Source: Aureliella helgolandensis (GTDB lineage: Bacteria > Planctomycetota > Planctomycetia > Pirellulales > Pirellulaceae). Taken from it: a DNA stretch of 64,000 nt. Below the pieces are notes generated by a model. It searched no databases, was not told the origin of the DNA, and worked only from the letters and a program-made list of their open reading frames with translations. The translations under genes were made by a program, and so were the position numbers. The stretch lies in NCBI RefSeq assembly GCF_007752135.1, contig NZ_CP036298.1:5952859-6016858 (forward strand). The letters run 5' to 3'. Position 1 is the stretch's first letter; every line of letters starts with the position of its first letter. This document shows, in pieces, positions 1 through 64,000 of this stretch.

Positions 1-1170
1 TGCATGATTGATCACATTCATCGCGATGCGACACGCGGCTAGGAAGTCAGGAATATCCAACGTCTCTTGATTGGTGTGCACGTTGCGTTGCCCGCATCCC
101 ATCGTCACGGTTGGCACACCATGCTTGACGAGCCAATTCGCATCGACGCCACCATTGGAAATCGCCGTCTGTGGCTCTGCATCCAACGATTCAATGGCCG
201 TCTTGGCGATCTGTACAGGAGGTGCATCTGCGTCGAGCAGAAAAGAATCATAGTCAACGCGTCTCTCGATCTGCGCCGCAACGGCCTGGCCGTTGCTACT
301 GACCACTGCCGCTGCTGCAGATTCAAAAGCACTACAAATGGCATCGGCTATCTCGGTCCTAAACGCACTGTTGTGACTGCGTGCCTCTGCAGTGACTTCA
401 ACGTGCTCGGCCACCACGTTGGTGGCCACTCCCCCCTGAACCGTCCCGATATTGCTCGTTCCGCTTCTTCCCTTCTTCTTGACTGCGCCGAGCCAACCCG
501 CCCGGACTAGGCTTGAGATCGCCAGGGAGGCTGCATTGATCGCGCTGGCCCCCTGCTCGGGCGCCAGACCAGCATGGGCCGGCAAGCCTTGCAACTTAAT
601 CCGCATCCGCTCTCCGCCAGTTGCACCGATCGTCATCTTATAGGGATTGCCACCATCGAAGTTAAATGCCATTGCAGGATTGCCGAGCTTCGAGACCGTC
701 ATATTGCGACTTCCCTGCAATCCAATCTCTTCTTGCACAAAGAAGCAAAGCGTCAGCGGGGGATGTTCCTCGTTCCGTTCCAACGTCTCTAAGACGGCCA
801 CCAGCACGGCGGCAACTCCAGCCCGATCATCCGCGCCTAACCCCGTGGTAGCTAGCGCTGAGCGAATTACTTGTCCGTCCCGCTTGGGACGACAGCCCAC
901 GCAAATCGGCACGGTATCGAGATGCGCCGACAGCATGACCCGCGGAAGCTTCCTGTTCCCAGGCAGTTTGACGATCAAATTCCCAACTTCTCCCGGCAGG
1001 GGAGTGCGTTTGTGGGCCGTGTCGAAACTCATGGCCGATTCGGGAATGCCTGCATCCCGCAACACCTGCTGTACCACCGACGCGATCTGGGACTCCTCAC
1101 AGCTCTTGCCCTCTACCGCCATCAACTTCGTGACCAAATCAATCGCCCGCTTCTCATTCAATGGCCTCAT
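1..1170 (-). CDS. M20-family metallopeptidase, peptidase T-like (3' end outside window)
   Basis: Zinc-dependent exopeptidase or amidohydrolase of the M20 family, probably cytoplasmic because no signal peptide is visible. The reading frame stays open to the left edge, so the C-terminus is missing; 390 codons are present. Metal-ligand motifs are visible: MLSAHLDTVP (His-x-Asp) near residue 85, GADDRAG with the bridging Asp, and VQEEIGLQGS with the general-base Glu-Glu. A late Asn-Gly-Gly-x-Asp motif fits peptidase T/M20 C-terminal halves. The ATG at 1170 is preceded by a strong AAGGAGG-type ribosome site about 6 bases upstream, which fixes the start. The exact substrate (tripeptide or other) cannot be told. 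No neighbour suggests a pathway. Confidence 0.88.
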   Translation of the reverse strand, partial: MRPLNEKRAIDLVTKLMAVEGKSCEESQIASVVQQVLRDAGIPESAMSFDTAHKRTPLPGEVGNLIVKLPGNRKLPRVMLSAHLDTVPICVGCRPKRDGQVIRSALATTGLGADDRAGVAAVLVAVLETLERNEEHPPLTLCFFVQEEIGLQGSRNMTVSKLGNPAMAFNFDGGNPYKMTIGATGGERMRIKLQGLPAHAGLAPEQGASAINAASLAISSLVRAGWLGAVKKKGRSGTSNIGTVQGGVATNVVAEHVEVTAEARSHNSAFRTEIADAICSAFESAAAAVVSSNGQAVAAQIERRVDYDSFLLDADAPPVQIAKTAIESLDAEPQTAISNGGVDANWLVKHGVPTVTMGCGQRNVHTNQETLDIPDFLAACRIAMNVINHA

Positions 1171-1477
1171 CACCACCTCCTTAAATGAACTTTCAATGAA
1201 CTTTACCTTCCTCTCCTACAAACCACCTCGCCATGGTGCGAAAACCGTGCTTAACTATCCTCCACAAGACTTAAGGGAGTGCCTAGCCCCATAGCAACGA
1301 AGCCTACTTTCATGGCAGCGGGTTTTCCGAATTCTGGTTACGGACTCCCTAAGGAAACCAGCAAAGCAACTAAACACGCCATTAAACAAAGAATACCGCT
1401 AGCTAACGAAAATGGCATAGCCTTTGCTGATTTGAAACCCGTGTTACTTCATAACGCTTCGCAAAGAGTTCAATTCG
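1171..1477. other. Intergenic region without recognisable gene
   Basis: About 307 bases between the divergent peptidase and the small membrane protein. It should carry both promoters, but I could not identify convincing -35/-10 boxes, repeats or RNA genes in it. Confidence 0.5.
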
Positions 1478-1912
1478 ATGAATAACTTTCGCGCCCTGAC
1501 GCTCCCCGCCCTACCATCGTACCTGCCAATTACTTTAAATGATGTTGGGCGTCTGGTGGAGCGTTGCGTGTGCAGCCCCTGGGCTTTGCTGCTCTGTAAA
1601 CTGACGATCGGAATCGTTTCCGCCTATGACATTCACCAAACTGTAAAGTATGTGGAGTACCTGCCACAGATGGAGTTGAATCCGTTTGGACGTTGGATGA
1701 TGTCCTTGGACACAGGTCCTACCTGTAGGTTGCAGCAAACAGCTTGCTTTATTACCGCGAAATTCGCCGGCAATTTCCTCTGCTTGGCCCTTCTGGAAAT
1801 ACTTGCCTCCTGGAAGAAACATATTGCCACGGGAGTTGCCATCCCGGTCGCCGCCTTTCAACTCGGCTTGCTAGTTTTCTTAATCTGCGCGAACGGACCG
1901 GGAGGCGACTAA
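1478..1912 (+). CDS. Small hypothetical membrane protein
   Basis: A 144-residue protein with about three hydrophobic segments (roughly residues 33-50, 85-110 and 115-138). The segment DIHQTVKYVEYLPQMELNP followed by FGRWMM resembles small planctomycete membrane proteins in which an Asp and an N-P-F/L-G turn lie between helices (DUF5658-like topology), but I do not recognise the family with certainty. The start is an ATG at 1478 without a clear ribosome site. Its stop overlaps the stop of the convergent S9 peptidase by four bases, which supports a real gene end. Function unknown. Confidence 0.6.
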   Translation: MNNFRALTLPALPSYLPITLNDVGRLVERCVCSPWALLLCKLTIGIVSAYDIHQTVKYVEYLPQMELNPFGRWMMSLDTGPTCRLQQTACFITAKFAGNFLCLALLEILASWKKHIATGVAIPVAAFQLGLLVFLICANGPGGD

Positions 1913-4305
1913 TCGGATTCCAACAAGTGCTGCCTCAGAAACTCGGCCCGGCGGCGGCGGCCGTAGGGAGTTTCGGCGGCGCCATGCCCCGCGCCAGGCA
2001 GGACCAAGAGCTCAAAATCTTTATCGGCTTGAATGAGTGCATGGGCAACCTGCAGTGTTGAAGAGGGGTCAACATTTCGGTCCATCTCTCCGACGATGAG
2101 CAGCAACTTGCCTTGCAATCGATGCGCATCCTCCACATTGGACGAGCGAGAATACGCATCGCCTACAGGCCAGCCCATCCAAGCTTCATTCCACCAGATT
2201 TTGTCCATGCGATTGTCGTGACACCCGCAATCGGCCACGGCAACGCTATAGAAATCGTGATGGTTCAATAAAGCCCGCATGGCATTCTGCCCGCCAGCGG
2301 AACCCCCGAAAATCCCCACTCGCTTAGCATTCAATTGCGAGTGTTGTTGGGCAGCCTGCTCAATCCAGGCGATACGATCTGGAAAGCCCGCATCGGCCAA
2401 GTTCTTCCAACACACATCATGAAACTGCTTGCCACGATTGGAGGTCCCCATGCCATCGATCCTAACCACCACGCACCCCATGTTGGCAATCTCATGCTCT
2501 TGCGTCATCAAGCCAAACGACTTGGGGACATGCGAGTCGTGAGGCCCTGCATAGATCTTCTCCACAATTGGGTACTTTCGATCCTCCGCAATCTCGTCTG
2601 GCCACACAATTACGCCGTAGATATCGGTCTTCCCGTCGCGTCCTTTGGCCACCCAATGCTCCGGCAAACTCCATCCACTTTCGAGCAAGGCCGTCGCATC
2701 CCCGCGCTCCAACTCGCAGATCAAAGCGCCATCCTCGGCACTGCGTACCGTGGTCACCGTTGGTAAATCCACTCGCGAAAAACGGTCAATGAGCCAACGC
2801 TGATCCGGTGAGAACTCCCAGGAGTGATTACCATCCCCCTCGGTCAAGACCGTCAAATTTTGGCCATCGAAATCTACTCGGCAGAGGTGCAAGTAGTAGG
2901 GATCCTGGGCAGGATTCATCCCACTCGCCGAAAACCAAACTTGCTGCCGTGACTGGTCCACCCGTTCCACCCCACGGACAACCCAATCGCCTTGCGTCAC
3001 CGCGTTGATCAGTTCTCCGTTTTGACTATCAAAGCGGTATAAATGATTCCAACCACTGCGCTCGCTCATCCATAGTAGTTGGCGGCCCTGCTCGATCGAT
3101 TGCAAAAATGTCTTGTTGGAATAATCGATAAACGTGGGACTCGTTTCTTCAATCACGACGGAAGCCTCGCCAGTATCAGCCGCTACCGTCAACACTCGCA
3201 TCACCTGATGCCCACGCTGGTTATAAACAAACATTAGCCGTTCGGGATCGTCGAGCCATTCGAACTGGGAGAGCGCCCACGGGGTGGCGAACAGCTGGTT
3301 TGGCACCGCGATCTCTTGCCGGGAGACGACATCGAACAAGGCGATTTCGGGTCGGTCAATCGGATCACCAGGTTTCACATAGTCGAACTGATGCACGACG
3401 GGCTGCACTCCATCGCCCGGACTCGATTCGATCAAGGTCACTTGCCGTCGCGGTGCTACCGCCTCGCGAATGGCCGATGCCCAGCGTCCACTGGGGCTGT
3501 GCAACACCGGGCCGCGATACTTCAATACATCGCTGCTATCCCAAGTCAGTTGCCACTCCTGACCAGCATCCTCTACCCAAAAATCGGAGTCGCGGAGGAA
3601 TCCCGTTGGCGCTTCAGCGTTTTCCGGCTGCTGCCCACGCGATTGGTTGCGTCCGCGCCGATTCCCCCTAGATTGCTTCGACAACAATTCGAACTCGTCA
3701 CGCAATCTAGCATCGACGCGCACGACGTTTCCAAACTCTGCTGCGGAAAACCGCAAGACTTCCGTCCCGGAACCATCTCGCAAACTCCACACATGCCCGG
3801 AGAAAGTATGCTGCGACTTGCTTCCCCCCGGTTCAATCGTGCCGTAGGGCAGGGGAGCCCCGTCGGTAGAAATCCAAAAGCAAGATAGCGGAACATCGAG
3901 GTGATTCTGAATCTCCAAGCTCGTGTCAGTACCGCCACTGTTAGAGCGTTGCCTGCGGGTGAGCAGTTCGCTGGGCGTGGCAGCAATCTCCTCCAGCTTG
4001 GACACTTCATAGGCTTCCGAACAATTCCACCGCGCATCGTTCCAATGAAATTCAAAACTCCCATCAACTCCCACCGCTTTAACTTTACGCAGCGTTTTGA
4101 GTTCCGTGACGTCCACTTCCCGTGCAAGATTTTTTCCCAAGGCCCTCGCTAATTGCCCAGGCTCAAAGAGCAGCGTTTTCTCCCCCGACGTCAGATCGAC
4201 ACGGGAATATTCCTGGACACCATCGAGTAGGTTGACCGCATAGGTCATCTGCGAGTGCTCGGTATCCCATACGACTTGGACCCGATCTCGCTGCACCAAA
4301 TCCAA
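1909..4305 (-). CDS. S9 prolyl oligopeptidase / dipeptidyl-peptidase IV-like, 5' end disturbed
   Basis: Serine peptidase of clan SC that removes dipeptides or cleaves after proline. The N-terminal two thirds fit a DPP-IV type beta-propeller; the C-terminal third is the alpha/beta-hydrolase domain with nucleophile GGSAGG (Ser about 669), Asp in GEMDRNVD (about 742) and His in GAGHG (about 774), numbered from a TTG at 4305. The frame stays open upstream to 4722 but there it runs through the transposase gene in another frame, so that extension is artificial. The TTG at 4305 has GGGGAGG four bases upstream. Relatives are normally exported, yet no intact signal peptide exists here; a short Trp/Gly-rich hydrophobic stretch upstream of 4305 may be its remnant. 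Possibly a truncated or inactive gene. Confidence 0.82.
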   Translation of the reverse strand: MDLVQRDRVQVVWDTEHSQMTYAVNLLDGVQEYSRVDLTSGEKTLLFEPGQLARALGKNLAREVDVTELKTLRKVKAVGVDGSFEFHWNDARWNCSEAYEVSKLEEIAATPSELLTRRQRSNSGGTDTSLEIQNHLDVPLSCFWISTDGAPLPYGTIEPGGSKSQHTFSGHVWSLRDGSGTEVLRFSAAEFGNVVRVDARLRDEFELLSKQSRGNRRGRNQSRGQQPENAEAPTGFLRDSDFWVEDAGQEWQLTWDSSDVLKYRGPVLHSPSGRWASAIREAVAPRRQVTLIESSPGDGVQPVVHQFDYVKPGDPIDRPEIALFDVVSRQEIAVPNQLFATPWALSQFEWLDDPERLMFVYNQRGHQVMRVLTVAADTGEASVVIEETSPTFIDYSNKTFLQSIEQGRQLLWMSERSGWNHLYRFDSQNGELINAVTQGDWVVRGVERVDQSRQQVWFSASGMNPAQDPYYLHLCRVDFDGQNLTVLTEGDGNHSWEFSPDQRWLIDRFSRVDLPTVTTVRSAEDGALICELERGDATALLESGWSLPEHWVAKGRDGKTDIYGVIVWPDEIAEDRKYPIVEKIYAGPHDSHVPKSFGLMTQEHEIANMGCVVVRIDGMGTSNRGKQFHDVCWKNLADAGFPDRIAWIEQAAQQHSQLNAKRVGIFGGSAGGQNAMRALLNHHDFYSVAVADCGCHDNRMDKIWWNEAWMGWPVGDAYSRSSNVEDAHRLQGKLLLIVGEMDRNVDPSSTLQVAHALIQADKDFELLVLPGAGHGAAETPYGRRRRAEFLRQHLLESD

Positions 4306-4360
4306 CTGGCCTCCCCAAACCAGCCCCCCGCACCACAACCAACCCCAAACAGCCCATCCT

Positions 4361-4389
4361 GCCAAAAAGGTGTCGGACACCTTTTTGGC
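4361..4389. repeat. Perfect 14-bp inverted repeat, REP-like hairpin beside the transposase
   Basis: GCCAAAAAGGTGTC, one central G, then the exact complement. It lies 17 bases downstream of the transposase stop and upstream of the usable S9 peptidase start. REP-associated tyrosine transposases recognise palindromes of this kind flanking their genes, so this is the likely 3' end of the mobile unit. It could also act as a terminator for the transposase gene, since the arms contain A5 and T5 runs. Confidence 0.7.
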
Positions 4390-4405
4390 GGGATAGGTAG
4401 ACTGG

Positions 4406-5086
4406 TTATTTTCTGGTGAACTTTTTGGGGCGTCCTCGGGGGCGCATGGTCGACTCCAAATCAAACTTGCGAGCCATCGATTCCACCCACGTCGGGTCGC
4501 CGAAGGGCACGCCCCGCGCCACGCTCCACTTGAGTTGCTTCTGCTCTTCTTGAGAAAAGTCGCTTCGGACCCGGGCGATCCAATTGGGCGGGCGAGGAAT
4601 GGGCCAAGGGCTGAGTAGTTTCCCGCTGAGCAGCGTTTTGCGACTCCAGTGATAGAGGCTGTTCCATTTCCAAGCTTCAGGACTGTCGCACAAGTTGGCG
4701 GTGTAGGCATTTCGTTCGACATAGCGGTTTACCGTTAAAAAATGATCGTCTGACTGCACCGGGAACGACTTATAACGGCCTTGATAAAGATGGCCCAACC
4801 CGACAATATCGTAGTGTGCATGGTAGCGTTGCGTGTGCGTTAAGCAGAGCCATTGCCCGAATCGCCCCATTTCACCATCGACGTTGGGTCTCACGACCAA
4901 ATGCCAATGATTGGGCATGAGGCAGTAGCTCATCAACTGGAGCGCAAAACGACCGACCGCTTCGACTAGGACATCCTCGAAAGCGGCGTAGTCTTCCGGC
5001 TTGTGAAAAATGGTGGCCTTTAGGTTTGCCCGATTGAGCATGTGATAGAATCCACCAGCAACATCGACTCGCTTCGGCCTACCCAT
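4406..5086 (-). mobile_element. REP-associated tyrosine transposase (RAYT, Y1_Tnp / IS200-like)
   Basis: A 226-residue single-strand DNA transposase of the Y1 HUH superfamily. Motifs: MGRPKRVDVAGGFYHMLNR at the N-terminus, the catalytic HUH-type motif in MPNHWHLVV, and the GLGHLYQGRYKSFPV block followed by YVERNAY. The catalytic Tyr is expected in the segment around YRYVERN. Start chosen at the ATG at 5086 because MGRPxR is the usual family start and GGAGG lies about 7 bases upstream; a longer reading to 5116 adds only ten unconserved residues. The C-terminus is Arg/Lys-rich. It sits directly against the 5' end of the S9 peptidase and ends next to a 29-bp hairpin. Confidence 0.88.
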
Positions 5087-5167
5087 TTCTCGACCTCCGT
5101 TTGCGAACGCTATCACTATATGGTCTATACATCCACTGAAGCGGTGCGTCTGCGTGCACGACAGCCG

Positions 5168-5593
5168 CTATAGGCTTGCCTCGGCAAAGGCTTCGTCGGT
5201 TTCCCAGATGCGAACGGACGTTGCACGAGCCCCCGTACCGTCCAGCACTTTGGGGCACATTTCCTCGAGCAGGTAGCGAGCCATATTTTCTGCGGTTGGA
5301 TTGTAAGGCATTTTGAACAAGCGGCAGGGCGTTACTTGCTCGAGAGCTTGAATCGCATTCTCATCTCTCTGGTCAACGAGAAAACTGTGGTCCCAGTGTT
5401 CATCGATCCAGCCTTTGGTGCGGGCCTTCAAGTCTGAAAAATCGATTACCCGCCCGACTGAGTCGACTTCGTCGCCGGTCACAAAGAAATCGGCTACGTA
5501 GTTGTGCCCATGAAAATGTTCGCATTTGCCGCCGTGACCGAACAGTCGGTGGCCAGCGCAAAAGCGAATGCGGCGCATGATCGTCAATCCCAT
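5168..5593 (-). CDS. queD: 6-carboxytetrahydropterin synthase / 6-pyruvoyl-tetrahydropterin synthase family
   Basis: A 141-residue cytoplasmic enzyme of the PTPS/QueD family, converting dihydroneopterin triphosphate for queuosine or pterin synthesis. Zinc ligands are His15 (FCAGHRL) and His28/His30, and the C-x3-HGH motif characteristic of QueD is present as CEHFHGH with Cys24. The Glu near the C-terminus (IWETDEAF) fits the substrate-binding Glu. The start may instead be the Met at residue 6 (position 5578). No other queuosine gene is nearby; the MazG-like gene 150 bases upstream has the same direction. I choose QueD over the eukaryote-type synthase because of the Cys spacing, but the assignment is by motif only. 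Confidence 0.8.
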   Translation of the reverse strand: MGLTIMRRIRFCAGHRLFGHGGKCEHFHGHNYVADFFVTGDEVDSVGRVIDFSDLKARTKGWIDEHWDHSFLVDQRDENAIQALEQVTPCRLFKMPYNPTAENMARYLLEEMCPKVLDGTGARATSVRIWETDEAFAEASL

Positions 5594-5743
5594 CGGGTGT
5601 TCCTCATTGTCAATGAATTGAATAGCTCAAAATACTTACTGATGCGCTGGTAGCGTCGGTGTATACACACCACTCCAGTGCATTGGCCACGAAGTGGTTC
5701 GAGCCGACACGGCGCATTCGCTGCTTAGAAAATCAATTGCGTC

Positions 5744-6100
5744 CTAGTGCAATTTCGGATTCTGTTGGTGCCGCTGGCTGTCCCGCTCGGTTTTCTTGAT
5801 CAGGTTGCGAGTTAAAGCGACTCCCAGATCGACGCCTGTTTGGTTTGCTAGGCATATCAGCACAAACAATACGTCGGCCATTTCATCCGAAAGCTCTGCT
5901 TGTTGCTCGGAGTCCTTGAAGCTTTGGTCACCGTAGGTGCGCGACAGGACACGAGCCAACTCCCCCACCTCTTCTACCAATTGCGCCAAGTTCGTCAATT
6001 CAGAAAAGTAGCGCACGCCGATCGAGCGGATCCAGTCGTCAACTTTCCGCTGCACCTCCTGCAGTGTCACCGACTCTGCGGAAACCTCTAAAAATTCCAT
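5744..6100 (-). CDS. MazG-like nucleotide pyrophosphohydrolase
   Basis: A 118-residue all-alpha NTP pyrophosphohydrolase, single MazG domain. The metal-binding pattern is visible as EEVGELAR in the first helix pair and ELSDEMADVLF in the second, giving the E-x-x-E plus E-x-x-D ligand set of the superfamily. Single-domain members hydrolyse non-canonical or surplus nucleoside triphosphates to monophosphates in the cytoplasm. The start at 6100 is an ATG without strong ribosome site. It lies 150 bases upstream of the QueD-like gene on the same strand and could be co-transcribed with it. Confidence 0.82.
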   Translation of the reverse strand: MEFLEVSAESVTLQEVQRKVDDWIRSIGVRYFSELTNLAQLVEEVGELARVLSRTYGDQSFKDSEQQAELSDEMADVLFVLICLANQTGVDLGVALTRNLIKKTERDSQRHQQNPKLH

Positions 6101-6749
6101 GGGACATTATCCACTTACGGTTGGCAATCGAAAGTCCTTCTTGGAATGCAAGAGACAGGCTGCGGCAGCAATTGTCAACCACTCCCCAATAGAGTCGCAG
6201 AGGAGCGACCGTATGCTGCGGTGCGAAGGTACCAACGCGTTTGTTGGGGGACAGCCTCCCTCTCCGCGACATGCTCCACTTCACCCTCCACTTCACCCTC
6301 CACTTCACCCTCCACTTCACCCTCCAATCCCCCTCCAACTCTCAGCCCCCAAAAATCGTCTAAACGACGTTGCACCCGCCGCCAAGATGCACGATATGGC
6401 CGTTTCATGACCTTCAAACGGCGAATCCTTTCTAGCTGCGGGTTTCACCCCTCAGCCAATTGAGCAACCGCCACACAAGTGTCCCAATCCACTCGATTTG
6501 CTCTCCCAGTGAGCGTCCCAAGCAATAAACTCAATAGAAGTAAGATATCTCAAGGCCAACGCAATCCTTCATCTCTTCGCCCGGTCCCCCAGCAATCGAC
6601 GATTTCCGCCCGAATCTCGGTAGGTATCACTTGCATCGCTCCTCGATGCACGCTAGAACAGAGTGCACGTATTGCACGTTTCAGGCTCAGCCCCTCACCG
6701 TGGAAGTGCCGGCCTACCGATCTTGTCCAGGCCTTATAGGAGTTGCAGA
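6101..6749. other. Long spacer between divergent genes
   Basis: About 650 bases containing one 12-bp tandem repeat (6276-6327) and otherwise nothing I recognise. Short open frames here are biased by the tandem repeat and lack family signatures. Confidence 0.5.
6276..6327. repeat. 12-bp tandem repeat, four perfect copies
   Basis: Unit TCCACTTCACCC repeated four times without error, followed by a partial TCCA. The unit length is a multiple of three, but no credible gene crosses it. Probably a slippage-generated variable-number tandem repeat. Confidence 0.9.
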
Positions 6750-7895
6750 ATGCCGATCCACCATGAAACGCTGCAGACAGAAACGTCAAACGTGGTGTCC
6801 CGCGACAATTCGTCATCCCCTCGGGATCTGACACGACAAGGCACCCGCCAAGCTTCAGCCGGAGCGACCGACGGGGCAGCAGTGCGAAGGCCGCATCTCA
6901 GTGGAAGCGGACGTCCCACAAGAACGTTTCAACAGCCAACGCTGGAAACGGCCTTCGTGCGGTACTGCCAAATGACGCACCTTCCGCTGAATTGGCAAGG
7001 TACAGCCGCCGAACTCCTGGGGCTGGTGAAAACCGCTCAGGAGTTTATTTCGAGTCCGGATTTTGACAGACCGGCCGCCCCTCATCGGATCCTCGGCGAC
7101 CAGCTCTTGAGCACTTGCCGAGAGACGGAGCCCAGTAAGCCGAGCGGAGGTTCGGCGCTAGACATGCCACCTCATCTATCTCGCATGTGCGAGGAGCAAC
7201 TTCTCACCGCGGAACAAGAACGCCAACTCTTTCAGCGAATGAACTACCTGCGATTCTGCGCAGCCAGCCTTCTTCAAGATCAAACGCCGGTTTCCGTAAC
7301 ACAGTGGGATCTTGAGCGAGTTCACGGCCTTTGGCGGGCCGCTAATTGGCATCGCGATTGCATTATCCGGTCGAATACTCGGTTGGTAATTTCAATCGTC
7401 AAGAAATTTACAAATCCGCAGTGCGGCTTCGACGACCTGTTCAGCGACGGTATCATGGCTCTACTGCGGGCGGTGCATAAGTTTGACTACCGGCTGGGAT
7501 TTCGTTTCAGTACGTACGCCACTCAAGTCGTCCGACGCGACGCTTACCGCCACGTCATGGATCGCCAAAACGAACGTCTGAAAGCCGGTCAATGCTTGAC
7601 GGAGCAAGGAATCGACATTGCGGAAGAAACCGGTTCCTCGACCATGGGCGAAGAGCATTGGAACTCGCTTCGTTCGCGTCTCACCAGCCTGCTCAACGAG
7701 CTCGACAAGCGGGAGAAATTGATCATTCGTGCCCGCTTCTCCTTGGGAGGACACCGTAAAGTTCAAACCCTGCAACACTTAGCCAACAAGCTTGGAATCT
7801 CCAAGGAACGAGTGCGGCAACTCGAGAAGCGCGCTTTGAGCCGACTTCAGACTTTGGCTGCCCATTCAACGCAATCCTCCTCCCCTTCGATATGA
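6750..7895 (+). CDS. RNA polymerase sigma-70 family factor (RpoD-related, alternative)
   Basis: A 381-residue sigma factor. A region 1.2-like segment (CEEQLLTAEQERQLFQRMNY) is followed by region 2 with NTRLVISIVKKF, GFDDLFSDGIMALLRAVHKFD and RFSTYATQVVRR, the core-binding and -10 recognition helices. The C-terminus holds region 4 with LGISKERVRQLEKRALSRL, a helix-turn-helix for the -35 box. The first 150 residues are low-complexity and unlike sigma domains. Start chosen at ATG 6750 because AGGAG lies about 7 bases upstream; a longer frame to 6663 is possible. It resembles the RpoD/RpoS-related group rather than the short ECF type; no anti-sigma gene is adjacent. Gene immediately downstream (10 bases) may be co-transcribed. 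Confidence 0.85.
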   Translation: MPIHHETLQTETSNVVSRDNSSSPRDLTRQGTRQASAGATDGAAVRRPHLSGSGRPTRTFQQPTLETAFVRYCQMTHLPLNWQGTAAELLGLVKTAQEFISSPDFDRPAAPHRILGDQLLSTCRETEPSKPSGGSALDMPPHLSRMCEEQLLTAEQERQLFQRMNYLRFCAASLLQDQTPVSVTQWDLERVHGLWRAANWHRDCIIRSNTRLVISIVKKFTNPQCGFDDLFSDGIMALLRAVHKFDYRLGFRFSTYATQVVRRDAYRHVMDRQNERLKAGQCLTEQGIDIAEETGSSTMGEEHWNSLRSRLTSLLNELDKREKLIIRARFSLGGHRKVQTLQHLANKLGISKERVRQLEKRALSRLQTLAAHSTQSSSPSI

Positions 7896-7904
7896 GACCT
7901 CAAA

Positions 7905-8819
7905 ATGCGAATTGCCGTGAGTGGATCGACCGGACTCGTTGGCTCAGCACTCTGCCAGCGGCTAACGGCTCAAGGGCAATCCATCATCCCCTTGGTACGC
8001 CCCGATTCCAGCAGCACTCCTCCTGCCCAATCCGCTTCGCTAACTTGGGACCCCGAGCAAGGTTTGGCGAATCCCGAGGCCATGGATGGATTCGATGCGT
8101 TCATTCATTTGGCGGGACGCAATATCGCCGCAGCGCGTTGGACCTCAGCCGAGAAGCAACGGCTTCGTGATTCTCGAGTTGCAGCGACCGAGAAGCTGGT
8201 CCAACAACTCCTGGCGCTCGACAATCCCCCCTCGACGATCCTTTCCGCCTCAGCAGTCGGCATCTACGGTGATTGTGGCGACCAGTGGGTTGAGGAATCG
8301 CAACCTGCTGACGACTCGTTCCTTTCCCAACTAGCTACGGACTGGGAGGCCGCTTGCGATCCGTTGCGGGCGGCAGGCCTGCGTGTCATCCATCCCCGCT
8401 TGGGCGTAGTGCTCTCGTCGCAGGGTGGCGCCCTTCAAGAAATGCTGCCAATCTTTCGCTGGAGGATCGGAGGGGTGCTGGGATCGGGAAAGCAGTACTG
8501 GAGCTGGATCGCCCTAGCTGACTGCGTGGCTGCGTTGCAGTGGTTGCTCGATACACCGGACACTAGCGGTTGCTACAACCTGGTGGCCCCGCAGCCAGTC
8601 ACCAATCGGCAGTTTACAAAAGCGCTTTCGAAAGTACTCGGTCGGAGCGCCCTGTTCCCAGTCCCGGGGGTTGCGTTGCGATTGGCTCTCGGTGAGTTGG
8701 CGGACGCTCTCTTGCTGTGCAGTTGTCGCGCGTCAGCAGATCGCCTGCTAGGCAGTGGCTTTCGGTTTGAGCACGCTGAACTAGCCCCCTTTCTGGAACG
8801 AGCACTCCACGAAGATTGA
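7905..8819 (+). CDS. TIGR01777-family NAD(P)-dependent epimerase
   Basis: A 304-residue extended short-chain dehydrogenase of the TIGR01777 (YfcH-like) family. It starts with the Rossmann motif in MRIAVSGSTGLVGSALC, has HLAGRNI near residue 70 and AVGIYGDCG near 125, followed by RLGVVLSSQGGAL, all hallmarks of this family, and the C-terminal DUF1731-type segment (ALFPVPGVALRLALGELADALL) is present. Biochemical substrate of the family is unknown. The start is an ATG only 10 bases after the sigma-factor stop, suggesting one transcript. Confidence 0.88.
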   Translation: MRIAVSGSTGLVGSALCQRLTAQGQSIIPLVRPDSSSTPPAQSASLTWDPEQGLANPEAMDGFDAFIHLAGRNIAAARWTSAEKQRLRDSRVAATEKLVQQLLALDNPPSTILSASAVGIYGDCGDQWVEESQPADDSFLSQLATDWEAACDPLRAAGLRVIHPRLGVVLSSQGGALQEMLPIFRWRIGGVLGSGKQYWSWIALADCVAALQWLLDTPDTSGCYNLVAPQPVTNRQFTKALSKVLGRSALFPVPGVALRLALGELADALLLCSCRASADRLLGSGFRFEHAELAPFLERALHED

Positions 8820-9147
8820 CCGTTAGCCAGCTCTCCCACCACACTGGCCGGCTTGCTGGCACGACATCCATCCGCCTTAGAATTTATTGTTTTAAGAGCG
8901 GTTCGAACTTCCCCTGAGGGTATTGCCCTCAATTGTCCGGCAACGACGATGAATCCGGGCCACCTCATGGGGTGCGTTATCCTAGCGGCGAATCCGGGCC
9001 TCTGCAGGTCGGCAGGTCTCGCCTTGCGTAACATGCTGCCCGTTGTTCGATCGGATCACGGTTCGACCGGAGCACGGGCAAATGCACACCAGCCCCGATT
9101 CGCGTACACTAGAGCTCATCGATGAACATCTCTTTGAGGCCTACCCA
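8820..9147. other. Intergenic region
   Basis: About 330 bases between two plus-strand genes. Two copies of GAATCCGGGCC occur 46 bases apart near 8952 and 8990. I see no RNA gene or clear promoter. Confidence 0.4.
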
Positions 9148-11274
9148 ATGCATGATCCAACTCCCCGTCCGAAGCCCCGTGAAATAGCCCCACGTCGCGT
9201 TGCCACTACGCAAATTGCCACTTCCGTGGTATTGCCCTGTTGCACCTGGCGGTCCCTCCACGTCTGTTGCCTGAGCATGATCTGGGCGCTCGGTCTATTC
9301 GGCGGCGTACCAACCTTTGGACAGACGCAATCCGACCTAGCAGCAGCCCTTCAACCGCTTGTCGATGCGCATGCGGGCGACGTGGCGGTAGCCGCTGCAA
9401 TCCTCGATAGTGATTTGAAAACGCGTATCAGCTGGAATTACCAAGGCGACCAAGTAATGCCGACGGCCAGTCTGATCAAGCTTCCGGTCATGATTGAAGC
9501 TTACCGACAAGCACAAGCCGGCGGGCTCTCGCTCGAGCATCTGATCGTGCTGCGGGAAGAGGACAAAGTTCCTGGATCGGGAATCCTCACCGAGCAATTC
9601 TCGGCGGGTACCTCACTCCCGTTAAACGACGCCATCCGATTGATGATGCGTTACTCGGACAATACCGCGACCAATTTAGTCCTCGACAGCATTGGCCTCG
9701 AATCGACGGCCAAGACAATGGCCGAACTGGGCTTTCCAGAAACTAGGATTCATTCGAAAGTTTTCCGACGCGACACTTCGATCGATTCGGACCGCAGCCA
9801 AAAATATGGCCTAGGCAGCACCACGGCTAACGAGACGGTCACTCTGCTCAGCCAGTTGGTTCGCGGTGAACTGGCGGATGAATCCTCTACCCAATCGATG
9901 CTTGATCACTTATTTGCCTGTGAAGCGACGAACGGCTTTCCCCGCGATTTGCCTGCAGGAACCCGGGTGGCTCACAAGACCGGCTCCGTAACACTCGCTC
10001 GCACCGAAGCTGGGATTATCGACTCGCCAGCCGGAAAGATCGTCCTGTGCGTACTCACCAACAACAACGAAGACAAGCGTTGGTCGGAGAACAATGCAGG
10101 TAACGTGCTATGCGCCAAGCTTGCTAAAGCAGCTTTCGATCTCGTCAACCCTGAGCCCGCAGACACTTCGGAGAGTTTCCCGCAGCAGCTTTCCGAGGGT
10201 TCGACCGGTGAACTGGTCGAAGCCCTTCAACGAACTCTCAACGCTAGAATTCAGAGCGACCTGGGCATCGACGGCGACTTCGGCCCTGCCACCGCAGCTG
10301 CAGTGAAAAAGTTTCAGACCAGTGCCAAGTTAAGCAACTCGGGAGTGGTCGACGCCCAGACCTGGCAAGCACTGGGAGAGATCCTAATGGTACCAGAACC
10401 GGTGGCTGCTCCCGAGCTGATCAATTCCGAGAAGCTTGCGGTGGCACCACCTCTGGATCCACTCGCACCTCCCCAGGTAACCGCCAAAGCCTTTGCCATT
10501 CTGGACCTTGCCACGGGTGAAGTTCTAGCAGAATTGAATGGTGACGAACCACTGCCCAACGCCAGCACCACAAAGCTGCTCACCGCTTACGTCGTACTAG
10601 ACTATGCACAGTCTCACCCTGAAGTCCTGCAAGAAACAGTCACTTTTTCGGAGCGGGCTGATCAAACGCTAGGCTCAACGTCAGGCGTCAAAGCGGGCGA
10701 GCAATTGCCTGTTTACGAATTGCTTTACGGCCTCATGCTTCCCAGCGGCAATGACGCTTCCGTCGCCTTGGCAGAACATTTTGGTGGCCGGCTAGCCAAT
10801 CCCAGCCAGCCTGAAGCCAACGCCGAAGAGGCCTACGATGCATTCATCGCTGCGATGAACGCCAAGGCCCAAACGCTGCACATGACGCACACCCATTTTG
10901 CCAATCCTCACGGCTTGCCCGCTGAAAAGCATCACAGTTCCGCAATTGACCTAGCCAAGTTGGCCAAGGCTGCACTCAAGCTGCCTGAAATGAGAAAGTA
11001 CGTCACTTGCAGGCAACGAGGATGCCAAGTCACCAGTCTGAATGGTTACTCGCGCAATATCCTATGGAAGAACACCAACCGCCTACTTGGGCAGGCTGGC
11101 TTTACCGGCCTCAAAACCGGCACGACCTCAGCCGCAGGTGCCTGTCTCGTGGCAAGTGGCGTGCGCGAAGAGCAAGCTCGCGTTGTCGTCGTGTTGGGTG
11201 CGGTATCCTCAGACGCCAGATACGTGGACGCCCGCAATCTCTTTGCGTGGTCGTGGAGAGATACAGCCCGCTAG
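9148..11274 (+). CDS. Fusion: class-A beta-lactamase-fold hydrolase + peptidoglycan-binding domain + D-Ala-D-Ala carboxypeptidase
   Basis: A 708-residue exported protein with two penicillin-binding-fold domains. After a hydrophobic segment (about residues 40-58), domain 1 (about 65-335) has SLIK (Ser108-Lys111), SDN (170-172) and KTG (277-279). It lacks the omega-loop E-x-x-L-N motif needed for beta-lactam hydrolysis, so a peptidase role is likelier than resistance. A peptidoglycan-binding domain (about 348-408, with GIDGDFGPAT) follows. Domain 2 (about 445-705) is S11 carboxypeptidase-like: STTK (Ser473-Lys476), SGN (533-535), KTG (656-658). The likely job is trimming of peptide stems in the periplasm. 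Start at ATG 9148 (GAGG upstream) is preferred to 9043, which would place 35 odd residues before the signal. Confidence 0.87.
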   Translation: MHDPTPRPKPREIAPRRVATTQIATSVVLPCCTWRSLHVCCLSMIWALGLFGGVPTFGQTQSDLAAALQPLVDAHAGDVAVAAAILDSDLKTRISWNYQGDQVMPTASLIKLPVMIEAYRQAQAGGLSLEHLIVLREEDKVPGSGILTEQFSAGTSLPLNDAIRLMMRYSDNTATNLVLDSIGLESTAKTMAELGFPETRIHSKVFRRDTSIDSDRSQKYGLGSTTANETVTLLSQLVRGELADESSTQSMLDHLFACEATNGFPRDLPAGTRVAHKTGSVTLARTEAGIIDSPAGKIVLCVLTNNNEDKRWSENNAGNVLCAKLAKAAFDLVNPEPADTSESFPQQLSEGSTGELVEALQRTLNARIQSDLGIDGDFGPATAAAVKKFQTSAKLSNSGVVDAQTWQALGEILMVPEPVAAPELINSEKLAVAPPLDPLAPPQVTAKAFAILDLATGEVLAELNGDEPLPNASTTKLLTAYVVLDYAQSHPEVLQETVTFSERADQTLGSTSGVKAGEQLPVYELLYGLMLPSGNDASVALAEHFGGRLANPSQPEANAEEAYDAFIAAMNAKAQTLHMTHTHFANPHGLPAEKHHSSAIDLAKLAKAALKLPEMRKYVTCRQRGCQVTSLNGYSRNILWKNTNRLLGQAGFTGLKTGTTSAAGACLVASGVREEQARVVVVLGAVSSDARYVDARNLFAWSWRDTAR

Positions 11275-11347
11275 AGCCAAGTAGTTGGCGGCGACAGCCC
11301 GCGCGTCAACTCGATTCGACTCGGATTGCATGACTGTTTGAAACGTG

Positions 11348-11393
11348 ACCAGCCTGCGTAGGAGGCGTTTTCCGTAAGCGACAGCAGGCTGGT
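11348..11393. terminator. Hairpin in convergent spacer, 10-bp stem
   Basis: ACCAGCCTGC pairs with GCAGGCTGGT across a 26-base loop. It lies 74 bases after the stop of the penicillin-binding-fold fusion. No T-run follows, so a terminator role is possible but not shown; a repeat-element origin is equally plausible. Confidence 0.4.
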
Positions 11394-11435
11394 AACGCCG
11401 CAAGTTACCAATGCGAGCCCTTGTCCTCAAGATCA

Positions 11436-11467
11436 CCAACCTTCCCAGCTTGCTGCAGGAAGGTTGG
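11436..11467. terminator. Strong hairpin between convergent genes, likely bidirectional terminator
   Basis: CCAACCTTCC pairs perfectly with GGAAGGTTGG; inside, CAG pairs with CTG around a CTTG loop. Position, 31 bases before the end of the minus-strand gene and after the hairpin at 11348, suits termination for both directions. There is no U-tract. Confidence 0.5.
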
Positions 11468-11498
11468 CGTTGGCGGCATGCAGAGGATCCGTCGAGCT

Positions 11499-12446
11499 CT
11501 ACGCTTCGGCGAACTCTCTACGTACTTTCATCAACAATTTCTTGGTTGCCTTGATGCCCGCGTATTCATCGAGCTTGCTACCTTCGTACTCAATTCCGAC
11601 CCACGAGTGGTAGCCTGCATCGAGTACGATTTTCATCATCTTGGTGTAGTCGGTCTTGGTTTCGTTGCCTTCGGCATCGAAGTCATGGCTCTTCGCGCTG
11701 ACGCTCTTAGCAAACGGCATGGTTTCCGTTACGCCTTGATAGCGATCGTAGTCATGGAAATTCCCAAAGTCGGGGAGGGTTCCACAGTTATCGAGCCCAA
11801 CAGAGCTGATCGTTTCGGCCAACCACTTGCCGTTGGAGCTGAGGCCACCGTGATTCTCAACGATGATATTAATGTCATGCTTGGCACCAAATTCACTGAG
11901 CCGACGGAGTCCGTCTGCGGCCAGTTTTTTCGCTTCTTCATAATCGTTGTTCGATTGGGCATTCACGCGAATCGAATGGCAGCCTAAGAACTTGGCCGCT
12001 TCAACCCACTTGTAATGGTTTTCGACGGCAGCGGTACGCTTGGCATCATCCGGATCGCCCAAGGCCCCTTCACCATCGATCATGATCAACGGGCATTTCA
12101 CTCCAAAATCGTCGTGCCGCAGTTTTAGTTCCCCAAGGTAGTTTTTGTCCTCCGCCTTGTCCTTGAAGAATTGATTCACGTATTCGACAGCATTGATCTT
12201 GAACTCTTCCTTGGCCGTCTTGGCAAAATCGAGGTTATCCAACTTGCCGCTGCGCAGTGTGCGGTGCAGCGACCATTCAGCCAATGAAATACGGAACGGA
12301 AGCTTTCCCTTACGCTGCTGCCCAGCATTCTTCTTATTTGCCTGGGTAGCCGCTTCTTGTCCGTGAGCAATACCAGCCATGGCGACGGCGGCACCACCTG
12401 CAGCTGAAATTTGCAAAAATCGTCTTCGTTCTAGTGGGTTGGTCAT
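11499..12446 (-). CDS. Tat-exported sugar phosphate isomerase/epimerase family protein
   Basis: A 315-residue TIM-barrel protein of the xylose-isomerase-like AP_endonuc_2 family. The N-terminus has a Tat signal ([12 protein letters not shown], then AIAHGQ as cleavage region). The body shows [40 protein letters not shown] and GIEYEG, with Glu and His residues placed as metal ligands in this superfamily. Such proteins are numerous in planctomycetes and are usually found with Gfo/Idh/MocA oxidoreductases, which also occur upstream here (13.7-14.7 kb). The substrate is unknown. ATG start at 12446. Upstream pyrF is 234 bases away, so operon membership is uncertain. Confidence 0.85.
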
Positions 12447-12680
12447 TGTCGGCTCGCTATGCAGAAAGGGGGGCGACTCGTGGATTCAAGGTTAGAAAAT
12501 CTGTTGACGCCATGATATTCCCGGTAGGCAGTCGATGCAATCATCTCTGCGGGAACTAGCCCCCATTCAGGCGTCCAAATGGGGAAAACTCTTCCGCTAC
12601 GACGTGTCGGGCCGCTAGATGGGCAGGTCCCGAGCCCGAATGACCGCACTCGAGAACACCGGTCACGCAGCAGGGCCAAC

Positions 12681-13589
12681 TTAACCAGGCGTCGCTTCAC
12701 CCAGCTGCTGGGCCATGTCGTGCGCGGACTTGGCGACCGCAGATTGCCAGTCCAGATGTTTGTATTGCTCACTTTGGTACGCGAAAATCACGCCACGGGA
12801 GCTATTCACAATGGCTCCACGGCCCTGGGAATCGAAGCCGTGGGCGACGTCCGCAGCCGTTCCGCCTTGAGCGCCAAACCCCGGAATGAGAATCCAGGCG
12901 TTGGGCATACGCTGCCGAAGAGCCGCCAACTGTTGAGGATAGGTAGCACCCACCACTGCCCCAACAGCGCCATAGCCACTCGTTCCCTGAGTCGCAGCAG
13001 CGTGAGACTGCACGAGGTCCGCCATGCGTTCAAAAACGGTTTGCCCTTGATTTTCTCCGCTCAGAACTTGGTCCTGCAAAAAACCACTGCCGGGATTCGA
13101 CGTTTTCACCAACACGAAAATGCCAGCCCCATGACGAACCGCCCCATGCACAAAGGGTTCTAGCGTATCGTCCCCCAAATACGGATTTACTGTTAGGGCA
13201 TCGCACCCCCAAGCACTTTCGCGGCCCAGGTAGGCGTCGGCGTAGCCCTCGGCAGTGGAGCCGATGTCGCCACGTTTGCCATCCAGGAGTACTAGCACTC
13301 CCGCCTTGGTCGCATGCTTGATGACTCCCGCTAGGGCAAGCATCCCCGCAGGCCCCAGCAGCTCGAAAAATGCCGCTTGCGGTTTTACCACTGGCGTAAC
13401 ACTCGCCACCGCATCGATAACTTCGCGGCAGTAACATTCGGTCGCTTTCGCCACTGCAGACCGATCGCCCGAGTCTACTCCCGCGCGAATCGACTCAGGC
13501 AAACTCTTCCAACGGGGATCGATTCCCACGCACACCGCTGATTTTTTTTGCTGGACTTGTCCTGCCAACAGGTCGCCAAAGTGTTCCAT
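12681..13589 (-). CDS. pyrF: Orotidine 5'-phosphate decarboxylase (type 2)
   Basis: Last step of UMP synthesis: decarboxylation of OMP in the cytoplasm. A 302-residue protein of the long, type 2 PyrF form. The catalytic tetrad motif D-x-K-x-x-D is visible in LLDGKRGDIGSTAEGYADAY, and CVGIDPRWKSLP at the N-terminus and GAIVNSSRGVIFAY at the phosphate-binding C-terminus are typical. I place the start at ATG 13589 (MEHFGDLL), as the frame extension to 13715 runs into the end of the upstream oxidoreductase and has no conserved residues. It lies 70 bases downstream of that gene on the same strand. Confidence 0.92.
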   Translation of the reverse strand: MEHFGDLLAGQVQQKKSAVCVGIDPRWKSLPESIRAGVDSGDRSAVAKATECYCREVIDAVASVTPVVKPQAAFFELLGPAGMLALAGVIKHATKAGVLVLLDGKRGDIGSTAEGYADAYLGRESAWGCDALTVNPYLGDDTLEPFVHGAVRHGAGIFVLVKTSNPGSGFLQDQVLSGENQGQTVFERMADLVQSHAAATQGTSGYGAVGAVVGATYPQQLAALRQRMPNAWILIPGFGAQGGTAADVAHGFDSQGRGAIVNSSRGVIFAYQSEQYKHLDWQSAVAKSAHDMAQQLGEATPG

Positions 13590-13659
13590 CGCAGTTCTAT
13601 CTCTGAAGGGATCGGAGCCGTCTCTCAAACATTCAGGAGCTCGGTGTGTTACGACTCCA

Positions 13660-14733
13660 TTAGACCGGCATCTGGCGGATTGAACCAGGGACCATGGCCG
13701 CACCAGCCTCGGCACTGGCGATTGCGGCGAAGCAGAGCGCTAGGCTATGCAAATTGTCGCTAGCCGAAATGGTGCAAGGACGTTGCTCTTCAATAGCGCA
13801 CAGAAGCTCTCCCATCGTCCCCCGAAATCCATCTGAAAACCATTTCCCCTGCAGACTCGGTGACCAGCGGCCCTGGGCAGTCGTGACAGACAGGCGTTGC
13901 TCCTGGTTACCGCTCCCGGTGCTGTGCAAGCTGCCTAGTGTTCCGGCAACGTATGTCTCTTCCAGCGAACCGTAGGGTACCCCTGCGTCGAACGAAAGTG
14001 TCGACTGTGCATGCTCGAACTCAATCAGAGCTTGGCCCAACAAATCTGGCATCAGCGTCTGCTCGGGAATGCGCGCCGTCGAAGCAAAGACGCGTTTCGC
14101 GTTTTGCCCGGGGAAGAAACAACGCACGATGTCAAACCAGTGAATGGCATAGTCGTAAAGTACGAGATGCTTGATCTTCTCGAATTCAGTGCCTGCAACC
14201 CAAGTATGATCCCAATGGCATTCCATATGCGCAGAAAAGACATTCCCTAAAATTCCGGAAGCCGCGGCAAGGCGGGCATAGCTAAAATGGGGTGCCCAGC
14301 GCCCATTTTGATTGACCGCCAAATAACAATTCTGTTTTTCCGCTAGCTCAACCAATCGCTGTCCGACATCTAGATCCAGGACAAAAGGCTTCTGGCTCAG
14401 CACATGCTTTCCGGCCCGCAAGGCCGCTTCGATAATCGGCGGCCTCACCGGCGGATGGGTAGTGATGTCGACCACCTCAATCGAGACATCACGGAGAACT
14501 TGGTGGTAGTCCGTATAGACCTTGGCATCCGGGTAGAAGGCCTTTTGGCTAGCAACGGCCCGTTCCAGATCGAGGTCGCACAGCGCCACCACATCGAATC
14601 CAGCGACTACATAAGCTTCCAAATGGTGCTTAATGATCCCACCACATCCAATGACTCCAATCTTCGGAGCATAGCTGCGTGGGGTAGCGGGTCGGTAGGG
14701 CAGATCCACTAATGTTTCGATTGTTGCTGGCAT
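13660..14733 (-). CDS. Gfo/Idh/MocA family oxidoreductase
   Basis: A 357-residue NAD(P)-dependent sugar or cyclitol dehydrogenase. The N-terminal Rossmann motif IGVIGCGGIIKHHLEAY, then VALCDLD, DITTHPPVR and the family motif GKHVLSQKPF are all readable. The second domain follows with HWFDIVRCFF. No signal peptide, so cytoplasmic, unlike the Tat-type member at 59.8 kb. The start at 14733 lies six bases after the lipoprotein gene stop, which implies one transcript with it and perhaps translational coupling. pyrF follows 70 bases later. Substrate unknown. Confidence 0.88.
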   Translation of the reverse strand: MPATIETLVDLPYRPATPRSYAPKIGVIGCGGIIKHHLEAYVVAGFDVVALCDLDLERAVASQKAFYPDAKVYTDYHQVLRDVSIEVVDITTHPPVRPPIIEAALRAGKHVLSQKPFVLDLDVGQRLVELAEKQNCYLAVNQNGRWAPHFSYARLAAASGILGNVFSAHMECHWDHTWVAGTEFEKIKHLVLYDYAIHWFDIVRCFFPGQNAKRVFASTARIPEQTLMPDLLGQALIEFEHAQSTLSFDAGVPYGSLEETYVAGTLGSLHSTGSGNQEQRLSVTTAQGRWSPSLQGKWFSDGFRGTMGELLCAIEEQRPCTISASDNLHSLALCFAAIASAEAGAAMVPGSIRQMPV

Positions 14734-14739
14734 ATTTCC

Positions 14740-15150
14740 TTACCAATCCTCTCCCAGGACGATCACGCCTCCGTCATCGATTTGTTCGTCACCATAGTAC
14801 ACGTCACCGCCTTCATAGACGCCTCCGCCATACTCGTCGGAGTAGACTCCCCCCTCGTAGAACTCGTCGCTACCCTGCAAGCCGGGGCCACCATTGCCTT
14901 CAAAAGCTTCGTAGTATCCGTCGTCGTAATATTCACCATCATAGGAATCATGGTATTGTGCCTGATTGGGACCGACGGCAACTCCCGCACCGCTCAACAG
15001 GGAGCCGACGCGACCTGTCGTGGGATCCACGCGAGGCAGTTTGCCTCCGACCCCACCATAGTCATCCATGTAGCCGGGAGCACAGATCGAGCATCCACTG
15101 GTCAGAATTGCGATCAACGCTAGCAAAATTTTCGAAGTGATCACTCGCAT
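14740..15150 (-). CDS. Tyr/Gly/Asp-rich lipoprotein
   Basis: A 136-residue protein with a lipoprotein signal: MRVITSKILLALIAILTSGC, lipobox L-T-S-G-C with the lipidated Cys at residue 20. The mature part is acidic and rich in Tyr, Gly and Asp (YDGEYYDDGYYEAFEG and related runs), with no recognisable domain. It would be anchored to a membrane and exposed in the periplasm or outside. The start at ATG 15150 is chosen because it begins the signal directly; an in-frame Met at 15183 adds eleven polar residues. Its gene is followed after six bases by the Gfo/Idh/MocA gene. Confidence 0.75.
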   Translation of the reverse strand: MRVITSKILLALIAILTSGCSICAPGYMDDYGGVGGKLPRVDPTTGRVGSLLSGAGVAVGPNQAQYHDSYDGEYYDDGYYEAFEGNGGPGLQGSDEFYEGGVYSDEYGGGVYEGGDVYYGDEQIDDGGVIVLGEDW

Positions 15151-15287
15151 ACTCTTAGCCCTTTTTAGACTTCCCGGCGGCACTCATGGCCGCACTTGCC
15201 TGTTTACTATCGACCCCGAAGGCTTATACGGTTTAGGCAAACTTTAACGATTAAGTCGACTATTCACTCCCCCAGCTCTATTCGACC

Positions 15288-17453
15288 ATGACACGTCCGA
15301 CGCCACGCAAGCCTCGCTCCCCTACGTCCTCCCGGCGACGCTCTACCCCGACAGCTTCCACCAAATCGACTTCCGCCCTCGCCAGTGCTCCAAAGGAAGC
15401 TGCCCCTTTAGATGCATGGGTTCTACTCTGGGGCGTAATCGCCTCCCTCAACTGGTGCTTGGCTGCATCTGCTTTGGCCAGTCGCAATCATCTGGTCATG
15501 GGATACCGAACCCTAGTCGCCGGTCCGCCTCAGCTAGAACCTTTGATGGTCTCGCAACCTGCGTTCCTAGCAATCTTGGCACTCGCGTCGGCCTGGTTCT
15601 TCGCATTTTGGCGTCACGGTTGCTCCTCATTCGGTTGCCCACCACGCCTGAAGATCGCGTTGCTTAGCTGGAGCCTTGCCGCATTGCCTTTCGGATTATC
15701 CTTGCTTCAACTTGCAACGGGGTTCGAGCTCGAACGGCTCTTTTGGGAAACGCTTTGGCTCAGCGGGTGGACCGGGTTCAGTTTCGTTTACCTCGTCGCT
15801 GCCATGCGTGACGCCAGCATGCATGACGCCAGAGAAGCAGAGCAGGGGGGCTCCCCCCGGCAGCCAGCTCTACGGCAACCAAGCAAAGTGACCGGGAGAC
15901 GGCTCTCGCTAGCCCTGGTGGTTGTGGGCACCGTACTAACAGGCAGTCTATGGTTCGCGCAGAGCCACACTTACTACAACAACTTCCAGCTGGGATTCAA
16001 TGACTTTGCCCACTTCACCCAACGCATCGCGAATACCGCTGCCGGTCGTGGAGTACTCATGGAAACACCGGTACTACCGCCGTTTTGGGATCACTTCAAT
16101 CCCGGTCTGCTGCTGTTGGTGCCACTCTGGGAACTCACCCATGACGTGCACTTCATCTTTGCCGTCCAGGCTGTGGCTTTGACCAGTGGCGGTCTGATCG
16201 TTCGCAAGCTGGCGTTACAGTCAGGGCACGGAGATCTAAATTCGGCAGCCTGGGGTTTGGCGTGGTTAGCCCAGCCGGTACTAGGTCAGATGAATATTGC
16301 GTACACCTACGGCTGGCATCCCATTTCTTTAGCGCTACCACTTCTATTGGGCTCCCTCTCCGCACTCTTGGCAGGCCGATTGGGTCTCGCGGCTGGTGCA
16401 GCCGTCCTGGCGATGTCCATGGAAGAGGGAGTCATCGTAGCGGTCACTCTATTTAGCGCCGCGGCCGCACTCCAGTGCACTTCACTCTTCGCCTCCACAC
16501 ACCGCCTCCAACCGAATTCAGGAGAGGTCATCTCCAACTCGGACAACACAATTCGGCCAACGCAAACCTTGGGCCTCTCGCTGAATAGCTGGATTGGTAT
16601 CACTGTGGTCTCTGGTTTGACTTTTTTCGCAGTCTATCAGTGGAGTGGGATCGCTGAATTTCAAACCGGACGGTTCGTCGCTCTAGGCAATTCGGCAACC
16701 GAAGTGATACTCTCCCCCATCTTGAAACCGGCCGTTTTTTGGGGACAACTCCTGCAGTGGAAAAATCTTGCATTCATTTTGTGCTTGCTGCTGCCCTGCA
16801 ACGCATTGGGGTTAGCACTGGGATGGCGATGGTGTCTTGCCTGTATTCTCCCATTAGGTGTGCTGTGCGTATGGGATCATCTCCCCGCCACGTGCCTCGC
16901 ATTCCAGTATTCGAGCACGTTGCTCCCCATCCTGTGGTTTGCAACTCTCCAGGGAGCAAGTCGATTGCCTGCCGCCTTGTCCCGCGGAGCCGGGGTGGGC
17001 GCACTGGCCTGCGGTCTGACACTCAGCCTGTTTGTGGGACAACTCCCCTACAGCTCTGCTAGCATTCTGGATGTCGAAAGCCAGTCGTACGCTGGCACAC
17101 CCAACTTCACACGGCAGGCAGATTCGGACGATGGACGGTGGTTGCTCGAGCAGGTTGCCGCGATCCGAAATTCCGGTGCAGAAACCTTGGCCACCGGACG
17201 AATCGCAGCTCATTTGGTTGGAAACGCCGACATTGAAACCGTTGGACAATTCCTCCAGCGGCGCCCCCAATTGTCACTCCTTCCAGACCGGCGGAACCAA
17301 CCCCTACAGCATTACCGCTGGATTCTCTTGGACCGCGTCGAGAGCTTTCAACAAAGCCCCGAGGAGACCGCGCGCATCGAAGCGGAAGCGCGCGCTCTCG
17401 GCTTTCAAAGCGTGGCGGACAAGTACGACATTGTGCTGCTCGAACTGCAGTAG
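15288..17453 (+). CDS. DUF2079-family polytopic membrane protein
   Basis: A 721-residue membrane protein with a basic, Ser/Thr/Pro-rich cytoplasmic N-terminus (first 35 residues) and many hydrophobic helices from residue 40 to about 590, then a soluble tail of about 130 residues. The signature NDFAHFTQRIANTAAGRG, followed by FWDHFNPGLLLLVPLW and MSMEEGVIVAV, is that of DUF2079, a GT-C-like family thought to hold glycosyltransferase-type folds. The acidic residue in NDFAHF and the Glu pair in MSMEEGV are candidate functional residues. It stands alone, divergent from the lipoprotein gene. Activity unproven. Confidence 0.82.
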   Translation: MTRPTPRKPRSPTSSRRRSTPTASTKSTSALASAPKEAAPLDAWVLLWGVIASLNWCLAASALASRNHLVMGYRTLVAGPPQLEPLMVSQPAFLAILALASAWFFAFWRHGCSSFGCPPRLKIALLSWSLAALPFGLSLLQLATGFELERLFWETLWLSGWTGFSFVYLVAAMRDASMHDAREAEQGGSPRQPALRQPSKVTGRRLSLALVVVGTVLTGSLWFAQSHTYYNNFQLGFNDFAHFTQRIANTAAGRGVLMETPVLPPFWDHFNPGLLLLVPLWELTHDVHFIFAVQAVALTSGGLIVRKLALQSGHGDLNSAAWGLAWLAQPVLGQMNIAYTYGWHPISLALPLLLGSLSALLAGRLGLAAGAAVLAMSMEEGVIVAVTLFSAAAALQCTSLFASTHRLQPNSGEVISNSDNTIRPTQTLGLSLNSWIGITVVSGLTFFAVYQWSGIAEFQTGRFVALGNSATEVILSPILKPAVFWGQLLQWKNLAFILCLLLPCNALGLALGWRWCLACILPLGVLCVWDHLPATCLAFQYSSTLLPILWFATLQGASRLPAALSRGAGVGALACGLTLSLFVGQLPYSSASILDVESQSYAGTPNFTRQADSDDGRWLLEQVAAIRNSGAETLATGRIAAHLVGNADIETVGQFLQRRPQLSLLPDRRNQPLQHYRWILLDRVESFQQSPEETARIEAEARALGFQSVADKYDIVLLELQ

Positions 17454-17545
17454 AACAGGTAGCACTGAAAAGTAAGGAGCATGCAGAAAGATCCCCGCTG
17501 ACGACAACTCTGGCCCGGAGTCACAGCCGGCAGGGACTCGGAACG

Positions 17546-18664
17546 CTACGCGGTGCTGCCTTGTAGATGGCGACGCAATTTGGCTGCCGTGGATGTCAGC
17601 GGCAAGTCACAGACCTCGAGCTCGACCCATTGCCAATCGACTCCCAGAGGTTTTGCTTGGCCTGCGGACAGCGATGCTTCGAAGCAGTGCAAGCTAATCT
17701 TATAGCGCGTCACGGCATGCCGGAGCACGAGCAGCCGCTGAGTAATCTTGCACTCCAAATCCAAATCCGAGTTCAATGCCGCTTCCACCAGCGAGCTCTC
17801 TTGGGGTTCAGTCTCTAGCAGCTTGGATGCGTTGGCCGCTGGCCTTCCATTTACGGAGCGAGTGCCGACCGAAACAGCCAACAATTCCGTGATATCGACG
17901 CGTGGGAAATCCCACAATCCCTGCCACCATTTACCGTCTCCATTGCGGCGCATGAGGTATTTACCGTGCCGGGCGACCACGACTAAACCATGCACCCGTG
18001 CTTCAGTGGGCACCTTCTTTTTGAGCACAGGCAGACGCAATTGAGTGCCTTGGCGGTAGGCTACGCAAAACTTGGAAACGGAACACGAGGAACACTCCGG
18101 CTGAGCCGGTTTGCAGACGAGACTTCCGAGCTCCATCACGGCTTGATTGATGGCAGCCGACCCACCGCCGCGCCTCGGCAAAAGCGATTCTGCAAACGCC
18201 CATAACTCTTTCTGAGCGGCCGTAGTCGTCGGCTCGAGTTCCAATCCCATGAGGCGACTGAAGAGCCGAATCGTATTCGCTTCCAAGATCGGGGAGGGCA
18301 TGTCGTAGGCAAATGAGGTAATAGCGCCGGCGGTGTAGCGCCCGACACCGGGCAGCGACAGGACGTCGTCAAATTGAGTTGGAAATGTTCCACCAAACTC
18401 CTGAACGACCATTTTCGCCGCGGCATGTAATTGTCGCGCTCGTCGATAATACCCCAATCCTGACCAGAGCGTTAAAACCTCTTGCTCTTCGGCGGCGGCC
18501 AAATCCGAGACCGTAGGAAAGGTGTGAAGAAACCGATGGTAGTAATCGATCACTGTTGCAACTTGCGTCTGTTGCAGCATGATCTCGCTGACCCAGATGG
18601 CGTAGGGGTCGCGCGTCTGTCGCCAGGGTAGACTGCGCGCATGGCGCTCAAACCATGCCCCCAA
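17546..18664 (-). CDS. mutY: A/G-specific adenine glycosylase with Glu at the usual catalytic Asp
   Basis: DNA repair enzyme removing adenine opposite 8-oxoguanine. A 372-residue protein with WVSEIMLQQTQV (general-acid Glu), the helix-hairpin-helix LPGVGRYTAGAI, the iron-sulfur cluster Cys pattern C-x6-C-x2-C-x5-C (CKPAQPECSSCSVSKFC), and a C-terminal NUDIX-like domain. Oddity: the motif PILDGNVxR of known MutY, which carries the catalytic Asp, reads PILEANTIRLF here. The start is a TTG at 18664; in-frame codons upstream run to a CTG overlapping the TGA of the preceding gene, so translational coupling is possible. Third gene of a minus-strand operon with two PDZ proteins. Confidence 0.88.
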   Translation of the reverse strand: MGAWFERHARSLPWRQTRDPYAIWVSEIMLQQTQVATVIDYYHRFLHTFPTVSDLAAAEEQEVLTLWSGLGYYRRARQLHAAAKMVVQEFGGTFPTQFDDVLSLPGVGRYTAGAITSFAYDMPSPILEANTIRLFSRLMGLELEPTTTAAQKELWAFAESLLPRRGGGSAAINQAVMELGSLVCKPAQPECSSCSVSKFCVAYRQGTQLRLPVLKKKVPTEARVHGLVVVARHGKYLMRRNGDGKWWQGLWDFPRVDITELLAVSVGTRSVNGRPAANASKLLETEPQESSLVEAALNSDLDLECKITQRLLVLRHAVTRYKISLHCFEASLSAGQAKPLGVDWQWVELEVCDLPLTSTAAKLRRHLQGSTA

Positions 18665-18714
18665 CCGCTTGCGGAAACTTGCCTTGGACTGCGATGAGTC
18701 GAGAAGTGCGGAAC

Positions 18715-20157
18715 TCAGTAGCTCGGCTCCTCACCCAACTTGACCGTGACCACAATTACCTGGTCTTCGGAGGGCTGTTCACCGTCCTTATCTGGCTGAG
18801 GCTTGTCATCGGGAATGGGCACAGGCGCGGGCAACATGCGCAGCCGCCGTCGCGATTCCGGCGCTCGCGTCAGGGTGACTTGGATTGGCTCTCCCACCCG
18901 GTATTTCCCCAACTCGGAGCGGAGTTCGTCAAAATTCTTAATGGGTACGTCCCCCACTAAATCGAGCCTGTCCTCCAGCTGGATCCCAGCTAAATCGGCG
19001 GCCGATCCAGGTACGACCTGCGTCACTACAGCTTGCGGTGCTGCCACTCCCAAGAAACCACCATGACCATAAAAAATCTTCACACTGTCCAGCTGTTTAG
19101 AAATCTTGGCGACCCCCTCCTGAGTGACTTCGGTTCCGAACAGTCTCAGATACTGACTAACCGGAAGACTCGACAACAACTCCACCGCAGAATCGTCAAT
19201 GTTCGAATACGAGATCTCCAAGTATTCAATATCGACCAGTTCTCGAAGAAGTGCGAAATCGTCAGGCGAGACCTCAACATGCCGAAACTTGAGATTCCTT
19301 AAATTGCTCAAATGGCTAATCGATTCCAACAGCTCGCGTTCCAGACGCAGCCCATTGATATACAGAGTATCAATCGATTTCAGGAAACGAATACGTTGAA
19401 CGGCATCGCGATTCCAGTCAAACGAAATATCCAGCTCAAGGACCGACTGCAGATTCGCAGTGGACATAGCCTCATCGTTGTAGAGCCGAATCGGCCCATG
19501 GTGCAGCTTGGCACCGTGCAACTTGAGTTTTTGAACTGCTTGAGCCTCCTGAACATCATCGATGGCTTGCAACGTCGTGCGGGCGAGGGCTCCTGCATAC
19601 GTTACTTGTCCGGCAACCTCTTGCAAAATTCGTCGCGCGGTTAAACCGATTTGCAAATCGTTCTCAGTCGCCAAAGTTCCGAGCAACTCGATCAACTGTG
19701 CCCCCGTGTTGTGATCCACTCGGTCGATCACTTGCTGAATCACCTTCAAGCTCGCGACGGGGTGTTGCTCCAATCGCCATCGGGCCAGTTGCCGGGCTCG
19801 GTAGCTGGAATCATTCAACCCAGCAATGCTCTCCAGGATCTGCTGCTCATCGGGGGGCTCGGGTTGCAAACCACTTTCAGCCACTGGATCGGAGGATTTT
19901 TCCGCACCGCTCTCCCGCCCTTCAGTGGTCTCCGGCGCATCATTATTCTCCAGCGCTGCGGTGGTCTCCGGCGGCGGAGCGTCCTGAGCGTTCGCACCTG
20001 CAGTGACCAGACAGATCATCAGGCAAACTACCAACAGCCCCATTCGATAAGCTCGCACTGGGCCCAGTGCGGCGAAAGAGGACGGCATTCGCCACACTCG
20101 GAAGACTTGCAACGGTGAGGCGAGCTTATTGCGATAAACACTTGGTAAACCTTGCAT
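18715..20157 (-). CDS. Exported leucine-rich-repeat and PDZ protein
   Basis: A 480-residue protein. An N-terminal signal segment (about residues 36-58, ending ANA-QDA) is followed by an acidic linker, a helical part, leucine-rich-repeat-like strands (ELDISF, TLYINGLRL, NLRNLKFRHVEV, DIEYLEISYSNI) at about 215-335, and a PDZ domain (about 345-435) with GFLGVAAPQ and AADLAGIQLEDRL. The C-terminal tail is acidic. No protease triad is present, so it is probably a scaffold or sensor. The ATG at 20157 overlaps the previous gene's TAA by one base (TAATG), indicating translational coupling. A start at the Met near residue 24 or 39 is possible. Confidence 0.78.
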   Translation of the reverse strand: MQGLPSVYRNKLASPLQVFRVWRMPSSFAALGPVRAYRMGLLVVCLMICLVTAGANAQDAPPPETTAALENNDAPETTEGRESGAEKSSDPVAESGLQPEPPDEQQILESIAGLNDSSYRARQLARWRLEQHPVASLKVIQQVIDRVDHNTGAQLIELLGTLATENDLQIGLTARRILQEVAGQVTYAGALARTTLQAIDDVQEAQAVQKLKLHGAKLHHGPIRLYNDEAMSTANLQSVLELDISFDWNRDAVQRIRFLKSIDTLYINGLRLERELLESISHLSNLRNLKFRHVEVSPDDFALLRELVDIEYLEISYSNIDDSAVELLSSLPVSQYLRLFGTEVTQEGVAKISKQLDSVKIFYGHGGFLGVAAPQAVVTQVVPGSAADLAGIQLEDRLDLVGDVPIKNFDELRSELGKYRVGEPIQVTLTRAPESRRRLRMLPAPVPIPDDKPQPDKDGEQPSEDQVIVVTVKLGEEPSY

Positions 20158-21584
20158 TATTCTTCGATTTTCAGTCCATTCACGATTTGGTTGAGTTTCG
20201 ATTGCGTACTGCGCAGTTTTTCTCGCGCCTGTTGCAGCTCATCACGCAATGAACGCACTTCATCTTCTAGGTCGGCGATGCGGCGCACCGTTTCTGGCGA
20301 TGCTGCCGAGGGTTCCTCAGGAGTGAGCTGCAGAGCGACCTCTTCGCGCGAATCGATCGGTGAAGCGGGAGCGGCCTCGGCTGAGGGGGCCGGCGGCGCT
20401 GGCCTCATGGCAATCGTTCCACGAGTATTATTGATGCGGTCGGTTGGCAGCCGCTTGTCACGCGTCGCCACCGAGGCGTTCGTCAAGGTCACCGCCAACT
20501 TACGCGAAAACCCTCCGCGATAGACCATCAATTGTACTGTATCGCCGGCCTCAGCGCCGGCCAGCCAAACTTGCAAGTCGCGAACGCCTTGAATCGGTTT
20601 CCCACCGGCTTCCACGATGCAATCTCCAGCTTGAATAGTTGCCAGGGAGGCCGGAGAACCACTGGCAACGTTGGTAACAGCCGCGCCACGAAAAGCGCTG
20701 ATGCCAAACTGATTCCGAAACTCCGTCGATAGATCGGCCGCCTCCACACCCAACCATGCTTTTCCCGAAAGACTGGCCGCGGAAGACGTTCCTCCTGCAA
20801 TCCGTTGCGCCAGGTCAGCATCCATAAACACGACGACCAATTCGATGCTGCGGCCCTCACGAGTCACTAGAAATCTTGCACTATCACCGGGCTTCAACGG
20901 ACTCAATTGCTCCACCATGTCGTCCAAGGTGGTAATGCCATTTCCGTTGATCGCCACAATTCGATCATGCACCTCAAAGCCCGCTTTCCAAGCTGGCGAG
21001 CGGTTGGTGATGTGCGAAACGCGGACTCCCAATCCCCCGCTCTGAAGCTCTTCGGCCTCAAGCCCAAGATACAATCTCCCAGCAGTTTCCGCTGGTGATG
21101 AAACGCTTGGGGTGGCGGCGGCGGGCGAGGTCGCGCCAGGAATTTGATTGCGGGGAACAGATGTCAGGGGAGGGGGAGCCGAAATCGACGGCGGCTCCAG
21201 GATGGAAGCTCCGCCTGAAATACTCTCAAGGGGCTTAGCCGGAATTGCATTGCTCGGGGGCTGGCTCTCTTTGGGCGCTGGCAATTCTTCGACGCTCCCT
21301 GCCGGTGAGCTGGGGATCGCATTCTCTTTCGGCTCCGACGTCGGTTGCTTAAACTGCTCTACCAGCGACTCCAGCTTCTCCAAGTAACTCTGGGCATGTG
21401 CCACCTGCCCCCAGCTCGCAACAGCGGCCAGGGCCAGCAGAGTAGGGAGGAGGGTGCGGCTCGCGCACCAGCGTCCTCCCAATCCAAGCCAGGAAGCTGT
21501 CCAAACAGCCGAGAAAGAGGGTTGGGGAGCAGATGAGTCCAATTCGACTGCTTGCATGACGAGCCGTTCCTTTGCCAATTCCAT
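20157..21584 (-). CDS. Exported protein with two PDZ domains and C-terminal coiled coil
   Basis: About 475 residues: a long n-region then a signal segment (LLPTLLALAAVASWGQVAHAQ), a Pro/Ser-rich linker, PDZ 1 (about 165-255; RLYLGLEAEEL, SPAWKAGFEVHDRI, GDSARFLV), PDZ 2 (about 275-365; AWLGVEAADL, SPASLATIQAGDCI), a second linker, and a C-terminal coiled coil (EDEVRSLRDELQQAREKL). No peptidase domain is attached, unlike HtrA. The start is uncertain: ATG 21584 is used here; TTG 21608 and ATG 21557 (AAGGAA upstream) are alternatives. First gene of the operon with the LRR-PDZ gene and mutY. Confidence 0.78.
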   Translation of the reverse strand: MELAKERLVMQAVELDSSAPQPSFSAVWTASWLGLGGRWCASRTLLPTLLALAAVASWGQVAHAQSYLEKLESLVEQFKQPTSEPKENAIPSSPAGSVEELPAPKESQPPSNAIPAKPLESISGGASILEPPSISAPPPLTSVPRNQIPGATSPAAATPSVSSPAETAGRLYLGLEAEELQSGGLGVRVSHITNRSPAWKAGFEVHDRIVAINGNGITTLDDMVEQLSPLKPGDSARFLVTREGRSIELVVVFMDADLAQRIAGGTSSAASLSGKAWLGVEAADLSTEFRNQFGISAFRGAAVTNVASGSPASLATIQAGDCIVEAGGKPIQGVRDLQVWLAGAEAGDTVQLMVYRGGFSRKLAVTLTNASVATRDKRLPTDRINNTRGTIAMRPAPPAPSAEAAPASPIDSREEVALQLTPEEPSAASPETVRRIADLEDEVRSLRDELQQAREKLRSTQSKLNQIVNGLKIEE

Positions 21585-21745
21585 TTTCCGATCGATCCCA
21601 ATATTCAAGTTTACGTCGCTACGTAAACCTTTTCTCTTGCCATTTTCTTATTGTACAGGTCCGTACAATTTCACCGAGTCGATAAAATCAAATTGAGCGG
21701 GTTCACAAACGTTTTTCCACCTCCTCCAAGAAGACATCTGGTAAA

Positions 21746-22696
21746 TTGGGCGAATTACAAGCTTCGGGTATCGAGCCGGCTGAGCTCTTGCAGCTCCTAA
21801 ATTGGATCCAAATCGCATTGCCTCACAATGAGCGTCGCGCTCGGTTGGGGGAAGCCATTGAACGCTATCGACAGGGCCCCTTCTTACAGCCTTCCCAAGT
21901 GGTTTCAGGTTCCAAGCGATTGGCAGCAGCCTATTTCGTCCCGCTCCCCGGCCAAGTGGCCACCTTGGGTGGTGTCCGCTGCGTGTCGGGGCAGGAAACG
22001 CTGGCGATCGAGCTGCTGCGTCAGTCCGCCAATAAGGCGCGGCAACTGGGGTTATCGCAGATCCAAGCTGTGGTTCCCCAAACCGACTCGATCACTCCGA
22101 AATTGCTGCACCGGGCTGGCTTTACGAAGTTGACGACCGTCAGCCACTTGACGCTCGAGCTGAACGGAACCTCTACTCAGAAACGGCCGGCGTCTCCTGG
22201 CAATACTGCTGCTCCGACGCAAGGGATGTTCCGCTCAGCCCGAGAACTATCCAGTCGCCGCCTAGCCTACTTGATCCACCAAACCTTCGAAGGCACTCTC
22301 GACTGCCCAGCGCTCAACGGCAAACGCGATCACCAACAGGTACTTGCTGGATTCTTAGACGGCCAGCCTCTTCGGCAACAAGCCCACTGGTTTACCTTGC
22401 ACACCCTCGGTCCAAACGCCACCGGTACTTTGGTCTCCTCCGAGCTCGCCGGTTGCTTGCTACTCAACCCACACGGCAACGAATTGGTGGAACTGAGCTA
22501 TTTGGGATTACTACCCTCGATGCGTGGGCAGGGCTTCGGGCGTCAACTGGTATCCCAAGCGATCGACGTTGCACAGTCGCTCAAGGCCTCGTTGCTGGTG
22601 GCTGCCGTCGACGATGCCAATACGCCAGCACTCTCGATCTACCAGCAATTCGGGTTCACCCCCCACCAAAGCTTTAGCGTCTGGCTACAAGCCTGA
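21746..22696 (+). CDS. GNAT-family N-acetyltransferase, two-domain
   Basis: A 316-residue protein whose C-terminal half (about residues 170-316) is a GNAT domain: VELSYLGLLPSMRGQGFGRQL holds the acetyl-CoA-binding R-x-x-G-x-G motif, and DDANTPALSIYQQFGF is the typical late beta strand and helix. The N-terminal half looks like a degenerate GNAT repeat (VPLPGQVATLGGVRCVSGQ, and LLHRAGFTKL). Start is a TTG at 21746 because no ATG or GTG lies in frame between the upstream stop and the conserved part. Divergent from the PDZ operon. Acceptor substrate unknown. Confidence 0.72.
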   Translation: MGELQASGIEPAELLQLLNWIQIALPHNERRARLGEAIERYRQGPFLQPSQVVSGSKRLAAAYFVPLPGQVATLGGVRCVSGQETLAIELLRQSANKARQLGLSQIQAVVPQTDSITPKLLHRAGFTKLTTVSHLTLELNGTSTQKRPASPGNTAAPTQGMFRSARELSSRRLAYLIHQTFEGTLDCPALNGKRDHQQVLAGFLDGQPLRQQAHWFTLHTLGPNATGTLVSSELAGCLLLNPHGNELVELSYLGLLPSMRGQGFGRQLVSQAIDVAQSLKASLLVAAVDDANTPALSIYQQFGFTPHQSFSVWLQA

Positions 22697-23229
22697 CTCG
22701 CCCTGCTGTTCCTCAAAGTGGGCACACAGTGAGTCGTCCTATCGCCCAATCCCCTCACTGCATAACGCTATTCGACCCAAGAGCGTTTTTTGAGTCTCGC
22801 CATAAAGGCAGCCAGCTCCACCAACATCTTTCCACCAACATCTTTCCACCAACATCTTTCCACCAACATCTTTCCATCTCCATCTTCCTGTCTCCATCTT
22901 CCTGCCCAAAACAGCTGCTGGATGCTTCGCAGCATTGAGCGAGGATGGGAGTGCATTTCGAGGTTGAATGGGACTGGAAAGCGATTCCGTCAATGGCGGG
23001 ACAGCCGTTCAATCAGCCGACTTGAGATGGCAGAAATCGGAGGGAGCCAATGCCTTTACTCATCCACCACGACTAGCAGCCTCGGAGAGCAGTGGCCGCG
23101 CACTAGATGCGCGAGGAGCCACGCGGACGTCAGCCCCCCCTTGCTTCATGAGGGTTGCATCTGAGATCGGCACCAGCCAACCGACGGGGAGATCACACCA
23201 AGAACGTCAGCTCACAGGCCGCCTGGGAC
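22697..23229. other. Spacer with a 14-bp tandem repeat, no credible gene
   Basis: About 530 bases. The only structure I see is the tandem repeat at 22817-22906. Several short open frames cross it but show no family features. Confidence 0.5.
22817..22906. repeat. 14-bp tandem repeat, two subfamilies
   Basis: Four perfect copies of TCCACCAACATCTT (22817-22872) followed, after a short junction, by two copies of the related unit TCCATCTTCCTGTC (22879-22906, last copy with one change). The period is 14 in both parts, suggesting expansion from a common ancestor unit. Confidence 0.88.
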
Positions 23230-23646
23230 TCAGCAGCAGTCGGCCGCGCGTTCAATCGCCGCGCGACGCAGCGGTCCGGCAACCTCGGTATCGAGCTGCA
23301 CCATTTTGTTGCCAGCGTCGACAAACACGACTCGCGGTTCAACAGCAGGCATCTCTTCCGCCTCTGCGACAAATGCAAACGTCGCAATGATGATAATGTC
23401 CCCGGGCTGAATGAGATGAGCGGCCGCGCCATTGGCACAGATATCGGTGCTCCCCTCCACGCCGGTGATCGCATAGGTCTCGACTCGCGTACCGCGCGTA
23501 ACATTCCAAACGTGAACCGCCTCATAGGGCCGGATATCCGCCGCTTGCAGGAGATTCGGTGGAATCGTCAGGGAGCCTTCGTAGTCTACGTCGGCTTGAG
23601 TAACGGTCGCGCGGTGAATTTTGGAGCGGAGAAATTTTCGATACAT
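23230..23646 (-). CDS. panD: Aspartate 1-decarboxylase proenzyme
   Basis: Makes beta-alanine from aspartate for pantothenate and coenzyme A. The 138-residue proenzyme starts [20 protein letters not shown], and self-cleavage is expected between Gly24 and Ser25 (DYEGSLTI), giving the pyruvoyl group. The later blocks [24 protein letters not shown] and GDIIIIATF are typical. The start at ATG 23646 places Gly24-Ser25 where the E. coli enzyme has it; the frame is open to 23673. No ribosome site is evident. No other pan gene is in the window. Confidence 0.93.
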
Positions 23647-23870
23647 AGCAAGAATCAGAATGCGATAGTGCAATTACACCCGTGACCAACGCCGGTGATT
23701 CAGTGAATGCACTGAATTGGAGGGCGTGCGGGACCGAATTGTACACCTCCACTAACGGATGGAATCCCCAAACAGCCGACATAACCCTCAAAGTCGCCAA
23801 AAACCGCCCTGCTCGGAGGTGAAATCCAGCTCCAGCGACTGTTCTGCGTAGTTTCTAACCGCCTCCAATT

Positions 23871-24662
23871 ATGCTGGAAGCTATGCACACTTCCATCCCT
23901 AACATTAGTCTAGTTCGTCGCTTGACCGCTCTTATCCTCAGTGCGGTGCCCGCTTGGATCGGTATTGAGTCGGCTCCAGCCGAGGAGTGGATGACTTGGA
24001 ATTCGACCTACACCCACGCCCCCAACAGCGGCCTGCGGGTTGATCAATACAACCAGCCTGTGCAACCGGAAGCCCCCTTTCGGGCCGACTACCAAAGTAG
24101 CGGATACCGGAACTACCGCAGTACGCTCCAGGTTGGGCAAACATCGGATAATTACCACAGGACCGAGCAATGGGGACGCCAGATTCAGCCGTATGAGCAG
24201 TGGCGATTCCCTTACCACCCCTATGCCGTGCCCTATTCGCAATGGGGGCCTCAGGCTCCGTACGGCATTTTCAATGGAGCCGGCTACGGTGGCTACTATC
24301 CCACTCCTTACCCCGGTAAAGGATTCCCGGGCGCAGGATATCCGGGTGGTGGTCACGCCGGTGGTGGTCAAGCCGGCAATCCGCCAAGCTCTCCCCCGCA
24401 TCACGGACCGCCACCAGCTGGAAATCAACCTCCCGCGGGTTATAGTCCCCCGGGCTACGGCAACTATCCAGGTAGCAACTATCCAGGTAGCAACTATCCA
24501 GGTAACAACTATCCAGGTAGCCGCTATCCAAACAATCCCGGTTCGCGTGGGTTCCCGCTATCACCGACCTACAATGGCCAGCCTTGGTACGACGGCAACT
24601 ACCCCGACGCGCCGCCACTGGACACTCAGTCAGATCGCGAGTTCTTCTACCGGCCTCGCTAG
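23871..24662 (+). CDS. Exported Gly/Tyr/Pro-rich protein with NYPGS repeats
   Basis: A 263-residue protein (or 259 from ATG 23883, which has GGAAG just upstream). An N-terminal signal peptide ends near SAPAEEW. The rest is low-complexity, rich in Gly, Tyr, Pro, Asn and Gln, with a central PYPGKGFPGAGYPGGG stretch and four tandem copies of a five-residue NYPGS/NYPGN unit encoded by 15-bp DNA repeats. Such proteins are common in planctomycetes and may be part of the cell surface or matrix; no catalytic motif is present. The C-terminus reads QSDREFFYRPR. Overlapping frames on both strands are coding shadows of this composition. Confidence 0.7.
   Translation: MLEAMHTSIPNISLVRRLTALILSAVPAWIGIESAPAEEWMTWNSTYTHAPNSGLRVDQYNQPVQPEAPFRADYQSSGYRNYRSTLQVGQTSDNYHRTEQWGRQIQPYEQWRFPYHPYAVPYSQWGPQAPYGIFNGAGYGGYYPTPYPGKGFPGAGYPGGGHAGGGQAGNPPSSPPHHGPPPAGNQPPAGYSPPGYGNYPGSNYPGSNYPGNNYPGSRYPNNPGSRGFPLSPTYNGQPWYDGNYPDAPPLDTQSDREFFYRPR
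24461..24520 (+). repeat. 15-bp tandem repeat inside the NYPGS protein gene
   Basis: Unit CAACTATCCAGGTAG, four copies with one base change in the third (GGTAA), giving NYPGS, NYPGS, NYPGN, NYPGS. In-frame period, so copy-number change would alter protein length without frameshift. Confidence 0.88.
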
Positions 24663-24671
24663 TGGATTGGC

Positions 24672-25406
24672 CTAGGCTTCCTCACGCTGTGCGATGCGAT
24701 CGCGCAGCTCTGCAGCCAGCTCGTATTGCTCGGAAGCCACGGCATCGGACAGCTGATCGCTAAGGCTTTTTTCGATCGAAAAATCACTCGTCAACGACTC
24801 CCGGAGATGGATTAATCTCTCCACCAACTCGTCCGACTCAAACTGATCTTCCCACCCCAGCTCTTCGAAACTCTCCCGAATTTGCTCAAGCCCCTGGTCC
24901 AACGCTTCGATGGCTTTGGCCGGCATTTGGTCTTCAATGGCAGCCAAGGCGCAGGCCTGACTGCGGTGGAAGAGGACGAAGGCACGATGCTGCTCGTGCT
25001 GGAACGTCCATTCTTCACAGGGTGAGTTTTCGCGGCAGAAATCCATCAAATCCAAGGTGTGATCGGCATCTTCAACCGCTCGATCAAACCGCTGCAGGCG
25101 CAGCCACGCAACCCGGCGATGGTAGAACTGCACAAACTCACGGTCAATCTCTGTCGATATTTCATCGTCCAGCTCAAAGGTAGGGTCCTCGCCTTCGCGC
25201 TGCTGAAGCAATTCGAGCAGCGTGGCATGGCCTTCTGGCCGTAAGCCATCGGGACGCCCTGTAGTCTCTAACTGAAGAATCCCCAAATCAACCCGCAACT
25301 GGATGATGTCCCGTCCATCTTCCCCTTTAAGCAATCGTACGCCGAGTGCTTCTGGCTCGAACGGCCATTGCTGCAATAAATCATCTAGGTGCTGGTTCGT
25401 GTTCAT
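24672..25406 (-). CDS. UVR-motif protein, otherwise uncharacterised
   Basis: A 244-residue acidic cytoplasmic protein. The C-terminal 35 residues form a UVR motif (LSDQLSDAVASEQYELAAELR), the helical hairpin used by UvrB and UvrC to contact each other, also seen in McsA-like proteins. The rest is helical, with tetratricopeptide-like spacing of aromatic residues (HRRVAWLRLQRFDRAVEDAD, HRAFVLFHRSQACALAAIE), but no recognised enzyme domain. Converges with the NYPGS gene with a nine-base gap. It could be an adaptor for a Clp or repair complex; function is inferred from the motif only. Confidence 0.75.
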   Translation of the reverse strand: MNTNQHLDDLLQQWPFEPEALGVRLLKGEDGRDIIQLRVDLGILQLETTGRPDGLRPEGHATLLELLQQREGEDPTFELDDEISTEIDREFVQFYHRRVAWLRLQRFDRAVEDADHTLDLMDFCRENSPCEEWTFQHEQHRAFVLFHRSQACALAAIEDQMPAKAIEALDQGLEQIRESFEELGWEDQFESDELVERLIHLRESLTSDFSIEKSLSDQLSDAVASEQYELAAELRDRIAQREEA

Positions 25407-25634
25407 GACAAGTTGTCCCCCAAAGAAAAACTAGTTCACGTCAGCAAGTATAGCAACTGAATCGCGACAGTGAAGGATTGGGTCCCGCCGAGCTCGGGGA
25501 GTTACCGGGCATGGCTGTTTGCTGATGGGAATGGCGAACGTTTAACGGTTAGCCTGCTGCACGCCCCCCCCACAGGCACGAGGCATCTCCTCCGCTTTCC
25601 CCTACTAAAGTCGGGTAGGGCGGTCCCGCAAATT

Positions 25635-26285
25635 TTAAGTCAGCCAGCCGGAGGTGGCTTGGACAGCTAGTTGGAATTCGGATTCATCGAGTCCCAGCAA
25701 TTGCTGGGCACGGACCATCGAGCTCATGCGTCCCGGCGAAATTTCTCCATCGGCGCCCGCCACTCCAAACATCGCTTGAACCATCAGCAATTTTTCATCA
25801 TGCGTTCGCCGCGGTGCCGCAGTGGCCAGGAAGTTGCTTGTGTTCAATCTCTTAACTTGGACTTGTGAACAAGCTTTCCCCAAGTCTTCGCGGGTTAAAT
25901 TCTCCTCGGTCATATTCTCAAACAACCGGCGTGCGATGCGAATTTCTCCTTCCGTTACCTGCCCATCCTCAACCATCATCAAAGCCAGAATCGTAAGCAA
26001 ATCGATCTCAAAGGGTGCCTCGTTAGTCTGAGGCATCGTCGATCCCCCGCTCCCGGTCGCGGGTACCATATGATTTGTCAGCACCACCGGCTCAAAAGAG
26101 GATTTGCAATTGCTGCACTCCACGTATTCGTGCAGCCCACCGATCGGCAGTACTGGAATGAAATAGAGGGTCAGGAATGGACGCGAGGCCCGCAAGCGGA
26201 ACGACTCCGTCGACTCACAATTGGGACATGCGAACATTCCGCGCAAACGCGTGCTGGCCCAATCAAACGTCCCGATGACAAGCAT
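25635..26285 (-). CDS. Zinc-ribbon plus TerB-like domain protein
   Basis: A 216-residue protein. The N-terminal part has two Cys pairs (FACPNCESTESF and VECSNCKSSFEP), a zinc ribbon of the zinc_ribbon_15 type, separated by a hydrophobic hairpin (FLTLYFIPVLPIGG). The C-terminal part (about residues 95-216) resembles a TerB/DjlA-like helical domain: LLTILALMMVEDGQVTEGEI and the acidic AGADGEISPGRM fit its metal-binding loops. Cytoplasmic or membrane-associated through the hairpin. No tellurite genes are nearby, so the domain name does not imply tellurite resistance. ATG start at 26285. Confidence 0.7.
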   Translation of the reverse strand: MLVIGTFDWASTRLRGMFACPNCESTESFRLRASRPFLTLYFIPVLPIGGLHEYVECSNCKSSFEPVVLTNHMVPATGSGGSTMPQTNEAPFEIDLLTILALMMVEDGQVTEGEIRIARRLFENMTEENLTREDLGKACSQVQVKRLNTSNFLATAAPRRTHDEKLLMVQAMFGVAGADGEISPGRMSSMVRAQQLLGLDESEFQLAVQATSGWLT

Positions 26286-26461
26286 AAATCACTGCGCTCC
26301 GAAGACTAACGGGGTGAGATAAAGTAAGGTTAGCGGTAAAGAAAGTTGCGAACTTCGTTGAGCCTCGTAGCGGCTCATTGGGGAAGGCCTCCCAGCCAGT
26401 AGCTTTCAACTTTATCTACAAGACTTTGTTTACAAAACTTTGTTTACTGCACGATCCTTGA

Positions 26462-26494
26462 GACGCTTACCTGATGATACTTCCATCAGGCGTC
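26462..26494. promoter_or_regulatory. Hairpin upstream of the phosphotransferase gene
   Basis: GACGC, a four-base bulge, CTGATG, seven-base loop, CATCAG, GCGTC: an 11-bp stem with one bulge, 74 bases before the ATG at 26568. A pair of direct copies of ACTTTGTTTAC lies just upstream (near 26421-26450). Could be a leader structure, an upstream terminator or a protein site; no more can be said. Confidence 0.35.
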
Positions 26495-26567
26495 CCCAAG
26501 GTAACTCCCACCCCCGTTAATCCAACAAGATCGCGGTGAGGCCTCTGGACTCATTTTTTAGGTCGAC

Positions 26568-27671
26568 ATGACTGATCATCCTATCTCAGAAACTGTCGCT
26601 CGACAGCTGTTGGTCCCAAATTCCGTCAAGCTAATTGAGCGCACCCAAGGCGGGCTGTCCGGTGCGATGATCTGGAGGTGCTCTTCGCGTTTCGGGCCCG
26701 CCTGCCTCCGTTGCTGGCCCGCTCAACACCCCCAGCCCGAACGATTGCGACTAATCCACACCGCCATCTCCCGTGCACGACAGGCCGGCCTGAGCACCGT
26801 CCCCGCATTGAGCCTGACGCCCTCCGGAGCCTCTTTTGTATCGGACGGTCAGCGTCTCTGGGAATTGACCGAATGGCTACCGGGAGCCGCCGACTACCTC
26901 GAGCACCCGACCCCAGACAAACTCGCCGCTGCAGCCTTCGCCTTGGCAGATTTGCATCAAGCATGGAGCCGCGATCGTCAGCTAGGTGTCAGTCCCACCA
27001 TCCAGGATCGATTGGCCCGACTCGATTTCTGGCTTCAGCCCACGCAGCTCAATCGCCTGGCAGCTCAGCCCGCCGCCTCACAATCTATTCCAACCACCCC
27101 GCAGCTTCTTAGTCTTCCTCCCAGCCCGCAGTACGGAACGGCTCAAACCACGTCCCAAACGTCGGACTCAACCAGAGTCCACGCAACGCTACAAATGCTG
27201 CTCGCCCACGGACCGCCGCTCCGAGAGAGGCTCGTGGCGATCGCCCCACAGCAAGTCCCTTTGCAATTCGTACTACGCGACGTTTGGAGCGATCACATCT
27301 TGTACACTGGCGAGCAAGTGACCGGCATTATCGATTATGGAGCGGTCCGCATCGACGAACCCGCCACGGACCTTGCGCGACTCCTGGGAAGCCTCGAACC
27401 GTTTGACGCGCAACGTCGGCAAACAGCTTGGGCAATTTATCGCGAGAAGCTCGATACATCCTGCCTTCCACCGGCCCTCGGAGCAAACGGCGTCCAGGGG
27501 ACTGAATTCCAACGCGTTGATTTACTTGACCACGTGGCAACCCTACTGTCCGCTCTCCAGTGGTATCAATGGCTGATTTTAGAACAGCGTGCGTTCCCTG
27601 GTCCCACCTCCCTATTGCGCGAGCGGTGGGACCTCTTCCTCGCTCGCTTACGCTCCAACTGGCCACCCTAG
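26568..27671 (+). CDS. APH-type phosphotransferase family protein
   Basis: A 367-residue protein with the aminoglycoside/choline/homoserine kinase (protein-kinase-like) fold. Readable motifs: QGGLSGAMIWRC as the nucleotide loop, LWELTEWLPGAADYL as hinge region, LADLHQAW, then the catalytic loop LRDVWSDHILY and the metal-binding GIIDYGAVRIDEPATDLARLLG. The catalytic loop deviates from the usual HGDxxxxN: the Asp is kept, but the first His and final Asn are replaced (Leu-Arg-Asp and His). A proline/serine-rich insert lies at about 165-205. Substrate unknown; a small-molecule alcohol is likely. Stands alone. Confidence 0.75.
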   Translation: MTDHPISETVARQLLVPNSVKLIERTQGGLSGAMIWRCSSRFGPACLRCWPAQHPQPERLRLIHTAISRARQAGLSTVPALSLTPSGASFVSDGQRLWELTEWLPGAADYLEHPTPDKLAAAAFALADLHQAWSRDRQLGVSPTIQDRLARLDFWLQPTQLNRLAAQPAASQSIPTTPQLLSLPPSPQYGTAQTTSQTSDSTRVHATLQMLLAHGPPLRERLVAIAPQQVPLQFVLRDVWSDHILYTGEQVTGIIDYGAVRIDEPATDLARLLGSLEPFDAQRRQTAWAIYREKLDTSCLPPALGANGVQGTEFQRVDLLDHVATLLSALQWYQWLILEQRAFPGPTSLLRERWDLFLARLRSNWPP

Positions 27672-27751
27672 ACGCCGCAGGCTAAACTAAGCTGCGACGC
27701 CTTCCACCCCAGGCCTAACAACGGATCGACGATGCGCTGGAAAAAAACGGT

Positions 27752-27809
27752 GTGCTGGAGAAACTGGGTGCTGGAGAAACTGGGTGCTGGAGAAACTAGT
27801 GTTGGAGAA
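27752..27809. repeat. 16-bp tandem repeat, about 3.6 copies
   Basis: Unit GTGCTGGAGAAACTGG, two perfect copies, a third with one change and a partial fourth with one change. It lies about 80 bases upstream of the M20 peptidase start, so copy number could affect spacing to a promoter. Not coding in any convincing frame. Confidence 0.88.
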
Positions 27810-27887
27810 TTTTGGGAATACCCGGGGCGCTGGATGCAACGCACATACGTCCCACGCAATCATGGTCCATGGAACTGGAGATAGCCT

Positions 27888-29402
27888 GTGAAACGCATGC
27901 GGACGGTACTCAAACGGATCCTTGGCCTATTGATCGTCGCACTGCTCTTGCTCATCGGCATCGGCAGTTGGAATCTTTCCCAATTCCAGTCACGCCAACT
28001 GCAACTCTCTCCCGTTGCTGTCTTAGCGCTCGACGAATCGACTGTCGAAGAACACTTATCTGCAGCGATTCAAATCCCGACCGTCTCGCTGAGCATGGCC
28101 AAACTGACTGCCGACTCTAGCCTGCATCAACTCCGAAGCTATCTCGAAACGACCTTCCCCCACCTGCATCAGCTGCCCTTTATTCGCCGAACGGGAATCG
28201 ATTTTGGTGATGAGCTCAACCCCAGCGTGCTGCTCGAATGGCCCGGTCGTCAGCCCCAGTTAGAGCCGATCCTGCTCATGTCGCACATGGATGTCGTGCC
28301 AGCGGAGCGGAGCTCCCTAGACCAGTGGACGCACCCTCCCTTTTCTGGGAAATCGGACGGAGAGTTTATTTGGGGGCGGGGAACCATCGACTGCAAACAT
28401 GGAGTGATGGGCATCCTAGAAGCGGTTTCCCAATTGGTCGATGAAGGGTTCCAACCCGACCGCACCGTGTTCATCGCATTGGGACATGATGAAGAGCTCG
28501 GCGGCGCCAGCGGAAATAAAAAAATTGCCGAATGGATGCGCAGCCAGGGCCATAAACTGCACCTCATTCTCGACGAGGGAGGATGCATCTTTACAGAGTT
28601 CCCCGGTCTTCAGGGGCGGCCTGCGGCTCTGGTGGGGATCGCCGAAAAAGGGTATCTCAACGTGGAACTGAAGGTCGACCTAGCCTCCGAGCAAGTGGGG
28701 CATTCGTCCATGCCGCCTGCAGAGACCGCCATCTCGATCCTCTCCTCAGCCGTTCACAAGGCGCAGACTCATCCGCTGCCTGCTCGCACGGAAGTTGCCA
28801 TGCGGGAGACGCTCCAATACATTGGTCCTGAAATGCCTTCTGCGTTGAGCCGCTTTGCCATGGCAAACATGTGGCTTTTCCAACCCTTGATCGAACGCAC
28901 GTTGTCCGCCAAGCCGAGTGGCAATGCCATGCTGCGTTCGACAATTGCATCCACCATGATAACAGGCGGAACGCTCCCCAATGTTCTCCCCAATCAAGCC
29001 GTCGCAACTCTCAACATTCGCCTCATGCCAGGGGACTCAAACGAAGCTATTTTGCAACATCTAACCACCACCATTGGCGACGACCGCGTCGCAATTGACA
29101 TGGTTCCCCCAGGCTCCGAAGCTTCGGCCATTTCGAGTACCCAGTCAGCCCCCTTCCAGCAACTGCATCGGACCATTCGGGAGATTTCTAACGACGTCGT
29201 GGTGGCCCCCTTTGTCCTAGTGGGGGCGACCGACACGGTTCACTATGCGGATCTTTGCAACCACATTTACCGTTTCATCCCAACTAGATTGTCCGAGGCA
29301 GATACCCGGCGATTCCATGGGGTTAACGAGCGCATCGCCAAAGCAAACTACTTCGAAATCATTCGCTTCTACCATCAGTTCATTAAGAACACCACGCAGT
29401 AG
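27888..29402 (+). CDS. M20 carboxypeptidase, membrane-anchored (PM20D1/carboxypeptidase S-like)
   Basis: A 504-residue zinc peptidase. A hydrophobic helix at residues 11-28 is a signal anchor, so the catalytic part is periplasmic or extracytoplasmic. Metal-site motifs: LMSHMDVVP (His and Asp), GRGTIDCKHG (bridging Asp), ALGHDEELGG (Glu-Glu), LDEGG, and a late HGVNERI supplying the last His. The dimerisation-type insert lies between. These place it with yeast carboxypeptidase S and PM20D1 rather than with the window's first M20 gene. Start is GTG 27888; ATG 27897 is possible. Confidence 0.88.
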   Translation: MKRMRTVLKRILGLLIVALLLLIGIGSWNLSQFQSRQLQLSPVAVLALDESTVEEHLSAAIQIPTVSLSMAKLTADSSLHQLRSYLETTFPHLHQLPFIRRTGIDFGDELNPSVLLEWPGRQPQLEPILLMSHMDVVPAERSSLDQWTHPPFSGKSDGEFIWGRGTIDCKHGVMGILEAVSQLVDEGFQPDRTVFIALGHDEELGGASGNKKIAEWMRSQGHKLHLILDEGGCIFTEFPGLQGRPAALVGIAEKGYLNVELKVDLASEQVGHSSMPPAETAISILSSAVHKAQTHPLPARTEVAMRETLQYIGPEMPSALSRFAMANMWLFQPLIERTLSAKPSGNAMLRSTIASTMITGGTLPNVLPNQAVATLNIRLMPGDSNEAILQHLTTTIGDDRVAIDMVPPGSEASAISSTQSAPFQQLHRTIREISNDVVVAPFVLVGATDTVHYADLCNHIYRFIPTRLSEADTRRFHGVNERIAKANYFEIIRFYHQFIKNTTQ

Positions 29403-29699
29403 GAAGTCTACCCACGATGCATGCGACCATGGCTACGTATGCTTCGTCACGGGAACCGGGAATTGCACAGGGCTGCCTTTTGTCGTTGCAAGCGAATCAC
29501 CTGCGAACGAGGCAAGATCGCCAACGGTGGCTCAGCAATCCCGCGCATCCCGGCCCCCAAGGCAACTCACGCTCGTCCCGCTGCGCGAACGAGTCGAGGA
29601 GAGAGTCTGCTAGCTTTCCGAACGTCAACTACGGAATCGGTTTGCCACTGATAAACTCAAGTCTTAGTGAGTGCCTCGCAGGACTTCGCCCATCGGCAA
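29403..29699. other. Convergent spacer
   Basis: About 300 bases between the M20 peptidase and the pectate lyase. I see no clear hairpin, repeat or gene. Confidence 0.4.
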
Positions 29700-30905
29700 T
29701 CATTCGCTTGCTGAGGAACGTTGGCTTAAATCTCTCTTCCACCTTGGATACTCGCTTTCGAGCAGCGCACGAGGCCAGCCACCGTACCAGGGTGTTCCGG
29801 TCCGTCGTTCGCGTTCAATCTCCGCCAATGCGTACTTTTTGATTCCATCGCGTCCCGCAAATACGGGACGATTGGTACCGATTTCATAATGGCGGGCCCA
29901 CAGCGGTTCCGCTTGGGAATCGTTCACCACCACGACATCAAAATCGGTATCGTGTCGCAAAAAGGACTCGGGAGTCGACGCAACCTTTTCGACGCGAATC
30001 CCTTTCAACGCACCCCGCTGCAGCCAGGCAACCGCAGCATCGACCGAGTGGACCAGTTCCGGTGAGGGATTCTGCTGAGCCATCAGGAAACGGGTAATAG
30101 CAGTCGTCTCCTGTGGACAGATGGACGCCAGTTCAAAAGTCCTCGCGGATCTAGGAGCGAACGTTTTCTCATCGTGCTGCTGACACCAACCGGTCAGCTC
30201 TCCCTCCGTCCGAATCTGGCAACGGAGAATGCACGTGATCCCTCGCTCGACAGCCTCTCTCGCCAGTTTGCGTCGATTCTGGTCGAGCCACTGAAAATGG
30301 GGTGCTGCGTGACCAGCATCCTGCAGGACTTTCAAAATACCGATCATGACACCGTCATTGAAGGTTACATGCGCATGATAGCTGTGCGGCTTGGGGAAGC
30401 GTTGTGGAAACCCTCCGTGGGAATATTGCGAGCGAAGGATGAAATCGATCCCCTTTTCGCATCCCAGCCGCCATTCCGGAACGTCAATTTGGTGGACCGC
30501 ACGCGCCAAATACTCAACTTGCGAAAACAGATTGTCGTTGTCGTAGGATGCATCTTCGCGGTTCCGTGTGCCCATCACCCGCGCACGTTGCTCGGGAGTT
30601 AACACCGCTGTCACGTCATAATCCTTGGGCCATCCTCCGTTAGCTCTTTGGAAGAGCAATATATTCTGAACAATCTCGGTAACTTGCGAGGCTTGGTAGG
30701 AGGGCTGACCCTCTTCAACATGGATGAAACGATTTTCGTCTCGTAGATTTCGCCAATGACTAATACAACTTCCAAAGGAATTCAGGGCAATCGGACGCAA
30801 TGCTTGCGTCTCAGGCTGAGCTCGGGCTATCGACATTCCAAGCCAGCTAACGCACACACATACGTGCACCACAACCAGTAGGATCTTAGAAAGTGAAAAT
30901 TTCAT
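29700..30905 (-). CDS. Exported pectate lyase, polysaccharide lyase family 10
   Basis: A 401-residue enzyme that cleaves polygalacturonate by beta-elimination. A signal peptide (MKFSLSKILLVVVHVCVCV to SIARAQ) directs export. PL10 features are readable in order: NGGWPKDYD, DNDNLFSQVEYLARA, GGFPQRFP, TFNDGVM, GWCQQHD, SARTFELASICP and WARHYEIGTNRPVFAGRDG with the YGGWPRALL end. The conserved Arg in RDG and the Asp residues of DND fit the catalytic and calcium-binding roles known for the family. Start at ATG 30905 gives a normal signal; the frame is open to 30971. The sulfatase cluster 3 kb away suggests a broader polysaccharide-degrading lifestyle. Confidence 0.9.
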   Translation of the reverse strand: MKFSLSKILLVVVHVCVCVSWLGMSIARAQPETQALRPIALNSFGSCISHWRNLRDENRFIHVEEGQPSYQASQVTEIVQNILLFQRANGGWPKDYDVTAVLTPEQRARVMGTRNREDASYDNDNLFSQVEYLARAVHQIDVPEWRLGCEKGIDFILRSQYSHGGFPQRFPKPHSYHAHVTFNDGVMIGILKVLQDAGHAAPHFQWLDQNRRKLAREAVERGITCILRCQIRTEGELTGWCQQHDEKTFAPRSARTFELASICPQETTAITRFLMAQQNPSPELVHSVDAAVAWLQRGALKGIRVEKVASTPESFLRHDTDFDVVVVNDSQAEPLWARHYEIGTNRPVFAGRDGIKKYALAEIERERRTGTPWYGGWPRALLESEYPRWKRDLSQRSSASE

Positions 30906-31770
30906 GGGACGGGCTTTCGTAGGATCGATGCAATCGCCCACTCGGACGAATTGAGGGTTGAAAAAGAGCACTGGCCGCTCGCTGATTTCATCACGCTTCG
31001 CATGATAACCGGTCTCCTAACGGGCGGTCGCTGCAACTTCCGCTTCACTGAGCAGCGGCCTCCAATCCCCTACAGTAACGCATGGCAGCAGCGCCCGCTC
31101 CTATTCTTGGCGCACGACTTCTTAACGCACTACGTTTGTGATTTATGAGAGCATCTGGAGCACACACGCCAAGTGCGGCAGGGCAACTCCCAACCAACAC
31201 GGAGTGGTATCCGCATTGTCCTTGCACACGCGACTGACATACTTGGTGGCTTGCTATTCCTAGGGGAGACAGGTTCTACAGGCAGACATGCATCGGGCCA
31301 CTCTGTCTAACTCGCCGCCACGCGGCGGATTGCGAATTCGGCAGCTGGAGAGCAAGGCATCGCCACCCCTCGTTCGGCCGGGTCCATGAAGCATCCTGCG
31401 ACGGCACAGCGGCCCATCCAGGACCGCTCCATGCAGCGTGCGTCGGTTTTGGATCATGCCGAAATCTCGCTGGGAATGCCCCAAATTAACTGGTATGGGA
31501 AAAAACTCCTAGCAAATTTAGAAAAGAACTTTAATCACCCCATGGGGACTACCGGTCAATCTGGCACCTACTCATCTGCCTCCCGACTCGCTAGGGACGA
31601 GGCTGGAAACGTCATTGAGTGCAATAGGTTGCACTTGACAACAGGCGGCGATTGTCATTTCCTGGGAGGGAACCAAGTTCTCTGCGGTGCCCAACACGGC
31701 GGGAGCTTTTGTGCTTGAACTTCCATTTTATGAAGGAGCTATTTTGTATTCTGAAGTCACCAATACCGGA
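30906..31770. other. Long spacer (865 bases) without credible gene
   Basis: A 110-codon frame at 31386-31718 has no recognisable sequence and is rejected. A 14-base string TACAGGCAGACATG near 31275 recurs near 33918. An AAGGAG ribosome-site-like sequence at 31734-31739 precedes a TTG that is in frame with the next small gene. Confidence 0.4.
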
Positions 31771-31974
31771 ATGAAGACTTATGAAATTCGTCAGCTGGAC
31801 AACGACGGCAATCTCTTATTAGACACCAAAGTAGAGGCCGCCAGCGGTGAAGCCGCTGCAAAGCTTCTGGCTGATGCGGACGAACGCACTCAGCGAATCT
31901 TGATTTGCCTCGACGGTGAGACCATGAATGAACTCGATGTCGAACACTGGCGCAAGCGAATTCGGCGTCGCTAG
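31771..31974 (+). CDS. Small conserved-looking hypothetical protein
   Basis: A 67-residue protein beginning MKTYEIRQLDNDGNLLLDTK, acidic in the middle and ending in a basic run (WRKRIRRR). It resembles short planctomycete proteins of beta-strand then helix design. Start choice is open: ATG 31771 gives the natural N-terminus, but TTG 31744 has a good AAGGAG five bases upstream and GTG 31687 is the longest. The amidohydrolase gene follows 51 bases later on the same strand. Function unknown. Confidence 0.5.
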   Translation: MKTYEIRQLDNDGNLLLDTKVEAASGEAAAKLLADADERTQRILICLDGETMNELDVEHWRKRIRRR

Positions 31975-32025
31975 AGACGCGTCCCCGAGGTGTATGGGAT
32001 GCCTGCTCAACGGGATCGATAGGTT

Positions 32026-33342
32026 ATGGAAACCCTGCGCATTCAAGCTCGTTTTATTGTGGCTTCCCCGCAGGAGATCCATCACCCCGGCCAGCTCGTA
32101 ATCCGTGGTGGCACCATCATTGAGGTGACTCCCAAGACGCATCTGCCCGCAGATGTGGAGCTCACCCACCACGCGTTGCTACCCGGTCTCGTGAACTGCC
32201 ATACCCACCTGGAGTTCAGTGATTTGGCTTCTCCCTTACCAGCGGGTGGGAGCTTCCCGGAGTGGATTGGAGCAGTCGTTGGACGACGTCGCGAGCTGAG
32301 CCGCCTCCAAACTGTAAAGCAAGGGATCGAACACACGCAGGCGACACTTGCCCGCGGTCTGGAAGAAGTTTTTTCTAGTGGTACGAACGTGGTCGGGGAC
32401 ATTGTGAGCATGCCGTGGCAGCCGAGTTGGCTGCCCGCTGCTCCTGCCGTCCTTCCAACCCCATTCGCAACTCCCCGTCAGCTCCCGGCACTCGTCCCGC
32501 TGGTCAGTGTGCTAGGCGAAGAATTGCCGGCAGAGTTGCTACAACTCCATCTGGGAGGGCAACGGGCAGCTCATGTCGTGGCGTTCCCGGAATTAATCGG
32601 GCTCGATACCGAGCGTCTCAACGCCACCTGTCAGTGGGCTCAGCAACTCCTGCAAGCCCCCGCGCCAGCTGGTGTGGAACAGCTGGGAGTTTCCCCACAT
32701 GCTCCCTACTCGCTCACACTCGCCCCCGTGCTGGAGTTCCTTAATAGACTCCCGCGAAGTGTGCCACGCGCCATGCACGTGGCAGAATCTCTCGACGAAT
32801 TGGAATGGTTGGCACACGGCAGCGGCCCATTCCGAGACGCATTTGAACGACTCGGTGTTCCACTCGATGCCGAACGTCCGCAAATCGAACATTGCATCGA
32901 TTTGCTGTCTGGTTCAGACCGGGCTCTCTTGATCCATGGTAACTACCTGACCTCCCACAACATCGATCAGATTGCCTCCAGTGGCGGCACGACGACCGTG
33001 GTCTACTGCCCCAGAACCCACTTGCATTTTGGGCACCGCCCCTATCCGCTCAAGCAACTGCTAAAGGCTGGAGTACCGGTTGTGCTTGGCACCGATTCGC
33101 GAGCCAGCACGCCCGACTTGGATATGCTGGCAGAGCTTCGAGCCTTGCGGGAGCAACATCCTTGGCTATCACCGGAAACTGCTTTGGCCATGGTGACAAG
33201 CACGGCGGCCCGTGCATTGGGATTGGAAAGGATCCACGGTACTTTGGCTGTCGGCAAGCGTGCGGCGATTGCAGTGGCAAGCATCTCTGAGACTTGCTCC
33301 AAAGCAACGTTGCTAGAGTCCCTGCTGAGCGGCCCTAGCTAG
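32026..33342 (+). CDS. Amidohydrolase-superfamily deaminase
   Basis: A 438-residue cytoplasmic metal-dependent hydrolase of the SsnA/cytosine-deaminase type. Metal ligands are visible: HTH in LVNCHTHLEFSD (His59, His61), VSPHAPYS, AMHVAESLDE with the catalytic Glu nearby, LLIHGNYL, and the final Asp in VLGTDSRAS. The layout is that of the methylthioadenosine / S-adenosylhomocysteine / aminofutalosine deaminases; a role in the futalosine menaquinone route is possible but no other mqn gene is in the window. ATG start at 32026. Confidence 0.83.
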   Translation: METLRIQARFIVASPQEIHHPGQLVIRGGTIIEVTPKTHLPADVELTHHALLPGLVNCHTHLEFSDLASPLPAGGSFPEWIGAVVGRRRELSRLQTVKQGIEHTQATLARGLEEVFSSGTNVVGDIVSMPWQPSWLPAAPAVLPTPFATPRQLPALVPLVSVLGEELPAELLQLHLGGQRAAHVVAFPELIGLDTERLNATCQWAQQLLQAPAPAGVEQLGVSPHAPYSLTLAPVLEFLNRLPRSVPRAMHVAESLDELEWLAHGSGPFRDAFERLGVPLDAERPQIEHCIDLLSGSDRALLIHGNYLTSHNIDQIASSGGTTTVVYCPRTHLHFGHRPYPLKQLLKAGVPVVLGTDSRASTPDLDMLAELRALREQHPWLSPETALAMVTSTAARALGLERIHGTLAVGKRAAIAVASISETCSKATLLESLLSGPS

Positions 33343-34031
33343 GTTTTACGATCGCCGCGCAGCGGACCAGCAATATTTTCGTGGCAGCCCCGGCAACACC
33401 GGTAGCGACGTGGAGAAATCTGCGATGGAAATCGAACTTAGGGGTGGCTCACAACCTTTTGGGGCTCGCAATCGGTTAGAATTGGCACCTTCAGAGCGAT
33501 TGAGTCCTAGAGCGACTCACGTCCCGCTTCCTCCCTTAGCAACCCTACCAGCGGCCCACTCCGTATCAGGCTCTGACTTGCAAACCGGAGTCTGGTAGAC
33601 CGGTGGCTTCAAGGCTTGGCCCGGGGGGTGGTGACCGTTCGAGCAGACATGCCAACTGCTCTGCCAGTTTGCTGAGTGTTGCTGAGTGTTGCTGAGTGCA
33701 GGAAACCAGATAGGACTCGAAGAGGGCCCTGGGTGCATCATCCGAATTTTAATTTTTCCGGTCGGTGTAACATTGGGCAGGCCAGTGATTTTCTTCCTGG
33801 TCAGCTTGCACGTTCGTTAAAGGGGTTTTCCCAATGCCTCTAGGGCCACTAACGCTGGGAGTTGGGGTTTGAATCAATTCCTAAGTAGCTCACCACGCAA
33901 GCTGTCAGGGCTTGGCCTTACAGGCAGACATGTACACATCACTGCACCCTGACACTGCAATCTAGTTGAAACGATTATTCCCCAGCCCTTCCACTCATCC
34001 CGTCCCGAAGTCCATCAGCTGAAGTCCAACC
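33343..34031. other. Spacer before the sulfatase cluster
   Basis: About 690 bases with a 10-bp tandem repeat at 33669-33698. No gene or RNA recognised. Promoter for the sulfatase operon is expected in the right part but no boxes are convincing. Confidence 0.4.
33669..33698. repeat. 10-bp tandem repeat, three perfect copies
   Basis: Unit TTGCTGAGTG repeated three times. It lies in the spacer between the amidohydrolase and the sulfatase. Confidence 0.85.
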
Positions 34032-35660
34032 ATGCGTAACCTCCTCTCCCCGGCAATTCTCGGCCTTTGCACAGTTTGGAGCCTTTTGGCCCTCGCGGTC
34101 CCTCTCCGCGGAGCGGAGCCACTGCGGCCCAATATTGTAATTGTGCTGGTGGATGACATGGGATTTTCAGATCTAGGCTGCTTCGGCGGTGAGATTGAAA
34201 CGCCCCATCTCGACCGCCTCGCGGCCGAAGGACTGCGTTTCACGCAGTGCTACAATTCGGGGCGTTGCTGCCCGACACGGGCTAGCCTTGTCACCGGCTT
34301 GCACCCACACCAAGTGGGCATTGGACACATGACCGCTCCGCCGGAACAACCACTTGGAATCGAAGGCCCCTATCAAGGCTTCCTCAACGACAACTGTGCT
34401 ACGCTCGCCCAAGTGCTAGGGTCGGCGGGATATCACACCATGATGACGGGCAAATGGCATTTGGGAGTTGAAAGCAAGTCAACATGGCCGCTGCAACGTG
34501 GGTTTGATCGGTATTTTGGCGGGCTATCGGGAGCCTTCAACTACTTCGAACCCACGGGAAATCGCGGTTTGACCGACGGCAATGCCCCCACGACCTCCGA
34601 CGCTGACTTTTATGCCACCGACGACTTTACTGATGTGGCCTGCGACTACATCCGTCAGGCGACAGAGCAGGACGACCAGCCGTTTTTCTTGTACCTAGCC
34701 TACAACGCACCTCACTGGCCTCTGAACTCGAAGATCCCAGAGTTCGAAAAGTACAAGGGAAAATATTCTGCGGGTTGGGAAGCCGTGATGAAGGATCGGC
34801 TGGCCAAACAAAATGAACTTGGACTCTGGCAATCCCCTCCCACTCCCGCTCCGCATGTGGGCCCCGCCTGGGATTCTCTAGGCGCGCAACAACGTGAAGA
34901 CTTAGACTCTATCATGGCCGCCTACGCAGGTTGCATCGATTCCATCGACCAAAATATTGGCAAGCTGACGCGGCATTTGAGCGAACTTGGGGAGTTGGAT
35001 AACACGCTGATCCTCTTTCTGTCAGATAATGGTGCGTGCCAAGAGGGTGGAAAACTGGGTAGTGGAAACGAGCAGATGGTTCGCAATCCACCACCGGGCA
35101 CTGACGGTGTACGGCTAGGGCTAGCCTGGGCGAACGCCTGCAATACCCCCTTCCGCCTTTACAAACACTTTCTCCACGAGGGAGGAGCCTGCACCCCCCT
35201 GATTGCCCACTGGCCGGCCACCGTCGGTCCACAGCAACGCGGGAAATTCGTGCGGCAATACACGTATTTGCCGGACTTCATGGCGACCTGTATTGAACTC
35301 TCGGGGGCTGAATACCCTACCGATATTCCAGCATGCGAAGGACAATCATTTCTCCCACTGCTGCAGGGAATTGACCAGCCGATTCACGATGCCCCAATCT
35401 TCTGGGAGCATGAGGGCAATGCGGCCGTGCGTTGGGGAAAATGGAAATTGGTGCGAGAATACAAGAAGCCCTGGGAACTGTACGACCTCTCGACAGATCG
35501 CACCGAAATGAACAACCTCGCTGCATCCAACAATAAGAAGCGTCAGAAAATGATTGACATGTGGGAAGCTTGGGCGACGAAGAACCAAGTTTCCTTCCCC
35601 GAAAGGTTCAACATGTACAATTTCCTCAAACATCAACAAGAGAGTAAGAAAGCTGAGTAG
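34032..35660 (+). CDS. Exported arylsulfatase (type I, formylglycine)
   Basis: A 542-residue sulfatase of family S1. The signal peptide ends near LRGAEP. The calcium-site Asp pair is in VLVDDMGFSDLG (Asp41, Asp42), and the modification motif C-x-P-T-R is CPTRASLVTG with Cys80 as the residue converted to formylglycine. TGKWHLG near residue 137 and ILFLSDNGACQEGG supply further active-site residues, and the C-terminal domain ends with KWKLVREYKKPWELYDL. It cleaves sulfate esters outside the cytoplasm. First of three plus-strand genes (sulfatase, SGNH hydrolase, sulfatase). Confidence 0.93.
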   Translation: MRNLLSPAILGLCTVWSLLALAVPLRGAEPLRPNIVIVLVDDMGFSDLGCFGGEIETPHLDRLAAEGLRFTQCYNSGRCCPTRASLVTGLHPHQVGIGHMTAPPEQPLGIEGPYQGFLNDNCATLAQVLGSAGYHTMMTGKWHLGVESKSTWPLQRGFDRYFGGLSGAFNYFEPTGNRGLTDGNAPTTSDADFYATDDFTDVACDYIRQATEQDDQPFFLYLAYNAPHWPLNSKIPEFEKYKGKYSAGWEAVMKDRLAKQNELGLWQSPPTPAPHVGPAWDSLGAQQREDLDSIMAAYAGCIDSIDQNIGKLTRHLSELGELDNTLILFLSDNGACQEGGKLGSGNEQMVRNPPPGTDGVRLGLAWANACNTPFRLYKHFLHEGGACTPLIAHWPATVGPQQRGKFVRQYTYLPDFMATCIELSGAEYPTDIPACEGQSFLPLLQGIDQPIHDAPIFWEHEGNAAVRWGKWKLVREYKKPWELYDLSTDRTEMNNLAASNNKKRQKMIDMWEAWATKNQVSFPERFNMYNFLKHQQESKKAE

Positions 35661-35744
35661 CAGTTACTCGGGTTCCTCCATTTTTTTTGCGGGCTGCTCC
35701 GATAGCACTCGTCCCTCCAACTTCACTCGTTCCACAGGCCTACC

Positions 35745-36962
35745 ATGTTACCCCACCCATTTGCCATAATTCCACGAATCTTGCCTACGTGGACCTCGTT
35801 TCCTCGAGCATTCTCGGCTGCAAACAGCTGCCTGCGGACCGTGAGCATCGTGTCGGCGGCCCTGTTTAGTTCTGTTTGCGCTCAGGCTCAAGAGCCCGCA
35901 GTGGCCACGCTCGATCCCGAATTGGCAATCAATCGCGCCGCCGCAGACGGCCTGGATTGGCACGACGTCGAAGCTTGGGGAGTGGAGGGACGCATTCTTC
36001 CCGACCAAGCTCGGGCGCGATGGTTCGACCGCTTGCCACAATCTGCCGAGGCGTCCGTAACCAAGAACGTTTGGAACCTTAGCCGCGATAGTGCTGGCAT
36101 GATGGTTCGCTTCACGACTGATGCGACAGCAATCCATGTCCATTACAAACTACGCAAGGCCAACCTCGCCATGCCCCACATGCCCGCCACGGGGGTCAGC
36201 GGAGTCGATTTGTATGCGCGCGATACGGACGGTCAGTGGAAATGGGTGCAAGTGGCCAGACCCGGTTCCCAAGAAGTGAAGGCAGAGCTCATCAAGGGAA
36301 TGGCACCTGGGGAGCGCGAATACGCAGCGTATTTGCCACTCTACAACGGCGTGGAATTCCTGCAGATTGGCGTCCCACAGGATAGCAAGTTTGCGGGACA
36401 CGCGCCGCGCCCCAACCCCATTGTTTTCTACGGTACTAGTATTACGCACGGAGCCTGCGCAAGCCGTCCGGGCATGGTGCATACCGGGATCCTTGGCAGA
36501 CGCTTTGACAGCCCCATCGTAAATCTTGGTTTCTCCGGCAACGGCCGAATGGACAAGGCAGTGGGCGACTACCTTCTGCAGATCGACGCGTCGGTGTATG
36601 TCATCGATTGCTTACCGAACATGGGCCCCAATGATGTTGCGGCCAAGTGCGTACCGCTAGTAAAGCAGCTCCGGGCCGCCAAGCCCAATACGCCAATTGT
36701 ACTGGTCGAAGATCGTCGCAATACCAATGACTGGATACTTCCGGCTCGCCAAAAACACCACACCGAGAACCACGCTGCACTCAAAGCAGCCTATGCAAGT
36801 CTTCAAGCTGATGGAGTGGAAAAACTGTTCTATATCGAAGGGGACCATCTGTACGGGGATGACACCGAAGGTGCCACCGACGGCTCCCACGCCAGCGATC
36901 TTGGATTCATGCGTCAAGCCGACGTGTTTGAGCCAACGCTACGCGAGGCACTCGGGTTGTAG
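35745..36962 (+). CDS. Exported SGNH/GDSL hydrolase with N-terminal beta domain
   Basis: A 405-residue esterase. A long n-region precedes a signal segment ending CAQAQEP. The N-terminal beta-sandwich (about residues 65-225) contains WNLSRDSAGMMVRFTTD and LPLYNGVEFLQIG. The SGNH domain follows with block I GTSITHGACASRPG (nucleophile Ser), block II NLGFSGNG (Gly, Asn), and block V DGSHASDLGF (Asp-x-x-His). This domain pair is typical of carbohydrate esterases that remove acetyl groups from polysaccharides. Its position between two sulfatases suggests action on the same glycan. Start at ATG 35745; several later Met codons are not usable without losing the signal. Confidence 0.87.
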   Translation: MLPHPFAIIPRILPTWTSFPRAFSAANSCLRTVSIVSAALFSSVCAQAQEPAVATLDPELAINRAAADGLDWHDVEAWGVEGRILPDQARARWFDRLPQSAEASVTKNVWNLSRDSAGMMVRFTTDATAIHVHYKLRKANLAMPHMPATGVSGVDLYARDTDGQWKWVQVARPGSQEVKAELIKGMAPGEREYAAYLPLYNGVEFLQIGVPQDSKFAGHAPRPNPIVFYGTSITHGACASRPGMVHTGILGRRFDSPIVNLGFSGNGRMDKAVGDYLLQIDASVYVIDCLPNMGPNDVAAKCVPLVKQLRAAKPNTPIVLVEDRRNTNDWILPARQKHHTENHAALKAAYASLQADGVEKLFYIEGDHLYGDDTEGATDGSHASDLGFMRQADVFEPTLREALGL

Positions 36963-36978
36963 ACATCCACCCAACTAC

Positions 36979-38763
36979 ATGAATACATCGCAATTCCAGC
37001 CTGAGCGACCGCGCATTCAGGCTGGAATCCGTTGCCTGCGGCCTGCTTGCCGGCTTCCCACCTTAATTTACTTTGTCACCTCTGCATTGATTGAGAGCCA
37101 AGCCATCAACACGATACTCAAGCCTGCTTTACACTCCGCTGCAGTATGGATCGTCGCGCTGTCTTGCGGATTGATCCAAGCCTCTCTTCACGCCCAAGTG
37201 GAAACGACCTCCGCCGGACGCCCCAATATTGTCTTTGCGTTTGCCGATGACTTGGGACGCTATGCGAGTATCTATTCAGATCCATCGCGGCCCTCGCCCA
37301 ACGACGTAATCCATACTCCCAATTTCGACCAGATTGCAATGGCAGGAGTGTTGTTTCAAAACGCCTTGGTCAGCGTACCCTCCTGCACTCCCTCCCGAGC
37401 TGCCATCGTGTCTTGTCGCCATTTCTTCCGCAATGGCAGCCATTCACAGCTGCACCATCCTTGGGTTAAGGGTTTTCCCGATCCTTGGGATCAAGTGCGC
37501 GGCTTTCCCCTGATCCTGCAGGATGCGGGTTATCACATTGGATGGTCCTACAAGATGCATATTAGCGAGGACCGCATGGGCGGTAGCCAACGCAATTACA
37601 AAGCCCATGGCAGCCGATTCAACTCGTTTTCACAGAACGCCATGAAAGCGGACGATCCGGAAGCGGAGAAGGCAAAGCTGCTCGACGAAGTGCGACTCAA
37701 CTTCGGGGATTTCCTAGCCGATCGGCAGCCCGACCAACCGTTCTACTACTGGTTCAATCCCACCAACACGCACCGTGCATGGATTCAAGGGTCCGGTAAG
37801 AAGCTCTGGAATATTGATCCGGACGACCTGCTGGGAAAACTTCCAAGCTTCCTGCCCGACAATGCAACGGTACGGGAAGATTTCGCAGATTATCTGGGGG
37901 AAGCTCAAGCCTTTGATGCGGCTGTCGGTGTATTGCGAGAGGAGCTGATTGCCTGCGGCGAATGGGAGAATACCATTCTGGTCGTCAGTGGTGATCATGG
38001 TGCCCCCGGCTTCCCGCGTGGCAAATGCAACCTCTACGACTTCGGAGTCCAAGTTCCTCTAGCCATACACTGGCCCAAACACTTAGCTGCCGGACGACGC
38101 ATCGCCGCGCCAGTCAGCTTGATTGACCTGGGCCCCACTTTTCTGGAAGCCGCGGGATTAGAGCCCACTGCAGACATGGATGGGCAAAGTTTGATAACCG
38201 CCATGCTGCCGAGTACCGACACACCAGCTAGCGGCCTGAGGCAATACGCCATCGTCGGACGTGAAAACCACGTCGACCAAGCACGCCCTGGCGGGCTCCC
38301 CTATCCCATGCGCGCCATTCGCACCAGCCAGTACTTGTACATCATCAATTTTGCGCCCGATCGTTGGCCCGTGGCGGAACCACCTCTGTCCGCCCCACTT
38401 GCGGAAGACATGAAGAGTCGCGGTGGCTCTGCCTCGCGGCGAATGGATATCGACTATGGACCAACTCGAGATTTCTTCACCGAATTCGAGGGCAGCCAAT
38501 CGATCGCCAAGGAATGGGAGTTGGGGTTTGCGAAACGCCCGAAGTTTGAGTTGTATGATGTGCTGCAGGACCCAGATCAAGTCAACAATTTGGCCCATGC
38601 CGGCGAATTCCAAGAGTTGCGGCAGCAATTGCACACCCAGTTGATGAGCGAATTGCAGGCTGGGAACGACCCGCGTGTGATAGGAGGTGGTACCGCCTTC
38701 GATGCCCCTCCATACGCTCCTGGCGATCCGCAACGAGGCGTCATCGTCCCTCCCGCGGAATAG
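36979..38763 (+). CDS. Exported sulfatase, heparan N-sulfatase-like
   Basis: A 594-residue sulfatase. The signal region (about residues 50-73, ending SLHAQ) is preceded by a long polar n-region. Active-site motifs: FAFADDLGRYASIY (Asp90, Asp91) and SCTPSRAAIVSCRHFFRNG with Cys136 as the formylglycine site in C-T-P-S-R. Metal and sulfate residues occur in SYKMHISEDRMGG, NPTNTHRAW and VVSGDHGAPGFPRGK. The set resembles the S1_8 sulfamidase-type subfamily. The start at ATG 36979, 16 bases after the preceding stop, supports an operon; the frame is open upstream but overlaps the SGNH gene. Confidence 0.9.
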   Translation: MNTSQFQPERPRIQAGIRCLRPACRLPTLIYFVTSALIESQAINTILKPALHSAAVWIVALSCGLIQASLHAQVETTSAGRPNIVFAFADDLGRYASIYSDPSRPSPNDVIHTPNFDQIAMAGVLFQNALVSVPSCTPSRAAIVSCRHFFRNGSHSQLHHPWVKGFPDPWDQVRGFPLILQDAGYHIGWSYKMHISEDRMGGSQRNYKAHGSRFNSFSQNAMKADDPEAEKAKLLDEVRLNFGDFLADRQPDQPFYYWFNPTNTHRAWIQGSGKKLWNIDPDDLLGKLPSFLPDNATVREDFADYLGEAQAFDAAVGVLREELIACGEWENTILVVSGDHGAPGFPRGKCNLYDFGVQVPLAIHWPKHLAAGRRIAAPVSLIDLGPTFLEAAGLEPTADMDGQSLITAMLPSTDTPASGLRQYAIVGRENHVDQARPGGLPYPMRAIRTSQYLYIINFAPDRWPVAEPPLSAPLAEDMKSRGGSASRRMDIDYGPTRDFFTEFEGSQSIAKEWELGFAKRPKFELYDVLQDPDQVNNLAHAGEFQELRQQLHTQLMSELQAGNDPRVIGGGTAFDAPPYAPGDPQRGVIVPPAE

Positions 38764-38775
38764 CAAGCGAGCACC

Positions 38776-38875
38776 CCACGTAGCATGGACCCCCGGTCCG
38801 TGAACAAATACATCTCCCCCACGTAGCATGGCCCCCGATTCGTGCCCCACATAGCACGCCCCCCGGTCCGTGCCC
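38776..38875. repeat. Hairpin repeat family R1, copies 1-3
   Basis: Three copies in a row directly after the sulfatase stop: 38776-38807 (GTAGCATGGACC, CCC, GGTCCGTG, then AACAA), 38819-38845 and 38847-38875. Consensus of the family: CCGTAGCATGG-N-CC, CCC, GG-N-CC-GTG-AAC. Each forms a short G+C-rich hairpin around CCC. More copies lie at 41957-42057, 44668-44722 and 45129-45149. Confidence 0.8.
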
Positions 38876-38979
38876 TCGCACAACATCCCCAAGTCCAAGG
38901 CCTGCCATCCCATCCCGCGCACCGGGATATGCTCCCACTCGCCCCAGCACTTCGGAAAGAGGGAGGGGCGACGATGCCT

Positions 38980-40431
38980 CTATTCCATTCCGTATCCGCG
39001 CAAGCGATCGCGCAAGGTTCCTCGATGGATCCCCAAGATTTCCGCCGCTTTGGCACGATTCCCGCCCGTTTCCTGCAATACGATCCGCAGCAGCGTGGGC
39101 TCGATCGCCTTCATTAACTCCTCGTGGAGACTTCCTCCTTCGATTGCCTGCTTGGCTAATGCACCGCGCGACCAGTCCGCAATGACACGGTCTAATTCGT
39201 TGCCTTGGGCCGCAGTGGAATCTAATCTTCCAGCTTGAGCGGATGGGAAGTCCGTAATGGAGAGAGATCGCCCTCGCGCAACTACTGCGGCGTGTTCGAC
39301 TGCGTTCCGTAGCTCGCGAACGTTACCGAACCAAGGCCGTGACTGCAACTCGTGCAACAATTCTTGATCCAGGGCTGTTTCTGCGTTCGGGTACTGAAGT
39401 GTTTGCAAGACGTACTCGGCGATCAATGCAATATCTTCCAGGCGTTCTCGCAGGGGCGGCAAGTGCACGTGGACGCCGTTCAGCCGGTAGTAGAGGTCTT
39501 CGCGAAACTCACCGCGTTGAACCGCCTGTCGCAGATCGGCATTGGTCGCCGCCAGCACGCGCACATTGCATTGCCTAAACTGAACTTCTCCAACCCGCGA
39601 GTACTGGCCGCTCTCCAAGATACGGAGCAGCTTGACCTGAATCGAGAGAGGTAAATCTCCAATCTCATCCAGCAGAACCGTACCGCCGTCAGCCTGTTCG
39701 AACAAACCGGGACGATTTTCCGCGGCGCCGGTAAACGCTCCTCGCACGTGGCCGAACAACTCACTTTCGATCAAATCGGGACTGAGCGACACAGGTGCAA
39801 TGGGAAGATATGGCATATTGGAGCGGTGGCTATGGCGATGAATCGCGGCGGCAACCAACTCCTTTCCCGTCCCCGTTTCTCCGGTAATCAGCACCGACAA
39901 ATCACTGTTGGCCACCAATGCAATCTGCCGGAACGCTTGTTGCATGGCCGCAGACTGCCCAATCAGCGTTTCTCCACGATGGATGCGAATGACGGGAGCT
40001 GGAGACGGACGCTCATTTTCAGCGGTCGCACGGATGGCTTGGCGGCAAAGTTTTAGCGCATCGTCTAAACGAAACGGCTTAGTCAAATAGTCGCTCGCTC
40101 CGCGTTGCACGGCCGCAACTGCAGTGTCCAAATCTCCAAAGGCCGTCATGACGACTACGGGAGCCGAATGGGTAACCTCCAAGAACTGTGGCAATGCAGT
40201 AATCCCATCCATGCCCGGCAATCGCACGTCCAGCAGGACGAGTGCCGGCCGCTCTGTCGCCGCCAGTCGCAACCCCTCCTCAGCGGTTGAGGCGGTAATC
40301 ACGCGATGTCCCTCCTCACCGAGCATGCGTTCGAAGCCCCAGCAGATCGACGGCTCATCGTCTACGACCAGTACGAGCGATGGCTTAGATATCTCTGCAT
40401 CGTTCAACCTGCTAGTAGTCATCGATTCCAT
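38980..40431 (-). CDS. NtrC-family sigma-54 response regulator
   Basis: A 483-residue transcription activator. Receiver domain (about residues 15-130) with VVDDEP and phospho-acceptor Asp68 in [14 protein letters not shown]+ domain with Walker A GETGTGKE, the sigma-54-contact loop GAFTGA and Walker B-type [11 protein letters not shown]-terminal Fis-type helix-turn-helix ([20 protein letters not shown]). GAFTGA shows it acts with sigma-54 RNA polymerase. The start is ATG 40431 or 40422; a TTG at 40443 would overlap the kinase's TGA. It is co-transcribed with the histidine kinase, and a near-consensus sigma-54 promoter lies about 1.9 kb away in front of the divergent pseudopilin gene. Confidence 0.92.
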
Positions 40432-40439
40432 TTCCGATC

Positions 40440-41819
40440 TCAAGGGGTGCCCTGGCGTTGGAGGCGAGCTGTAAATACAAAGAGTGTCTGCTGCCCCTCC
40501 CGGTGAAAGCGGACCTCACCATTTAGGAAGTCTGCCGCGCGTCTTACCAACGGCAAGCCTAGTCCAAGCCCTTCCGGTTTGGAAGTTACAAAGGGCTCGA
40601 AGATCTCCCCCGCCAACTTGGCGGACGGCCCAGGACCATCATCCGCAACCGTCAATTGAAGCTCGTGCTTGCCCGTCAATTGTGCCGTGACCGTCACCTG
40701 CGTTCCAGCTTGAGTGGCATTAATGATTAAGTTGGTAGCGGCCGCCGACAAAGTACCGCCGTCCTTTACCTGATACCCTTTGAGCGATTCCTCAAGTTGC
40801 CAGTGGATTCCCACCTTTAAGTGACGCGCCACCGGGTTAAGGCGTAGTTGCACGTCATGCAAACAACTCAACACCTCCTCAGCTCGCCCCTGCACCTGTT
40901 GACCAGAACCGACTAGCAAGAGGCGACGCACATAGTCCTCGAGTTGCTCAAGTTCGCTCAGTGCAACCCGCAAGCCCTCGTCGTCCCCCGCCTGACAATG
41001 CTTCGCATGCAGCTCGATAGCCATCCTGGCCCCGGTGAGACTATTGCGCAGCTGGTGAGCCATACCGCCCGAGATTTGATGCAGTAGTTTTTCACTCTGC
41101 TGTCGATGGACTGCTTGCCACAATTGATCCAATTGGCGTGCCATGGAATCGACAGCTTGCCCCAACCGACTGACCTCGTCACTTCCATCGTCGGAGATTG
41201 TGGACTTAAAATCCCCCGCTGCCACCAACCCCACTTGTCGCTGGAGAACTGACAGACGACGGACTAAGCGACCGGTTAGAGCCAGCGCCACCGTTCCGAT
41301 GAGCACAATTGTCGAGAGACCGGTTGCCAAGGGCAAGACGGCAGCCCGCCAACGCGCGGCGCGTAAATCGCGTTCGTCGAACAGAATGAGGACTGTTTCG
41401 ACTCGATCGGTATTCCTCTCTGCCGCAGTCCGTTCAAAGGCAAATGCCAAAAAGTGTTGATCGCCGATTGGAAACAGGACTCCCAGCTGGGATGGACCGG
41501 CTTGGAGAGCCAGGTCCGCTAGCCGTCGCGACTGCGTATTCTGCAGGGTACTCGCCAGAACCTGTCCATCCGTTCCGAGCGTCACTAGGTCGGCTTGGGT
41601 CAATTCGGCCAACGAGCCGACCACCGAATCATTCAATGGAAAGGAAGCTCGCGACAACGATTGCCGCATTCCCAAGAAACGCTTTTCGAATTCCTGGGTT
41701 GCCCAGTGCGACCCGAGGGAATAGGAAGCCATCGCCACCACCAGCGCCGCCACCACAGAAACCGCCAACAAGGGGACTAACAGTCGGACGCGAAGCGAGT
41801 GAAGTCCAGAACGATCCAC
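40440..41819 (-). CDS. Membrane sensor histidine kinase, NtrC-system partner
   Basis: A 459-residue kinase: transmembrane helix 1 (about residues 13-34), a periplasmic sensor of about 125 residues, transmembrane helix 2 (about 160-182), HAMP linker (183-235), dimerisation helices with phospho-acceptor His255 in GGMAHQLRNS, and a HATPase domain (about 300-455) with NLIINATQAG (N box), ADDGPGP (G1) and GLGLGLPLV (G2). No PAS domain is seen. Stop codon is a few bases from the response-regulator start, so the two are one operon. The ATG at 41819 gives a compact N-terminus. Signal unknown. Confidence 0.9.
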   Translation of the reverse strand: MDRSGLHSLRVRLLVPLLAVSVVAALVVAMASYSLGSHWATQEFEKRFLGMRQSLSRASFPLNDSVVGSLAELTQADLVTLGTDGQVLASTLQNTQSRRLADLALQAGPSQLGVLFPIGDQHFLAFAFERTAAERNTDRVETVLILFDERDLRAARWRAAVLPLATGLSTIVLIGTVALALTGRLVRRLSVLQRQVGLVAAGDFKSTISDDGSDEVSRLGQAVDSMARQLDQLWQAVHRQQSEKLLHQISGGMAHQLRNSLTGARMAIELHAKHCQAGDDEGLRVALSELEQLEDYVRRLLLVGSGQQVQGRAEEVLSCLHDVQLRLNPVARHLKVGIHWQLEESLKGYQVKDGGTLSAAATNLIINATQAGTQVTVTAQLTGKHELQLTVADDGPGPSAKLAGEIFEPFVTSKPEGLGLGLPLVRRAADFLNGEVRFHREGQQTLFVFTARLQRQGTP

Positions 41820-41860
41820 AGGATGCAGGGCCTAGCAGGAGTAAAGTCGATTAATTCCCA

Positions 41861-41879
41861 TGAACTGCCTAGCAGTTCA
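41861..41879. promoter_or_regulatory. Perfect 8-bp dyad upstream of the kinase gene
   Basis: TGAACTGC, three bases CTA, GCAGTTCA, placed 42 bases before the histidine-kinase ATG. Size and position suit an operator for the two-component operon, possibly autoregulatory, but a small hairpin in the leader is equally possible. Confidence 0.4.
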
Positions 41880-41956
41880 GCAACTCAGGCCCTGTAATTG
41901 TTCCAACGCCCAAGTGTCTTGGATAGTGCAACTCCAAACCCGACACCCTCCCCCCC

Positions 41957-42057
41957 CCGTAGCATGGGCCCCCGGCCCGTGAACAAAGCAGCCCCGCAGC
42001 CGCCCAAGCAACTTCCCCACCCAATCCCCCGTAGCACGGCCCGGCCCGTGAACGAAT
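41957..42057. repeat. Hairpin repeat family R1, copies 4 and 5
   Basis: Copy 4 at 41957-41987 (GTAGCATGGGCC, CCC, GGCCCGTGAACAAA) and copy 5 at 42029-42057 (GTAGCACGGCCCGGCCCGTG then AACGAA). Compared with copy 1, the central base of both arms has changed in a pairing-preserving way (GGACC/GGTCC to GGGCC/GGCCC). Confidence 0.8.
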
Positions 42058-42253
42058 CAGCCCGATGCCCCGCGCCCAAGCAACGTGCCATTCTCGAGCG
42101 ACGCGCTCCCCAGACCAACAGCACGCCCGACCAGCCCTAATAGCACAATCCCGCTCTCCACTAAGCACTAACCGACATAGACGGTGCACAGGACACCTTT
42201 AAAAGTTGGCTCGGTCTAGATCGATCTTCCTTCCAGCTCCCCGGCGAAAAATA

Positions 42254-42267
42254 CGTCGCAAACGACG
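42254..42267. promoter_or_regulatory. Candidate enhancer-binding dyad for the NtrC-type regulator
   Basis: CGTCG, CAAA, CGACG, centred about 80 bases upstream of the -24 element of the sigma-54 promoter. This is the usual distance for upstream activator sites of NtrC-family regulators. Only one copy is seen, so this is a position-based suggestion. Confidence 0.35.
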
Positions 42268-42339
42268 GCTTTTCCATCGTCCCACGCGTCATTTCTGGCA
42301 AACTCACCGTTTATCCCTGAGCCCTATAAATTTCCCCAA

Positions 42340-42355
42340 TGGCACGCGAATTGCC
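42340..42355 (+). promoter_or_regulatory. Sigma-54 (-24/-12) promoter
   Basis: TGGCACG, four bases CGAA, TTGCC: matches the TGGCACG-N4-TTGCW consensus except the last base. The GG at 42341 and GC at 42353 are 12 bases apart, as required. The predicted transcription start is near 42366, about 95 bases before the pseudopilin ATG at 42462. A GAFTGA-type activator is encoded by the divergent operon next to it. Confidence 0.75.
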
Positions 42356-42461
42356 ATAGAATGGTATCAAGATCGCCTTAGAGGCTAAGCTCGCTGCAAA
42401 GCAAGCTGCAAGCCTCCCGTGCAAATGACTGATACCAATTCACCTCTCCCCACTTGGCTCC

Positions 42462-43469
42462 ATGAAACGACGCAACAACGGATTTACACTAGTTGAACTA
42501 TTAGTGGTAATTGCCATCATTGGCATCTTAGTGGGCCTGCTACTGCCAGCAGTCCAAGCGGCGCGGGAAGCGGCGCGACGGATGCAGTGCTCCAACAACC
42601 TAAAACAACTGAGCTTAGCTTGCCACAATTATGAGAGTGTCCACAAGCGATTCCCTCCCTCTGCGACTCTGAATCTGAATGTTACCAGCACTGAAAACAA
42701 TGGTTCTTGGGGCGTTCACGGTCGCATCCTGCCCTATCTCGAGCAAGGCAATCTCTACAATCAAGTCGATTTGTCGATTGCCTGGGATTTTCAAATGGCG
42801 ATCGATCAGTTGAAAATCCCTAGCTATTCGTGCCCAAGCGATGCCAAAGGGAATGAAGTCCGCGATCCTGGTGCGGGCCGCCCCAAACTCTACCCGACGA
42901 GTTACGGCTTCAACTTTGGTCGCTGGTTCGTGTACTCTCCCAGCACACGGCAGGGTGGTGACGGCATGTTTTATCCCAACTCTTTCATAAAGTTCGGAGG
43001 ATGCACCGATGGCACCAGCCACACGCTGTTGGCGAGCGAGGTCAAAGCTTGGACTCCGTACCAACGCAACGGTGGCCCCGCTTCGACAACGCTTCCAGCC
43101 ACCCAGGCGGAAGCAGAACTCACGGTGGCTAGCGGCGCAGAATTCAAAAACACGGGACACACCGAATGGACTGATGGGCGCGTGCACCACACAGGTTTCA
43201 CCGTCGTTATGCCACCCAATAGTAATGTCCATTTCACCAAGGATGGCGTACTATATCCTCAGACAGATTTTAATTCCTGGCAGGAGGGAAAGAACGGCTC
43301 CGCCGGTAGCCCTTCGTTCGCCATTGTGACCGCCAGGAGTTTTCACACGGGAATCGTCAACGCAGCCTTGGTAGACGGTTCTGTCCAAACCGTTTCCGAG
43401 TCGATCGACCTTCGTGTTTGGCGCGCTCTTGGAACGCGCGCCGGTGGCGAAGTCGCTTCCCTCGATTAG
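42462..43469 (+). CDS. DUF1559 pseudopilin-like protein with prepilin N-terminus
   Basis: A 335-residue exported protein. The N-terminus MKRRNNGFTLVELLVVIAI has the prepilin cleavage site after Gly7 with Glu at +5, followed by a hydrophobic helix and PAVQAAREAARRMQCSNNLKQL, the hallmark of planctomycete DUF1559 proteins. The C-terminus carries the H-X9-DG signature (FHTGIVNAALVDGSV). It is expected to be processed by a prepilin peptidase and to belong to a type II secretion or type IV pilus-like system whose core genes are not in this window. Preceded by a sigma-54 promoter, and followed after 52 bases by the squalene-cyclase-like gene. Confidence 0.93.
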   Translation: MKRRNNGFTLVELLVVIAIIGILVGLLLPAVQAAREAARRMQCSNNLKQLSLACHNYESVHKRFPPSATLNLNVTSTENNGSWGVHGRILPYLEQGNLYNQVDLSIAWDFQMAIDQLKIPSYSCPSDAKGNEVRDPGAGRPKLYPTSYGFNFGRWFVYSPSTRQGGDGMFYPNSFIKFGGCTDGTSHTLLASEVKAWTPYQRNGGPASTTLPATQAEAELTVASGAEFKNTGHTEWTDGRVHHTGFTVVMPPNSNVHFTKDGVLYPQTDFNSWQEGKNGSAGSPSFAIVTARSFHTGIVNAALVDGSVQTVSESIDLRVWRALGTRAGGEVASLD

Positions 43470-43521
43470 TTCGTACTTGTATCCACAACATCCGTTCGGA
43501 AGTTTTGAAGGTTTTCCATCC

Positions 43522-44652
43522 ATGAAATCGCTCGCTACATTGGCTCTTCTTGCAAGTGCATTCTTGGGCTACAGCCTTGGGGTCTGTCCCCAAACCGCAC
43601 TGGGACAATCCGCTGCCGCCGAAAATGACGCCAAACAATACGCAGCTATGGTGCAGCGGAGTGTCGATTACCTGCGGCAGCATGGGCAAGCCGACGACGG
43701 TTCCTTCTCCGGAACAACCGGAATTGGTCCCACCGGTTTGGTCATTAGCGGGCTTCTATCGGTTGGAATCATGCCGCAAGACCCAATGGTCGCCAAAGGG
43801 CTGAAATACCTGGAAGAACACGCTCAAACCGATGGCGGAATCTACACTCTGGATTCTAAACACCGCAACTACGACACGTGCATCGCTATCCTAGCCCTCT
43901 CCAAAGCAAACCAGAACCAACGCTACGAAGCGTTGCTGGACAAGGCGGAGGCATTCGTTAAGGGGATTCAATGGGATGAAGGCGAAGGCAAACAGCCCAG
44001 CGACCCATTCTATGGTGGAGCAGGGTACGGTTCACACTCCCGACCAGACCTCTCCAATACCACCTTCTTAGTTGACGCACTCCAATCGCTGGGCAATGGC
44101 CCAGAGGACGAAGCGATCCAAAAAGCACTCGAGTTTGTATCGCGGTGTCAGAATCTGGAGTCTCCGGCGAATAACACAGAATTTGCAGCCAAGGTGAATG
44201 ACGGCGGGTTCTACTACACCGTCGCTGCTGGAGGTGAAAGCAAAGCTGGTGAGGAGCCCAATGGTGGACTTCGGAGCTATGGCTCCATGACCTATGCCGG
44301 GTTGAAAAGCATGATTTACGCTGGGGTTGGCAAGGAGGACAAACGCGTTCAAGCAGCCACAGATTTCCTTCGCAAGCACTACGACTTGGAATCCAATCCG
44401 GGTGTCGGACAACAAGGCTTGTTCTATTACTACCACACGATGGCCAAAGCACTCGATGCCTTGGACGAGCCGCAGTTCGTCGACGCCAGTGGAGCCTCCC
44501 ATCAATGGAAATCCGAGATGCGCGCCAAACTGGCGGAAATCCAACGCCCGGATGGTAGTTGGGTAAACGACACCGCGCGTTGGATGGAGGGAGATCCCAA
44601 TTTGGTAACTGGCTATGCACTTCTTGCACTAGCCTTCTGCGCCCCCGAATAG
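43522..44652 (+). CDS. Exported terpene-cyclase/prenyltransferase-repeat protein
   Basis: A 376-residue protein with a signal peptide (MKSLATLALLASAFLGYSLG to ALGQ). The mature part shows alpha-toroid repeats as in squalene cyclases and prenyltransferases: QRSVDYLRQHGQADDGSF, GLKYLEEHAQTDGGIY, DTCIAILALSKAN, RPDLSNTTFLVDAL, SYGSMTYAGLKSMIYAG and RPDGSWVND. The DxDD-type catalytic motif of cyclases is not obvious, so an enzymatic role is doubtful; such secreted toroid proteins are frequent in planctomycetes. Start at ATG 43522. Likely co-transcribed with the DUF1559 gene from the sigma-54 promoter. Confidence 0.82.
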   Translation: MKSLATLALLASAFLGYSLGVCPQTALGQSAAAENDAKQYAAMVQRSVDYLRQHGQADDGSFSGTTGIGPTGLVISGLLSVGIMPQDPMVAKGLKYLEEHAQTDGGIYTLDSKHRNYDTCIAILALSKANQNQRYEALLDKAEAFVKGIQWDEGEGKQPSDPFYGGAGYGSHSRPDLSNTTFLVDALQSLGNGPEDEAIQKALEFVSRCQNLESPANNTEFAAKVNDGGFYYTVAAGGESKAGEEPNGGLRSYGSMTYAGLKSMIYAGVGKEDKRVQAATDFLRKHYDLESNPGVGQQGLFYYYHTMAKALDALDEPQFVDASGASHQWKSEMRAKLAEIQRPDGSWVNDTARWMEGDPNLVTGYALLALAFCAPE

Positions 44653-44667
44653 GGCAGGATAGTTACC

Positions 44668-44722
44668 ACGGTAGCATGCCCCCCCGGACGGTACTCGGTA
44701 GCATGGCCCCCCGGGCCGTGGT
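44668..44722. repeat. Hairpin repeat family R1, copies 6 and 7
   Basis: Copy 6 at 44668-44692 (GGTAGCATGCC, CCCCCGGACGGT; arms weakened) and copy 7 at 44696-44722 (GGTAGCATGGCC, CCC, GGGCCGTGG). Starts 15 bases after the toroid-protein stop. Confidence 0.75.
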
Positions 44723-44748
44723 TGGTCGGAATCGTAACCCGCCACGTG

Positions 44749-44952
44749 CCGGGCTGTTGATTTAATCGCAATTTGAATTTCAATGCGGAGGTAGCATCCT
44801 TAATTGCCTTGTAGCGGAGTTTATCTTTCCTTGCTCTCCGGGCTGTTGATTTAATAGCGTCTTGAGTTTTAACGTGCAGGTAGCACCCCTAACCGCCCTG
44901 TAGTGGAGACCACCTGTCCTTGCTGACGCGGCGGGTTAATATTTCAACAGCC
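44749..44952. repeat. R2 element: one partial and one complete copy
   Basis: Partial unit 44749-44827 and complete unit about 44829-44952. The complete unit has 9-bp terminal inverted repeats GGCTGTTGA (44841-44849) and TCAACAGCC (44944-44952), 112 bp apart outer to outer. Shared blocks with the copies at 53.7 and 59.5 kb include CTTGCTGACGCGGCGGGTTA and GTAGCACCCC. No open reading frame; could be a MITE or structured RNA repeat. Confidence 0.75.
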
Positions 44953-45128
44953 ACGTGCGCAAGGATTGATCGTTTGCGTTACAGGGTGCTTTCGCGAGCT
45001 TCCTCCGCGTTTCAACAACAACGCTTTTAGATCAACGAGCCATGACGGATTGAGAGACGGGAGACCTATTGGGGCCGGGAATAGTGGCCGGCAAGTTTCA
45101 ATATTTGGGGGGATGAGTGGTAAACACT

Positions 45129-45149
45129 GTCCGGGGGACCATGCTACCA
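45129..45149 (-). repeat. Hairpin repeat family R1, copy 8 (inverted)
   Basis: On the minus strand it reads GGTAGCATGGTCCCCCGGAC: arms GTCC and GGAC around CCC, a third arm variant that still pairs. Confidence 0.65.
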
Positions 45150-45196
45150 ACCACGATGAGCAAGCAGATTCCGTGGATGAAGCGTTCGGGCCCCCC

Positions 45197-46750
45197 TCAG
45201 TCCCACCACCACCTGCGCACGGGCACTGCGGTTGAATGGGGCTCTGCGGTCGAGTCGGGACTAGTGGGCACTACCGAACGCGTAAGAAAATCTGACGTTT
45301 GCCACTGATCGCGACTTGCCATGGTACGAGGATCCATGGTAACTCCGCCACTAACCACCGCCACCACCGTTCCGTTCTTCAGCTTGTGCCAAGTGGTCAG
45401 CCCGGCTACCGATTTGGGTTCCACGGCCAGATCCGACTGAGCGGTTCCCAGCCCACATAGATTCGGGAACCAGGCGTCTAGAGAGGGCTGTCCGGTAGCT
45501 TCCACAACCAATTGCGTCGCGAGTGCCGCTTCGAACACGGCGCAAAGTCGCGCGTAATCGCGATGGGATGCTCGCAAGGTTGGCAGCGCACTGGAGAATT
45601 CGGCGGCAAAACTGTCGGCGGCGGGATCCCGTTTCCCGGTGGGGGCGCGGCCAGCCTGACCGACCCATTGTTGCTCGCTCATTACGACCACATTCTCGTC
45701 GGGTAATCGAAACAGGTCTCGCTGCGGATTCGCGTGAATTCTCTGGGAGGCGTAGGTAAACCACCAGCGCACCAGACTCTGCGCGGCGGCACTGTTGTCA
45801 TGGTCCATAAAATCAAAATAGCTTCTAACATTCGGGTGTACCTTGGCGGTACCGAAGCCCACTTGCTTCATATGCTCGTCGGCAGCGACCAAGGCGACTG
45901 CCGTGGCGGTGCGACCATTCATCCCAAAGACACGGACATGATGCGCACCAATTTGGTCCTGCAATTGTTCGGTCATGCTTTGCGGCTGTCGCGCCAATTG
46001 CCGCAGCACTCCGGGCTGTTCTAGCCACTTCTGAGCGGCTCTCAAACCATCGTCGGTCGGTTCAATAGTGCATCCCAGGGGTGGCCGATTGGGTCCAGCC
46101 AGCGAAGCGACGACTGCGACATCCTCTAAATGGAAACCTAGGCTGGCATCCCCTGCGGGGCCCGCCAACAACACATCTTCGTGCTCGAGATCGACTTGCA
46201 CAAATTCGATCCGAGATAGTCCCGCCAACTGCAGCACTTCCGCTGTCGGACGCTGGCCGGCCAGGGCGCAGGAATAAATCTCAGCATCCAATTCCTTGAG
46301 GGAGATCACCCTCAAGCGACTAGGAGTGCGCCAGGAGAGTTGCTGGGATTGCGAAGCAGGAGAGGCTAGCTGCGTGGATAGATCGCCGGACACCTCAACG
46401 TGCCGGAGCATTCCCTGGGGATCGATAAACACCCCAGATGGATAGGGCAAGATATTGCTGGTCCCCCCTTGTGAGAGCCAAGAGTCGGGATCGACCGTTT
46501 GCTGAATTAAATTCATCAGCGTGTCAAAGTCAGCTTGGGCCGCACCACCTGCTGCTCCACCGATCTCTCCAGTGGGCGTCTTAGGCACCAGTTCGCTCGC
46601 TGAGCGCTCAGCATTTATCGAGGGCACGCCGGTTAAGCCTGACTGCGCCCGGGCAGACAATGGTCCCAAGCCTGGAAAACCGATGCATAAAAAAACCAAG
46701 AGCATTGGCAATCCTGAATGGATTCGCACAACCACAGGCTGAACACGCAT
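45197..46750 (-). CDS. Exported DUF1598-type protein
   Basis: A 517-residue protein with a signal peptide (hydrophobic core LPMLLVFLCIGFPGLG, cleavage near SARAQ). The block DFDTLMNLIQQTVDPDSW, then SNILPYPSGVFIDPQGMLR, is what I associate with planctomycete DUF1598 proteins. No catalytic motif is recognisable. The middle holds AGDASLGFHLEDVAVVASL and a RLARQPQSM region; the C-terminus is Trp-rich (RRWWWD). Role unknown, likely periplasmic or extracellular. The stop lies among R1 and R2 repeats downstream. Upstream 83 bases separate it from trxA. Confidence 0.75.
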   Translation of the reverse strand: MRVQPVVVRIHSGLPMLLVFLCIGFPGLGPLSARAQSGLTGVPSINAERSASELVPKTPTGEIGGAAGGAAQADFDTLMNLIQQTVDPDSWLSQGGTSNILPYPSGVFIDPQGMLRHVEVSGDLSTQLASPASQSQQLSWRTPSRLRVISLKELDAEIYSCALAGQRPTAEVLQLAGLSRIEFVQVDLEHEDVLLAGPAGDASLGFHLEDVAVVASLAGPNRPPLGCTIEPTDDGLRAAQKWLEQPGVLRQLARQPQSMTEQLQDQIGAHHVRVFGMNGRTATAVALVAADEHMKQVGFGTAKVHPNVRSYFDFMDHDNSAAAQSLVRWWFTYASQRIHANPQRDLFRLPDENVVVMSEQQWVGQAGRAPTGKRDPAADSFAAEFSSALPTLRASHRDYARLCAVFEAALATQLVVEATGQPSLDAWFPNLCGLGTAQSDLAVEPKSVAGLTTWHKLKNGTVVAVVSGGVTMDPRTMASRDQWQTSDFLTRSVVPTSPDSTAEPHSTAVPVRRWWWD

Positions 46751-46833
46751 CAGTACACTTCCTTCGCCAAGAGCCGATGGGCGAGCCGGGGCTCACCCAT
46801 TGTCTAGATCGAAACATCGTAACCGTCGAGTAA

Positions 46834-47163
46834 CTACGCGGTTAGCGAAGTTACCGCTTCTTCCAACTTAGCCTGTGGAGGCATTCCGCGGAAGGTTTCG
46901 CTGACTTCACCGTTCTTAATGAGCAATAGAGTTGGAATGCTCTGAATGCCATATTTGGCGGTAATCGTCGGGTTGTCATCAATATTCAACTTCCCAATCT
47001 TTACGGAACCTGAAAATTGCTCTGCCAATTTGTCAATGAGCGGAGCAATTTGACGGCAAGGTCCACACCAAGGTGCCCAAAAATCGACTAAAACCCCAGT
47101 GCTCGAATCTAGCACTTCTTGCTGGAAGTTATCGTCTGTGAATTCTAGAGTGTGTTGTCCCAT
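46834..47163 (-). CDS. trxA: Thioredoxin
   Basis: A 109-residue cytoplasmic disulfide reductase. The active site WCGPC is at about residues 32-36 in VDFWAPWCGPCRQIAPL, the cis-Pro is in IQSIPTLLLIKNG, and the buried Asp lies in VLVDFWA. Length and all family marks are normal, so this is a standard TrxA. ATG 47163; a ribosome site GGAG is visible in AAAGGAGCTCC a few bases upstream. A pair of GGTTGACTGT direct repeats lies about 160 bases upstream. Confidence 0.95.
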   Translation of the reverse strand: MGQHTLEFTDDNFQQEVLDSSTGVLVDFWAPWCGPCRQIAPLIDKLAEQFSGSVKIGKLNIDDNPTITAKYGIQSIPTLLLIKNGEVSETFRGMPPQAKLEEAVTSLTA

Positions 47164-47520
47164 GAGGGAGCTCCTTTCAAAGTTAATGGACGGGATCGTC
47201 GCGTTGTATTGCTTCTTTTTCCACGGAAACTGCCAAGATCCCCCTGGGTCGCGGCCGCTGACATAGCAGCCACCTCCAGTTGGTCACCTACCGCATTTTG
47301 AGGATTAATCGATACGTTGGTTGACTGTTTCGACGGTTGACTGTGCACATCTTAAGCCATCCTCCCCTCTGTTCCACCAGTCTGAACAATTTTGGTCCTG
47401 ACGGGGCTGGTAATTCGGTTCGATAATTCGCTTCACTGACTAGGAGACGGAATTCCTGAGCTGTCCTTACAAATTGTTCTCGGAAAATTCTAAGGCCGCG
47501 CAGCTGGCGTGCGTGCCTGG
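47164..47520. other. Spacer upstream of trxA
   Basis: About 357 bases between trxA and the end of the VWA gene on the same strand. Direct repeats GGTTGACTGT at 47319-47328 and 47335-47344 are 16 bases apart, about one and a half helical turns, and might bind a regulator. Nothing else recognised. Confidence 0.4.
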
Positions 47521-49494
47521 TCAGATAGCCACCCGACGGGTATACACCACCCACTCCACCGACAGCACAACCAGGGCCGCCGCCAACAGCCAACGCCAGT
47601 ACTCGATGCGCACCACTTCCCGTACCGCGTCCGATGCAATCACATTCTGAGCGCCAATCATGACGTCCGTTCGCGGGGCCAAGTTGCTCTCCTGCTCGCT
47701 AAATAGGTTCACCGTAAACATCTGCAGCATGCGGTCGCTACCTGCCCCCCGGGCCTCATAGAACCCAGGCTCCTCCGTTTGCGTGAAAATCAGCTGGGCT
47801 TGCCCGGTGCGGTCAACGGAGGTTTGCCCCCCTTGCGGATTGAGGATCTCCACTTGGCTAAAGCGACTGGCCAAGTTCAGGGCGACGGGGTGCCCCGGCT
47901 GCACGCTGCGGGCACCTGCCGTCGATACCGCCCCCCCGAGGTATTCGAGGGCATTGAACACAAACACCGGAAAACTCCGCTTGATGGGCCAATCGGTGTT
48001 CGCCACGTCGCGATCTTCCGTTCGCTTCAGGAATGGCATGGCAATCACCGCATCTTGGTAGGCATCTCGCGGAGCCACGGCCATCAAAATCCCAGCATTG
48101 GAGCGGACCAATTCCGTTCCCCCGGCGGGCATCTGTAGCGCACGTCCTTCCACAATTTTAACGGTCCCCAGATCTACATATTGCAGCATGGGATGGGCGC
48201 GATTGGTATCGATCACAAATAGCGGCCCCGACGGCTCATCGGCGCGCCATGCATCCCCAGGGGGTAGCGTTCCAATGAACAGCGTGTTCGAAGCGGGGAG
48301 TGTCTGGGGCGCGCATTGATCAAAGATGAACAAATCGATGGTGCCCGATTCTGCCGACTGCTGAAACTCGGCCGATTCCATATCGCCCGGCCCAACCGTT
48401 CGCAGCGATGCCAAACTCTGCGCTTGCGGCGTGGCCAGCGCCGCTTCGAGCGCCGTATTGCCAGAGCTCACCAGCACGACCTCCAGTTGCCGCGGGGGAT
48501 CGAGTCCCGCAAAAGCAACGTTGTCGAAGGCGAAATCATCCTCCACCTCCAGCTCCAGTCGGAGCTGCCCCTGGTCGATGGCTGCCAGCTCAAAAGCTAC
48601 CCCCGTAGCCGACTGCGCCTCGATGGCGACATCGCTTGCATCCACCAATTCCCCATTAAGCATCAGGGACACTCGAAACTCAACGGGCTCGCTACCGAAG
48701 TTGTAAACTCTAGAAAAAGCCGCCACCTGCCCGTTGTTCTCCGTGTTGCGTTCGACGGTGAAAGCCAGAATTCCAACATTGCGAACGGCGGAATTACCAA
48801 TGGGGATGTATTCGGCAGTCAGGTTCCCAAGGTCCATTTGAGGTGTACCGAACCCACCATCGCTCAGGATGTACAAGGAGGCGGGCAACGCCTCGGCGAC
48901 TTGGATATCAACCATGTCTTCAATTTGACTAGTACGCCCAGGATTCGCCAAGCCAGCGGCCGCCCGCAGCGCTTCGTTCAAGTCGGTGGTGCGATTGGTG
49001 GGCTGAATCGCCTCCACGGCCGCCTTCAGCTTCCTCTTATCACCGGTAAACCCTTGCCGCACATCGGCTCGATCCGAAAACGCGACCACCATGGCTACGT
49101 CCCCGGGAGCAAGTCCATCCAACATCGCCCGCGTTTGCCGCTTGGCTTCCTCCAATCGTGATGTCTCCACGTCCGTTGCCTGCATGCTGCAGGAATTGTC
49201 GATCATGAAAATCGATCGGTTGCCCAGCGTCTGCTCCCCTCGCATACCTGGCCGCAAGCAGGCCAGAATCAACGCTAGGAGCGCCAACAATTGCAACAAC
49301 AGCAGTAGATTCTTGCGCAGGCGTTGCCAGATGCTGTTAACGTGCAGATCCTCAAGAGTACGCCTCCAGAGATAAGTACTCGGGACCTCCACCGGCGCCC
49401 GCCGCAGCTTGAGAAAGTAAAGCATTACAATCAGCGGCGGTACGGCAGCCATCACCAGCCACTGCCAGGGGCCGAGCATATTGATCCAGCTCAT
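47521..49494 (-). CDS. BatA/VWA-domain membrane protein
   Basis: A 657-residue protein. N-terminal BatA-type segment with two membrane helices (about residues 10-28 and 60-80, with LRRAPVEVPSTYLWRR between), a von Willebrand A domain (about 93-290) with the MIDAS motif D-N-S-C-S at 99-103 and later GFGTPQ-type loops, then beta-rich periplasmic domains, and a C-terminal helix (about 628-650). Typically works with DUF58 and MoxR-type AAA proteins in Bat-like systems. The ATG overlaps the DUF58 stop by four bases. The MoxR gene that normally heads such operons is not here. Confidence 0.88.
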   Translation of the reverse strand: MSWINMLGPWQWLVMAAVPPLIVMLYFLKLRRAPVEVPSTYLWRRTLEDLHVNSIWQRLRKNLLLLLQLLALLALILACLRPGMRGEQTLGNRSIFMIDNSCSMQATDVETSRLEEAKRQTRAMLDGLAPGDVAMVVAFSDRADVRQGFTGDKRKLKAAVEAIQPTNRTTDLNEALRAAAGLANPGRTSQIEDMVDIQVAEALPASLYILSDGGFGTPQMDLGNLTAEYIPIGNSAVRNVGILAFTVERNTENNGQVAAFSRVYNFGSEPVEFRVSLMLNGELVDASDVAIEAQSATGVAFELAAIDQGQLRLELEVEDDFAFDNVAFAGLDPPRQLEVVLVSSGNTALEAALATPQAQSLASLRTVGPGDMESAEFQQSAESGTIDLFIFDQCAPQTLPASNTLFIGTLPPGDAWRADEPSGPLFVIDTNRAHPMLQYVDLGTVKIVEGRALQMPAGGTELVRSNAGILMAVAPRDAYQDAVIAMPFLKRTEDRDVANTDWPIKRSFPVFVFNALEYLGGAVSTAGARSVQPGHPVALNLASRFSQVEILNPQGGQTSVDRTGQAQLIFTQTEEPGFYEARGAGSDRMLQMFTVNLFSEQESNLAPRTDVMIGAQNVIASDAVREVVRIEYWRWLLAAALVVLSVEWVVYTRRVAI

Positions 49495-50384
49495 CGCACC
49501 AAGCCTCGCTCACGAAGGTACTGCCCCACCATCACATCGGCGGTCTGATCGCTGCGTGCCAGTAGGTACATCACATCGCGCTGCGAACAAAAGCGTCGCG
49601 CTTGATCGACGAACGCAGCTAGAGTCGACTTGTATTTTTTGAGCAGCGCGTGACTGACAGATACCTCGGCTTCATCCTGATCTTCACAATCCACCAGCTT
49701 CAAGTCGCCTTGCAATTCTGGCTCCATCTCCTCGGGACTAAGCATGTGCACCACAAACAAATCCATTTGCTGACCGACCAACATCCGGAGGGCTGGCTCG
49801 TAGCCATTCTTCTCCATCAGATCGGTTAGCAGGACGACAATCCCGCGCCCAGTATTGCGCAGGCAAAATCGCTTGATGGCGTCGGTCAGCGAATAGATTT
49901 CATCCGGCTCGGCCGATTCTACGAAACTCTTCAATTGCGGCAATTGCGACCGGCCTCGGAGGACCGGACTCGACTTGTTCTGGGCCCCCAGAAATTCCAA
50001 TCGAACTCGATCGCCGCGACACATGCCGACGAATCCCAGGGCGGCCGCCAGCCGCTGGGCGGCAAAGAACTTGGTCGGCTGCCCGAAATTCATCGAAGGA
50101 CTCGAGTCGACTAAGAAATAGACATGCAAATCCTCTTCTTCCAAGAACAACTTGAGGAACAATTTATCAAGCCGCGCGTAGAGGTTCCAATCCACGAAAC
50201 GCAGATCATCTCCCGGAACGTAACTGCGGTAATCGGCGAATTCAACACTCTGCCCCTTGCGCCGACTTCGACGCTCCCCCTTCATTCGCCCCCGAAAGAC
50301 TTTGCGACTGACCAACTCCATGCGTTCCAGCCGAGCCAGCAGCTGTGGAGGCAATAACTCGGGTGTCAGGGTGTTTTCTGCCAT
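49491..50384 (-). CDS. DUF58 (VWA-like) protein
   Basis: A 297-residue cytoplasmic protein with the DUF58 signature KGQSVEFADYRSYVPGDDLR then FVDWNLYAR, followed by a VWA-like domain with VDSSPSMNFG as MIDAS. This family pairs with BatA/BatB-type proteins and a MoxR ATPase, in complexes thought to act as chaperones or for metal loading. First gene of the pair; ATG 50384. The 258 bases upstream hold no MoxR gene, as the next gene is divergent. Confidence 0.9.
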   Translation of the reverse strand: MAENTLTPELLPPQLLARLERMELVSRKVFRGRMKGERRSRRKGQSVEFADYRSYVPGDDLRFVDWNLYARLDKLFLKLFLEEEDLHVYFLVDSSPSMNFGQPTKFFAAQRLAAALGFVGMCRGDRVRLEFLGAQNKSSPVLRGRSQLPQLKSFVESAEPDEIYSLTDAIKRFCLRNTGRGIVVLLTDLMEKNGYEPALRMLVGQQMDLFVVHMLSPEEMEPELQGDLKLVDCEDQDEAEVSVSHALLKKYKSTLAAFVDQARRFCSQRDVMYLLARSDQTADVMVGQYLRERGLVR

Positions 50385-50642
50385 CGTGTCTCTCAGTCGC
50401 CAGTGCGCACGAGCAGCATCGGCTGCTTCGGTATCTAGTTGTTATAACAATTCCTCAGGGACTCGGGGCACTCGGGGGAAAGGCACTCGGAGTAACTTCA
50501 GGCCGCTAAAGATGGAGGGGACGATCGCGAAAACGGACCTGCGAATAGGGATGCCCCGCAGCCCCCTCTGACACCCTGACGCACACTGCGCTACAATTAG
50601 CCCCTACGACGCAACTCAACCGTTCATCGATCGGAGGCTATC

Positions 50643-53408
50643 GTGACCTTTCGTAATCCATATCCTATCCCATTCGCATTTTTACTCATTTCACTGATTT
50701 GTGCAGGAGCTTCTATGAGCCAAGCAGCTGACGCAGCCCTCGAGCATTCGACGACCATTGAAGGCATCACTGCGTATCGCTTGGAAAACGGTGCTCAAGT
50801 CCTGCTCTTTCCCGATGAGAGTAAGTCGATGGTCACCGTCAACATGACCGTCTTTGTCGGCTCCCGTCACGAGGGCTACGGCGAAGCAGGCATGGCTCAC
50901 TTGCTGGAGCACATGCTGTTCAAGGGAACTCCTGGGAACGAAAAGATCCCCGAAGAGCTGAAGAATCGAGGCGCGAATTTTAACGGCACCACTTGGCTCG
51001 ATCGCACCAACTACTACGAGACGCTTCCCGCTACCACCCCGGCTCAAGCCGAAGGCAACCTGGAATATGCAATTCGGCTCGAAGCCGACCGGCTGATGAA
51101 CAGTTTCGTCAAGGGAGAAGACCTCATCTCCGAGATGACCGTCGTGCGGAATGAATTTGAAAGTGGAGAAAACAATCCTCGCCGCATCCTGATGCAACGT
51201 GTTCAATCCGCGGCGTTCGATTGGCACAACTACGGGCGCAGCACGATCGGCAATCAAAGCGACATCGAACGAGTGCCCATCGACCGGCTCCAAGCTTTCT
51301 ATCGCAAGTTTTATCGTCCCGACAACATCATGGTCGTCGTGGCTGGCAAATTTGACATGGAACGAGCCCAGGAACTCATCGAACAGAATTTTGGAAGCTT
51401 GGCTGCTCCAGATGTTCCGCTCGACCGGACCTACACCACCGAACCACCTCAGGACGGTGAACGCACGGTGGCTTTGCGACGCGTGGGCAATACGCAGTAC
51501 ATCATGTCGGCCTACCACGTTCCCCCCGCCTCGCATCGCGACTACGCTGCCATCGAAATCCTGGCCTACATCTTTGGGACGGAACCGAGTGGTCGACTGT
51601 ACCAAGATCTAGTCCTGCCAGAGCTAGCGAGCAACAGCTCCACCTTCCCGCTCGCCCTGCACGATCCTGGCTTGATCATGTTCAACGCGCAGCTGCCCGT
51701 CGACAAGTCGATCGAAGCGGCGCGACAGGCCCTCATCCAGTCGGTGGAAGAAGTGGCTGCCAAACCGATTACCGCCGAAGAACTCTCGCGTGCTCAAACG
51801 CAATTCCTCAAAGAACGCGAGCTGCGCGCTGCCGATTCGATGAGTATCGCGGTGGAGTTGAGTGAATGGGCCGCCCAAGGCGATTGGCGACTCTATTTCC
51901 TCTTCCGTGACTACGTGGAATCCTTGACCCCCGAGGAGTGCACGGCAGTGGCCACCCAATACTTGAATCGCAACAACCGCACGTTGGGGCTGTTCATTCC
52001 AAGTGAAAAGACGCAGAAGGTGGAGATGCCCACCAAGCCAAATCTGAACGAGTTGCTAGCCGACTACGTGGGCCGAGAAGATATCCAGCAAGGCGAAGCG
52101 TTCGATCCCGATCCGTTGGCCATCGAAGCTCGCACCGAACGTGGCACGCTTAGCACCGGCCTCAAAACAGCCTTACTGCCCAAGCGGACGCGTGGGAGTA
52201 CCGTCAATCTCACCATCAACTTGCGCTACGGTAACGAGCAAAGCTTGCTGCCACTGCTGGCGGCAAACGAGTTCCTGCCTGAAATGATGATGCGTGGAAC
52301 CCAAGACCTAAGCTACGAACAACTTGAAGACCGACTCGATGCGCTGCGAGCGGAAATGCGGATGTCCGGCACCACCGGGCTGCTCAGCCTGTCGGTAGAA
52401 ACGAAACGCGAGTCGATGAGTGACTTGCTTCAACTCGTGGCAGATATCCTCCGGCACCCGCGGTTTGCCCGCGAAGAGTTAGAGGTCATCAAACGCCAGC
52501 AAATCTCGCGAATTGAAGCGCAAATGACCGAGCCAGGCACACTGGCTGGCATTGAGGTCCAACGCAAGCTTTCCCCCTATGACCCCTCGAACATTCGCTA
52601 TGTTCCAACCTTGGCCGAACGCATCGAACGGTACCAATCGGTAACGGTGGAGCAGCTGCAGGAAATTCACGCCACCCAGCTCGATGGACGCTACGGCGAA
52701 ATCACGGCAGTGGGGGATTTTGATCCCGAAGAATTGTTAGCGGCTTGTGAAACCATCTTTCAGGGCTGGACGTCGGACGTATCCTTCGCCCGTATCGCAA
52801 CTCCCGCCAATACCGACGTGCCCGGCAGCGTCTCGGAGATCATGACTCCCGACAAGGCCAATGCCATCTATTACGCAGGCATGCAAATTCCCATGCGCGA
52901 CGACGATCCCGATTACCCAGCATTGTTGGTCGGTAATTACGTGCTGGGAGCCGGCGCCCTGTCATCCCGTTTGGGCGATCGCGTGCGACAAAAAGAGGGG
53001 CTTTCCTACGGCGTTGGTTCCGGGCTCAACGCCCACCCGGTGGACAAGCGGACGAGCCTAACACTCTACGCCATCACCAACCCAGAGAATCGCGATCGAG
53101 TCGTCGAGGTGATTAGCGAAGAGCTAGAGCTACTCTTAGCCGATGGAATCACCGCTGCCGAATTGGATGCGGCCCAACAAGGCTTGCTGCAGAGCGAGCA
53201 ACTCGATCGCACCCAAGATCGCAATTTAACGTCCACGCTAGCTGGCACCATCTTCGCCAATCGTACCATGCAGTACTACAGCGACTTTGAACAGCACATT
53301 GCCGACTTGGATGTAGAAACGGTCAACGCGGCACTCCGCAAGTACATCGATCCCGAGCGCCTGGTAATCGTCACCGCTGGCGATTTCGCCAAGGTGGCGG
53401 CTGAGTAA
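50643..53408 (+). CDS. Exported M16 zinc peptidase (two M16 modules)
   Basis: A 921-residue pitrilysin/processing-peptidase-type protein. The signal peptide core (FAFLLISLICAGASMSQA) precedes module 1 with the inverted zinc motif H-x-x-E-H at 86-90 (AHLLEHMLFKGTP) and the distal Glu in VVRNEFESGENNP. Module 2 starts near residue 490 and lacks the zinc motif, as usual for the second half, but keeps the R/Y pattern GDRVRQKEGLSYGVGSG of the substrate-binding part. The start is GTG 50643 with GGAGG eight bases upstream. Degrades peptides in the periplasm. Stands alone. Confidence 0.93.
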   Translation: MTFRNPYPIPFAFLLISLICAGASMSQAADAALEHSTTIEGITAYRLENGAQVLLFPDESKSMVTVNMTVFVGSRHEGYGEAGMAHLLEHMLFKGTPGNEKIPEELKNRGANFNGTTWLDRTNYYETLPATTPAQAEGNLEYAIRLEADRLMNSFVKGEDLISEMTVVRNEFESGENNPRRILMQRVQSAAFDWHNYGRSTIGNQSDIERVPIDRLQAFYRKFYRPDNIMVVVAGKFDMERAQELIEQNFGSLAAPDVPLDRTYTTEPPQDGERTVALRRVGNTQYIMSAYHVPPASHRDYAAIEILAYIFGTEPSGRLYQDLVLPELASNSSTFPLALHDPGLIMFNAQLPVDKSIEAARQALIQSVEEVAAKPITAEELSRAQTQFLKERELRAADSMSIAVELSEWAAQGDWRLYFLFRDYVESLTPEECTAVATQYLNRNNRTLGLFIPSEKTQKVEMPTKPNLNELLADYVGREDIQQGEAFDPDPLAIEARTERGTLSTGLKTALLPKRTRGSTVNLTINLRYGNEQSLLPLLAANEFLPEMMMRGTQDLSYEQLEDRLDALRAEMRMSGTTGLLSLSVETKRESMSDLLQLVADILRHPRFAREELEVIKRQQISRIEAQMTEPGTLAGIEVQRKLSPYDPSNIRYVPTLAERIERYQSVTVEQLQEIHATQLDGRYGEITAVGDFDPEELLAACETIFQGWTSDVSFARIATPANTDVPGSVSEIMTPDKANAIYYAGMQIPMRDDDPDYPALLVGNYVLGAGALSSRLGDRVRQKEGLSYGVGSGLNAHPVDKRTSLTLYAITNPENRDRVVEVISEELELLLADGITAAELDAAQQGLLQSEQLDRTQDRNLTSTLAGTIFANRTMQYYSDFEQHIADLDVETVNAALRKYIDPERLVIVTAGDFAKVAAE

Positions 53409-53500
53409 TAGCCCTCCACATCGACAGGCCCCCAACACCCTCCCGCGTGCGAGAGGGTGGGCCGCTATGCAGCCGAGGAGGGCACTGGCGATTTGGCGTC

Positions 53501-53560
53501 AGCCCTCCCTTGAAAACCGTACGTGAGACGAGCCGCACGAGATCCTTCCACGCTCACCGG
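53501..53560 (-). mobile_element. Possible group II intron RNA remnant
   Basis: On the minus strand the sequence contains CACGTACGGTTTTCAAGGG and AGGGC, a string I associate with the stem just upstream of the reverse-transcriptase gene in bacterial group II introns. About 60 bases remain; no reverse transcriptase is present. Treated as a scrap, by memory of the motif only. Confidence 0.4.
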
Positions 53561-53624
53561 TTTGTAAAACAGTGAGTGGTTTTGGGTTTTACCGCGAAAG
53601 TACCACACCCAGTTGCACTGGAGT

Positions 53625-53760
53625 GGCAACCACCCTTCCTTGCTCACCGGGCTGTTGATTTAAAAGCGTTTTGAGTTTTAACATGAAGCTGGCACCCTAA
53701 TTACCCGGTAGCGGCGACCACCTATCCTTGCTGACGCGGCGGGTTACTATTTCAACAGCT
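53625..53760. repeat. R2 element, copy near 53.7 kb
   Basis: Begins TGGCAACCACCCTTCCTTGC and shows GGCTGTTGA (53650-53658) and TCAACAGC (53752-53759) as terminal inverted repeats, with the shared inner blocks TTGAGTTTTAAC and CTTGCTGACGCGGCGGGTTA. Length and order of blocks match the copy at 44.8 kb. Confidence 0.75.
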
Positions 53761-53897
53761 CGTCACGCGGCAGGTTGCGATTTCAACCAGTCCACTATTC
53801 CAACCAGCCAGTGAGCCGAGGCCCATGTGACGGCTATGTGATGACTAGGCTGTCGATGTTCAGCGAGTCGCAATCTGGTAGGCTACATTCGGCACCT

Positions 53898-54518
53898 CTA
53901 GGACTCTGAGTTGCCATTGCCTCCCTCGAAAACTCGATCGCCGAGTTGCTGCCTTAAGCGACGCAAAACTCGCGAGCGATGTTGCCGGACTGTGGAGGCT
54001 GAAATCTCCAGTTCCGTGGCGACGACGGCTACCGGTTGACCATCGACAGTGCAACGCCAGAACGCATGCCACGTCTTGGGTTCAAACTCACTCTCAACCT
54101 GAGCCAATCCCCGGTGCAACAACTGGGTGAATTCGAATCGCTCTGAATCTTCGTCCTCGTCGAGCTCTTCGGGCAGTTGCTGCGAAGCATGCAGGGCCGT
54201 ACTGCCACCTTGGGCGGGTGGAAACCTGGCATCACGACGCTTGGCGTCGATAATCTTATGCCGCGTGATCGTCCACAGCCAAGCGCGAAAGCCTCCGCCA
54301 CTTTCCCTGGGACGATAGTCGTCGATCGACCGCGAAACGGAAAAGAACACCTCTTGCACCGCGTCATTGATCTCCGACTCGCCAACGGTCTGCTTGCGAC
54401 ACCAGAAGGCAACGAGCGGCGAATAGAGAGCTACCAAATCTTGCCAAGCTTGAGAGTCATTCGCGCGAATTCGAGAAATCAAGCTCAAACGTGTCGACGA
54501 GGAATCGGTAGCTGCCAT
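53898..54518 (-). CDS. ECF sigma factor, kinase-linked type
   Basis: A 206-residue RNA polymerase sigma factor. Region 2 has NDAVQEVFFSVSRSIDDYRP and FRAWLWTITRHKIIDAKRR; region 4 at the C-terminus has VVATELEISASTVRQHRSRVLRRL, the DNA-binding helix-turn-helix. Regions 1 and 3 of housekeeping sigma factors are missing, so this is the short extracytoplasmic-function type. It lies divergent from the giant Ser/Thr kinase, a pairing known for planctomycete ECF groups in which the kinase controls the sigma factor. A linker between regions is acidic and Gln-rich. ATG 54518. Confidence 0.9.
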   Translation of the reverse strand: MAATDSSSTRLSLISRIRANDSQAWQDLVALYSPLVAFWCRKQTVGESEINDAVQEVFFSVSRSIDDYRPRESGGGFRAWLWTITRHKIIDAKRRDARFPPAQGGSTALHASQQLPEELDEDEDSERFEFTQLLHRGLAQVESEFEPKTWHAFWRCTVDGQPVAVVATELEISASTVRQHRSRVLRRLRQQLGDRVFEGGNGNSES

Positions 54519-54733
54519 CTGTCATTCCATAAAAGCCATTGCGATCACTGAATGTTCTCTCCCTAATCCCCAGGCACTGCCGGAGAAGCAGAAAACAATA
54601 TAACATCCGCCCGCTTGGCAGCCGGTCGCACCTAATGCAGCCAGGGAGGCGTCTTTCAGCCTGGCTCCCAAAAATGCTGTCACACCGGTTTCGTTCTTGA
54701 GACTATGCCAACTCGACCTCCGTCAATGCTAAC

Positions 54734-57700
54734 ATGGTGCTCAAGGATTTACCAATCATGCAAGCCACACAATGCCCACCGCGTCATCGCCTCAAAGACT
54801 ACTTGGCTGGTAAGCTCGACCCAGAGGATTCGGACCTGCTCGAGCGGCATTTGCTCGCGTGCGCCGAATGTGAGCAGACGGCATCGGTAATCGATCATGA
54901 TCCCGATACGCTGGTCGAACTACTGCAGCTCGGTCCGGTTCCCGTGTCTAAGCAAAGTCCAGCCCCGGATCGACTTCAAGAGGATAGCTCTTTTGTTTTT
55001 CCTGCCATCCCTGGCGTTATTGCTTCGTACGAACTTTTAAAGCACCTCGGTGGCGGAGGCATGGGAGCGGTCTACTTGGCTCGCCACAAGAAGCTCGACA
55101 AACTGGTTGCCATCAAATTGCTCCCAGCACTCCCCGCGAGATTGCCTGAATTCGTAGCCAGATTCGAGCGAGAAATGCGTGCTGCCGGCCAGCTCGATCA
55201 CGGGTCCATCGTCCGTTCAACTGACGCGGGCGAGGAGCACGGCATCCATTTTTTGGTCATGGACGCCATCGATGGGCTCGACCTCAGCCGCATTGCGCGG
55301 GCCCTACATCAACTTTCAATCGCCGACGCGTGCGAGATGGTGCGTCAAGCAGCCTTGGGGTTGTCGCACGCGCACGAGAAAGGCATCGTGCATCGCGATA
55401 TCAAGCCCTCGAACCTGATGCTCGACGTCGATGGTCAAGTAAAAATTCTCGATTTTGGATTGGCCCAAGTCGGATTGTGGGATTCAGGGTCGGCTGAGAT
55501 CACCACAGTTGGACAACTGATGGGAACGCTCGACTATATGGCCCCCGAGCAAGCGGAACGAGGTGGTGCGGTCGACTACCGCGCCGATTTGTATTCGCTC
55601 GGAGCCACCTTGTTTCGATTGCTCACCGGACGCCCACCCTTGGCGGCGGCGCCCGATTTAACACCACTGGAAAAACTGCGATTGTTGTCTACTCACAAAG
55701 CTCCCAAGCTCGCCACGCTCCGCAGCGATGTGCCGCCCGAGCTGAGTAGACTACTCGACGAATTCCTATCACGTGAGCCTTCGGACCGTCCGGCTAGCGC
55801 CGCGCACGCGGCCGAGTTGTTGGAGCCTTTTTGCCACGGTTCCGACCTCAAGTCGATGTTGTCCCGCGCCTCAGCGCTGGCTGAAGAGGTCGCACCAGGC
55901 AAGCCACCAATGCCTGCGCTAATGCAGCGGGACATCACTCCGGAACCCGCGAGCCGAACTGCATCTCAATGGAAAAAATCTCGCCAGGCCGGTGGGGGAG
56001 GCCGCATCGTGACCTGGAGCTTGGTAGCTCTCTGCTTCGCGATGCTCTGGGGCGGTATCCTGTTTGTGTTGGAGACCTCCAAAGGGCAACTGGTCATCGA
56101 GTCCGAAGGTGCCGATGTTCAAGTTCAACTCGTCAAAGATGGCGAGGAGGCGAGTGAGCTGCATATTGAACCGGGTACGCAGACCACGCGACTGCGAGGC
56201 GGCAAGTACAGGATCGTCATCGATTCCCCCAGTAACAATTTTGTAGTCTCCAACCAGCAATTCACGATTCGCAATGGCGAGACCGTAGTGGCGAAAGTTA
56301 CGACGAAGCCGCCCGCGAGTACAGCACCAACTGCCGATGACTTCGCTGACGCACTGCATTCGAATGCTCCCGAGGACCCACGACTGAGCAGCGTTGTTTA
56401 CGAAGGCGATTCCCTCGATACCTGGCTCCGTCGACTCAAGTTCGAACGCAGCAGTGAGAAAATCAGCCAAGCGCTGGCTGCCATCACCGCCATGGCTGAC
56501 GAAAATGCCAGCGATTTGATCGAGCCCGTGATCGTTGAATTTCTAATGACCGCGGACGCAGAACTTGCTCACTTTAATGAAGCGACCAGGATTTTGAATC
56601 AATCTAGCGGTGGACGCTTTTTCGATAATGTGACGAAAGTGTTGACAAACTTCCAAACGAGCGAACGTACCGAGGAGTTTCTACAGGGTGCGCACCATTC
56701 GCTCTCTCACTGCGATGTGATGGGCGTCCCATCGCTCCGCGAATTCCTGGCCTGGGCATCGGATGCTCTGAATCGCAGCCCTACACAACAAACACTGCGA
56801 TCGGTGGTCAGTTCCACGCTCAAATCAATGCTGCAAGACGATGGGCCAGACCGTATTTTCCCGAAAGAATGCCAGCAGGCGGTTTTGGATCTACTAGTAG
56901 CGTGTCCGAGTCTCACCGACGAAGAGTTCTGGCTAGCGGAGAACGAAGGAACTATTGGCGATCGGCCATGGCACACACTGATGAGAGATGAAATTGTGCG
57001 ACGCGCTATCGCGGTCCTCGCTGACGAAGATGCCGAGAGTCAATTGGTGGTCCAAGCCGCCTTGGTTCTCAATTCAACGCGAGACTTTCACCCAAAGCTG
57101 AGCAGCAACGAACGCGTCCCATTGCTGGAAGCATTGGCAAGGCGATTGACACATGCAGCCAAAGAACTCGAACCCGCTCTTGCGGAGATCTCTGTCGCCA
57201 CAGCCAACATCGAGGACGCCTCTCCATTATTTTATGAACATGAGACGAATCTTGGCATTAAATATCAGGCTAAGAAGTGGAGCGTAAACCGGTCAATGGC
57301 ATTGCTTAGTATCGTTGGAAGTTTTGAATTGCAGAGCGAATTGCGAGCTTCCCTAACCTCGCTGCACGAATCATTGGCTTCACAAGTATTGTTCGGAGCC
57401 AGATATTGGAACTCACGTAGACCAGCCAACGATTGGAATCAGAATACAGAGCTTAGACTTGCGTTGGATAACATTAAAGACCGCAAGTTAGTGGTCTTGC
57501 AAACAACCTATATTCAAAGCGGGCTACTAATTGACAGAGAATTGAAGGACTTAGTGGCTCGCTTTGATCAGAAGAAAGCGGTGGATATTGCCGTCGAAGC
57601 CTACGGCTACCTGGACAAGCTAGAGCGTGAAGGGGCCAACAAGTGGTCCTCGCAAGACCGTTTTGGGTTGTATTCTGCACTAACCCCAGCCCAAGCGCAA

Positions 57701-59191
57701 CGGGCAATTCCCGTCCTCTCTAAAGTCTTGGGAAACGCGTCCCTAACCGAGGCTTTGGAAGAGCGGTTGTCGATGCTGTGGCGTGTCTCCGACGACGAGT
57801 TCTTTGTGCATTTCGCCCAAATCCTCAAAGCCGCGCCGGAGCCTAAACGCGGCCAATTGCTTGCAGTCGATTTTTCGACTCTGCGTGAGTTTGGTTGTAA
57901 GAATCCCGATTCCCTGAAGCCTCTACTCCACTGGGCCGACACCATCTTCGCTTCCCAACAAGAGACCGACATTGCGATTCAGCCAACCTTGGCCAACATG
58001 CTGCGGAGCCTCCTCCGCGATCGCAGCGAGTTGGTCGCGAGCCAGCACAATGACCGAAAGGATTTTGAAAAAGAAGCGGAACTCGTCAACGACGATTGCC
58101 AGAAACTCATTTTGAGCCACCTGGAAAAATACCCGCAGCTTACGGATCAAAACTTTTGGCTGGCCCAGCCGGTGTCCTATCGTTACCAATTTACCAATAA
58201 GAGCGCTACGCGAATGGACAAGCCGTTTCGAGCCGCCATGCTCACGCATGCGATTGCAACGCTGTCCTCCGAAGCCGAATCGCAAGTGGATCTTGACCAG
58301 CTCCGCGCCCATGCATTAATGGTAATTCGTTCGGTGGTTACTACTGCGGGCGATACATTGTCGCCAAGGCAAACGGAAGAGGTATTGCGTTTCCTAGCAA
58401 GAATCCTGCAAGACTCAGCCAGCGACCTGGTGCAGAGTTCCATCCTGAGAGAACAGTGGGGACCGTTTCGAGACTTGGTAGCACCCAAACTACCTTCGCT
58501 GCAAGACGTTGGAAGCTCAGCATCCCAATGCAATACCCTGATTGCATCTCTGAATCTCGTGGACGAATTGAACTTAGCTGGTGAGCTAGCCGGCCCACTA
58601 CAGACATTGTTTGCCGCGGCCGAAAAGCCTCGGATTTCGAACAATTTCTATCGGTCTCGCCAGAACCATTTGTTCGAGCGATTTGAAGAGAGCAGCCAGC
58701 TCTACTCGGAACTATACGTCCAAACCATCTACTTACTTTCCGGCAGACTGATCGGCCAGGACTATCAGGAGCTCCTCGCACGGCCAGACCGAATTCGAGC
58801 CGAGGATACCAGAATCAAACGGGAAGAAGCTGAGGCGCGACGACTCCTCGTGCAACCTCGCGACACCTTGGCAATCTACATCCCGGGACTCCTTCCCGCC
58901 GAAGGCTCTCCTCCCGTGCTTCAAGCTGGCACGTCCCAGCCAGTAACTGGATTTCCAGTACCGGTCACGGCGGAAGGAGAAATATCGCTACCGCTGCTCG
59001 AGCCGTTTACGGTGAAAGGTAAGGAGCCGAAAGAAGTTCGCGAATTGATTCTGCAGCTCTACGTTCGGAACGGGATTATGGAAGAGAAACGACTGAGTGG
59101 TACCACAGTTCAATTCTTGATGCGGGCGGACTCACCAACAGAAATCCGCAATGTCTCCGGTCAAACTCCAGCAACCGTTGAGCGTCCGTGA
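54734..59191 (+). CDS. Transmembrane Ser/Thr kinase with C-terminal polysaccharide-export-like domain
   Basis: A 1485-residue protein. N-terminal zinc-finger-like segment (Cys14, His39, Cys43, Cys46; anti-sigma-like). Kinase domain about 99-366: GGGGMG (106-111), Lys128, HRDIKPSN (from 220), DFG (240-242), APE (270-272). One transmembrane helix at about 425-446 is followed by a PEGA-like beta segment, then roughly 830 helical residues I do not recognise. Residues about 1372-1464 resemble the Poly_export domain of Wza-type outer-membrane proteins (DTLAIYIPG, GFPVPVTAEGEISLPLL, VKGKEPKEVRELI). Topology puts the kinase in the cytoplasm and this domain outside. ATG 54734; ATG 54758 is possible. 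The divergent ECF sigma factor is the likely partner. Confidence 0.88.
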   Translation: MVLKDLPIMQATQCPPRHRLKDYLAGKLDPEDSDLLERHLLACAECEQTASVIDHDPDTLVELLQLGPVPVSKQSPAPDRLQEDSSFVFPAIPGVIASYELLKHLGGGGMGAVYLARHKKLDKLVAIKLLPALPARLPEFVARFEREMRAAGQLDHGSIVRSTDAGEEHGIHFLVMDAIDGLDLSRIARALHQLSIADACEMVRQAALGLSHAHEKGIVHRDIKPSNLMLDVDGQVKILDFGLAQVGLWDSGSAEITTVGQLMGTLDYMAPEQAERGGAVDYRADLYSLGATLFRLLTGRPPLAAAPDLTPLEKLRLLSTHKAPKLATLRSDVPPELSRLLDEFLSREPSDRPASAAHAAELLEPFCHGSDLKSMLSRASALAEEVAPGKPPMPALMQRDITPEPASRTASQWKKSRQAGGGGRIVTWSLVALCFAMLWGGILFVLETSKGQLVIESEGADVQVQLVKDGEEASELHIEPGTQTTRLRGGKYRIVIDSPSNNFVVSNQQFTIRNGETVVAKVTTKPPASTAPTADDFADALHSNAPEDPRLSSVVYEGDSLDTWLRRLKFERSSEKISQALAAITAMADENASDLIEPVIVEFLMTADAELAHFNEATRILNQSSGGRFFDNVTKVLTNFQTSERTEEFLQGAHHSLSHCDVMGVPSLREFLAWASDALNRSPTQQTLRSVVSSTLKSMLQDDGPDRIFPKECQQAVLDLLVACPSLTDEEFWLAENEGTIGDRPWHTLMRDEIVRRAIAVLADEDAESQLVVQAALVLNSTRDFHPKLSSNERVPLLEALARRLTHAAKELEPALAEISVATANIEDASPLFYEHETNLGIKYQAKKWSVNRSMALLSIVGSFELQSELRASLTSLHESLASQVLFGARYWNSRRPANDWNQNTELRLALDNIKDRKLVVLQTTYIQSGLLIDRELKDLVARFDQKKAVDIAVEAYGYLDKLEREGANKWSSQDRFGLYSALTPAQAQRAIPVLSKVLGNASLTEALEERLSMLWRVSDDEFFVHFAQILKAAPEPKRGQLLAVDFSTLREFGCKNPDSLKPLLHWADTIFASQQETDIAIQPTLANMLRSLLRDRSELVASQHNDRKDFEKEAELVNDDCQKLILSHLEKYPQLTDQNFWLAQPVSYRYQFTNKSATRMDKPFRAAMLTHAIATLSSEAESQVDLDQLRAHALMVIRSVVTTAGDTLSPRQTEEVLRFLARILQDSASDLVQSSILREQWGPFRDLVAPKLPSLQDVGSSASQCNTLIASLNLVDELNLAGELAGPLQTLFAAAEKPRISNNFYRSRQNHLFERFEESSQLYSELYVQTIYLLSGRLIGQDYQELLARPDRIRAEDTRIKREEAEARRLLVQPRDTLAIYIPGLLPAEGSPPVLQAGTSQPVTGFPVPVTAEGEISLPLLEPFTVKGKEPKEVRELILQLYVRNGIMEEKRLSGTTVQFLMRADSPTEIRNVSGQTPATVERP

Positions 59192-59783
59192 GTCCGAGAC
59201 CCCGTTTAATGAGCTCGAAGTGCTCCCTCCCTTTTGCGGAAGCGTTGGACTCAAGACGGCTGGAGGAGGGCTCTCTCCGAGTGCGCGACTCCCCCTAAGG
59301 CAGAAGAAGGTTTATAAGAGTCTCGTTCTCAGCCACGGCCTGGGTTGATCGAAAAGTAGAACTTCCCATCGCAACCCACTGCCTGAGCAAGGCGCAGGTC
59401 ACATTCCCTCGCCCTACGACTTGTTACCAGGAGTGTCGTAGCTTTTGGCATGACGGCAACGTTCTCATTTCCCAGGTAATGGCAACAATACTTCCTTGCT
59501 CACCAGGCTATGGATTTAAATAGCGATTGGAATTTTAACGAGGAGGGAGCGTTCCCAATTGCCTTGTAGCCACAACCACCTTTGCTTGCTGACGCGGCGG
59601 GTTACTATTTTAACAGCTCGTCACGCAGGGGATTGCGCTTTTCACAAGCGGTCCCCCGTCAACTCGCGGTTGCCGTCAACGCAAACGAACCATGGAAAAA
59701 CCATGGCTCGTCGTTGGATTGCAAGCGAACAAGGGCCACTGCAAGCGTTTAACTTGCAGCTAACCCTCCGGAAAACCCTGCTG
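59192..59783. other. Convergent spacer with R2 element
   Basis: About 590 bases. R2 copy at 59476-59616; an AACCATGG, AAAAA, CCATGG hairpin near 59687-59708. No gene supported. Confidence 0.55.
59476..59616. repeat. R2 element, copy near 59.5 kb
   Basis: Begins AATGGCAACAATACTTCCTT and contains GGCTATGGATTTAAATAGCG, AATTTTAACGAGGAGGGAGC and CTTGCTGACGCGGCGGGTTA. The left inverted repeat is altered (GGCTATGGA) and the right reads TTAACAGC. More diverged than the other copies. Confidence 0.7.
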
Positions 59784-61619
59784 TTAAACCATCTTCCAGT
59801 TCTTCATGCTCTCGGTTTCCTGCTTGATATCGCTACCATCAGGCGTCTCGTCGCTATCGCGATCGAACCAGGAATCTTCGAACTTCAGATAGCCACCTTC
59901 GCCCCGGGCTCCCCTGGCCATAGCCACGTTGGTGGATAGGGCAATCACGGCATCGGCCATGGCAACCTCTGGATAACAACGCGGCTTGTTCTCTGGAGCT
60001 GGATTGCGAATGCACCATGCCCAGTGTTCAATTTCTTCGGTGTAGCCGCGGCTGACATCCTCACCAACGGCTGCCTTGGCAACACTCGTCGCTGCAAAAC
60101 TTCCGCTAGCTTGGGTGTCGAGGCTATAACCACCCTTTTCCTTCTTCACGCCGACCTTGGATGCGGTATCCGAATCCTTGTACAGCATGATTTCCTTTTC
60201 GCGATCGAGGATCAAAGTTCCCTTCGTCCCCATCACGACTTCGCCATAGCCACCAAAGCCATTGCCATTGATGGTGGAGTAGGTCACCACGATCTTCTTG
60301 TTGGGATCTTCGTCGTAAGATGGAACTCCCTTGCCCTTGGGAGGATAGTTTTCGGCAGGGTTGTAGTACCCCACATCGAACTTGTCGTCATAGGCAGGTC
60401 CAGGGAATTCGTAAGTGCAGTAGACGTGATCTTCCGCCTCACGGTCCATGGGGAAAATATGGCGTCCGCCCACCGCATGCACAGTCAGAGGATGCGCCTT
60501 CTTACCGTCCTCTCGCAGGGCCGAGCAGAAGATGGTGGAGGCATCGAGCTGGTGGCTACCGAGCTCCGCCATCAGGCCGCCTCCGGTACGCTCCCACAGC
60601 CGCCAGCGACAGAGCTCTTCCATGGCAGAGCGAACGCTGCCGTTGGACAGATCCATTTTCTCATAGCCATGCTTGCCGGCATCGATCTCCTTATCCGCGT
60701 CCCACTGCTCCCATTGAGCTACCTTCCGTGATAATTCGGCGATATCGCCAGGGGCGGTCGCAGCATCCAGTTGACGGCGGAAACTGGCCAATTGGTCAGC
60801 GATTTTATTGACCGTTCTCTTCTTGCCGTCAATCGTTACCGATTCGCCGCCAGGTAGTGGCATTTGCCAACTATCTCGGCCGGGTAGGTTACCGCGGTGC
60901 CACTGGGCGCGAATGTGGTGCAACTGCCCTAGCAAACCGAATTTCAGCATATGCACTGCGTTGTCGTAGAGCACGCTGTAGTGGCGTTGGTGACCGGTGG
61001 CCAGATGGAGTGGATCGCCGCTGGAGGCAGTCATTTCCTTAGCAGCCCGCGCCATGACTTTGCACTGAGCCACATTGTGAGCCATCAATTTCTCGGTCAA
61101 CACGTGCTTCCCACGCAACATGGCTTGGTAGGCGATTGGCGCGTGTAGAAAGAGAGGCAAAGCAATAATGATGGCTTCGATATCTGGGTTATCGAGCAGT
61201 GCTTCCATCCCACCATTTTCGGCCGTATAGACCTTCACATTTTTGCGAGCTTCCGCCTCGGAGCTATAGCCATATTGCTTAACCAAACCGGGGCGGGCGG
61301 CTAAAGCAGCGTCGCTCGACCAGTCACCGTTGAAGGCGCGGTGAATACTGCTGGGGCGAATATCAGCAATCGCCATGACTTGCACATACTCAGGCGTACA
61401 ACCGCCCAACAGCACATTTCCTTCGTCGCCAACGCCGATCACACCGACGCGGACAGGGTCCGTGACATTTCCATAGCCAAAGTACATGGCTCCCAGGCCA
61501 GCACCCGAAACGGCACCAGAGGCGGCAACCCCTTTGATGAAATCGCGGCGCGTAACACCCACGGCCTCGTTGAAATTGTCTTGACCGACTTGCTTCTGCT
61601 CAGGGGTCAGGGCTTGCAT
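59784..61619 (-). CDS. Tat-exported Gfo/Idh/MocA oxidoreductase, long form
   Basis: A 611-residue NAD(P)-dependent dehydrogenase-like protein. Tat signal TRRDFIKGVAASGAVSGAG near residues 23-42. Rossmann motif VRVGVIGVGDEGNVLLGG, IADIRPSS, IIIALPLFLHA and GKHVLTEKLMAHNVAQC mark the family; the second domain has ATGHQRHYSVLYDN and ELGSHQLDAS. Inserts make it about 250 residues longer than the cytoplasmic relative at 13.7 kb. The Tat route suggests a folded cofactor-bearing enzyme in the periplasm. Downstream of the DoxX-like gene by 62 bases on the same strand, so probably one transcript. Substrate unknown. Confidence 0.88.
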   Translation of the reverse strand: MQALTPEQKQVGQDNFNEAVGVTRRDFIKGVAASGAVSGAGLGAMYFGYGNVTDPVRVGVIGVGDEGNVLLGGCTPEYVQVMAIADIRPSSIHRAFNGDWSSDAALAARPGLVKQYGYSSEAEARKNVKVYTAENGGMEALLDNPDIEAIIIALPLFLHAPIAYQAMLRGKHVLTEKLMAHNVAQCKVMARAAKEMTASSGDPLHLATGHQRHYSVLYDNAVHMLKFGLLGQLHHIRAQWHRGNLPGRDSWQMPLPGGESVTIDGKKRTVNKIADQLASFRRQLDAATAPGDIAELSRKVAQWEQWDADKEIDAGKHGYEKMDLSNGSVRSAMEELCRWRLWERTGGGLMAELGSHQLDASTIFCSALREDGKKAHPLTVHAVGGRHIFPMDREAEDHVYCTYEFPGPAYDDKFDVGYYNPAENYPPKGKGVPSYDEDPNKKIVVTYSTINGNGFGGYGEVVMGTKGTLILDREKEIMLYKDSDTASKVGVKKEKGGYSLDTQASGSFAATSVAKAAVGEDVSRGYTEEIEHWAWCIRNPAPENKPRCYPEVAMADAVIALSTNVAMARGARGEGGYLKFEDSWFDRDSDETPDGSDIKQETESMKNWKMV

Positions 61620-61681
61620 GGCTTATCCTCAATATCGCTAGTGATTGATTTAAATGTTCTGTTTGAAGGAGGGCTTACGAC

Positions 61682-62632
61682 TTAAGTTGCCGCAGGAGCG
61701 GTCGTTGTCGCGGGAGATTTCTTCTTTTTACTCTGCCACCAAGCCCAAGGAATAAAGTCCAACCCGGCATAGCGACCTGCGTCGGTGGTAGCCAGAACAA
61801 TCATGGCCAGCGCCTCAACCGCTTGAAAGTAAGTCGGATCCGTGCCAGGGAAGCCCGGCATTTGCGAAAGCACGACGCTAATTAAAAACAACGCCCCAGC
61901 CCAAGCTGCAAGAGGGGTAAGTAAACCCAGCATTAGCAGGATGCCGACAACCATGTCAAAAATCGGGATGATTTTATCCACCGTGCGAGTCGTTAGCACT
62001 CCTTCCCCAGGACGATTGAACCGAAAATAGCCTGCTTGTTGGAGTTGTTCCGGTGTGGCTACCGCATTCAATTGCCCCTCGTACTGGTTCCAAATGGCGT
62101 CCACCGCTGCCATCGTGGGTTTGACGCTGGCCATGCGATCCGCTTCGATCTTTTCCTTTTGACCACGTAGGCTGGAAACTTGCGTCCAGAGTGCGGCGTC
62201 TTCCATGTTTTCCAGTCGTCCTACGCTCTCCCAATACTTGAAAACATCTTCAGAGGCTTCGTCGTAGACGTCGTTAAGTTTGCCCGAAAATCGCTTATTT
62301 TTATCAACATTGGCATAGCGGCGGCGGACTCGGTCGAGTTGCTTTTTTTGCTCGTCCGTAAGGCCAAAATGGACAGCCGACTTCTCAGCCGCGTCAATAA
62401 AATATGCGTTGACCGTCTCTTGATTTAAACGAAAACTACCGTCCTTGTCCCAAATCAGCTCCTGGAACTTTCCAGCCAGAGGACCTTTCGCACCATTGAG
62501 AAAACCTTCCGAGGAAAAGGTATGACTTTTAACCTTGCTGGCCCCCTCCATATAAAAGTGCCAACCGCAGCCAACCCGAAGGGCGACAAGCGCCAAGATT
62601 CCAAAAATTCCGATCCGCGCGTAGTTCTGCAT
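61682..62632 (-). CDS. DoxX-like membrane protein with large soluble insert
   Basis: A 316-residue protein. First transmembrane helix at about residues 7-25 followed by the DoxX-type FYMEGASKVKS; then an approximately 170-residue charged, helical insert (about 45-215, with LTDEQKKQLDRVRRRYANVD and EKIEADRMASV); then three hydrophobic helices (about 222-245, 248-268 and 275-295) with IFDMVVGILLMLGLLTPLA typical of DoxX. Ordinary DoxX proteins are about 130-150 residues. The tail is Lys and Thr-rich. Predicted role in membrane redox or quinone-linked steps is only inferred. Co-directional with the Tat oxidoreductase downstream. Confidence 0.8.
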   Translation of the reverse strand: MQNYARIGIFGILALVALRVGCGWHFYMEGASKVKSHTFSSEGFLNGAKGPLAGKFQELIWDKDGSFRLNQETVNAYFIDAAEKSAVHFGLTDEQKKQLDRVRRRYANVDKNKRFSGKLNDVYDEASEDVFKYWESVGRLENMEDAALWTQVSSLRGQKEKIEADRMASVKPTMAAVDAIWNQYEGQLNAVATPEQLQQAGYFRFNRPGEGVLTTRTVDKIIPIFDMVVGILLMLGLLTPLAAWAGALFLISVVLSQMPGFPGTDPTYFQAVEALAMIVLATTDAGRYAGLDFIPWAWWQSKKKKSPATTTAPAAT

Positions 62633-63104
62633 TGAGCCAATTCAATCGGTTTGTGAGGTGGGAAATTACATCAGACACGACTCAGCCTATCGCCTGGACA
62701 AGCTGCCGGGTCACGGCCCACTGCACATTGCGCGAGCAGGTGGAAAACCGCAGCCTCGATGCAATGGGGACAGATGCAGTGGGGACATCGACTACTCTGG
62801 TATCCTGATTATTGCCGAGAACCGACCGCTAGCCAAGTCGCAACCGATTTTCCAGCCTGCAAAAGCTGAAGAGTGACGGCGGATGCATGGCCATGGCCTT
62901 GGAATGCTTGCCCAATCCGTCACAATCATGTCCCGCGCTCCATCTTCCGCCGCAGCATGCAGCAGCCTGAGGGCAGCACCCAGCACACCACCGCACAGAT
63001 GGCGTCGGCGCAATAGAACATTGAACAACATTAGCACTCATCAAAATAGAGAACCTGCATCCCCAAGGGAATCTTGAACACCACAAGAGCAGAGGAACGA
63101 ATCC
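62633..63104. other. Divergent spacer without recognisable gene
   Basis: About 470 bases between the DoxX-like and EVE genes. Promoters for both are expected here; I see no repeats, RNA or convincing boxes. GATGCAATGGGGACAGATGC and a following copy of AGTGGGGACA show a weak local duplication near 62760. Confidence 0.4.
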
Positions 63105-63605
63105 ATGAACAAGCCCACTAAACGATACTGGCTGGTCAAGAGTGAACCCGATGTCTTCAGCATCCAAGACCTGGCCGCTGCCCCCGATCAGTCGACTCAT
63201 TGGGATGGAGTTCGCAATTACCAAGCGCGGAATACCATGCGGGATGATATGAAAAAGGGAGATCTCGTCCTGTTCTATCACAGTAATGCCAAGCCACCGG
63301 GGGTGGCAGGAATTGCCCAAATCGCTCGCGAGAGCTATCCCGATCACACCGCTTTTGACCAGAGCGACTCCCACTACGACCCCAAATCTCGCCCCGATTC
63401 TCCCACCTGGTTCATGGTCGATATTCAATTCGTCGAAGCGTTTCAAGAAATTCTTTCACTTCCCGAACTCAAGCAGATACCGGAATTGGCCGACATGGTG
63501 TTGCTCCAAAAAGGATCCAGACTGAGTGTTCAACCCGTTACCGCTGCACAGTTCACTTTGATCCGAAAATTGGGACGGCAGACCAAGAATCGATCAAAGA
63601 ATTAA
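63105..63605 (+). CDS. EVE-domain protein
   Basis: A 166-residue single-domain protein of the PUA-like EVE family (thymocyte nuclear protein 1 type). It starts RYWLVKSEPDVFSIQDL and contains WDGVRNYQARNTMRDDMKKGD, then LVLFYHSN and GVAGIAQI, which are the family's core blocks; SPTWFMVDIQFV follows. EVE domains bind modified bases in DNA or RNA. No signal peptide, so cytoplasmic. ATG 63105; ribosome site AGAGGAA about 9 bases upstream. Not linked to a restriction system here. Confidence 0.93.
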   Translation: MNKPTKRYWLVKSEPDVFSIQDLAAAPDQSTHWDGVRNYQARNTMRDDMKKGDLVLFYHSNAKPPGVAGIAQIARESYPDHTAFDQSDSHYDPKSRPDSPTWFMVDIQFVEAFQEILSLPELKQIPELADMVLLQKGSRLSVQPVTAAQFTLIRKLGRQTKNRSKN

Positions 63606-64000
63606 GTCGGGACCAACTTGAGAGGCTTGTTGAGCTGGTTCGTTTTCCAGTTTCAGCAAAAAATAGCAACGCAGCCCCCGCCGCTTTCTGCAATCGCAGC
63701 CCGCCTCGTGAACTGGCCTGAGCCAATGGCCGTCATAGGGCAGTTGGCACATGGGCCTCATGGTGAAGAGCCGTCGAGCTAAGACCTAGAATGCAGTTAA
63801 ATCGCCATCCCTTCGCACGAAAGGCGGCAGCGACCGAATTCGGTACCCGCGCCGAGGCTTGCGATTTCCACCAGCAACGGTCAATGGGTTGCTGCGATTC
63901 AACAGGGCATGAACGGTGTCCACATGTTGTTCAACTTGTTCAACGAATCGTGGAGTGCTAGCTTAGCGGTGTACTGCAATTAGCGGTGTACTGTTAAACT
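63606..64000. other. Right-end spacer
   Basis: About 395 bases to the window edge without recognisable gene. A 17-bp tandem repeat begins at 63963 and may continue beyond the edge. Confidence 0.4.
63963..63993. repeat. 17-bp direct repeat at window end
   Basis: TTAGCGGTGTACTG occurs at 63963-63976 and 63980-63993, period 17. The array may extend past the window. Confidence 0.7.

Follow-up and report, generated by a model that had tools for sequence, protein, structure and literature searches.

A planctomycete Ser/Thr kinase with a zinc anti-sigma-like domain and an exporter-type Poly_export tip, encoded beside a divergent ECF sigma factor gene

Planctomycetes are rich in transmembrane Ser/Thr kinases and ECF sigma factors for which no signal is known. 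The locus of Aureliella helgolandensis studied here raises the question of what such a kinase senses, and how it passes the signal on, when the domain at its sensing tip can be recognised as that of an exporter, has a defined structure and points to an obvious candidate partner. With an exporter-type sensor and a candidate sigma factor, anti-sigma domain and promoter in hand, the input and output of a pathway become testable. The window (the whole stretch of 64,000 nucleotides that was analysed) contains the following features:

53898..54518, minus strand: gene encoding an ECF sigma factor of 206 aa, oriented divergently to the kinase gene (Sigma70_r2, TIGR02937)
54678..54695, plus strand: conserved, promoter-like element TGTCACACCGGTTTCGTT, located 80 bases upstream of the likely start at Met9 (pattern search)
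54734..59191, plus strand: ORF of the kinase (1485 aa), probably translated from 54758 (Met9)
54773..54871, plus strand: zinc-binding anti-sigma-like domain, C14-x24-H39-x3-C43-x2-C46, with zf-HC2 at residues 19-46 (Pfam)
55028..55798, plus strand: Hanks-type Ser/Thr kinase domain, residues 99-355 (Pfam Pkinase, 153.5 bits)
56006..56071, plus strand: single membrane helix, residues ~425-446 (read by eye from the sequence)
56081..56308, plus strand: beta-rich domain adjoining the membrane on its outer side, residues 450-525 (conserved across relatives)
56378..58846, plus strand: predicted alpha-helical solenoid, HEAT/ARM-like, residues ~549-1371 (AlphaFold model)
58838..59188, plus strand: Poly_export (PES) domain, residues 1369-1443, plus a C-terminal strand to ~1475 (Pfam, AlphaFold, alignments)

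Domain make-up and the neighbouring sigma factor gene

The ORF encodes a planctomycete membrane protein in which zf-HC2, kinase, membrane helix and Poly_export are all on one chain. Its kinase domain is an intact Hanks kinase, in which the catalytic Lys (K128) and the HRD (220), DFG (240) and APE (270) motifs were all found. Translation is likely to start at Met9, a position occupied by Met in 13 of the 15 aligned family members; six members have no earlier in-frame start.

The divergent gene was recognised by Sigma70_r2 (48.8 bits; cut-off, 24), Sigma70_ECF (26.2; 21.1) and TIGR02937 (80; 42.9), while two region-4 models scored 22.9 and 21.8 bits, below their cut-offs of 25.7 and 24.1; this agrees with an ECF sigma factor, a type that comprises Sigma70 regions 2 and 4 only. 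A homologous divergent sigma gene adjoins seven of the eight testable kinase+PES copies, the window copy included. This count leaves aside two loci, L041, because only 568 bases of upstream sequence are available, and L043, which has no kinase match. The sigma homologues show 51-82% identity where the neighbour is a PES kinase and 48-49% where it is one of the sister kinases L044, L045, L046 and L049; no sigma gene was found within ~2.3 kb upstream of L042. Six flanking window genes gave no match (E 1e-4) at 20 relative loci, many of which include no more than a few kb of flanking sequence. The first-pass annotation had read the kinase motifs, one transmembrane helix and the adjoining ECF sigma factor from the letters, and all three readings hold; the sigma gene also keeps its place next to the kinase in relatives.

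The zf-HC2 domain, overlooked in the first reading of the ORF, scored 23.0 bits by hmmscan (cut-off, 22.2) and 27.6 bits in the six-frame search. Among 13 N-termini scanned by hmmscan, it exceeded the cut-off in three (the window ORF, L039 and L047), remained below it in seven (15.4-21.8 bits) and was not reported in three (L042, L049 and L093). The zinc ligand pattern is present in all 15 sequences examined, a set that omits L017, L051, L052 and more distant kinases. A single sequence, L042, has Cys replacing His, and it is also the copy with no nearby sigma gene. ZAS anti-sigma factors are zf-HC2 proteins of the ChrR/RsrA type, and the window kinase shares their C...H-x3-C-x2-C ligands at the cytoplasmic N-terminus; it differs from them in that a single chain joins the zinc domain to an intact kinase.

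Coupling of the receptor to the sigma factor

Because the kinase has its own cytoplasmic zinc anti-sigma-like domain, direct sequestration of the sigma factor is the simplest coupling, and the domain may act as the anti-sigma domain for the divergent ECF sigma. The first-pass annotation had proposed signalling through the kinase to the sigma factor; the sigma neighbour is indeed conserved, but in view of the zinc domain the signal probably does not travel only from kinase to sigma. From sequence, we read the protein as a one-chain anti-sigma/kinase receptor with a periplasmic tip apparently derived from an exporter subunit. Since a zinc domain of sigma-holding type, a kinase and an exporter-related tip are combined, this receptor may switch genes on according to the state of the export machinery.

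With slightly less than even confidence, we propose that the locus forms a complete transmembrane switch in its own right, comprising an anti-sigma/kinase receptor, a PES contact, sigma release and feedback. Judging from homology and the conserved pairing, the zinc domain would hold the divergently encoded ECF sigma at the inner membrane. The long periplasmic helical solenoid ending in PES would dock on rings of polysaccharide exporters (OPX) or on other PES domains of its kind. An altered PES contact would then change kinase activity, phosphorylation of the zinc domain and/or the sigma linker would free or activate the sigma factor, and the latter would transcribe the kinase gene via the conserved TGTCAC[AG]C-N6-CG element, presumably as feedback.

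A serious, albeit doubtful, alternative is that the kinase phosphorylates and thereby activates the sigma factor directly, in the manner of EcfP/EcfK, the zinc domain being a tether that brings the sigma to the kinase. Ser/Thr kinases beside ECF43 sigmas act in this way (PMC8999054, PMC13147305), and the ECF43 systems EcfP/PknT (Vibrio) and EcfK/PknS (Xanthomonas) share with the window the adjacency of kinase and ECF sigma. PknS, too, is a membrane-bound kinase that extends into the periplasm, where it carries TPRs, in contrast to the solenoid and PES of the window kinase. In region 2.2, EcfP has STTA for DxxD and needs phosphate there (PMC8999054), and ECF43 sigmas have DxxD replaced by uncharged residues together with a phospho-Thr. 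Window-type sigmas do not follow this pattern: 12 of 12 aligned sigmas (EIND in the window sigma) retain the final Asp of DxxD, which EcfP lacks, and this argues against direct activation. However, EcfK (QATE) also retains one acidic residue and is nevertheless controlled by phosphorylation, in the interdomain linker (PMC13147305); thus, the retained Asp is compatible with phospho-activation of the window sigma. The linker of the window family, GG[ST][ST]A in 11 of the 12 sigmas (GGDAA, with Asp, in L045), is in keeping with this alternative, whereas the zinc domain on the kinase would then be superfluous. Kinase and ECF sigma pairs are known in planctomycetes, as had been pointed out at first reading, with examples in the Ser/Thr-kinase-linked groups ECF59, ECF61, ECF62 and ECF217 (PMC8999054). 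These have the same adjacency of the sigma and kinase genes; the window system, in which the kinase bears zf-HC2 and a Poly_export tip, is a fresh variant of such pairs.

The exporter-type tip and the ectodomain

The Poly_export-like segment that had been claimed at about residues 1372-1464 is upheld by both profiles and predicted structure. Poly_export (PF02563) scored 27.3 bits in the window ORF by hmmscan (gathering score, 28) and 31.7 bits, which exceeds that score, when the genome was searched in six frames. When the window ORF and nine relatives were scored by hmmscan, seven of the 10 copies passed the gathering score (29.1-37.8 bits) and three fell below it (27.3, 24.4 and 22.3 bits). 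In an AlphaFold model of residues 1360-1485 (pLDDT 82.4), the fold is Wza-like: PDB ranks 1-10 in Foldseek are all Wza-type/OPX exporters (probability 0.91-1.00; TM by query 0.43-0.51; E 4e-3 to 0.14), and no match had E <0.001, the best being 4e-3. On the profile matches and this predicted fold, we assign the C-terminus to Poly_export.

In OPX polysaccharide export proteins, one or more SLBB domains come after Poly_export (PMC9603273). Pfam finds no SLBB in the window ORF, in which the chain ends 42 residues past the Poly_export match. SLBB was likewise not called in three of the four planctomycete OPX proteins scanned. The kinase tip shares the Poly_export domain, the predicted fold and 13 near-invariant positions with OPX proteins such as Wza, the class-3 WzaB (PDB 9n9a) and the ~450-aa planctomycete proteins L001 and L067, these positions being common to 26 stand-alone planctomycete OPX domains, namely those scoring >30 bits with the kinase PES profile. 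It differs in its place at the C-terminus of a kinase, without SLBB and apparently without the secretion signal or lipobox that is usual, not universal, in OPX proteins, the N-terminus being occupied by zf-HC2 and kinase.

The middle of the ectodomain is modelled less uniformly. The beta-rich domain has strands in the model at a pLDDT of only ~30-51, and the region predicted as a HEAT-like solenoid scores above 70 for the most part, dropping to 30-60 in several segments. At E up to 0.001, the solenoid model had 107 matches in the PDB; among the best were helical-repeat proteins such as CAND1, karyopherins and AP2, with TM scores of 0.09-0.30 among the 50 matches listed. PES is kept at the C-terminus while the preceding region varies from solenoid-like to different (L047) to almost nothing (L096); the periplasm-spanning arm is therefore not essential.

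By homology alone, the outer part may sense a polysaccharide under export or the machinery for it, as the first-pass annotation had it. A rather unlikely alternative is that PES makes no exporter contact and, as a ring-forming domain, oligomerises the receptor, with the true ligand, a protein or peptide, being bound by the solenoid. Solenoids usually bind proteins, the kinase PES domains are set apart from all 26 OPX domains compared, and the 28 window proteins scanned with Pfam include no polysaccharide synthesis or export genes. Wza itself is an octamer (PMC9601211). On the other hand, PES is retained where the solenoid is absent or replaced, and the 13 positions are still common to OPX domains, both of which speak against this alternative. 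A bolder reading, in which the kinase/anti-sigma protein inserts its exporter-derived PES into OPX rings and reports pore assembly or traffic to a dedicated sigma factor, is unlikely; if true, it would be an envelope surveillance receptor made from a piece of the machine that it watches. It is highly improbable that the C-terminal domain is a degenerate gene-fusion leftover without present function: although three of 10 copies fall under the Pfam cut-off, 23 columns are invariant across six copies, and the domain is present in two genera, behind different middle regions.

Distribution, upstream element and surroundings

Kinase-type PES domains were found in 9 of 241 family genomes examined (2 of 68 genera), with a kinase on the same contig in seven of the nine. 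Neither an order-level sample (296 genomes, E 1e-8) nor a phylum-level sample (392 genomes, E 1e-14) yielded a further kinase+PES fusion in these profile-based searches, which PES domains unlike the profile would escape; the architecture is thus unusual, as had been supposed. Frames of 633, 655 and 455 aa came from two other genomes of the phylum-level sample, and those of 633 and 655 aa resemble OPX lipoproteins; four further frames (620-757 aa), among the matches listed, had no kinase match. L043 (genome G006) has the ectodomain and PES, with other genes upstream and no kinase or sigma match within 14 kb, and is either a truncated copy or an assembly fault. Literature searches covering open-licence PMC papers brought up no title or abstract opening on a kinase with a Poly_export domain. 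The main text of PMC11032199, which reports 307 kinase architectures, includes neither "polysaccharide" nor "zinc", and the main texts of PMC9603273 and PMC9601211 have no word starting with "planctomycet".

The pattern TGTCAC[AG]C-N6-CG[AT][AT] is present upstream of 15 of 16 family kinase genes, compared to 0 of 16 on the opposite strand and 6 of 8000 shuffles, having been derived from the very upstream regions in which it was counted. Five more genomes contain 44 matches versus 20 for the control, nine of the 44 being kinase-upstream copies. As a marker of the sigma regulon in its own genome, the element was discarded, with seven matches versus three for the reversed control being near background. 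Five of the six other own-genome matches fall within an ORF on the same strand (145-977 aa), and one (L103) is outside any such ORF; the short ORFs among these may not be genes. ECF promoters usually have a spacing of 16-17. Here, eight bases separate TGTCAC and CG, so that calling the element a promoter is a guess.

Apart from the kinase ORF itself, no exporter domain was found in the 28 window proteins scanned, and a gene-neighbourhood link to polysaccharide synthesis or export was discarded. A pectic acid lyase (29700-30971) and two sulfatases (34032-38763) are located 16-25 kb from the kinase, and we see no reason to tie them to it. A 25-base repeat flanks the kinase/sigma pair on both sides; it is a dispersed element, with 117 copies at up to two mismatches (control, 0), and the flanking repeats are therefore no sign of a mobile pair.

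Domain composition of the kinase

The A. helgolandensis genome is a single contig of 8.44 Mb, and the sigma/kinase pair consists of the following features (profile matches from Pfam):

53898-54518, minus strand: ECF sigma gene, divergent from the kinase and separated from Met9 by 239 bases
54734-59191, plus strand: kinase ORF, 1485 residues
Residues 19-46: zf-HC2 (23.0 bits, cut-off 22.2)
Residues 99-355: Pkinase (153.5 bits)
Residues 1369-1443: Poly_export (hmmscan, 27.3 bits, cut-off 28)

The catalytic motifs are intact and the sole hydrophobic stretch (~425-446, by eye) separates the cytoplasmic half from ~1040 outer residues, in agreement with the first-pass annotation of kinase motifs and one transmembrane helix. 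Since the Met9 place is occupied by Met in 13 of 15 aligned family members, six of which have no earlier in-frame start, 54758 (Met9) is the likelier start.

The Poly_export domain (PF02563, PES) straddles the cut-off, with 27.3 bits in hmmscan and 31.7 bits in a six-frame search. We scanned ten PES copies (the window and relative loci L039, L041, L042, L043, L047, L093, L094, L095 and L096); seven score over the cut-off (29.1-37.8 bits) and three below (27.3, 24.4 and 22.3 bits), and because most of the relatives' copies pass, we consider the assignment in the window settled. The structure of residues 1360-1485, predicted from six sequences (mean pLDDT 82.4), likewise bears out the Poly_export-like C-terminus first proposed from sequence: Wza-type exporters (OPX) take the first ten places among its PDB matches (probability 0.91-1.00, with modest E-values of 4e-3 to 0.14, none <0.001), including the class-3 OPX WzaB (9n9a) and Wza (2w8h, 2j58), and the next match has a probability of 0.09. 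A PDB search by sequence alone found no exporter. Thirteen near-invariant positions are common to the ten kinase-borne PES domains and 26 stand-alone OPX domains, the latter picked because they score >30 bits against the kinase profile; the one consistent difference is Glu1470, versus Val in the 26 OPX domains.

The outer part (residues 445-1485) was modeled with AlphaFold from six sequences (pLDDT 73.8, pTM 0.48), yielding successive helices from ~549 to 1371 with several low-confidence stretches. The best Foldseek matches are helical-repeat proteins (e.g., CAND1, karyopherins, AP2) with TM scores <0.31; the model thus suggests a HEAT-like middle, not HEAT proper. The membrane-to-PES part is similar in sequence in L039, L041, L042, L043, L093 and L094, as well as in L040 and L095, which are on separate contigs; it differs in L047 and is next to nothing in L096. 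The PES end is the constant part among the relatives, and the stretch before it varies. A match to T2SS/T3SS pilus-N, sub-threshold at 19.4 bits (cut-off 23), lies in the outer part of the kinase relative L047 (3521-6250, minus strand); a stretch ahead of PES there looks secretin-short-domain-like by eye, and the two may make up another pore-derived sensor combination.

Distribution and origin of the fusion

A C-terminal profile search at E 1e-20 across 241 genomes of the family Pirellulaceae placed the kinase-type PES in 9 genomes (10 places) and 2 of 68 genera. An earlier draw at E 1e-6 gave some match in 128 of 199 genomes; most among the matches listed are frames of ~440-520 aa, and the ones that we read are OPX-like. 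The kinase is on the same contig at eight of the ten places, in seven genomes (at L096, a run of N breaks the reading), on another contig at one (genome G014) and absent at one (G006). No additional kinase fusion was found in draws from the order (296 genomes, E 1e-8) and the phylum (392 genomes, E 1e-14), and four longer frames that we checked contain no kinase. Five relatives are MAGs, two of them listed in their records as Planctomycetales and one each as Pirellulaceae, Planctomycetaceae and "bacterium".

The PES tree is unrooted and has long rows for L096 and L041. In it, the ten kinase-borne domains are separated from the 26 OPX domains by a branch supported at 100/99; since all ten are on one side, a single recruitment into kinases fits these sequences. 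In the kinase-domain tree (23 rows), one branch (100/99) splits off nine PES kinases together with four EF-hand kinases. Because L047 and L096 lie apart from the other seven PES kinases, at an open fork shared with the EF-hand group, either this group would have lost PES or PES would have moved. Pfam places EF-hands at the C-terminal ends of the sister kinases L045, L046 and L048, and by eye L044 ends in EF-hand-like sequence, which suggests calcium-linked outer domains. In another sister kinase, L049 (2558-6196, plus strand), a sub-threshold Poly_export match (residues 582-642, 26.5 bits, cut-off 28) sits shortly past the membrane-proximal domain and is not C-terminal.

Pairing with the sigma gene and proposed mode of control

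The conservation of the neighboring sigma gene, named initially as a check, was recovered in relatives: seven of the eight kinase+PES copies whose upstream sequence is long enough (window, L039, L040, L042, L047, L093, L094, L096; L040 is counted although its PES part is on another contig, L095) have a homologous divergent sigma, and the relatives' sigmas are 51-82% identical. No sigma gene was found within ~2.3 kb upstream of L042. The same pairing occurs at the sister kinases L044, L045, L046 and L049, which have no C-terminal PES (sigma identity 48-49%). In contrast to the sigma, six flanking genes of the window had no match (E 1e-4) in the relatives' 23 rows, which are 20 distinct loci once three duplicates are set aside, many with only a few kb of flank. 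The zinc domain is weak by profile (it passes in 3 of the 13 N-termini that we scanned); its ligand pattern is present in 15/15 sequences examined, and the only copy with Cys for His is L042, the one without a sigma neighbor. Elsewhere in the A. helgolandensis genome, a kinase of similar length (L056:5057-9310) directly follows a sigma gene in the same orientation and has an AhpC/TSA redoxin-like match at 1018-1134.

Of 16 kinase genes, 15 have the pattern TGTCAC[AG]C-N6-CG[AT][AT] 55 to 224 bases ahead of the start, a count that is conservation and not independent evidence, because the pattern was derived from these same regions and the genes are related. The exception is L054, a distant paralogue. 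The pattern is found in 0/16 regions on the other strand and in 6/8000 shuffled sequences, and it persists also where the bases around it have diverged. There are 7 matches in the whole A. helgolandensis genome versus 3 for the reversed control, and 44 versus 20 in five further genomes; kinase-upstream copies account for 10 of these 51. The simplest reading is that the sigma would drive its own anti-sigma/kinase gene through this candidate element.

We prefer anti-sigma release to activation of the sigma by phosphorylation, though not by much. All 12 aligned sigmas keep the last Asp of the DxxD motif (region 2.2), and six of them have an acid at its first position (four distant sigmas did not match the expression used), whereas EcfP, an ECF43 sigma under Ser/Thr kinase control, has STTA instead and phosphorylation provides the charge (as described in part of PMC8999054); an excerpt of PMC8103513 states the same for ECF59, a group with planctomycete members. 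However, EcfK, also of ECF43, keeps one acid and is still phospho-controlled, linker included (according to a portion of PMC13147305), and the linker here is GG[ST][ST]A in 11 of 12 sigmas. The twelfth (L045:8484-9275) has GGDAA, with a naturally acidic residue at a possible phosphosite.

Candidate signals and neighboring elements

Under anti-sigma release, the cytoplasmic zinc domain would bind the sigma and the outer part would set the kinase state. As the outer end is the domain type that, in Wza, belongs to an octameric exporter, candidate signals are exporter assembly, polymer occupation and receptor self-assembly. The bold reading, that the kinase may respond to an exporter assembling or being occupied by polymer, seems to us improbable; self-assembly of the receptor would be the plainer one. 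What is demonstrated is composition and conservation only. The pair shares a kinase-linked ECF sigma with ECF59, 61, 62 and 217, groups with known planctomycete members (a table in PMC8999054), and planctomycete kinases have diverse periplasmic domains (passages of PMC11032199). Thus, kinase-linked ECF sigmas are already known in planctomycetes; a limited check of the open literature turned up no report of a Poly_export-bearing kinase.

A dispersed repeat (TTGCTGACGCGGCGGGTTACTATTT core; 117 genome copies with <=2 mismatches, control 0) flanks the pair at 53696-53790 and 59554-59648 and recurs at 44920-44944. Elsewhere in the window, the single ORF 9043-11274 encodes a beta-lactamase-like domain together with peptidoglycan-binding and D-Ala-D-Ala carboxypeptidase (S11) domains.
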